Origin: a virus
Length of the DNA stretch: 29,471 nucleotides
Virus record (IMG/VR): IMGVR_UViG_3300025699_000377
Location: 1 to 29,471 of that record
Direction: 5' to 3' (one strand)
The notes under the pieces were generated by a model that did no database searches, was not told the DNA's origin, and saw only the letters and a program-made list of their open reading frames with translations. Numbering within the stretch: position 1 is the stretch's first letter; each line of letters opens with the position of its first letter. A program made the translations under genes and the position numbers. Below, piece by piece: positions 1-29,471 of the stretch.

Positions 1-308
1 CCTATAGTACCTTTGAGACCTTGAGAGCCTACAACGCCTTGATTACCTTGAACACCGGTAGCACCTATAGTACCTTGAGCACCTTGAGAGCCTACAACAC
101 CTTGATTACCTTGAACACCGGTAGCACCTATAGTACCTTGAGCACCTTGAGAGCCTACATCGCCTTGATTACCTTGAACACCGGTAGCACCTATAGTACC
201 TTGAGCACCTTGAGAGCCTACAACGCCTTGATTACCTGTGACACCCGTAGCACCTATAGTACCTTGAGCACCTTGAGAGCCTACATCGCCTTGAGAGCCT
301 ATAACACC
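1..308 (-). repeat. Collagen-like Gly-X-Y repeat tract in the J-like gene (63-bp unit)
   Basis: Read on the minus strand in the J frame, this stretch encodes at least 34 consecutive Gly-X-Y triplets. They are organised as a 21-residue (63-bp) unit, for example GNQGVVGSQGAQGTIGATG, repeated nearly identically about four and a half times. Variation is mostly limited to VV/DV and VQ/VT positions. The tract runs off the window edge, so total copy number is unknown. Such tracts form collagen triple helices in other phage fibres, so a trimeric rod at the end of the tip is likely. The plus-strand open frame here is only the antisense of the repeat. Confidence 0.95.
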
Positions 309-3300
309 TTCAACAGATTTACTAAATGTTTGCTCTTTTGTAAAATTAACCAGACCTTCCACATCTATTAAAAATTCTATGCTCGCCTCTAGGGGCACAT
401 CTGACATGCTTGATGCCGAATCTACAGTAGCAGTAGTACCCTCATGTGTAATAGTTCCCGCTACAATATTATTTACGGCATTAACAGTAACATTAAACTG
501 ACCTGAACCTGGAGTTCCTGATGTTGCCGATAAAATATTAGACCCTTTACTAACTTTAATAATAGTACCTGTATTGCTGTAAGAAGTTACAGGATACTCA
601 ATAGGACTAACGCTGGTGTTTCTGCCAGAAGATACACTAACCGCCTCATTAGTAAAGTTTACTACATAACCATCATCCCCTTTTGTTTGTACATAGATAT
701 CCGCTGAGTAAACACTACCCGACCTACTTATTTCCGCGAGAATAACGTCTTTTGATATGTCTGGCACAAAAGTTTGTTTAAAACCATAAACCCCGCTTTG
801 GGTACGTAGAAAAGGAAACTTTACTGTCATGCCGGTGTTGCTGAAAATTTCTACAATTTCTCTATATTCAGAAGAGGCTACTTCTGTACCAGCAGCAGAT
901 CCGGAAGAAACTTTAATAAAATCACCTACAGAGAAATCCGTTGTGAACGAAGTTCCTGAGCCTGTGATAATATCAGAGCCAAAGAATGTTTCAACTGTAC
1001 CAGAGATAGCAGTAAGCCCATTATTAGAAGCACCCAATTCTTTTACATAAGTAGTTCTAGTAATGTTGGAGCTAGGGTCTTCGGCTATATTATCAATATG
1101 TAGTTGAATTGCTTTCCAAGGATCTCCACCACTTTCAGCGGAAGAAGCATCATATAATAAATACGCAACTCCCCCATCTGCTAAAGAAATAAAACTCTGT
1201 TGATTAAATAAAGGACTACCAGCAGTAGAAAAGTAGTCGATACCTGAAGGAGGAGAATAGCTATAAATAGCATTTTCCAACACCACTAATGCAGTAGAGG
1301 AGTTGAAGGAAATCGGGGATGTAATAAATCCACCTTTTGATAGCCTGCTAAGCTTACTTACTTGAGGGGGAGCTGTAAATATAGTTCTAGTAACTGAAGT
1401 AGTGACAGAATTAGTAGAGGGTTCCGAGTCACTTTTCGTTATAATACCTACTGTATAAGTTCCCGCAGAAACGTTATCAATTTCTAGTACGTTACTCGAT
1501 GCAGGAACAAATACCCTAGCTGTATCGTCCGCATATATAGAATTATTAGTAGTAGTTAAATTATGTACTACCTCATACCCTTTTAAGAATCTGTAAGGTC
1601 TAGTACTTACTAACCCGTTTGAGTCTGTATAAGATTCTACGGCGGGAGTCCAACTAATTCTGGCTTTCGTAGCGGTACCCGAAGCTTCCTCTGAAGAAGA
1701 ACCATCAGTTACTAACTCTATAGAAATACTGGCTACAGCAGGAGGAGGGGAATTTCTTCCTGCTTCGGATACATAAGTAGTCGTATAAACAGGAGAGTCT
1801 ATATCTATCTCATCGAATTTCTCTCTAGTATACTGCGTGGCGGCGATAGAATACTTAAACCCGTCTTCTTCCGTGATACCAGCTATTCTAAATTCTCTAA
1901 TCTCCGGAGAGTTGACATCGTCTACTCTGCTAATAGCCCAAATAGTGTCTTGGGCGGGAGCAGTTGAAAAGGCTCCCAAAACAGAAATCGTAGAAGCAGA
2001 AGTGGTAGAATTAGTGATTTCTTTTACTTCTACCCTTGAATTTTTATTATACTGTACTAATACAGGATTGCCAGAGTCATCGAGTAAGTTTATTCCTTGT
2101 TCTTCAGATATTAATGGGTTCTCATCCTTATCCTCTAGAAGTACCTCTCCTCTGTTATACGTTTGTTCATTTATTACCGCAGACTCTTGCTGTAAGAAAA
2201 AGGAAGGCTCTGTAAAAATTAAGTATAAATTACACCCCGTCCCTAGAGTACCAGACCCAGGAAAATCTACGGTTCTATCCAATACTATAGAAGTAGTAGT
2301 AGACCCAGTGGATAATCTACCACTAGCTTCAAAGTCTACGGACTGCCTATCCTGTATATTTATAACGTCCCCTGGACGTAAAAATGAAGCATTCATAGAC
2401 GTTGTAAAACTAACAATTTCTGTTTCTGTAGTATCTGTTGCTAAGTGCCATGCAGCAAGTCTTCTTGCCTGCCCTTCTGAAGTACAACCAAAAGCTACTA
2501 CGTCTTTGGACACAATCCTACCCTGAGAAATCATGTTGGCAGTGTCATCTACAGTAATTGTTGTTTGAGCATAAAATTGATCAGGGTCTGTCCAAGTTGC
2601 ATTAACCTGATTAGTTCTTGCTCTTTGTCCCGTGTAGGAATAGTTAAACAATCCATCTTCTACGTTACCTTGAGTAAAAGTATACACAGGTTCTTTCGGT
2701 TTATCTTGAATAGCGGTTATTTTTCCGTCAATCCAAAACATCATAGATCTAAAAGTACTCGCAAGGTCTTTTAATACTTTGTAGCTTTCTTCTTGAGAAT
2801 TTAAATATACATTACAAGCAAATCGAGGTTCTAGTCCTCCTTTCCCGTCAGGAACTACTTCATCACAATATCTAGCAATTTGATACAAAGAGTAAATATC
2901 TATATCACTATCTTGAATAAAGTCTCCAAGACCATATTCTTTATTGGTAAGAATATCATAAAATACCCAAGCAGGATTATTAGTATAAACTAATTCTTGA
3001 CGGAACCCTCCTGTCCAAGGTTGATAGGCAGATTCTAATACCCCGGTACTAATGTTTCTAGTATATTCTGCTTGATAAGTACCGAGCTCTTCTCTAGTAA
3101 AATAGTTATTCGGAATTCTTATTTTCTTTCCGCGTAAATGGTATGCCCTGCTAGGAGGCTGCTCGAAATCCTCTGCTGCAAAACCTACAACTGCATAAGC
3201 ACTTCTCGGAAATGAAAATTTTTCTTCAATAATAGCCTCTACTAGTTTTAGTCTAGCAGAGGAGATAAAACTATTATTAGCGTAAGTATAATCTCTTACA

Positions 3301-4712
3301 TTGTCTGGGCTAATTCTTCTTACTTCTATCTGCCAATCATGTAAAGGTTGTAAATCTTTTAGACTTATAGAAAATTCAGATACAAATGCAGTATTTTGAC
3401 CCTTCTTCTGTATGAGTGCTCTACCGCTCTCTCCTGAAGGAGTGCCGTTCGAAGTAGTGCTTCCTTGTCCTCGGTATCTAGCATCCTTACTTCGCATGTA
3501 GAAATCTTTGTACTGATCAAATTTATCGTAGCTGTCGGAGGTTTCACCGTCGCCTAAATTCCAGAAATGTAGTTGCCCAGACTTTAAAGAATCTATAAAC
3601 TCAGAACCACCATAATCATTACCCCACACAAGTCGTTTAGTAAAACTAGCTTGATTAGGAGAAGTTTTGTACTGTAAAATAATTTGGAATTCTGCATGAG
3701 CGTACCTAGACTCTCCAGTGCCGCCAATTAATTGTAGGCCAGCAGGAAACTCAATTTGAACTTTTAGTTCGTCAATCTCTTCTTTAGAGTTTTGTCCGAA
3801 GGAAAATGCTGAAGACTGTACTATAGTAGCAGAAGCTGTGCCTCCTACCCCGTTACCATACCAGGTTAAATCTTGATTAGATCCCAGAATATAAGAAGCT
3901 GAAGGAATTCCGTATAACTCATTATAGGGGAGTTGATTTAAACTACCCCGCTTTAAATGAGCAAAAGAATTTTTATAAGTTAAGTTACCTGTTCCTGTAG
4001 TCGTAGAAACTATTGAATAGGAAAGTATTGCGTTAGCGTTAGTGACATTAGTCTCTACAGCCGAGTCAAGAGTCGCGGAATTTTCATCTGTTATAGAGGA
4101 GAGTCTAGAGACTTCATCTATAGAAACAGCTGTTCCTGAACTAACAGTTGTTTCTATTGAAGGGTAGATAGAGGCTTTTTCTTCGTTGGTGCCGAAAAAA
4201 GAAGTAATAACACCTCTATACTCTTCACCGTCGGGACCTGCTCCAGGTATCCTAATAGTGTATTTTACATTATCATTTATATTTGCAGGGCTTAAATTTT
4301 GAAAATCTTTAGTATGTTTTTCCTGAAAAAAGTTATTAGTAGCTACAGATATTTCTTGCTGCCCTTTTTCGGCAGAGGCAGAGAGAGTAGTAGAGCGTCC
4401 GGCCCCCTTTATTTGAATATACCTAACTCCGTTTGATAAATTTACGTTAGAAAACAACCCTGCAGCGTTAGTTACCGCAGTGCCGGAAACTGACAGTTTA
4501 CCCGCTCTAGACTGTATATTTTGAAAGGTTTGAGTATCTACTAAAGATACTCCATTAAAATATACGGAGGATAAACCGGCCACTAAACCTTCTATCTCTC
4601 CTTCAGCAATTAGATCCGTTATAGACCCGTATTGATTCTCGGTATCTCTTCTGGTTCCTGCAGCAGAGCCGTTGACGCCGTTAGGCCCACCTCCGATATT
4701 TCCATTTATCAT
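1..4712 (-). CDS. J: Tail tip attachment protein, lambda J-like (3' end cut by window edge)
   Basis: This is the central tail-tip protein that closes the tail and contacts the host receptor. The ATG at 4712-4710 has an AAAGGGA Shine-Dalgarno about 7 nt upstream and lies 11 nt after the I-like gene. The frame stays open to the left edge, giving more than 1,560 residues; I checked it in the N-terminal, middle and C-terminal parts. The N-terminus has the J-family signature DLIAEGEIEGLV (residues 33-44) followed by an SVYFNG stretch. A fibronectin-III-like beta segment lies near residues 990-1115. From about residue 1469 the protein becomes an unbroken collagen-like Gly-X-Y tract, which lambda J lacks. 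The M-L-K-I-J gene order supports the call. The true C-terminus lies outside the window. Confidence 0.93.
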   Translation of the reverse strand, partial: MINGNIGGGPNGVNGSAAGTRRDTENQYGSITDLIAEGEIEGLVAGLSSVYFNGVSLVDTQTFQNIQSRAGKLSVSGTAVTNAAGLFSNVNLSNGVRYIQIKGAGRSTTLSASAEKGQQEISVATNNFFQEKHTKDFQNLSPANINDNVKYTIRIPGAGPDGEEYRGVITSFFGTNEEKASIYPSIETTVSSGTAVSIDEVSRLSSITDENSATLDSAVETNVTNANAILSYSIVSTTTGTGNLTYKNSFAHLKRGSLNQLPYNELYGIPSASYILGSNQDLTWYGNGVGGTASATIVQSSAFSFGQNSKEEIDELKVQIEFPAGLQLIGGTGESRYAHAEFQIILQYKTSPNQASFTKRLVWGNDYGGSEFIDSLKSGQLHFWNLGDGETSDSYDKFDQYKDFYMRSKDARYRGQGSTTSNGTPSGESGRALIQKKGQNTAFVSEFSISLKDLQPLHDWQIEVRRISPDNVRDYTYANNSFISSARLKLVEAIIEEKFSFPRSAYAVVGFAAEDFEQPPSRAYHLRGKKIRIPNNYFTREELGTYQAEYTRNISTGVLESAYQPWTGGFRQELVYTNNPAWVFYDILTNKEYGLGDFIQDSDIDIYSLYQIARYCDEVVPDGKGGLEPRFACNVYLNSQEESYKVLKDLASTFRSMMFWIDGKITAIQDKPKEPVYTFTQGNVEDGLFNYSYTGQRARTNQVNATWTDPDQFYAQTTITVDDTANMISQGRIVSKDVVAFGCTSEGQARRLAAWHLATDTTETEIVSFTTSMNASFLRPGDVINIQDRQSVDFEASGRLSTGSTTTSIVLDRTVDFPGSGTLGTGCNLYLIFTEPSFFLQQESAVINEQTYNRGEVLLEDKDENPLISEEQGINLLDDSGNPVLVQYNKNSRVEVKEITNSTTSASTISVLGAFSTAPAQDTIWAISRVDDVNSPEIREFRIAGITEEDGFKYSIAATQYTREKFDEIDIDSPVYTTTYVSEAGRNSPPPAVASISIELVTDGSSSEEASGTATKARISWTPAVESYTDSNGLVSTRPYRFLKGYEVVHNLTTTNNSIYADDTARVFVPASSNVLEIDNVSAGTYTVGIITKSDSEPSTNSVTTSVTRTIFTAPPQVSKLSRLSKGGFITSPISFNSSTALVVLENAIYSYSPPSGIDYFSTAGSPLFNQQSFISLADGGVAYLLYDASSAESGGDPWKAIQLHIDNIAEDPSSNITRTTYVKELGASNNGLTAISGTVETFFGSDIITGSGTSFTTDFSVGDFIKVSSGSAAGTEVASSEYREIVEIFSNTGMTVKFPFLRTQSGVYGFKQTFVPDISKDVILAEISRSGSVYSADIYVQTKGDDGYVVNFTNEAVSVSSGRNTSVSPIEYPVTSYSNTGTIIKVSKGSNILSATSGTPGSGQFNVTVNAVNNIVAGTITHEGTTATVDSASSMSDVPLEASIEFLIDVEGLVNFTKEQTFSKSVEGVIGSQGDVGSQGAQGTIGATGVTGNQGVVGSQGAQGTIGATGVQGNQGDVGSQGAQGTIGATGVQGNQGVVGSQGAQGTIGATGVQGNQGVVGSQGLKGTI

Positions 4713-4723
4713 CTTTTTTCCCT

Positions 4724-5488
4724 TTAACTATAAATAGCGTCTATATCGCTCAGGTTTATGAAATCTTTTATTGCATCAAGCCAAACTAGGTTGTTTCCAT
4801 TGACATCTGTATATACTTGCCCTTCTGTACCTGGGGTTCCTCCTAGTGCCTCGAAGTTTCTAAAAGAAGATCTAAAAGGAGAATTAGAGTAAAAAGAACT
4901 GATAGGCATTCCACCTACTATCAATTCTCCATATAGAATGGGTACGGGTAATCCCTGCTTACCATTATTGCTAGGACCACTAAAGAGATAACTATCATTT
5001 TTATCACCATCGCTTTCAGGTCCTGGGGCGAGAAGTTGAGTAATACCTGCCATACCTAAATTTATAGCTATTGAATACCCTACGTACGAAACAACTTTGG
5101 CTGCTGTTGCGTACGTAGCCGCATTACCCCCGAAGGTACTGGCCAAGGCCGCCGACGACGTTAAGGCTCCTGCAGTATAAAAAGTTAATACAGCTATAGC
5201 TATAGCAGACAATATTTTTCCTCCAGCACTTTTAGAACCTGAAGGCACTTCTGTAATAATAATATCTTCATCGTTTAAAGAAAGAAGAAGCTCTTCTGGA
5301 TTTTCTAAAAATTCAGAACCTCTTTGTATCTCAAAACCTACGTCAGCTTCTACTGCATCAGTTAAGTATTTTCTAAACCCAGGAGTTTGGCACTCTATGA
5401 GTTTAAAGATACTTGCTATATCCTTACACTCCGTTGTCCATTTTTCTCCGAACTGAGATAGACCCCCATTTAAATAAACTGTTTGCAT
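4724..5488 (-). CDS. I: Tail tip assembly protein, lambda I-like
   Basis: This protein of about 254 residues sits between the K-like and J-like genes, where phage lambda has gene I, whose product is needed for tail-tip assembly. The N-terminal half carries the ubiquitin-like start MQTVYLNGGLSQFG. Next comes a hydrophobic Ala/Gly-rich stretch at about residues 95-140 (AIAIAVLTFYTAGALTSSAA), then a Gly/Ser/Asn-rich segment with NGKQGLPVPILYGEL. All three match the lambda I family. I prefer the ATG at 5488 over the upstream in-frame TTG at 5518, because ATG is the stronger codon and this start reduces overlap with K to 19 bp. The Shine-Dalgarno is weak, so translation is probably coupled to K. 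Confidence 0.85.
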   Translation of the reverse strand: MQTVYLNGGLSQFGEKWTTECKDIASIFKLIECQTPGFRKYLTDAVEADVGFEIQRGSEFLENPEELLLSLNDEDIIITEVPSGSKSAGGKILSAIAIAVLTFYTAGALTSSAALASTFGGNAATYATAAKVVSYVGYSIAINLGMAGITQLLAPGPESDGDKNDSYLFSGPSNNGKQGLPVPILYGELIVGGMPISSFYSNSPFRSSFRNFEALGGTPGTEGQVYTDVNGNNLVWLDAIKDFINLSDIDAIYS

Positions 5489-6171
5489 CTTACGTATCTC
5501 ACTATATGCTGACCCCAACCGGAGTGTATGGATTCTCTACATGAAAGCCTATTTACTGCATGGTGAAGAAATAAATCTTCCCCTAAATAAACCCCGCAAT
5601 GATTTGGGACATTACAAAACACGCTAAAAATAATTCCATCGTGCTCCTGCGGTTTTTCTACTTCTACAAATCCAAAGTTCTGGAATAAGTCATCAAAGTA
5701 GTTTAATCCTTTATCCCACCAATCATCTTCAAATAGTATTGTTGGTAGTGTTAAATCTAATTCTTGTTTATAATAATCTCTTACTAGAGAATAGCAATCG
5801 CTCTGTCCAAACTCATAATCTCTACCAAGTAATTTATTTCTTACATTTTTTGGTGTATACTCATATTTTTCCATGCTAGGTAAAGAGTAAATAATATATG
5901 GTATACCTAAAAAGTCACTCGTCTTTATATCGCTTTCGCTAGGCTCACAGCTTACATCCGGATGGCTATGTACTATTGCATGTATATCACCGAGTAAACT
6001 TGCTCTTATATAATCTTTTGCGGATATTACAAAGTCTTCTTCTGGCTTTACTGCAGTGTTTTCACAAGCCATCCATACTATCTTGCCCCGTTTATTTATT
6101 AGTATCCCGCAACCTTCTTCTGGATAAACACTAATTAGATGCTCTAATATTTCTTTATCTTTGTTTAGCAC
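5470..6171 (-). CDS. K: Tail tip protein, lambda K-like, with JAMM peptidase and NlpC/P60 domains
   Basis: This 233-residue two-domain tail-tip hydrolase matches lambda K. The N-terminal Mov34/JAB domain has a complete JAMM zinc site: Glu18/19 (PEEGCG), His68-x-His70, then Ser78-x2-Asp81. The C-terminal NlpC/P60-type domain has a candidate catalytic Cys126 (QSDCYSLVRDYY), with His191 (HCGVYLG) and His203/204 as possible partners. In this family the NlpC/P60 domain may cleave peptidoglycan during entry. The start chosen is GTG at 6171 because a GGAGG Shine-Dalgarno lies 8 nt upstream. An in-frame TTG at 6186 would add five residues but overlaps that site. It overlaps L by 17 bp and I by 19 bp. 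Confidence 0.9.
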   Translation of the reverse strand: MLNKDKEILEHLISVYPEEGCGILINKRGKIVWMACENTAVKPEEDFVISAKDYIRASLLGDIHAIVHSHPDVSCEPSESDIKTSDFLGIPYIIYSLPSMEKYEYTPKNVRNKLLGRDYEFGQSDCYSLVRDYYKQELDLTLPTILFEDDWWDKGLNYFDDLFQNFGFVEVEKPQEHDGIIFSVFCNVPNHCGVYLGEDLFLHHAVNRLSCRESIHSGWGQHIVRYVRCKQFI

Positions 6172-7339
6172 CCGGGAATCCTCCAAAAGGTAAAGGTTGT
6201 TTAGTCTTATCTACAGCCACTCCGCCAGTAATAGTTGAGTGTATCTTTGATTGAAACCTTAAAGAGCAGGAAGTTACTTTCTTACCACAAATATCTCCAG
6301 AAGTCCAGTAAGCTCCTTCTATAAAACTAAACGCATTCGGTGAGATAGTAGTATTTGCTGTTGCGTATCTTTTTGCTCTCCATAGAGCGCCAGCAGTCGA
6401 TAGTATATAAGTGTTATGCCCCACTTGCCTGTAGGTATACGCTGGATTAGTAGTTCCGAAAGATACTTCGGTAGTGTATACCCTAACTCTTCTCCAGTAA
6501 AATTTATCAGAATCAGAAGGCTGAGTAGGGTTGGAAGCTTGGTCTCTTACTGCCTGCCAATAATTAGTTGCTGCAACAGAGGTAGTACTTCCATCTTGAT
6601 TAACTCTATCTATGTTAGTAGAAGTACTGTAATAAGCACCTTTTGTAACACTAGATCCTACAGTAGAGAAAGATATTGTTATTGGAACTATATACTCATC
6701 ATATTCATTCATATATATAGCATCTCCCCCTGCAGTAGTACCTTCACCCAAAGTTTCGGACTTCCAAGTGCAGCCTCCGCGAGGAGAAGAATTATTCACC
6801 CCTTTATACTTCCAAGGGCAAGCTCCTCCTACTACGATTCTTCTAGGTAACATAATTCCTGCTAAATCAAAAGGTGCCGCCAGTTCAAAAGTTGCTGATA
6901 TAATAGTTTTAGACTTTAACCTATCAATAACATATACTATTTTTGGGAATTCTACGGGAGGATTACCTGCGCCGGAATCGTTAGACTCTCCCACTAAGTA
7001 TTTTTTAAGAGTAGTTCTTCTAGTAAGTCTTTTTCCTATAAGGTCTTGAAAGTCTAAGCCTCCGATAGCATCTTTAAATACGCTTTCAATATTTGCTACT
7101 GTTATCTCGGGACGAGAATAGGCTCCGTCGCTAGAGATATCAAATCCATCAGCTTCAAGGGGCAGAGCTTCATAAGTTTGAACGGCTCCTGCAGAATCTC
7201 GAAACTGTAGTTCTGTTAAGTCATCGTCTAAACCGGCGAAGAAGTGGGCAAAACTACCTGAAGAATACTCTAGATCGTAGAGTACCACCAGTTCCGAACC
7301 AGGATCTTGTAGTTGTACTGTTTTTATGATGTCGCTCAT
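6155..7339 (-). CDS. L: Minor tail protein L-like, iron-sulfur tail-tip protein with inserted domain
   Basis: This is a tail-tip hub protein between M and K, as in lambda. Lambda gpL binds a [4Fe-4S] cluster through conserved C-terminal cysteines. Here exactly four such cysteines are visible: C174 (GGACPWKYKG), C190 (GGCTWKS), C351 (GDICGKK) and C358 (SCSLRF). At 394 residues it is much longer than lambda gpL (about 230). The extra length is mainly between C190 and C351, about 160 residues rich in Thr, Ser, Tyr and Asn that look like an inserted beta domain. The ATG at 7339 overlaps the M stop as ATGA, implying translational coupling. The family call rests on context and the Cys pattern. Confidence 0.87.
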   Translation of the reverse strand: MSDIIKTVQLQDPGSELVVLYDLEYSSGSFAHFFAGLDDDLTELQFRDSAGAVQTYEALPLEADGFDISSDGAYSRPEITVANIESVFKDAIGGLDFQDLIGKRLTRRTTLKKYLVGESNDSGAGNPPVEFPKIVYVIDRLKSKTIISATFELAAPFDLAGIMLPRRIVVGGACPWKYKGVNNSSPRGGCTWKSETLGEGTTAGGDAIYMNEYDEYIVPITISFSTVGSSVTKGAYYSTSTNIDRVNQDGSTTSVAATNYWQAVRDQASNPTQPSDSDKFYWRRVRVYTTEVSFGTTNPAYTYRQVGHNTYILSTAGALWRAKRYATANTTISPNAFSFIEGAYWTSGDICGKKVTSCSLRFQSKIHSTITGGVAVDKTKQPLPFGGFPGAKQR

Positions 7340-7713
7340 GCTTCATATACTCTTCTAAGTGTTGCGGTACAGGAACCAATATTTAAATTATAATATACTT
7401 GATTATAATCTTCGCAGACTACCTTCACGGTTGTTTCATCTCCAACACCGTCTGGGTCAGGAATAGTGAAATTAAAGGAAGTAGTACCTCCTTTAGAGTC
7501 TAGAAAGTCTACAATATCATCTATTTCTTGTGTAGGGCGATTATTAAAAGATACGTTAAAATTTTGCATAAGAGTGTTGATACCCTCTTTTAATCTTTGT
7601 TCATATCCATCCCCAAAAGAAACTTTTAGTACTCTTGGTTTTGTTTTCTTCGAGAAATTTCTATCTGGAGTTACAAAGCCAGAGGCTCCTCCTACATTAA
7701 TACCAATTGTCAT
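7336..7713 (-). CDS. M: Minor tail protein M-like
   Basis: A 125-residue protein directly after the tape measure gene, the position of lambda gene M, whose product joins the tail tip to the tube. The sequence fits the family: RVLKVSFGDGYEQRLKEGIN in the first half, then a FNFTIPD segment and a short C-terminal beta part ending CTATLRRVYEA. The ATG overlaps the tape measure stop as TAATG and has GGAG seven nt upstream. Its stop overlaps the next ATG as ATGA, so it belongs to a tightly coupled series from tape measure to I. Confidence 0.88.
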   Translation of the reverse strand: MTIGINVGGASGFVTPDRNFSKKTKPRVLKVSFGDGYEQRLKEGINTLMQNFNVSFNNRPTQEIDDIVDFLDSKGGTTSFNFTIPDPDGVGDETTVKVVCEDYNQVYYNLNIGSCTATLRRVYEA

Positions 7714-10700
7714 TATGCTGCTCCATAGGGGCTAAGAATCCCGCCAGGACGTTTTTGACGTTGTAGCTCATCTTGAACCGCACCAGCAATGAGTTTACCC
7801 ATGTTGGCCCCCATTTGTCCATCACTATTAGACTCTGATTGTGAGTTGCCTTGCCCGTCCATAGACACGTTCACAGTAACATTGTTATTTTGTCCCATAC
7901 CGGAGCCCATATTCACTGGAATAGCTTTGCCATCTGGAAGAGGTACTACGGCTTCGTTCATTTTACCTTCACCTACAAGTCCGACAGTGGGCCGTTTTAC
8001 GATACCCCCATTAGCATATCCAGTAACTCCTCCAGGCATAATACCCCCAGCAGCGGCCCCGAAGATGCCTCCAATAATATCTCCCACATTAAATCCCCCT
8101 CCACCAAGTACAGACATAAGCAGAGATGGTAGATTATTAAGAGAGAAAGCTCCTTTTGAAAGCTCTTTGGAAGACTCCAGAGAGGTACTCATAGCTTCTT
8201 CGGTTCTTTCTGCTTGTATTCTATTTAGGTTCTCGATACTTGCTACAGATGCCGAAACGTCAGATGACCATTCTTGTACTATTTCTTCTCCGTTATCTCT
8301 GGTATACTTTTTCTCAGGCTTGCTATTCACACCCATCCCACCTATAACGCTTCCGAGACTACCTTTGGCGGCTATAGAGTTAGGACCGTCTGCATTTACG
8401 CCCATTCCCCCACCCATAGCAACAGGAAAGTTTACTACGTGAACGTAGACAGGATTATCCACAGTATTACCTCTATCAGAAGACTTTAAAGAAACAGAAG
8501 ATTTAGTCGCTGTTTCTAAAACCTTTGTAGAATTCAATCCATCTATATTTTCTACTTTTTTAACAAGAGCCGTTTCTTCTTGTAACTTCGTAGTACCAAA
8601 AGTTCCAGAGTTAGGATCTTTCTCAAAAGCTGCAAAGTTACTTTGGGCTTGAGAAAAAGCCTCTATTATTTTCTGTTTAACATCCTCTCCGCCAGACTGA
8701 AAAGTTTCTAGCAATTTTCTATTTCGTTTCTCTTCTTCGGTTTCCTTTTTTCCAAATACACTACCCATAATACTGTCGGTTATTTGTCCAGCTAATTCTT
8801 TCGCTGCAGTTTTTGCTGCAGTGCTTGCACTTTTAAGTATAGCGTCTTTAAAACTAGTCTCGTCCCCTATTAATAGGTCATAAATATTAGTTTCAAGACC
8901 AGTTTCTAGTCCATTTTTTAAAGCCATACCAAGTTTATAGGCCGATTCTTCTTGTTTTTTTATAGTCTCTAATTGTTTTTCTAATAATTCTATCTGTGCT
9001 TGTTCTAAACTTAAAGTATCTATCTGTCCTTTAGTTAATTTTTCTCCTTTAGCAGCTATGTTATCTAAGATTAGAGAAATACTTTGCTTTTTTCTAAGTA
9101 TATCATCTTCTAAATTTAGCTGAGTTTGTACTGATTTTTGCTGTATTAACTGTCTTTTACTTGAGTATAAAGATGCAGCTATAAATTGCTTTTCTCTAAT
9201 AATTTTATCCATAGCAATACGTTGTTCTAATTCTAGTCTTCTTTCTATAAGGTCATTTTTTATTAATTCATTAAGTAGAATTTTTCTTTCTTGAACCCCT
9301 ATATTGAGCAGGAGTTCTTCTCCTTTCTTTGTTAGCGCCACAAAATTTTGTTGACCTTTATTAATAGAAAAAATAGCCGTTTCTATAGTATCAAAATCAT
9401 CTATCAAATCTTTTAAAGGATTGCTAGGCACTAAATCGTTAAGAGTTTTGGTCATTCTAGGGCCTAAGTCCTCTAAAGATTTTTTATAGGAATCTACTTC
9501 ACTTGTTAACTCTTCGAAATTAGTTCTAGCTCTTAGTAAATCTTTAATCTGTTTACCGCTTAACTCCGTACCTCTATCTAGAGTATTATTAACTAGCTCT
9601 AGTTGTTCTCTGTATCTCTCTACCGAGTCTCCTTGCAACTCCGTAACAGTTATAGATTCCAGCCTTTGCTTTATGTATTCTTTCAGCGTGTCTATGTTTT
9701 TATTATCAGCAGCACCAGTATCAAAATATTCTGACCCAAAGGCTTCATTTAAGGCTTTTTGCGCTTTATCCGCTACAGCAGCGACATTAGCCGTACTAGT
9801 CGCTAGAAATTTTAATTCTTCATTATAATTCTTTAAAAGATCTTTCTCGTCAGTAATAGACAGAGATTTTACTAACTGACCTACAGCTGATAAAGTTTTT
9901 AAGCTAACAGAATAGTTATCATCTAAATCTGAGCCTAGAGCTCTCTGAGTTTTGGCGAAAGCTGTATATTCATCATTTAAACTCTCTACTTTCTCAAGAA
10001 GTTTCTTAACATCTTTCTCTACACTCCTAATACCTAAAAAGGAATTGATAAATCTTTTTACAGAGTCAGGAATAAACTCAAAAGCAAGAGTAAGAGCCCC
10101 TATGAAAGGTAAAAATCTTGAAATAGCAGCCCCAGTAAATTTTACTAGTTTAGAAGTCCATGATATAGCTGTAGAAGCAAAACTAACTGCCGCTAGTTTA
10201 ATTCTCGCATAAGCTGAAACCCAAAAATTAGATACTTGTTTAGCTGCTACAGCAGATTTTCCTGCTAAGATGGTTTGAGCAATCTCCATATCCTTAAAAG
10301 CATTAATAAACTTTCTTCTAACTTCTAAAGTTTGCCCAGCGAATTTACCTGTGCCTTCAGTAGCCTGCTTAATAGCAGTTTTTAAAGTTCTGCCTGCTAT
10401 ATTTCCTTCGTTCTTTAGCTTTTGAAGACCAATAAAAGGAATCTTATACTTTTCTCCCAGCTTAACTGCCGATTTTCCTGCATCGTCTAATAATAATTTT
10501 GCTGTTTCAGTATCTCCTTTTAAAGCTCCTAATTCTATAGCGTCTACTTTTAAATTTCTCTGTAGTTCTTTTACTGAATCGCCTATACCATCCAATCCTT
10601 GTATTGCCCCTGTAGAAAATTCTGAAATTTGTGGTATTATTAAATTAAGAAATCCTTTTAATAAAGGAGCCGCTAGCAATAAGGAAGCAAAAGGGTTCAT

Positions 10701-11543
10701 AGCAAGAAACCCCGCTAGAGGAGCTGCAAGAAAATTTATTCCTTTCTTTATTGTATTAACTAGATCATCAAAAGATTTTCCGAATTGATTAAATTGGTTA
10801 GCTTGAGGATCGGATATAGCTAAGATTTTTGAGTATTTTTCTTCTGTCTGAGTAAGTACATCGTTGGCTACAGCCTGGGAGCGTTGAAAAGCATTTAAGT
10901 CATTAACATTTTTACCTATAGAATCGGCGTAAGTTTGGGTGGCGTCTTTGAGTCTTAATATAATACCAAGTTCGTCCAACAATTCCGGTTCTGCTTTTGT
11001 AACACCTCTTACTAAACGATTAAAAGAATCAGTAACATCCCTCCCAAGAACTATAGAAACGTCTTTTGCAGCTTTTCCCAAGCCTTCTAGTTGGGATGTG
11101 GTTAGTCCTGCCGCAGTACCAATTGCTGCGGCTTGTGCGGCGTCAGTAAAAGTAACCTGAGCATCAGTAGCATCTATTATATTTTTCGTAAGAGTTTTTA
11201 AAGCTATACCTGTAGAAGAGGCGTATGCTTGCTGCCCTGTTTCTAAAGTTACTAAGTTACCCGCATCTTTAAGGAATCGAAAAGCGGCGCCTACAGCAAA
11301 TACCTGGGCGGCTAAAGCAGCGTAAGCGGGAACAATACCACCCGAAATTCCTTGAGCTTGTTTTGAAAAGTTTTTGCCTGCGCCGCTGCTGGCTTGTGCT
11401 ACACCTTTTAATTGACGGTCGGCAGTCTGGGCAGATTTACCAGCTTTTTCAAGACCCGCACCGAGCTTTTTAGCGCTCTTTTCTGTAAGGCGCATAGTGC
11501 CGTTGTCGTCTACAATAATACTTACTTTTACTTCTTTAGCCAT
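7713..11543 (-). CDS. H: Tail tape measure protein
   Basis: A 1,276-residue protein, the longest complete gene in the tail cluster. It follows the G/GT chaperone pair and precedes M, so it is the tape measure that sets tail length (lambda H). The features fit: Ala/Gly/Lys-rich N-terminus, hydrophobic segments at about residues 69-90, 271-304 and 470-490 (possible membrane-active parts), long Glu/Lys/Gln coiled-coil stretches around 690-880, and a Gly-rich C-terminal region with GGIVKRPTVGLVGEGK and an Asn/Gln/Ser-rich end. At about 0.15 nm per residue, the usual tape measure scaling, the tail would be about 190 nm long. The ATG overlaps the preceding stop as TAATG. Confidence 0.95.
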   Translation of the reverse strand: MAKEVKVSIIVDDNGTMRLTEKSAKKLGAGLEKAGKSAQTADRQLKGVAQASSGAGKNFSKQAQGISGGIVPAYAALAAQVFAVGAAFRFLKDAGNLVTLETGQQAYASSTGIALKTLTKNIIDATDAQVTFTDAAQAAAIGTAAGLTTSQLEGLGKAAKDVSIVLGRDVTDSFNRLVRGVTKAEPELLDELGIILRLKDATQTYADSIGKNVNDLNAFQRSQAVANDVLTQTEEKYSKILAISDPQANQFNQFGKSFDDLVNTIKKGINFLAAPLAGFLAMNPFASLLLAAPLLKGFLNLIIPQISEFSTGAIQGLDGIGDSVKELQRNLKVDAIELGALKGDTETAKLLLDDAGKSAVKLGEKYKIPFIGLQKLKNEGNIAGRTLKTAIKQATEGTGKFAGQTLEVRRKFINAFKDMEIAQTILAGKSAVAAKQVSNFWVSAYARIKLAAVSFASTAISWTSKLVKFTGAAISRFLPFIGALTLAFEFIPDSVKRFINSFLGIRSVEKDVKKLLEKVESLNDEYTAFAKTQRALGSDLDDNYSVSLKTLSAVGQLVKSLSITDEKDLLKNYNEELKFLATSTANVAAVADKAQKALNEAFGSEYFDTGAADNKNIDTLKEYIKQRLESITVTELQGDSVERYREQLELVNNTLDRGTELSGKQIKDLLRARTNFEELTSEVDSYKKSLEDLGPRMTKTLNDLVPSNPLKDLIDDFDTIETAIFSINKGQQNFVALTKKGEELLLNIGVQERKILLNELIKNDLIERRLELEQRIAMDKIIREKQFIAASLYSSKRQLIQQKSVQTQLNLEDDILRKKQSISLILDNIAAKGEKLTKGQIDTLSLEQAQIELLEKQLETIKKQEESAYKLGMALKNGLETGLETNIYDLLIGDETSFKDAILKSASTAAKTAAKELAGQITDSIMGSVFGKKETEEEKRNRKLLETFQSGGEDVKQKIIEAFSQAQSNFAAFEKDPNSGTFGTTKLQEETALVKKVENIDGLNSTKVLETATKSSVSLKSSDRGNTVDNPVYVHVVNFPVAMGGGMGVNADGPNSIAAKGSLGSVIGGMGVNSKPEKKYTRDNGEEIVQEWSSDVSASVASIENLNRIQAERTEEAMSTSLESSKELSKGAFSLNNLPSLLMSVLGGGGFNVGDIIGGIFGAAAGGIMPGGVTGYANGGIVKRPTVGLVGEGKMNEAVVPLPDGKAIPVNMGSGMGQNNNVTVNVSMDGQGNSQSESNSDGQMGANMGKLIAGAVQDELQRQKRPGGILSPYGAA

Positions 11544-12369
11544 TATCCTTGCACATTATGGGTGTACTGTTTTCCACCGCTTTTGGCTTTACGTTCTTCA
11601 GCCTTTCTCTTCTTTTCCATTTTTTCGTTCAATTGCTGAACTCTAAAATACTCGATTCTCGAAATAAAGAATACTACAGTCTTCTTATCTTCTATACCAA
11701 ACAGGTTCAAGAAAAAATCTATGCTAGACCATTCTTTGCCCATGTAACTTCCGGACATACCTTCCCATCTATCAGGCATATAGTTAAAAATTAAAAAAGC
11801 ATACTGAACGTCTTCAGGGAAAACGTCCATAGATACAGGCATTCTGGCAGGATCTGGCTCTGTTCCGAGTTGCTCGCACATAGCCAAATATTTTTCAGTG
11901 GATAATTCACCCTCTTGAGAAATACTTTTTTCTACAAGTCGGAGGCACTCTTCGACTTGTTTTTCGTAAAATTTTCAAGGTCACCTAAGGTATCTGATAC
12001 CCAAGTGTCAAAAGAGCCGGAGTTCTTCATAAGAATCTCTGCCTCTTCTAGGGAGTACGGTAATTCTTGGTCCGGGTCCATGCCTTCAGTATCTACTAAT
12101 AGAAGCTCTTCTAAATAAGATAACTTTAAGCCTGTCCAGCCTTTAATTACAGCTTTTACATATTCAGTAAGAAACTTATCGTCATCGATAATTTCTTCTG
12201 CTTGGTGTGTTGAACGATTGAATTTCTTTGAGACACATTTCTTGCGGAGTGCAAGTAGCTCTTCTCGTGCTAGGTAACATAAATCAACAGAAAAACCATT
12301 CATGCCCGGAAAATCAATCGAAACGGTCATGGATGGCTTCATTAAACTTTTTAAAGAAATATCGCTCAT
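11543..12369 (-). CDS. GT: Frameshifted tail assembly chaperone, GT-like (-1 programmed frameshift)
   Basis: Predicted fusion made by a -1 frameshift at 11974-11968. Codons 12369-11968 are read in the G frame (134 residues). Reading then resumes at 11968 in the -1 frame and continues to the TAA at 11545-11543 (141 residues), giving 275 residues against 279 for lambda gpGT. The -1 frame opens just upstream of the slippery site and gives LENF-YEKQVEECLRLV across the junction. The T part ends with a Lys/Glu-rich stretch (EKMEKKRKAEERKAK). Without frameshifting, the T frame could start only at a TTG at 11887, and no Shine-Dalgarno was evident there. The T domain should contact the tape measure protein encoded next. 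Confidence 0.88.
11932..12369 (-). CDS. G: Tail assembly chaperone, G-like (unshifted product)
   Basis: A 145-residue acidic protein between the major tail protein and the tape measure gene, the position of lambda G (140 residues). In lambda, gpG and its frameshifted form gpGT coat the tape measure protein and recruit tube subunits; both are absent from the finished tail. No enzyme motif is visible, as expected. The ATG at 12369 has AGGA about 10 nt upstream and sits about 54 nt downstream of a predicted promoter start. The last eleven codons lie downstream of a slippery heptamer (11974-11968) and would be replaced in the shifted product. Sequence similarity is weak in this family, so the call rests on position, size and the frameshift signal. 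Confidence 0.87.
   Translation of the reverse strand: MSDISLKSLMKPSMTVSIDFPGMNGFSVDLCYLAREELLALRKKCVSKKFNRSTHQAEEIIDDDKFLTEYVKAVIKGWTGLKLSYLEELLLVDTEGMDPDQELPYSLEEAEILMKNSGSFDTWVSDTLGDLENFTKNKSKSASDL
11934..11974 (-). promoter_or_regulatory. -1 programmed ribosomal frameshift signal (slippery site plus stem-loop)
   Basis: On the minus strand the heptamer A AAT TTT (11974-11968) is in the G reading frame and fits the X XXY YYZ rule. Seven nt downstream begins a perfect inverted repeat: ACAAGTCG (11960-11953) and CGACTTGT (11941-11934) around an 11-nt loop. This 8-bp stem sits at the classical distance for a stimulatory hairpin, and the G stop codon starts at its base. A second, poorer slippery candidate, G AAA AAC (11965-11959), overlaps the start of the stem. 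Confidence 0.85.
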
Positions 12370-12398
12370 AGTATAAAAATCCTAATTTAATTAAAGAA

Positions 12399-12417
12399 GG
12401 GGGAGTAGAACTCCCCC
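12399..12417 (-). terminator. GC-rich hairpin in the G leader: intrinsic terminator or attenuator
   Basis: Minus-strand stem GGGGGAG / CTCCCCC (7 bp, 5-nt loop) followed by TTCTTTAATT, a moderate U-rich tail. It lies downstream of the major tail protein gene, so it could end readthrough transcription. It is also about 6 nt downstream of the predicted start of the 12435 promoter, so it would sit at the 5' end of the G/tape-measure transcript, as an attenuator or an mRNA-protecting hairpin. Confidence 0.7.
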
Positions 12418-12429
12418 GTAGATTTAATA

Positions 12430-12458
12430 ATTATACTAAAGCGACTTCGAAAAGTCAA
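12430..12458 (-). promoter_or_regulatory. Sigma70-type promoter for the tail operon (G to J)
   Basis: -35 TTGACT at 12458-12453, 17-bp spacer, -10 TATAAT at 12435-12430, minus strand, between the major tail protein stop (12475) and the G-like gene. An A-rich block lies directly upstream of the -35, as in the other four promoters of this window. The predicted transcription start is near 12423. Confidence 0.83.
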
Positions 12459-12474
12459 GATTTATTTTTTTCTA

Positions 12475-13812
12475 TTACGCCGCTGTATAGACGATAGTTG
12501 CTTCATTTTGAGCGTCAATGTTTCCACCTGATGCTTGCCCATGAAACGCAATATCAAGAGTAAGCAAATCTTCTACGTTAACAACAGGAATCTCTAAGTG
12601 AGCTGTAGGTAAAGAGAATTTTAGGGCTGGTGCAGAAACACCACCAATATTGATATCCAGGGCAAAAACATTTCGTACTGTGTCACTATCAGACACTAAG
12701 TCTGCGAACAACTCTCCTGATTTACTGTTAGCAGTATCGTTATCTAAGTAACAAGTCAGATTTCCAGAAATTGAACGAGTTCCAGTAATATTACCTAAAG
12801 GCTTATTTACTTGACCTAATTCTTCAGGAGTAAGATAAGAAATATTATTCTCGAAGTTAATAGAACCTCCAGTGAGGACAATTACGTATCTGTCAGAAAC
12901 GGCACTAGTAACTACTACCGCCTCAGCTCCAGAGGTCGAACTTTCAAGATTGCCGGAAAGAGTAATAGCTTGTCCTAATATGCTATCTACCGTCTGGCTA
13001 GATGTAACGACTCCTGCAACAAAAATTGTGTCTCCAACCTTTAATTCACTAATATCTCCGAGAACATTTAATACAGCTTGACCTGAAGCATTTACACCAT
13101 CTACTGTTACGCCTGTTACAATATCAGTATCTGGAGAACCAATTAATTTATCGGTTCGAACCAGGTCAACGGTAGAAATACGATTACGAATAAAGTTGGA
13201 CGTCGAGTCAATTCCTGTAGTAATACTTGGAACTGCAAGTGTAGTCCCTTCATCAGAAAGCTCAGAACCAAACCCAGACCACTGAATAGTAGCAATTCCA
13301 TCAATGTCAAAATCAATTGTAACTGAATTTACAGCAGCCTTTGTAATTTTGTATACTTGGTTAGTTCCGCCAGTAGGTTTGAACATAAAGTAAATTTCAT
13401 ACCCTTCTCCCATAGAAGGAATGTCACTATTCGTAAGGTCAAAGGTATTAGTAGTCGCAGTTACTGCATTAACATCACTAATAGAACCAGCAAATTCGCC
13501 CGTGTTCGCAGTAAACGAAGTAGCTCCGGTATACATAGCCCATAAAGCTTCTTCTATACAACGCGCTTGATCTGGGCTTGGTTCTGTGTCTAAAGTAGGA
13601 CGAGCATAAGTACTAAAACTCCATTCTACGGGTGCTAAAGAATCATTAAAAAGCAAACGTCCACGTCTTGAGGTTGCTCCCGCTTCACTTACTGTAATTT
13701 CGGAAGCGTTAATTGCTTGCGAAAAAGAAAAACCATCAAGTACAGGTACTTCCCAAATATCATCGTTAAGTTTGATTGCGACTTGTACGTCTCTTGTAAA
13801 TTGTAATGCCAT
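12475..13812 (-). CDS. Major tail (tube) protein
   Basis: A 445-residue protein between the tail terminator and the G/GT chaperones, the place of the tail tube subunit. The N-terminus (FTRDVQVAIKLNDDIWEVPVLDGF, then SEAGATSRRGRLLFND and a WSFSTYARP motif) and the C-terminus (SLPTAHLEIPVVNVEDLLTLDIAF) look like tube-protein beta sandwiches. It is about twice the size of a simple tube protein. A Gly/Val/Asp-rich beta segment at about residues 225-300 (VGDTIFVAGVV, GQAITLSGNL) appears inserted and may project from the tail surface. The ATG at 13812 has GGAG about 9 nt upstream. A small hairpin lies just upstream and a promoter just downstream. Confidence 0.88.
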   Translation of the reverse strand: MALQFTRDVQVAIKLNDDIWEVPVLDGFSFSQAINASEITVSEAGATSRRGRLLFNDSLAPVEWSFSTYARPTLDTEPSPDQARCIEEALWAMYTGATSFTANTGEFAGSISDVNAVTATTNTFDLTNSDIPSMGEGYEIYFMFKPTGGTNQVYKITKAAVNSVTIDFDIDGIATIQWSGFGSELSDEGTTLAVPSITTGIDSTSNFIRNRISTVDLVRTDKLIGSPDTDIVTGVTVDGVNASGQAVLNVLGDISELKVGDTIFVAGVVTSSQTVDSILGQAITLSGNLESSTSGAEAVVVTSAVSDRYVIVLTGGSINFENNISYLTPEELGQVNKPLGNITGTRSISGNLTCYLDNDTANSKSGELFADLVSDSDTVRNVFALDINIGGVSAPALKFSLPTAHLEIPVVNVEDLLTLDIAFHGQASGGNIDAQNEATIVYTAA

Positions 13813-13825
13813 TTTTATTTCTCCA

Positions 13826-13841
13826 AAGAGATTACTCTCTT
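13826..13841 (-). other. Small hairpin in the leader of the major tail protein gene
   Basis: A 6-bp inverted repeat, AAGAGA / TCTCTT with a 4-nt loop, immediately upstream of the Shine-Dalgarno of the major tail protein gene. It is AT-rich, lacks a U tract and is weak. It might protect or process the mRNA of a highly expressed gene, but could be chance. Confidence 0.35.
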
Positions 13842-13848
13842 CCTAACC

Positions 13849-14301
13849 TTAGTATCGAACTTCGCAAACGATTTCGCCGACGCCTAAAGGTTCTAGTGCG
13901 CCTTCATCAGTATCTAAACTTACTATTGTAAGCTGATGTACTGATTGCGCTGTTCCGTCTTGATCTGTATAGGATAATGCTGAATTATCTTCTATTACTG
14001 TTTCTATGTCTTCAAAAAGTTTTTCTAAGCCTAATACGGCATCTTCTTGTTGAACATACACTCTCAATGTCAGAGTCATAAATCTATCTTTATAGCCACC
14101 ACCCTGATACTGTCTAGTTTCTGCTCCTGCACTACAATGTACTGCAGGAAAATCTTGTACTTCGTCCCAGAACAATAGTTTTGGTTCTACGTTATTATAT
14201 AAGTTTGTTCTGTATGGAAAGTTTCCATTAATTAATTTTAATTTTACTACGAGAGCCTGAACAATTGCCATTCTTCGTGACGTATAGTCTCTGGTTGCCA
14301 T
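13849..14301 (-). CDS. Tail terminator / tail-to-head joining protein
   Basis: A 150-residue protein directly before the major tail protein gene, where siphoviruses encode the tail terminator that caps the tube and docks it to the head. The composition fits this fold: an N-terminal helix (RRMAIVQALVVKLKLI), a beta segment (DRFMTLTLRVYVQQED), a helix (LGLEKLFEDIETVIEDN) and a C-terminal beta strand (VGEIVCEVRY). The ATG at 14301 overlaps the upstream stop as TAATG, with GGAG six nt upstream. No catalytic motif is seen. The call comes from size, secondary-structure pattern and position. Confidence 0.75.
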   Translation of the reverse strand: MATRDYTSRRMAIVQALVVKLKLINGNFPYRTNLYNNVEPKLLFWDEVQDFPAVHCSAGAETRQYQGGGYKDRFMTLTLRVYVQQEDAVLGLEKLFEDIETVIEDNSALSYTDQDGTAQSVHQLTIVSLDTDEGALEPLGVGEIVCEVRY

Positions 14302-15788
14302 TACATTCTCCTAGTAAAAAATCTTCCTACTAATTGTTCCGATGCGATTTCTCTTATAGATCTATCAATAAGTTTTCTTGGGTCTCTTTGAGCACTTGCC
14401 CAGGGCGTTTTTCCTTTACCCATCTCAAAAATTTGATAAGGGCTCTTATCATAAGTATATCCTACACTCGGAAACCCTTTAGCAGTAGTACTTATGTCTG
14501 TAATTCTAACGCTACTTGCAAAAGCCCCGCTTCTATTCTCTAATGCGGGTGCTCCCATGTTTTTACGAACTTCTGCAGGTAGTTTAGCATTGAGTATAGC
14601 CTGAAGTCTTAATAAGTTAGAGCGAGGAGCACTATTCTTTTTAGTTGCTGCGCCTTTATTCGACATTGCCGAAGCCGCTATAGCTAAAGTACTACCACTG
14701 CTTTTAGTTCGTTTTTTAGTATTAGGTTGTCCAACTTTAGATTTATCAGACTTTCTTTTCTGTACTTTTTCTCTAGTTGCTTTAACTCTAAAATTCTTAT
14801 TTTGTGCTCCTACGACCGCGTCTATTATTTGATTTGTTGTTAATCGAGCTACTTTCTCTGCAGGAGGCATACTTGCAGCCTTACTTGCAAAGTCTTCAGC
14901 ATTTTCAAATAAAATTTCTGCTATCTCTCGTTCTACTTCTTCTCGAAGATTCTTCCAATCATAGCTTTCAGAACCTGGTATATTATCTGCAGAACTACCT
15001 ATAGTGCCGTATACTACAATATCTTTTCTATAGTCTGCTGCGAGTTGCTTTTCTTTACTCTTCCAAGTAACTTCCAGATTTCGCAACATATTTATAATTA
15101 CATTTGTACCAGCTTCTCTTGCTTCAGCAGTGGATACATCCATAAGCAGATTAGCATTTTTTAAAGACCTATCAATATTTTTTTCTATTACACTATCTGA
15201 AGCTCCTGAACCTCTCAAAGATTTAGGCCCTTTTTGGTCGTTCTCTCTTACAGCTTCCCCACTTACAGTATTCCCTAGAATTCTTAGAGTTTCGGTACCA
15301 ACGGTCTCTTTACCTAAGTGTAAAAACTGGGTTGCTCTTGTAAAGGAGTCATTGAACTTTGTCTTTTTTCCTTTAAGAAGCTTTTTGAATCCAGTTCGTA
15401 TTTTAGGTAGAGCTAGCTCAAATATAGGAGTCTTTAGTTGCTTCTCCCGTAATCTGGGTTGATATATATAAATATAAGTAGGGTACTTTTTAACTATATC
15501 ACCCTTACTCTTCTTGTATTTAGTTAAGTATCTATTATAAGTATACTTAGCAACCTTCTTTAAAAAACTCATCACTCTAGGATTTTCTAGTAGATTTTCT
15601 TCCGAAGCCTCTGATTTACTCATAGAAATAGCAAAGTTATTGACTATAGTTTTTTCTATATCTTCGTACAATATTTTATGTACGTGAGGCGCGTTTGCGG
15701 CGGAGTATCTTCTAGCTATTAAGTCGAAGCGTTTTACATTTCTATTTAGAGAACTTCGAATAATACCATCTACAATAGCCTTGCTCAT
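14301..15788 (-). CDS. Large neck or head-completion protein of unknown family
   Basis: A 495-residue Lys/Arg-rich protein between the head-tail adaptor and the tail terminator. That interval normally holds one to three small neck genes (stopper, tail completion). The last hundred or so residues (SGAFASSVRITDI, SPYQIFEMGKGKTPWA, RDPRKLIDRSIREIA) resemble HK97 gp10-type tail-completion proteins. The N-terminal 380 residues are helical and basic, with a Lys/Ser-rich linker near residues 340-390, and I do not recognise them. A stopper role may be folded into this protein. Its ATG overlaps the adaptor stop as ATGA. Function is inferred from position and the C-terminus only. Confidence 0.6.
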   Translation of the reverse strand: MSKAIVDGIIRSSLNRNVKRFDLIARRYSAANAPHVHKILYEDIEKTIVNNFAISMSKSEASEENLLENPRVMSFLKKVAKYTYNRYLTKYKKSKGDIVKKYPTYIYIYQPRLREKQLKTPIFELALPKIRTGFKKLLKGKKTKFNDSFTRATQFLHLGKETVGTETLRILGNTVSGEAVRENDQKGPKSLRGSGASDSVIEKNIDRSLKNANLLMDVSTAEAREAGTNVIINMLRNLEVTWKSKEKQLAADYRKDIVVYGTIGSSADNIPGSESYDWKNLREEVEREIAEILFENAEDFASKAASMPPAEKVARLTTNQIIDAVVGAQNKNFRVKATREKVQKRKSDKSKVGQPNTKKRTKSSGSTLAIAASAMSNKGAATKKNSAPRSNLLRLQAILNAKLPAEVRKNMGAPALENRSGAFASSVRITDISTTAKGFPSVGYTYDKSPYQIFEMGKGKTPWASAQRDPRKLIDRSIREIASEQLVGRFFTRRM

Positions 15789-16396
15789 TGTATCCTATAC
15801 ATGTCTAAAACTCTGCGAATATGGTCTGGGAATCCTGGGTCGTATCGTATAGAGGATGAACCGGAACCTTCACGAGTTGCTGAGCCAATGCTCTGTCTGT
15901 CTTTGTGTTCGTTTAAATGGTAGTAAGTGATAATATCAGCTACTGCCAGTTGTAAATCTGTGGGTAGAGTTGTATACCCCGCTAAATAGGTTACTTTGAC
16001 CGACCCTACACCACGAGGCCAGTTTTTATATGCACCGCTTTCTTGCGTTCTAAAAATAGAGTCAGAAACTTGATCTAAATACCACGAATATTCTGGTGGA
16101 GTTCCCCCACCGCTAGTAAATAATTCCGTGTATGCAGTAGATTGTCCTACTCTTTCATAAACATTTGTAATACTAATCACTGGGCTGTACTTTAATTGAA
16201 CAGTATACGTATCCCACTGAATATCAAAAAATTCAGTATATCCGGGGCTACTAGCATAGGTGTCGAACTCACTGTTGCAATAGGTTCGGACAAGCTTACT
16301 TACACTCGTAATTAGCGTCTCGAACTTTTCGTCAAACTGTGTAGAGTTTATCCCTTCCAGTAGTTTATAATCGTCTAATGTAATTAAATCAGCCAT
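15785..16396 (-). CDS. Head-tail connector (adaptor), gp6-like
   Basis: A 203-residue protein just after the capsid gene, matching phage gp6-like adaptor proteins that form a ring under the portal. The N-terminus ITLDDYKLLEGI followed by a helix with LITSVSKLVRTYCNSEF is typical, as are the central beta segment VQLKYSPVISITNVYE, the motif VGSVKVTYLAGYTTLPTDLQLAVADI, and the C-terminal LDMYR end. ATG at 16396 is preferred over the in-frame TTG at 16408, because the adaptor family motif begins right after this Met. It is separated from the capsid gene by 54 bp that hold a strong hairpin. Confidence 0.85.
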   Translation of the reverse strand: MADLITLDDYKLLEGINSTQFDEKFETLITSVSKLVRTYCNSEFDTYASSPGYTEFFDIQWDTYTVQLKYSPVISITNVYERVGQSTAYTELFTSGGGTPPEYSWYLDQVSDSIFRTQESGAYKNWPRGVGSVKVTYLAGYTTLPTDLQLAVADIITYYHLNEHKDRQSIGSATREGSGSSSIRYDPGFPDHIRRVLDMYRIQ

Positions 16397-16414
16397 TTGT
16401 TTTCCCAAAAGGCT

Positions 16415-16436
16415 TGGGAAGCCCGAAGGCTTCCCA
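16415..16436 (-). terminator. UUCG-loop hairpin after the capsid gene (partial terminator or mRNA stabiliser)
   Basis: Minus strand: TGGGAAGCC-TTCG-GGCTTCCCA, a perfect 9-bp stem with a very stable UUCG tetraloop, 15 nt after the capsid stop. Only a short broken U tract (CCTTTT) follows, so termination would be partial. It could lower expression of the neck genes relative to capsid and protect the 3' end of capsid mRNA. Confidence 0.7.
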
Positions 16437-16450
16437 TCCTAAGTAACATC

Positions 16451-17899
16451 TTACCACTTATGTGCAACAACTTGACCCGCTGAAGCATAGGCGCCAGTTT
16501 TGAAGAGATTATCAAAACCACGACGTTGCGTAGCGACAAGGACACGATGCTGGTTAGCGACTTCATAGTCAGACTCAACAGTAACACCGCGTAGTACAGG
16601 TACTACGAAGTTACGAGTATTGACAGCAAGACCCCAGAACTTACCTGCGGCTTTTCCGCCTTGGAATTCATCGCATACAATTACAGGAGACCCATATACC
16701 GATCCAATTTGACCTGTAGTACGAGTACCGACTTCTCCCAACTCATTTGCTTTTTGGAAATCCATGTCATCAAGCAAATCATAGTAAGCGTCTAAAGAAA
16801 TAATATATCTTACGTCTTCAGGACGACGACCGTATTTACCCATAGCTTGACGCATATTCAACATTTGAGCAGCCGTAGCTGTGTAATCAAAAGGAGAAAC
16901 GTCGTCTGTGTCAAGAACACCAGAACCCGTTACTGCAGCTTCTGCCAGCACTGCTTGCTGAACTAGACCTGTCTGGCCTCCAGTATTAACAGCATCAGTA
17001 TGACCTGCGTAAAGCAGTGAATGTTCAATTGCTCGTGCATGTGATCGTACCATCGCTTCACGAATTAAAGGAAGAATAGGCATAATCGCATCTTCTTCAG
17101 TTTCATTAGCAAGGTAAGAACGAGAAATTAAGCGGGCTGCTGTAATAACAGTACTGCCCATCCCCAGACCGGGGTAAGGCGAACCTGCAGCATCATCACG
17201 ACCTTCTAAATTACCATTTGGAAATGAACCTGTAGCGCCACCAGTAGCATCGTTAGCGGACCACTCTGCATACCCTGCGTCAGGCATGGTAGGAATTACC
17301 ATAGAAGCAGAATTCATTTGAATCTTACGGAACAAAGGATCGAGAACAAGCTCGAGCTCAATGTCACGCTCAATTGCAGTTGATACAGTTGACTCAAAGT
17401 CAGCTGTAGCACTGGTAGGAACAGTAACACCAGCATTAGTGTTCACTTTTTCCAAAATAGAACGGCCGAAACGAGTTCCTTCCATCCCTTTACTAGTAAC
17501 TACACCAAGAATATGTGCGTTTACCATGTCTTCTTCTGATACGGATGATTTCTCATTACGATCAGCGAATACACGCTTTGACTGTTGAATCTTTTCGATT
17601 TCAGCAGCTTTCTCTTTCAATTCATTTTGCAATGAACCAATGATTTCGGCGTGGTTGGCATCTTTTTCAGCCATTTTAGCTGATACGTCAGCCATTAAAC
17701 GTTCTGCACCACTAGATACAGCGGTTGCAATTTGAGCTTCTTGTGCAGACTTCTGAGCTTCGGCTTCGGCAGCAGCTTTTTGTTCTGCTTCCAATCGCGT
17801 TTTCTCTTCTGACTTGCGTTCAGCTTCTTTCATTGCCATTGCAGTTGCGGTCTTTTCGACAGCAGCAGCCACAATCGCATCAATATCGATATCACTCAT
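16451..17899 (-). CDS. Internal-start product: scaffold plus major capsid protein without protease
   Basis: Within the fused gene, Met205 (ATG at 17899-17897) is preceded by a strong Shine-Dalgarno, AGGAG at 17910-17906, with a 6-nt spacer. Starting there gives a 482-residue protein, MSDIDIDAIVAAAVEKT..., that begins exactly at the coiled-coil scaffold and ends with the capsid domain. This matches the stoichiometric need of about 415 capsid copies for few proteases in a T=7 head. An in-frame internal start also makes the scaffold within the lambda C gene (Nu3). The product itself is an inference. Confidence 0.75.
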   Translation of the reverse strand: MSDIDIDAIVAAAVEKTATAMAMKEAERKSEEKTRLEAEQKAAAEAEAQKSAQEAQIATAVSSGAERLMADVSAKMAEKDANHAEIIGSLQNELKEKAAEIEKIQQSKRVFADRNEKSSVSEEDMVNAHILGVVTSKGMEGTRFGRSILEKVNTNAGVTVPTSATADFESTVSTAIERDIELELVLDPLFRKIQMNSASMVIPTMPDAGYAEWSANDATGGATGSFPNGNLEGRDDAAGSPYPGLGMGSTVITAARLISRSYLANETEEDAIMPILPLIREAMVRSHARAIEHSLLYAGHTDAVNTGGQTGLVQQAVLAEAAVTGSGVLDTDDVSPFDYTATAAQMLNMRQAMGKYGRRPEDVRYIISLDAYYDLLDDMDFQKANELGEVGTRTTGQIGSVYGSPVIVCDEFQGGKAAGKFWGLAVNTRNFVVPVLRGVTVESDYEVANQHRVLVATQRRGFDNLFKTGAYASAGQVVAHKW

Positions 17900-18511
17900 A
17901 GTTTTCTCCTGTGCTTCGACTTTATCAGAGTCGGTAGGCATTGATTCGTTAACGGAATCTAGATGTTTTTCAGTTTCCTGAAGGTTATTAGATTCTGTTA
18001 AGGAATCTACTGTTTTGAAAGATTTCTTGAAGTCTTCATATTCTGAATCAGAGTTAAAAGACTTAGCAAGAGAAAAGGTAGCAGCTTGGTTAGCAGGAAC
18101 CGTAACTACGGAAACCTCCAATAACTCTGCGTCCTTAATCTTATATCCATCGGTTTCGGTCATATACTCCGCATCCTTGACTCGAAACCCGACTGAAAAA
18201 GCTCCAAGGACGCCTTCTTTAATTAACTCTCCTACATGTCCAGCAGATTTAGCAATTTTTGCTTTTAGCTGCAGACCATTGTCGTTAGTACCAAGCGAAA
18301 TTGCTCGGCCAATCGGCTGGTTGTAGTCGTGATTAAAAAGAATAACTGGATTGTTTAAATAGTTTTGAAGTCCACCCTTTGTCCAGGCTTCAGATTCAAT
18401 AATATCTCCAACTCGGTCAGTACCATTAGTACTGGCCATACCTGTGATATGGAGATCATCCCCATCTTCAAATGCTTTAAAGGTGGAGCCAATGTGAAAA
18501 ATCTTATTCAA
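16451..18511 (-). CDS. Fused prohead protease - scaffold - major capsid protein (HK97 fold)
   Basis: A single 686-residue chain covers functions that HK97 encodes in two genes. Residues 1-150 are an S78-type prohead protease, with His61 in FNHDY, Ser106 in GAFSVGF and the ELLEVSVVTVPANQ motif at 129-142. Residues 205-315 are an Ala/Glu/Lys coiled coil, the scaffold (delta-like) region. Residues from about 320 to 686 are the HK97-type capsid protein, with VTVPTSATADFES, the LVLDPLFRKIQM region, and RRPEDVRYIISLDAYYDLLDD near the end. The start is TTG at 18511, supported by AAGGAG six nt upstream; it overlaps the previous gene by 8 bp. The protease should release itself and the scaffold during head maturation. 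An internal start can make the capsid part alone. Confidence 0.93.
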   Translation of the reverse strand: MNKIFHIGSTFKAFEDGDDLHITGMASTNGTDRVGDIIESEAWTKGGLQNYLNNPVILFNHDYNQPIGRAISLGTNDNGLQLKAKIAKSAGHVGELIKEGVLGAFSVGFRVKDAEYMTETDGYKIKDAELLEVSVVTVPANQAATFSLAKSFNSDSEYEDFKKSFKTVDSLTESNNLQETEKHLDSVNESMPTDSDKVEAQEKTMSDIDIDAIVAAAVEKTATAMAMKEAERKSEEKTRLEAEQKAAAEAEAQKSAQEAQIATAVSSGAERLMADVSAKMAEKDANHAEIIGSLQNELKEKAAEIEKIQQSKRVFADRNEKSSVSEEDMVNAHILGVVTSKGMEGTRFGRSILEKVNTNAGVTVPTSATADFESTVSTAIERDIELELVLDPLFRKIQMNSASMVIPTMPDAGYAEWSANDATGGATGSFPNGNLEGRDDAAGSPYPGLGMGSTVITAARLISRSYLANETEEDAIMPILPLIREAMVRSHARAIEHSLLYAGHTDAVNTGGQTGLVQQAVLAEAAVTGSGVLDTDDVSPFDYTATAAQMLNMRQAMGKYGRRPEDVRYIISLDAYYDLLDDMDFQKANELGEVGTRTTGQIGSVYGSPVIVCDEFQGGKAAGKFWGLAVNTRNFVVPVLRGVTVESDYEVANQHRVLVATQRRGFDNLFKTGAYASAGQVVAHKW
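17906..17910 (-). promoter_or_regulatory. Internal Shine-Dalgarno deciding the scaffold-capsid start
   Basis: AGGAG on the minus strand, six nt before the in-frame ATG at 17899. It lies in the linker between the protease and scaffold coding parts and is as good as any Shine-Dalgarno in the window, better than most true gene starts here. Confidence 0.75.
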
Positions 18512-18833
18512 TTGATTCTCCTTTTGATATTCGAAGTTTCTCTAAAGGAGAAACTTCGACCTCTGGAGCTTCTACTGGCTCCTTGGGTGGCTCCATAACG
18601 GGAGCCGCTTTAGGAACTGGTGACGGCTCCAACCTGTTCCACTCTGTGGGGTAAGTAGTTTTGATATGTTTTAGTATCCTAAAATAATCGGCGCTTAACC
18701 CAAAAAATCTTTTCATTGCTTTATGTGGGATAGGGGCATTATTGCCTAAAGCAATATACTCTCTTTTTGAGGGCACTCTTCCTATCTCTAAAAAATAGTC
18801 TAATAAAAGTCTGAAACCTTCGGATTTTTTCAT
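18504..18833 (-). CDS. Small head-gene-cluster protein, unknown function
   Basis: A 109-residue protein between portal and protease-capsid. The first two thirds look helical (KSEGFRLLLDYFLEIGRVPSKREYIALG, then FGLSADYFRILKHIKTTYPTEWNRL), with a small helix-turn-helix-like look. The rest is a Pro/Glu-rich tail (PSPVPKAAPVMEPPKEPVEAP). The ATG directly follows the portal stop (TAAATG), and the stop overlaps the protease start by 8 bp, so it is translationally coupled to both. A minor head or regulatory protein is possible, but I recognise no family. A similar LEKLR motif appears in the small Cys-rich gene upstream of the large terminase. Confidence 0.7.
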   Translation of the reverse strand: MKKSEGFRLLLDYFLEIGRVPSKREYIALGNNAPIPHKAMKRFFGLSADYFRILKHIKTTYPTEWNRLEPSPVPKAAPVMEPPKEPVEAPEVEVSPLEKLRISKGESIE

Positions 18834-20024
18834 TTACTCTTCCTTTTCTGCGGGTCTTCCGCCTTCTGCTGGGTTTGAAGCAGAGCCTGCAATATTGGCA
18901 GGCACGCGGATTTCTCCGGCGCCAAAGACCTCATCATAGTTTAAAGCTTCTCTTGCTTCGTTTGGTGTAATAATTCCTGCGTTTACGAGGGTTGAGTAGT
19001 AAGCTGCTGAATCTCGTAATTCTGGCTGAAGTGCGGGAATATTACTAATATCTGGAGTAACTGCAAACCCAAAGAATCTTTCTAGGGCTCTATTAATTTT
19101 TTCTACTATTGGGAGAACTGTCTCCAAATAATACATTCTGTGGTTCGGACGAATGTTTGCATTATTTCCTGAATCTAACATAATGGGTGGAACACCCAAT
19201 ACCTTCAAGATCTCTTTTTCTGATGACTCAATAGAGCTTTCAAAATCAAGTTCACGAAAGTTTATATTTGAAATTGCATCAAGTTCCATTCCGCCGTCTA
19301 AAACTAAAGGTCTTCTTCCACCTCCATCTGGACGATAACGAGTCATCCAGGATTGAATCATTCTTTCTTTATTCTTTTCACTAATAACAGAGGGAGATTT
19401 AATTACAAGACCAGGAACTGCACCATTCTTAAAGAAGTTATCTTGAAACTCTCTCATACGAGTAAGTTGGGACATACTTCTCTGTGCTGCTTTTAAACGG
19501 CTAGTGCCTCTGTAGATACTGTGAAAACTATTCTCTTTAATATGAATAATTTCTCGAGGATTATAGTCAACACTCGTCTGAAAAGTATAGCCCTGTACGT
19601 AGGTTTTCGTATCAGGTTCTATGTCAACATAGTGGGCAGGGAGATGATACAGGGAAACGCCGTCAAAGTATATAAAGATATTTCCATCTATAATATAATC
19701 GATTATGAGGTTTCGCTTAAACGTAGAAATATCTTGAAAAGGATTAGGTTCTTTGTTGAGCAATAAGTCAACGCGAGAACGTCTTATTCCTTTGGTAACC
19801 GAGTTCAATCCTTGAACTGGCTCTCCTATTCTAAGAGGAATTTCCGCTGCATCATCTACAATCATATTTACAGAGCGATTTACAACTTCTAAGTACTCAT
19901 AGTACGCTCTATAATTAGTAATAATCTCACGAGAAGCAATAGGGCCACCGCCTTCAAGACTATATACAATCTCTTCTTGCGCGGGATTTAACTTTTCCTG
20001 TTTCCAGAAATCATACCAAGCCAT
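18834..20024 (-). CDS. Portal protein, HK97 family
   Basis: A 396-residue protein between terminase/HNH and the protease-capsid gene. It forms the dodecameric ring through which DNA enters and leaves the head. Family features are visible: an N-terminal region with YRAYYEYLEVVNRSVNMIVDDAAEIPLR, the PNPFQDISTFKRNLIIDYIIDGNIFIY segment, the DIEPD strand, KENSFHSIYRGTSRLKAA, and a helical C-terminal part with GVPPIMLD. The C-terminus includes LVNAGIITPNEAREALNYD, a common portal ending. The ATG at 20024 overlaps the HNH gene by 14 bp and has only a weak GAG upstream, so translation is likely coupled. Confidence 0.95.
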   Translation of the reverse strand: MAWYDFWKQEKLNPAQEEIVYSLEGGGPIASREIITNYRAYYEYLEVVNRSVNMIVDDAAEIPLRIGEPVQGLNSVTKGIRRSRVDLLLNKEPNPFQDISTFKRNLIIDYIIDGNIFIYFDGVSLYHLPAHYVDIEPDTKTYVQGYTFQTSVDYNPREIIHIKENSFHSIYRGTSRLKAAQRSMSQLTRMREFQDNFFKNGAVPGLVIKSPSVISEKNKERMIQSWMTRYRPDGGGRRPLVLDGGMELDAISNINFRELDFESSIESSEKEILKVLGVPPIMLDSGNNANIRPNHRMYYLETVLPIVEKINRALERFFGFAVTPDISNIPALQPELRDSAAYYSTLVNAGIITPNEAREALNYDEVFGAGEIRVPANIAGSASNPAEGGRPAEKEE

Positions 20025-20394
20025 ATTTTTCTCGTTGTATTTCTACCCAGCGCTTCTGCTTTTCTGCGGTGTGAAGCGGGGGGTTTCTTCCGTAAATGGA
20101 ATGTAGTTTCAGATGATGATCGTGACATAGGGTGACTGTTTCAGTATAAAGTTCAGCCCAATTATCATCTATAAATTCGTCTCTCCAGATTATTAAATAC
20201 TCATCTGTGTAATGGTCTGGACGAAGCTTTTGCTTCTCACTTAACCATTTACGCAGTAAAGGAGCTAGAGTATGGAAATGGTGAAAGTCTAACTTTATCT
20301 TGACGCCGCATATCCGACATTCAGAACCCTTCTCGTATTTCGATTTTGCCCTATCTCTTATGTATTTTACTGGGTCTCTTTTTAATTCTACCAT
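20011..20394 (-). CDS. HNH-type endonuclease, probable packaging partner
   Basis: A 127-residue zinc-binding HNH-like nuclease. It has a CRIC zinc knuckle (C26, C29), then DFHHFH (H38, H39 as candidate catalytic or metal residues), and a second knuckle with histidines TLCHDHHLKLHSIYG (C90, H91, H93, H94, H98). In cos-type phages such as HK97, an HNH protein encoded beside the terminase is needed for DNA cleavage at packaging, and the position here between TerL and portal fits. A free-standing homing endonuclease is the alternative. The ATG at 20394 lies only about 6 nt from the predicted transcription start and has no Shine-Dalgarno. Confidence 0.8.
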   Translation of the reverse strand: MVELKRDPVKYIRDRAKSKYEKGSECRICGVKIKLDFHHFHTLAPLLRKWLSEKQKLRPDHYTDEYLIIWRDEFIDDNWAELYTETVTLCHDHHLKLHSIYGRNPPLHTAEKQKRWVEIQREKYGLV

Positions 20395-20406
20395 CTAATT
20401 TTAATC

Positions 20407-20435
20407 ATTATAGCCATGAGTCAGTTGAAAGTCAA
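20407..20435 (-). promoter_or_regulatory. Sigma70-type promoter for HNH-portal-head genes
   Basis: -35 TTGACT at 20435-20430, 17-bp spacer, -10 TATAAT at 20412-20407, minus strand, in the 61-bp gap after the large terminase gene. The AT-rich block TAAAAATAATTC precedes the -35. The predicted start, near 20400, leaves a leader of only about 6 nt before the HNH ATG. Confidence 0.85.
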
Positions 20436-20455
20436 GAATTATTTTTACTCGGTGT

Positions 20456-21736
20456 TTAGAATGTTGGAGCGTTCTCTTCAAAACTATAGAGTGCGTATCT
20501 CAACGCGTCTGCCATGTGAGAGGATGAATCATGAACGGGCTTCTCTCGAATCAAGTTGGGATTCGGGTCCCATCTATACATATCTAGTGAGCGCAATGTT
20601 TCGGTGCAGCTCGAGTCTACGATAAGACGATCGTTATCAATAAGACTTGCCACATGACCAATCCCGTCAACCACCGATTTCTTGGCGTTGATAGTAGAAA
20701 TATCATACTGCTGTGCAAGATCGAATCTTGTCTGTGCGGCGGCTGCATCGATAAAACAATAGTCGACCTCTCTTCTTTCAATAATTTCACCAAGGAAGCC
20801 AGCGTGTTCCTCTGTCGTGCGTTCTGCCGCATAATACTCTTCCATTAAATAATATTTGTGTCCGTCATATGCGATACAACAAAATGCTGTGGGGTCTTTA
20901 AAACCTACGTCAAGCCCCGAGATAATATCGCAGCCTGTAAAATCCATTTCTGATAAGTCTTGCACGCACGTATCATAGTTAAGTGTCCAAATCTGTCCTT
21001 CAAACACATTAAAGTCTGCTTCATATTCCTGAGCAAATTCTGCGGTTGACATAGAACGTCGTGCTTCCGCAATATCAGTTTCTGAAGCTCTTGGGTTATC
21101 ATGCCAAGTTGCCTTTATGCTTACCCACTCCTCAAAATCATCGGTGAACCCACGATTAAAAAAGCGACTAAACCAATTATTCCTTCCACGAGGAGTACTA
21201 ATAAAGAGAGCTTTAGATCCCGGCTTATCGAGTGTTGGCCTGATAGCAACATTAAACGCTGTCTCTCCATCTGCCAATGCGGCCTCATCAAAGAGAACAA
21301 AGTCATAGCTCCTCCCTACAACAGAATCAATCTGATTTACAGATCCTAGTCTAACAGTAGACCCGTTTGTTAATTCAATTACACGATCTTTCGCGTTATC
21401 TCGTGCTACTTCTAAATCAAAATGCTTTATTAAATTGCGTTGTAAATCGAAGGAGATATTAGAAAGATTGTAATTAGGACTGACAATAAGTACATGGCAT
21501 CCTGGAACGAGGGCGACGCATTGGGCAATAATATTTCCGATATACGTCTTCCCTTGACGACGACTAAGAGCACCAACAATGAAACGATACTTATCTGAAT
21601 TAATAGCATTTATTAAGGCCACCTGAGAAGGAATTGCCTCTATACCTAGCAATTCCAGATATTGTTCAATCGGTACTTTTAAAAACTTACCCGGTAATAT
21701 TTTGTCGAGAACTATGTCTCGTCTGCTGACTTCCAT
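20456..21736 (-). CDS. terL: Terminase large subunit
   Basis: A 426-residue DNA-packaging motor with both domains visible. ATPase: Walker A around residues 56-64 (ALSRRQGKT, Lys63), Walker B VLFDEAA at 147-153 (Asp150, Glu151) and coupling motif ISTPRG at 179-184. RNase H-like nuclease: acidic residues Asp276 (SGLDVGFKD), Asp330 (FIDAA) and Asp410 (HMADALRYA). It pumps DNA through the portal and cuts genome ends. The ATG at 21736 overlaps the preceding small gene by 25 bp and has only a weak purine run upstream, so coupling is likely. A promoter for the head genes follows its stop. Confidence 0.97.
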   Translation of the reverse strand: MEVSRRDIVLDKILPGKFLKVPIEQYLELLGIEAIPSQVALINAINSDKYRFIVGALSRRQGKTYIGNIIAQCVALVPGCHVLIVSPNYNLSNISFDLQRNLIKHFDLEVARDNAKDRVIELTNGSTVRLGSVNQIDSVVGRSYDFVLFDEAALADGETAFNVAIRPTLDKPGSKALFISTPRGRNNWFSRFFNRGFTDDFEEWVSIKATWHDNPRASETDIAEARRSMSTAEFAQEYEADFNVFEGQIWTLNYDTCVQDLSEMDFTGCDIISGLDVGFKDPTAFCCIAYDGHKYYLMEEYYAAERTTEEHAGFLGEIIERREVDYCFIDAAAAQTRFDLAQQYDISTINAKKSVVDGIGHVASLIDNDRLIVDSSCTETLRSLDMYRWDPNPNLIREKPVHDSSSHMADALRYALYSFEENAPTF

Positions 21737-21948
21737 TCTTCTTCACACTCGCAAGGGTCACATTCACATTCTTCACATACTAGAGAGGCTTTTCGTAGCT
21801 TCTCTAAAGGGCTCCAAGTAGTCTTCTCAACAGGAGCTTCTTTCATTACTGCTTGGTGAATTCCTGCAGCTTTTAGGGCTTCTTCTTCTGTAGCATATTT
21901 TGCTGATGAGCCAGCTACTTTCCACATATTGCCTTTTTTAAAAATCAT
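21712..21948 (-). CDS. Small Cys-rich protein of unknown function
   Basis: A 78-residue protein between the membrane-anchored small protein and TerL. The N-terminus (MIFKKGNMWKVAGSSAKYATEEEALKAAG) looks like a short alpha/beta domain. The C-terminus is strikingly acidic and Cys-rich: CEECECDPCECEEEW contains five cysteines in a C-x2-C-x-C-x2-C-x-C pattern that could bind zinc or another metal. The ATG overlaps the preceding stop as ATGA, and the 3' end overlaps terL by 25 bp, so it is made with the terminase. I do not recognise the family; a packaging accessory role is only a guess. Confidence 0.7.
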   Translation of the reverse strand: MIFKKGNMWKVAGSSAKYATEEEALKAAGIHQAVMKEAPVEKTTWSPLEKLRKASLVCEECECDPCECEEEWKSADET

Positions 21949-22178
21949 AGTACGTTTCCTGATGCCAATAATCCTGCTAAAAAGAGGATAAGGGCTCCGC
22001 CTACTGTCCAGACGAGTTTATGAAGTTTATCGATGGATTGCTGCATTTCTTTATATCGAATACGGCTATCTTCCGAAGCTTTCTTTACTTCATTAAATAT
22101 AGTTTTCCATCGTTCTTCACAGACTGCTTCGTGGGTACGAAAGTCTGTAAGAAGGTCATTCTGGTGCTGGGTTTCCAA
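21945..22178 (-). CDS. Small coiled-coil protein with a C-terminal membrane segment (XhlA-like architecture)
   Basis: A 77-residue protein encoded between the two terminase subunits. An N-terminal helical, charged region (coiled-coil-like, EERWKTIFNEVKKASEDSRIRYKEMQQSIDKLHKL) is followed by one hydrophobic segment, VWTVGGALILFLAGLLA, and a very short tail. This architecture resembles XhlA-type haemolysin or holin-accessory proteins, so a lysis or membrane role is possible, though the family is not certain. The start is TTG at 22178, supported by GGAG 7 nt upstream; it overlaps terS by 23 bp. No endolysin is visible nearby, which weakens the lysis idea. Confidence 0.7.
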   Translation of the reverse strand: METQHQNDLLTDFRTHEAVCEERWKTIFNEVKKASEDSRIRYKEMQQSIDKLHKLVWTVGGALILFLAGLLASGNVL

Positions 22179-22593
22179 GTAGTTTCTCCATTAACTTTCC
22201 ATAGTTACCTTCGCCGAATGGAGAATTGATTTGCACATTTTGCTGTTTAATATTTGTAGTAGCTTTTGCTTCTTTCGTATGGTCAACAGTTATTTTATGC
22301 GCGAGTGCAATTATATCAACGAGGTCTTTACTGGAATACTGCTCAGAGTCCCTAGCTTCTTGAAGTTTGTTTTCGATTACTTCATCAAGAAGCTCTGCGA
22401 GCCTGAAACGATTGCGATATCCTTGGTCCAAATAGACCGAATTGATGTAGTCTTTTACGTCACTTTTTTCTAGCACTTCGTAAACTTTGTCAGGAGTAAC
22501 GCCTAGGCTGCTTGCAGCCGTTAGCGCGGACCCCGTAGACAAATATGCATTTGCCACTTCGAGATTTTCTGGTGCCATCTTTACGAGTTTCAT
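22156..22593 (-). CDS. terS: Terminase small subunit
   Basis: A 145-residue DNA-recognition subunit of the packaging enzyme. The N-terminal part (PENLEVANAYLSTGSALTAASSLGVTPDKVYEVLEKSDVKDYI) looks like a helix-turn-helix DNA-binding domain. The middle is helical (ELLDEVIENKLQEA, oligomerisation) and the C-terminus has a short beta/loop segment. It is separated from terL by two small genes. The ATG at 22593 has no Shine-Dalgarno and coincides with the predicted transcription start of the promoter at 22628-22600, so the mRNA may be leaderless. An alternative start is Met6 at 22578, also without a Shine-Dalgarno. Confidence 0.83.
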   Translation of the reverse strand: MKLVKMAPENLEVANAYLSTGSALTAASSLGVTPDKVYEVLEKSDVKDYINSVYLDQGYRNRFRLAELLDEVIENKLQEARDSEQYSSKDLVDIIALAHKITVDHTKEAKATTNIKQQNVQINSPFGEGNYGKLMEKLLGNPAPE

Positions 22594-22599
22594 GGATTC

Positions 22600-22628
22600 A
22601 TTGTATTATGTTGAGACCGAAAAGTCAA
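22600..22628 (-). promoter_or_regulatory. Sigma70-type promoter for the terminase operon
   Basis: -35 TTGACT at 22628-22623, 17-bp spacer, -10 TACAAT at 22605-22600, minus strand. AAAAAAAGTTC lies upstream of the -35. Placing +1 seven nt after the -10 lands on the A of the terS ATG. Confidence 0.78.
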
Positions 22629-22637
22629 GAACTTTTT

Positions 22638-23111
22638 TTAAGAGGGTTCTGTTGGCCAGACAAAGTTTGTTGGAAGATCCAAATCTGAAGGAATTGTTAT
22701 ATCTCTCAAGGCTTGTCTATACGTAACCCACTCAGCTTTCTTCTCATCGGTAAGAGGAGAATCCGTTCCTTGAGTCCAGTCTGACTGATATAGTTTTGCA
22801 AGTCTCAACTCTAGAACACGTTTTGATACTCTATCACTGGCAATATCCCAAGATTCTGTTTCTGAATTCCATACAGTCCATTCAGGGTCGGAAGCTCCTC
22901 TATTTACCCAATCACCTTCCTTTCTAAAGTAGCAGTTTAGAAATTGAGAAGGATTTATGAAACCTATAGATTCTAGTTCATCTTCTCTTAAATAGATTAC
23001 TAATTCTCCGTTCCAAATAGACCCATTAGCTGGGGGTTCTGAAGGGAAAGACTGTACGTGGGAAATGACTCCCGTAGTTGGATGGGTATAAGCTATATAT
23101 GCGTAAATCAT
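22638..23111 (-). CDS. Tail fibre assembly chaperone-like protein
   Basis: A 157-residue protein following two fibre-type genes. Its C-terminal half matches the phage tail assembly chaperone pattern (Pfam Phage_tail_APC): the LRLAKLYQSDWTQGTDSPLTDEKKAEWVTYRQALRDI core and the PTNFVWPTEPS ending. The N-terminus (YIAYTHPTTGVISHVQSF) is beta-rich and specific to this group. It should help the upstream fibre proteins fold or trimerise. The ATG at 23111 is preferred over an in-frame upstream start at 23162, because it follows the preceding stop by one base and has AAAGGA nine nt upstream. It is the last gene before the terminase promoter. Confidence 0.78.
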   Translation of the reverse strand: MIYAYIAYTHPTTGVISHVQSFPSEPPANGSIWNGELVIYLREDELESIGFINPSQFLNCYFRKEGDWVNRGASDPEWTVWNSETESWDIASDRVSKRVLELRLAKLYQSDWTQGTDSPLTDEKKAEWVTYRQALRDITIPSDLDLPTNFVWPTEPS

Positions 23112-23112
23112 T

Positions 23113-23763
23113 TTAAGTTGTCCTTTGTAGTATAAATAAAGTGGAGATATTAGGGTAACCAAACCAAGTATAGGTGTTTGGGAAGGTAAAGGTAGTAGCC
23201 TGGTTTAGTCCCTGTATAGTATTAGCAGTATAATTCCAGTAAGTACCTTGAAAGATTATCACCCCATTTGTAAATTTCATATCGCCAAAGCCATACCAAA
23301 TATCTGTCAAACTTCCAGAATATAAAACTGGTTTAAATTGATAGTCATTTGGGTAACCGAAACTCTGTGTAGAGCCTGGGGGAATTATATCTATTAATTT
23401 TGGTCCTTTGCTATATCCTGAAGAGTACTGTAATGTTGTGCCGTCTGATTTAAAAACTTTTATTCCATAATCTGCAGAGTTATCCTCAGCTCTTTGAGAA
23501 GTTCTTTTTACTAATAGATATTCTACGGTAGCTCCGGAAGCATTTGTCCATCTATCTATACCTCCAGCCCCTCCTCCTTTCGAAGTATTACCATCTATGT
23601 GTCCTGTAGTAGTTCTTCGAACAAAGAGTATTTCATTCGCGGAATTATAATCTACAGCCGAGGTATTCGCTACTGTTCCAGTATCAATTACAGCTAAAGA
23701 TTCTTGGCCTGTGCTGAATTGTAAATTTCCATTTTCGTTGTAAACTTCTATTCCATATCCCAT
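23113..23763 (-). CDS. Fibre-associated or adhesin-like protein
   Basis: A 216-residue Gly/Ser/Thr/Asn-rich beta-type protein. It begins MGYGIEVYNENGNLQFSTGQESLAVIDTGTV, a start often seen in small phage proteins linked to the distal tail or fibres. Its opening closely resembles the last part of the preceding fibre (YGMQVFNAAGDLTLDTTYR), so the two share a domain and may be paralogous receptor-binding modules. The ATG is one base after the fibre stop, with GAGG 7 nt upstream. No signal peptide, membrane segment or enzyme motif is visible. A tail-tip or fibre-end role is inferred. Confidence 0.68.
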   Translation of the reverse strand: MGYGIEVYNENGNLQFSTGQESLAVIDTGTVANTSAVDYNSANEILFVRRTTTGHIDGNTSKGGGAGGIDRWTNASGATVEYLLVKRTSQRAEDNSADYGIKVFKSDGTTLQYSSGYSKGPKLIDIIPPGSTQSFGYPNDYQFKPVLYSGSLTDIWYGFGDMKFTNGVIIFQGTYWNYTANTIQGLNQATTFTFPNTYTWFGYPNISTLFILQRTT

Positions 23764-23764
23764 A

Positions 23765-25696
23765 TTAAAACCTCATCCCAATATAATCAAAATTTAAAGT
23801 GTAGTTTGACGTATCAGTTCTAAAAGTAACTGTAAATAAATTAGTGCCTCTATTTATAGTAAACTGGTTCGATGACCAAGCTCCTGCAGCAGGAATATTA
23901 TCTAAAATCCATACCTCGAACTCTGAAGAATTAGTAGGTGTCATTCCAGGAAAACTGATATCAGCGGAAGTTCCTGTATAGGTTGAGGGGGTACCCACGG
24001 CAGTTGTTCCTGAATTAACAGAAGTACTTCCAAAAGTAACAACCCCGGGAACTCTATAAGTTGTATCTAAAGTTAAATCCCCTGCAGCGTTAAACACTTG
24101 CATACCATAAATACTTGACCCAGCATTATAAGCGCCTAGAGTTTTTACTTCAGTATCATAGGCACCTGAAGTATCTTCATCTTGAGAAGCAAAATAATAT
24201 CTAGTAGTACTATAAGGTTGTGTAAAACTATTTGAAGTTTGCCAGCCGGTTGCGGGTGGTGTGGAAGTTGTATGTTGTATGTATTTAAGGGTACCGCCTG
24301 AACCATTAGCGGATAAGTTAACTGTAGCTGTAGCATCAGTTCCGTCAATATCTACTATACCAATAGAGGAGATAACGGGAGCTTGAATTCCTCCCGTACC
24401 CATCGTTATAGTGATAGTCTTACCAGTATCTATATAAGTATTACCACCACCATTAGCAGCACTCCGTTTTGCATACGCAGTATAAACTTCTTGAGTAGTG
24501 GGAACGTCAGTAACAGTTATATCACCATTACCATTTCTACTCTCGTGTTCAGTTCCTGAAGAGTCTCTTATTTGATACGTGTCTAATGAACTACCCCCAG
24601 AGACTGTTACAGTCCATTGAGTGGTTCCTACAGTCAAATTTAATGCAGTGGGATTTAAAGTAATACTGGTTACTGGGAGTGTTATTGTTCCTATACTCCA
24701 GCCGTTACCTCTTGCTGTTCCTTCAAATGCAGTATAAATGTGTGTACTGGTACCATAAGAGCTAGAAGAAGTCGCTCTTAGTCTTACAGTAGTTCCGTTA
24801 TTTACAACGGTAGCGGCAACAGCAGTCCAAGTGCCTCCATCAATCTGCATTTCAGGGGTATCATGTGAGTTACTAAAGAATGTCATACTAGCCGCAGCTT
24901 CCATTCCGGCTAATGTATGTATCTGTGAGTAGTATACGGTACTTATCTGTGCTCCTGGTTGGTCTACCCAGTTCCAATCATCTGGGACTTGATTGGGCGC
25001 TCTAGTTCCTATACTCCAGCCGTTACCTCTTGCTGTTCCTTCAAATGCAGTATAAATGTGTGTACTGGTACTATAAGAGCTAGAAGAAGTCGCTCTTAGT
25101 CTTATAGTAGTTCCGTTATTTACAACGGTAGAGGCAACAGCAGTCCAAGTGCCTCCATCAATCTGCATTTCAGGGGTATCATGTGAGTTACTAAAGAATG
25201 TCATACTAGCCGCAGTATCCATTCCAGTTAATGTATGTGTTTGTGATTCGTATAAGGTACTTATCTCTGCCCCTGGTTGGTCTACCCAGTTCCAATCATC
25301 CGGAATTTGATCGGTCACTGCTCCGATTGACATATAAAATACAGATGATATATTGCCAGGGTTAGCTCCCGAAGTATCTACGGCAGTTATACTATCGGTT
25401 TGGCCGCCAGCGGCGGATTGAATAGTTCTATACCCAGAAGTGGTATTTGCATTTACTACTAAGTTTGAACTACTATTCCAGTAGCCAACTTGCCACCCTT
25501 GTATTGTAGCTGACCCATTCCAAGTGGAATCGTCACCGTCACCGTCAGTAAAAATATTTTGTACTCTTACTCTATCTCCTACCTGAAGAACTAAAGGATC
25601 CCCAGAAGATAGCCCATCACCTCCTGACGCGGACCAAGTAATAGTGTCGAAAAATTTATCGTCACCAGTATTTATTACTAAAGTATAATCAGCCAT
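23765..25696 (-). CDS. Large tail fibre / adhesin with tandem duplicated domain
   Basis: A 643-residue, almost Lys-free, Thr/Ser/Gly/Asn-rich beta protein, probably a side or tip fibre. Domains in order: an N-terminal beta domain (residues 1-125); two near-identical copies of a 106-residue domain (about 128-337) marked by DDWNWVDQPGA, SHDTPEMQIDGGTWTA and EGTARGNGWSIGT; a bacterial Ig-like domain (ITLNPTALNLTVGTTQWTVTVSGG); then a C-terminal module with YGMQVFNAAGDLTLDTTYR also found in the next gene. No signal peptide, so it is a virion-type rather than a secreted bacterial adhesin. The ATG overlaps the upstream stop by 8 bp; the Shine-Dalgarno is weak, so translation is probably coupled. 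Confidence 0.8.
   Translation of the reverse strand: MADYTLVINTGDDKFFDTITWSASGGDGLSSGDPLVLQVGDRVRVQNIFTDGDGDDSTWNGSATIQGWQVGYWNSSSNLVVNANTTSGYRTIQSAAGGQTDSITAVDTSGANPGNISSVFYMSIGAVTDQIPDDWNWVDQPGAEISTLYESQTHTLTGMDTAASMTFFSNSHDTPEMQIDGGTWTAVASTVVNNGTTIRLRATSSSSYSTSTHIYTAFEGTARGNGWSIGTRAPNQVPDDWNWVDQPGAQISTVYYSQIHTLAGMEAAASMTFFSNSHDTPEMQIDGGTWTAVAATVVNNGTTVRLRATSSSSYGTSTHIYTAFEGTARGNGWSIGTITLPVTSITLNPTALNLTVGTTQWTVTVSGGSSLDTYQIRDSSGTEHESRNGNGDITVTDVPTTQEVYTAYAKRSAANGGGNTYIDTGKTITITMGTGGIQAPVISSIGIVDIDGTDATATVNLSANGSGGTLKYIQHTTSTPPATGWQTSNSFTQPYSTTRYYFASQDEDTSGAYDTEVKTLGAYNAGSSIYGMQVFNAAGDLTLDTTYRVPGVVTFGSTSVNSGTTAVGTPSTYTGTSADISFPGMTPTNSSEFEVWILDNIPAAGAWSSNQFTINRGTNLFTVTFRTDTSNYTLNFDYIGMRF
24684..25313 (-). 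repeat. Near-identical tandem duplication (318-bp period) in the fibre gene
   Basis: Two adjacent copies of about 310 bp, with equivalent points at 24687 and 25005, a 318-bp (106-codon) period. Long blocks are identical at DNA level with only scattered substitutions, many of them synonymous. That points to recent duplication or ongoing gene conversion rather than ancient domain repeats. Confidence 0.92.
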
Positions 25697-26282
25697 ATCG
25701 AACCATAGTAACGAAAATTGTTTCCTCCTCTCTAGAGAAGGTATTATTTTGTCTGCAATTATAAGAGGTAATAGAAAAACCTTCGTCTTTTATCATAAAA
25801 AGAGTTGCTTCCTCAAAAAAAGAGGTGTTACATTTTTTAGTTGTAAAAGATGTTCCTTTGGAGTAGTCATATCGAATAATATGATTTTTTGCTTCTTCTG
25901 TACTAGGTACTATACAAAAAGACTTAAAATCTGTGTCATAGTTACCTACTCTATTTTCAAGATTATGAGATATTGCCCAACCATCATCTCGAAGATTTAT
26001 AAAGCCCTCTTTGAAACAGTTAAGATCGATCCACTGACCATTTTTTAAGCCTTTAAAAGTCATGCTGCCAGAAATAGTTACTGTAAGCCAGTTACAGTAA
26101 CCAAAACCAGTAATCTCAGTTGATTTTTTATAACCATAATCTATAGCATCCTCCCTAGGGGAGGGGGGTACTACCTGGTGTTTTATGCCTTGAGTTTTAT
26201 CAAGTATAGTTTGGCCTGCCTTTACTTCGGACAAATATACCTTAAAACCAGCTACGTCATGTATTTGTGAAAAATTGTACAT
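25689..26282 (-). CDS. Unknown protein at the head of the fibre operon
   Basis: A 197-residue soluble protein of no family I recognise. It starts MYNFSQIHDVAGFKVYLSEV and has a beta-rich middle (NWLTVTISGSMTFKGLKNGQW), several aromatic residues and cysteines (YCNW, NCFKEG, KKCNTSFFEE, YNCRQN), and no signal peptide. The start at 26282 is firm: AGGAG lies 8 nt upstream. The in-frame upstream codon at 26303 would fall before the predicted transcription start (about 26300). It is the first gene of the operon that encodes the fibre, the adhesin-like protein and the fibre chaperone, so a structural or fibre-modifying role is likely but unproven. Confidence 0.75.
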   Translation of the reverse strand: MYNFSQIHDVAGFKVYLSEVKAGQTILDKTQGIKHQVVPPSPREDAIDYGYKKSTEITGFGYCNWLTVTISGSMTFKGLKNGQWIDLNCFKEGFINLRDDGWAISHNLENRVGNYDTDFKSFCIVPSTEEAKNHIIRYDYSKGTSFTTKKCNTSFFEEATLFMIKDEGFSITSYNCRQNNTFSREEETIFVTMVRYG

Positions 26283-26306
26283 TAACAATGCTCCTTTTAA
26301 CAACCA

Positions 26307-26335
26307 ATTATACTTCTAGAGAACAAAAATGTCAA
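26307..26335 (-). promoter_or_regulatory. Perfect-consensus sigma70-type promoter for the fibre operon
   Basis: -35 TTGACA at 26335-26330, 17-bp spacer, -10 TATAAT at 26312-26307, minus strand: both hexamers are the consensus. An A-rich block (GAAAAAAATATC) lies upstream. The predicted start, near 26300, leaves an 18-nt leader containing AAGGAG for the gene at 26282. Confidence 0.9.
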
Positions 26336-26345
26336 GATATTTTTT

Positions 26346-26669
26346 TCAGAAGGTATAGCGAACTTCAGTTTCAACCTTAGTCTTGGCAGAGCCAGTGTCT
26401 TTAGTCTCTAGTTTTCCTTTGATGGTTACATCATCGAATTTGAACTTGTATCCGGCTTCATAACTATGGCCCTTCGTCATGGGCCCAATTTCAAAATAAA
26501 AATTATTCTTTGCCTTATACCCGAGACGTAAGTGATTAGTAGTCTTTTCTTTCTTCATCTCATTCTTGTATTCAACATAAGGTGCAGCTTTAATATCTAA
26601 ACTTAAAAACATAAACACCGATCCTATAAATACGAGGGCCACGAGTGTTTCTTTCCAATTCTTCTTCAT
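26346..26669 (-). CDS. Small secreted outer-membrane beta-barrel-like protein
   Basis: A 107-residue protein with a clear signal peptide (positive MKKNWKE, hydrophobic LVALVFIGSVFMFLSL, cleavage probably after DIKAA). The mature part alternates polar and hydrophobic residues in about six strands (VEYKNEM, NHLRLGYKAK, FYFEIGPM, YEAGYKFKF, VTIKGKLE, TEVRYTF) and ends in Phe, the signature recognised by the outer-membrane assembly machinery. A small outer-membrane barrel or surface protein is the best reading. The ATG has GGAG seven nt upstream. It has its own possible promoter and an unusual palindrome, and sits beside the TonB-dependent receptor gene. Function unknown; a change in host surface is a guess. 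Confidence 0.78.
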   Translation of the reverse strand: MKKNWKETLVALVFIGSVFMFLSLDIKAAPYVEYKNEMKKEKTTNHLRLGYKAKNNFYFEIGPMTKGHSYEAGYKFKFDDVTIKGKLETKDTGSAKTKVETEVRYTF

Positions 26670-26688
26670 GTTATATCTCCAGAGGCTT

Positions 26689-26717
26689 TGTGAACTTTTT
26701 TCACAGGGGATATTATA
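26689..26717 (-). promoter_or_regulatory. Putative promoter (-10 only strong) with palindrome at +1 for the small outer-membrane gene
   Basis: TATAAT at 26717-26712 on the minus strand, with no good -35 at 17 bp. Seven nt downstream, at the predicted start, lies a perfect palindrome TGTGAA-AAAAG-TTCACA (26705-26689). A dyad at +1 is a classic operator position. It resembles a CRP site but has a 7-base instead of 6-base centre, so CRP is not assigned. Confidence 0.5.
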
Positions 26718-26754
26718 ACATAGTTTTGTTAAGGTTTTATAAAGATTTGTTTAA

Positions 26755-26782
26755 GAATTAAAAAAGGGGCCGAAGCCCCTTT
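26755..26782 (-). terminator. Intrinsic terminator of the TonB-dependent receptor gene
   Basis: Minus strand: AAAGGGGC-TTCG-GCCCCTTT followed by TTTAATT, an 8-bp stem with UUCG loop and U tract, starting 4 nt after the receptor stop codon. A textbook rho-independent terminator. Confidence 0.93.
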
Positions 26783-26786
26783 GTCA

Positions 26787-29189
26787 TTAGAAACGATAGG
26801 ATAGTTTCGCTTGATAATGTCGCGGCAGTTCGGGGAGAACAACCGTAGTACCAAATAGATCTGGAAAGTTTGCTCGGAAGTAACGCTCATCTGTAACGTT
26901 CTTCGCTGCAACAATGACAGACCAGTCTTCGGCGTCATAGCTCATGCTAAGATTGACTAGTGTATATGCGGGAAGAGTAACTGCGAAAGACTGACCGGAT
27001 GCAACCGCGTCTACATCAACTACGCTACCGCTGACAGCAAAGCCATCACCAAAGTCGTAGGTGCCTGTCACAGACATGATGGTTTCGGGCATACCGGCTC
27101 GAACGCCTTTCGAAGGACCAACATCAATCAAACCACCAACTTGACCGCCCCATAACAGAGTTGGGTCGATTAAAGGCAAATCCGCTTGACCTAGAAACGA
27201 GAACTCATTCCCAGCCGCAATGGTTGCTAACATCAGTGCTTGCATGTTGCTATAGCCCATCGTCATCAAGAACTTGTCCGTTACAGCCCAACGCAACTCA
27301 AACTCTGTACCATCTGTTTTCACAGCCTGGTTTACAGTGATTGACTGTGCATTGAAGTCTGTGCGCTCCATTTCATAAGAAGACACTGCGAAGTAGAGAC
27401 GATCGTCTAGAAGACTTCCTTTCACACCATATTCCATCAACTCTGACGAGCCAAAGGCATTGCCAGTAAATACGTTACCGACTTGTACTTCCGCTCCCTG
27501 ACCCGCAATGACAGTGCTCTGCTCTGACATTGTTACATAAGGTACGAGACCGATTGGAGTTGCCCAGCTTAGCGAACCTGACCACGATACACCACTAGGC
27601 TCATCTGAAGCAGTATTTACCACAACGTCCACTCCACCTTCGGAAGATGTAAATGCTGAATCTGATTGTGTGAAGCCTTCAGGAGTTGTACTTGTCATAT
27701 CAATTACGTCATAACGTGCACCTAGAAGAAGAGACAGTCCCGAAGCATGTGCAAAGTCTACCATTACCCCGAAACCCAGGTCAGTATAATCCCCAACATA
27801 ATATTCGCTATAGTCGCTACCACTTCGAGTTGCCAGTAGTCTTCTATCAAGAGCCGTTGAAGGCCCCGTCAGGTCACGTCGGCTAAAGTATTCGTTATAG
27901 TAGTCATCACCGTGAGTAAACTCAGTTCGTCGAATTGAAGGAGAAATCTGTACTGAAGTCGTCATAGAGGACCCATCAAACACACCCGACAGAATCAACT
28001 GATCCTCTACAACCGATGCGTCATGAAACTGAGAAAACCCGTAAGCGTTCTCATTCAGGTTCTCATAGCTTTCGTAGAATAACTTATTCGTCAAAGTCCA
28101 CTCGCCAAGAGCAACATCAACATCGAAGTACAGAGTCGCCACTTTATTCTCTAAGGTGTCATCCGCAGCGATAAGTGTTGAAGACATGGGCAGAATTGCA
28201 GTTCCAACGTTCTCTAAGGCCATATTCGAAGAAGTGTAGTCATAACCGAAAGAAGCATCGGAGAGACCGGCGAGATCAAGATTCTGCTGCCCGAAGAAGG
28301 CATAGAGAGCAAAAGGATTGATATTGCCTGCATAGTACTCATCGTGAGAGATGAAGCCGTCTCCAGATGTATCGAGAGGAGTAGGAGTACCGGTGATATA
28401 AACCCCGTTGTCAATAAGGTCTTGAGTCAAACGGTTCCAGCCAGCGTTTTGGCTACCCTGATAGTCGTGAAGCATACCACCGAACTGAAGTCGAACATTG
28501 TCGCTAAAGTCCATATCGAACGATGCTTGAACGAGTGATTGATTCACACCGGGGGCATTTGTGTAGAAGCTGCCCGAATGTTCAACTTCTCCATAGAGGT
28601 AGTAGCCAACAGGCTTTCCACTGATTGCTGCAGGGCCACCGACTTCGGCAGTGAGAACATTACGATCCCAGCTTCCACCAGAGTAGGAAATCTCTCCGAT
28701 GCGCGCGGGAATATAAGAACCTGTCTCTTCGATACGGGCGGACTTGGGATTGAAGTTGAGGTAACCACCAATCTTACTAGGACCCATGATAGGTGACGCG
28801 GGACCGCGAACGATGTCTACTCGGTCAGAGGCTCCAATCGGGGTAGGATAGTTGCCGGGGTTATCGAGGCGTCGAATACCTCGAAAGTATGTCTCACCCG
28901 CAGTACCACGTACATCGAGTGAGCCTGCTACACCGAAGAACGATTGTGTGAAGGTTCCAGGTGCTAGAACAACGAGTTCGTCGATATCCTGCATATTGAA
29001 ACGGTCCATCATTTCTTCGGAGATTGTAGAAGCGCTTCGGGGTGTATCTAGAATAGACTTCTCGAAGCCGAAGACGGATTCTACGCGTTCGCCGGGAAGT
29101 GACCCGAGATCTCCTTTGACGACGATTTCTTCCATCTCGGCGAATGATGAACAACTTAGTAGCAATAGCGGGATTGCCTTTCTTAACAT
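26787..29189 (-). CDS. TonB-dependent outer-membrane receptor (siderophore-receptor type)
   Basis: An 800-residue energy-coupled outer-membrane transporter, the usual size for the family. Signal peptide at about residues 1-17 (MLRKAIPLLLLSCSSFA), then a TonB-box-like EEIVVKG (20-26). The plug domain is complete: DTPRSASTISEEMMDRFN, the DIDELVVLAPGTF motif, DVRGTAGETYFRGI and DRVDIVRGPASPIMGPSKIGGYLNF. The barrel follows and ends LSYRF, with the terminal Phe used for outer-membrane assembly. Ferric-siderophore receptors are the closest pattern, but the substrate is not readable. Residues 273-284 (DTSGDGFISHDE) fit the EF-hand calcium loop. AGGAG precedes the ATG. Own consensus promoter and terminator flank it, and its base composition is more GC-rich than the tail genes, so it looks like an acquired moron gene. 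Confidence 0.97.
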   Translation of the reverse strand: MLRKAIPLLLLSCSSFAEMEEIVVKGDLGSLPGERVESVFGFEKSILDTPRSASTISEEMMDRFNMQDIDELVVLAPGTFTQSFFGVAGSLDVRGTAGETYFRGIRRLDNPGNYPTPIGASDRVDIVRGPASPIMGPSKIGGYLNFNPKSARIEETGSYIPARIGEISYSGGSWDRNVLTAEVGGPAAISGKPVGYYLYGEVEHSGSFYTNAPGVNQSLVQASFDMDFSDNVRLQFGGMLHDYQGSQNAGWNRLTQDLIDNGVYITGTPTPLDTSGDGFISHDEYYAGNINPFALYAFFGQQNLDLAGLSDASFGYDYTSSNMALENVGTAILPMSSTLIAADDTLENKVATLYFDVDVALGEWTLTNKLFYESYENLNENAYGFSQFHDASVVEDQLILSGVFDGSSMTTSVQISPSIRRTEFTHGDDYYNEYFSRRDLTGPSTALDRRLLATRSGSDYSEYYVGDYTDLGFGVMVDFAHASGLSLLLGARYDVIDMTSTTPEGFTQSDSAFTSSEGGVDVVVNTASDEPSGVSWSGSLSWATPIGLVPYVTMSEQSTVIAGQGAEVQVGNVFTGNAFGSSELMEYGVKGSLLDDRLYFAVSSYEMERTDFNAQSITVNQAVKTDGTEFELRWAVTDKFLMTMGYSNMQALMLATIAAGNEFSFLGQADLPLIDPTLLWGGQVGGLIDVGPSKGVRAGMPETIMSVTGTYDFGDGFAVSGSVVDVDAVASGQSFAVTLPAYTLVNLSMSYDAEDWSVIVAAKNVTDERYFRANFPDLFGTTVVLPELPRHYQAKLSYRF

Positions 29190-29299
29190 AGTAACTCCTT
29201 TAATTTTCTTTTGTGGGTTTATGTATGATTTATTTAGTAAAATTTAATGCTTGAAATTTTATTTGGATTTGAAAAAATTCATCTTTTCTCAAGAATGTT
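29190..29299 (-). promoter_or_regulatory. AT-rich leader of the receptor gene
   Basis: From the predicted transcription start near 29293 to the ATG the mRNA has a leader of about 104 nt, very AT-rich, ending with AAAGGAG. No riboswitch, Fur box or strong hairpin is seen. The 11-mer TTGAAAAAATT occurs (plus strand) at 29269-29279 and again at 29307-29317 in the promoter spacer. Confidence 0.5.
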
Positions 29300-29328
29300 A
29301 TTATAATTGAAAAAATTAAAAATGTCAA
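29300..29328 (-). promoter_or_regulatory. Perfect-consensus sigma70-type promoter for the TonB-dependent receptor
   Basis: -35 TTGACA at 29328-29323, 17-bp AT-rich spacer, -10 TATAAT at 29305-29300, minus strand. Both hexamers are the consensus with optimal spacing, and TAAAAATACTTC lies directly upstream of the -35. Confidence 0.92.
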
Positions 29329-29441
29329 GAAGTATTTTTAGTCGTGGTCGATTGTGGTTGCTGTATGGCTTGTTATAGCACCTTTTTGGCTTATTAAATT
29401 CTTAAAGTTGTACGTGAAGGGGGGCTTGAGCGCGACCATTA

Positions 29442-29471
29442 TCACTGGGTCTTATAACCGCCCCCGCCTAC
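29442..29471 (-). CDS. Possible C-terminal end of a gene lying beyond the right edge
   Basis: In one minus-strand frame the last 30 bases read VGGGGYKTQ and a TGA stop. A glycine-rich end would suit a structural phage protein, and the 110 bp between here and the receptor promoter hold no other gene. Nine codons are too few to be sure, and the two other minus frames also close quickly. Confidence 0.2.
   Translation of the reverse strand, partial: VGGGGYKTQ

Follow-up and report, generated by a model that had tools for sequence, protein, structure and literature searches.

The window analyzed here is the whole 29,471-base IMG/VR record of a marine bacterial virus. Its minus strand carries a siphovirus-like structural region with terminase, HNH, portal, protease-capsid protein, tail genes, and fibres, and at the right-hand edge of the contig lies the gene of a TonB-dependent receptor (TBDR). 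Because the terminase genes (20456..22593) are located on the same contig, the receptor sits on a phage genome. The locus consists of the following features:

29300..29328, minus strand: sigma70-type promoter TTGACA-17-TATAAT ahead of the receptor (perfect 12/12 match; conserved in 6/6 relatives)
26787..29189, minus strand: TBDR, intact, 800 residues, purine-cluster family (open reading frame, domain and family alignment)
29139..29189, minus strand: signal peptide, residues 1-17 (by eye and family alignment)
29109..29132, minus strand: TonB box-like segment EEIVVKGD, residues 20-27 (alignment)
28764..29051, minus strand: plug domain PF07715 (profile match)
26763..26782, minus strand: intrinsic terminator behind the receptor (hairpin; conserved in 12/12 relatives)
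26346..26669, minus strand: exported small β-rich protein of 107 residues with an outer-membrane-type C terminus (ETEVRYTF), adjoining the receptor in 12/13 related contigs
26307..26335, minus strand: second perfect TTGACA-17-TATAAT promoter, ahead of the fibre operon (sequence match)
22638..26303, minus strand: fibre and fibre-assembly genes, downstream of the receptor, variable among relatives (profile and contig comparison)
22156-22593, minus strand: terminase small subunit (profile match)
20456-21736, minus strand: terminase large subunit (profile match)

The initial annotation had placed the receptor on one contig with fibre and terminase genes, which holds, and directly beside the fibre genes, which does not, since the gene of the 107-residue protein intervenes. 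This small protein shows six β-strands in a weak structure model, and the order of its gene and the receptor gene is swapped in two relatives (L005 and L006). Just upstream of it, a perfect, operator-like palindrome TGTGAA-N5-TTCACA is found at window positions 26689-26705 (0.07 copies expected with one mismatch allowed).

An intact 800-residue receptor with signal peptide, TonB box, plug, and barrel had been annotated, and this architecture is confirmed by the open reading frame, the PF07715 match, and a weak structure model. Together with the long outer loops of the modeled 22-strand barrel and an aromatic C-terminal residue, these are the features of a TBDR. The N terminus, MLRKAIPLLLLSCSSFA, resembles a signal peptide as judged by eye, and the C terminus ends in ...LSYRF. 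The segment EEIVVKGD is kept in both phage and bacterial members of a 15-member family alignment. The plug match is above the cut-off (E value of 4e-11); the receptor gave no match to the general barrel model PF00593, which is usual for TBDRs and was not treated as defining, and two other TBDR families found in related phages do match it. The AlphaFold prediction is of low confidence (mean pLDDT of 51, 15 sequences) and served only to count strands, place the loops, and recognize the type of fold; it contains 22 barrel strands connected by loops that alternate between long and short. Its top fold matches in the PDB are all TBDRs, the best one with an E value of 1.7e-20.

The perfect promoter and the intrinsic terminator reported to flank the receptor are indeed present, and both are conserved across relatives. 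Perfect copies of the promoter occur twice in the window, as compared with 0.03 expected. Ahead of the receptor, the match is 12/12 in all six related phage contigs that have upstream sequence; it is kept despite a DNA divergence of up to 23% between the receptor genes and despite a variable spacing from promoter to start codon. In the bacterial homologues, the match amounts to 8/12 at most, and the copies of a second phage lineage (lineage B) likewise reach only 8/12. With its own promoter and terminator and a patchy presence among relatives, the gene of the first lineage (lineage A) forms the autonomous, moron-like cassette that had been proposed.

The head genes are related to those of T5-like phages (49% for the terminase large subunit and 41% for the portal protein). 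The tail-tip protein encoded at window positions 3-500, on the minus strand, terminates in collagen-like glycine repeats, which continue beyond the contig end. A polyphosphate kinase 2 (PPK2, by Pfam) is present in each of the five contigs of lineage A extending into the early region (L006 2733-3353 and L010 6810-7463 are two such positions), and homologues of ThyX, MazG, and IscU were recognized in lineage A early-region contigs by sequence inspection.

Relatives, selection, and origin of the receptor gene

Relatives of the receptor are carried by 26 viral contigs, and 13 of these also hold the terminase small subunit. The relatives do not show an arrangement confined to bacterial chromosomes with a decayed prophage alongside. 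A prophage adjoining a host gene was likewise rejected on the grounds of the conserved phage slot and because no integrase was noticed in the lineage A early-region contigs inspected. Among isolate phages, the receptor lacks close relatives and is the rare cargo it had been taken for: 3 of 50,697 records match it at E<1e-5, all of them weakly, and 14 records match another type of phage TBDR (L129-type, see below). These matches mostly cover a fraction of the receptor or lie in short or doubtful records.

Trees place the phage copies of lineage A in one well-supported clade nested within homologues from Pseudomonadales metagenome-assembled genomes (MAGs). In lineage A, pS reaches up to 0.70 and dN/dS is 0.045-0.095 where computable; in lineage B, dN/dS is 0.035-0.053 where computable. 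No broken receptor copies occur among those compared. The receptor is an old phage gene under strong purifying selection. Being host-derived according to the trees and kept under selection in the virus according to dN/dS, it fits, in these respects, the definition of an auxiliary metabolic gene (AMG).

The receptor of lineage B (L011 and others) is about 60% identical and is located directly behind the α and β subunits of ribonucleotide reductase (RNR, by PHROGs) in all 14 contigs that extend upstream. Without a strong promoter of their own, these copies seem to belong to the RNR operon. The test of a single phage origin for both lineages leads to its rejection (AU p = 6e-50; some bacterial branches are long, which calls for caution), and lineages A and B acquired the receptor independently. 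One lineage B phage contig, L042 (PAAM01000024.1), is filed as a Rhodobiaceae MAG, which represents a binning error.

The nearest bacterial homologues are found in Pseudomonadales MAGs (L028-L040 and others) with 83-88% protein identity. In MAG L028, the homologue (87% identity) is flanked by an exported adenosine deaminase and a NUP purine nucleoside permease. The same cluster comprises an OHCU decarboxylase, an amidohydrolase resembling guanine deaminase, urate oxidase, a phosphoribosyltransferase, two xanthine/uracil-type permeases, and a second adenosine deaminase, all assigned by Pfam; in our own reading of the sequences, it holds candidates for allantoinase PuuE, allantoicase, ureidoglycolate lyase, and guanine deaminase. 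Homologues of these purine-cluster genes lie beside 16 of 18 bacterial receptor loci, as opposed to 1 of 20 control TBDR loci of the same four MAGs (Fisher, 1.5e-7, a value that overstates independence because the bacterial loci are mutually related). Five further, divergent homologues, obtained by a search without short patterns, have purine genes at four loci with changed order and strand; the purine association, thus, survives rearrangement of gene order. Overall, the purine cluster surrounds 20 of the 23 bacterial loci. At L041, the homologue instead adjoins an inosine-uridine nucleoside hydrolase, and purine genes are absent from L046 and L321 (2 of 23). The ancestor of the phage receptor is, accordingly, a Pseudomonadales TBDR residing in clusters for purine uptake and catabolism.

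A candidate role in purine import

The receptor gene is probably an auxiliary gene of host origin by which TonB-driven import of purines would be increased to supply viral nucleotides, a reading to which we attach moderate confidence. After infection, it would be exported and inserted into the outer membrane, where the host TonB-ExbBD system would energize it through the conserved TonB box. Purine compounds (bases, nucleosides, or nucleotides) would be taken into the periplasm, and the host would then pass them on, through its purine permeases in the inner membrane and its salvage enzymes, to viral dNTP synthesis. The phage location of the gene, its selection, its origin, and its neighborhoods are given by the data; from these we infer the transport and the benefit to the phage, and from the gene neighborhood the purine substrate. 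That the phage changes the nutrient uptake of its host, as initially suggested, is probable.

The divergence between phage and bacterium is 2.8% in the plug, 9.4% in the extracellular loops, 13.5% in the strands, and 38% in the short periplasmic turns, with the loops assigned from the weak structure model (pLDDT of 51). The same order, from the plug to the periplasmic turns, is found within both phage clades. The conservation of plug and modeled loops, together with the kept TonB box, fits conserved ligand binding and TonB-driven transport. The presence of PPK2 and of ThyX- and MazG-like genes in the same phages counts for nucleotide supply as well, and so does the position of the lineage B receptor behind RNR; characterized PPK2 members phosphorylate purine nucleotides. 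Against the purine reading stand the location of the lineage A receptor beside host-recognition genes, the two bacterial loci devoid of purine genes, the empty slot of most lineage B relatives, and the other TBDR families or TorF-type porin of related phages, which show no purine link in their bacterial context. For the two other phage families, this context is uninformative, with best relatives at 33-43% identity.

These families occupy the same slots. L129, a relative of lineage A, contains another TBDR family in place of the receptor, and so do L285 and L288, with the same neighbors on the PPK2 side. Among the relatives of lineage B, a third TBDR family is found in L214, L280, and L282, and a TorF-type porin in L200, L215, L219, and L244, whereas both are missing from most RNR relatives. 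In L006, the purine-family receptor occurs together with a TorF-type porin. The positions are as follows:

L129 181-2325; L284 5989-8208; L285 5950-8142: L129-type TBDR family
L214 7109-9379; L280 6001-8271; L282 6001-8271: third TBDR family
L006 8620-9192; L200 7124-7708; also L215, L219, and L244: TorF-type putative porin (TIGR02001), in both phage lineages

With such varied outer-membrane proteins in the slot, either the proteins serve several nutrients or selection acts on the outer-membrane location; hence our confidence in purine import is kept moderate. As a broader and more tentative proposal, several phage lineages may time and again take up outer-membrane uptake proteins that can replace one another (at least three TBDR families and the TorF-type porin) and keep them in fixed slots, so that infected cells would actively import scarce building blocks, e.g., purines, for viral genome synthesis. 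Nutrient import across the outer membrane would then be directed by the virus and energized by TonB.

Work that makes no mention of TonB has established purine exchange in the ocean for Prochlorococcus, SAR11, and SAR116 (PMC11698098). Nothing in point on purine TBDRs was found among the open-access papers searched. If true, purine import by the receptor would link phage infection with the dissolved purines exchanged among ocean microbes (PMC11698098). The receptor is also a candidate for the transport of purine compounds across the outer membrane, and it opens to direct testing whether phages draw nutrients from outside the cell.

Alternative explanations

A surface-remodeling or superinfection factor would displace, mask, or compete with the receptor of rival or sister phages, or offer binding sites on debris. 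This would agree with a slot shared with other TBDR families, the TorF-type porin, and small β-rich exported proteins, with the adjoining fibre region, and with the T5-like head genes, TBDRs being the known receptors of T5-like phages. However, plug and loops are conserved, and the loops differ less from the host homologues than the strands do, a relation that receptor-swap selection should reverse; as far as the loops are placed by the model, this argues against a role in an arms race or a receptor swap. In addition, the TonB box is kept, and the lineage B gene sits behind RNR. We consider a surface function unlikely, and the conserved extracellular loops disfavor the earlier idea that a host receptor is replaced to block rival phages.

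Import of another nutrient, such as an iron-siderophore, haem, cobalamin, or a non-purine metabolite, is less probable still. The structural comparison suggested at the outset did return siderophore receptors as the closest solved folds, which is true of nearly any TBDR, and sub-threshold matches to haem and siderophore models exist. No NCBIfam siderophore or haem model, however, is matched at its cut-off, and the bacterial homologues lie in purine, not iron, clusters. A siderophore receptor was, thus, rejected on the cut-offs of TIGR01783 and the NCBIfam siderophore models and on the purine neighborhood, and the role in siderophore or iron uptake that had been considered finds no support.

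A transient passenger, i.e., a host gene caught by recombination without a selected phage function, could explain the patchy presence among relatives and is very improbable in view of the monophyletic phage clade, the high synonymous divergence with a dN/dS of about 0.05-0.1, and the conserved promoter and terminator; the absence of broken copies among those seen largely contradicts it. An assembly chimera of phage and bacterial DNA, to which the position at the contig end and the higher GC content (0.48 versus 0.40) could have pointed, is excluded because L002 is 99.9% identical to the window over 19965-29135 (9.2 kb), and 13 other assemblies have the receptor on one contig with terminase genes.

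Comparison with known systems

The receptor is of the auxiliary-gene or moron kind and not a new category. No report of a phage-borne TBDR was found in searches of open-access papers on phage-borne TBDRs and AMGs, a scope that makes this weak evidence of novelty. For phages of Lentisphaerae strains, ExbB, the energizer of the TonB system, has been reported as a possible AMG (PMC11361711); both are TonB-system phage genes, whereas ExbB is the energizer in a polysaccharide context and the gene described here encodes the receptor. Compared with the TBDRs of the Pseudomonadales MAGs, the phage receptor is alike in plug, loops, and TonB box. The bacterial copies, however, reside in purine clusters without a perfect promoter, and the phage copies in their own cassette or behind RNR.

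T5 Llp is a lipoprotein that blocks a host TBDR (FhuA), and structure 8a60, which is among the fold matches of the receptor, presumably represents this system. The common point is that T5-like phages engage TBDRs, whereas here the TBDR itself is phage-encoded. The Lc porin of the lambdoid phage PA-2, which is cited as a precedent for surface remodeling, and lambda Lom are phage-borne outer-membrane proteins and resemble the receptor in being phage-encoded β-barrels. They are, however, smaller, a passive porin or an Ail-type barrel, and have neither a TonB box nor a metabolic neighborhood.

To our knowledge, the known viral auxiliary genes act on intracellular metabolism or on uptake at the inner membrane or in the periplasm. 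Cyanophage PstS and the ammonium transporter of an Ostreococcus virus are reportedly such virus-borne nutrient-uptake genes. They have in common with the receptor that a host-derived uptake protein is encoded in a virus, where it probably feeds viral synthesis. However, they act at the periplasm or plasma membrane, whereas the receptor would be a TonB-energized outer-membrane transporter with a putative purine substrate. If true, this vertically inherited phage TBDR would extend auxiliary genes to the energized outer-membrane step.
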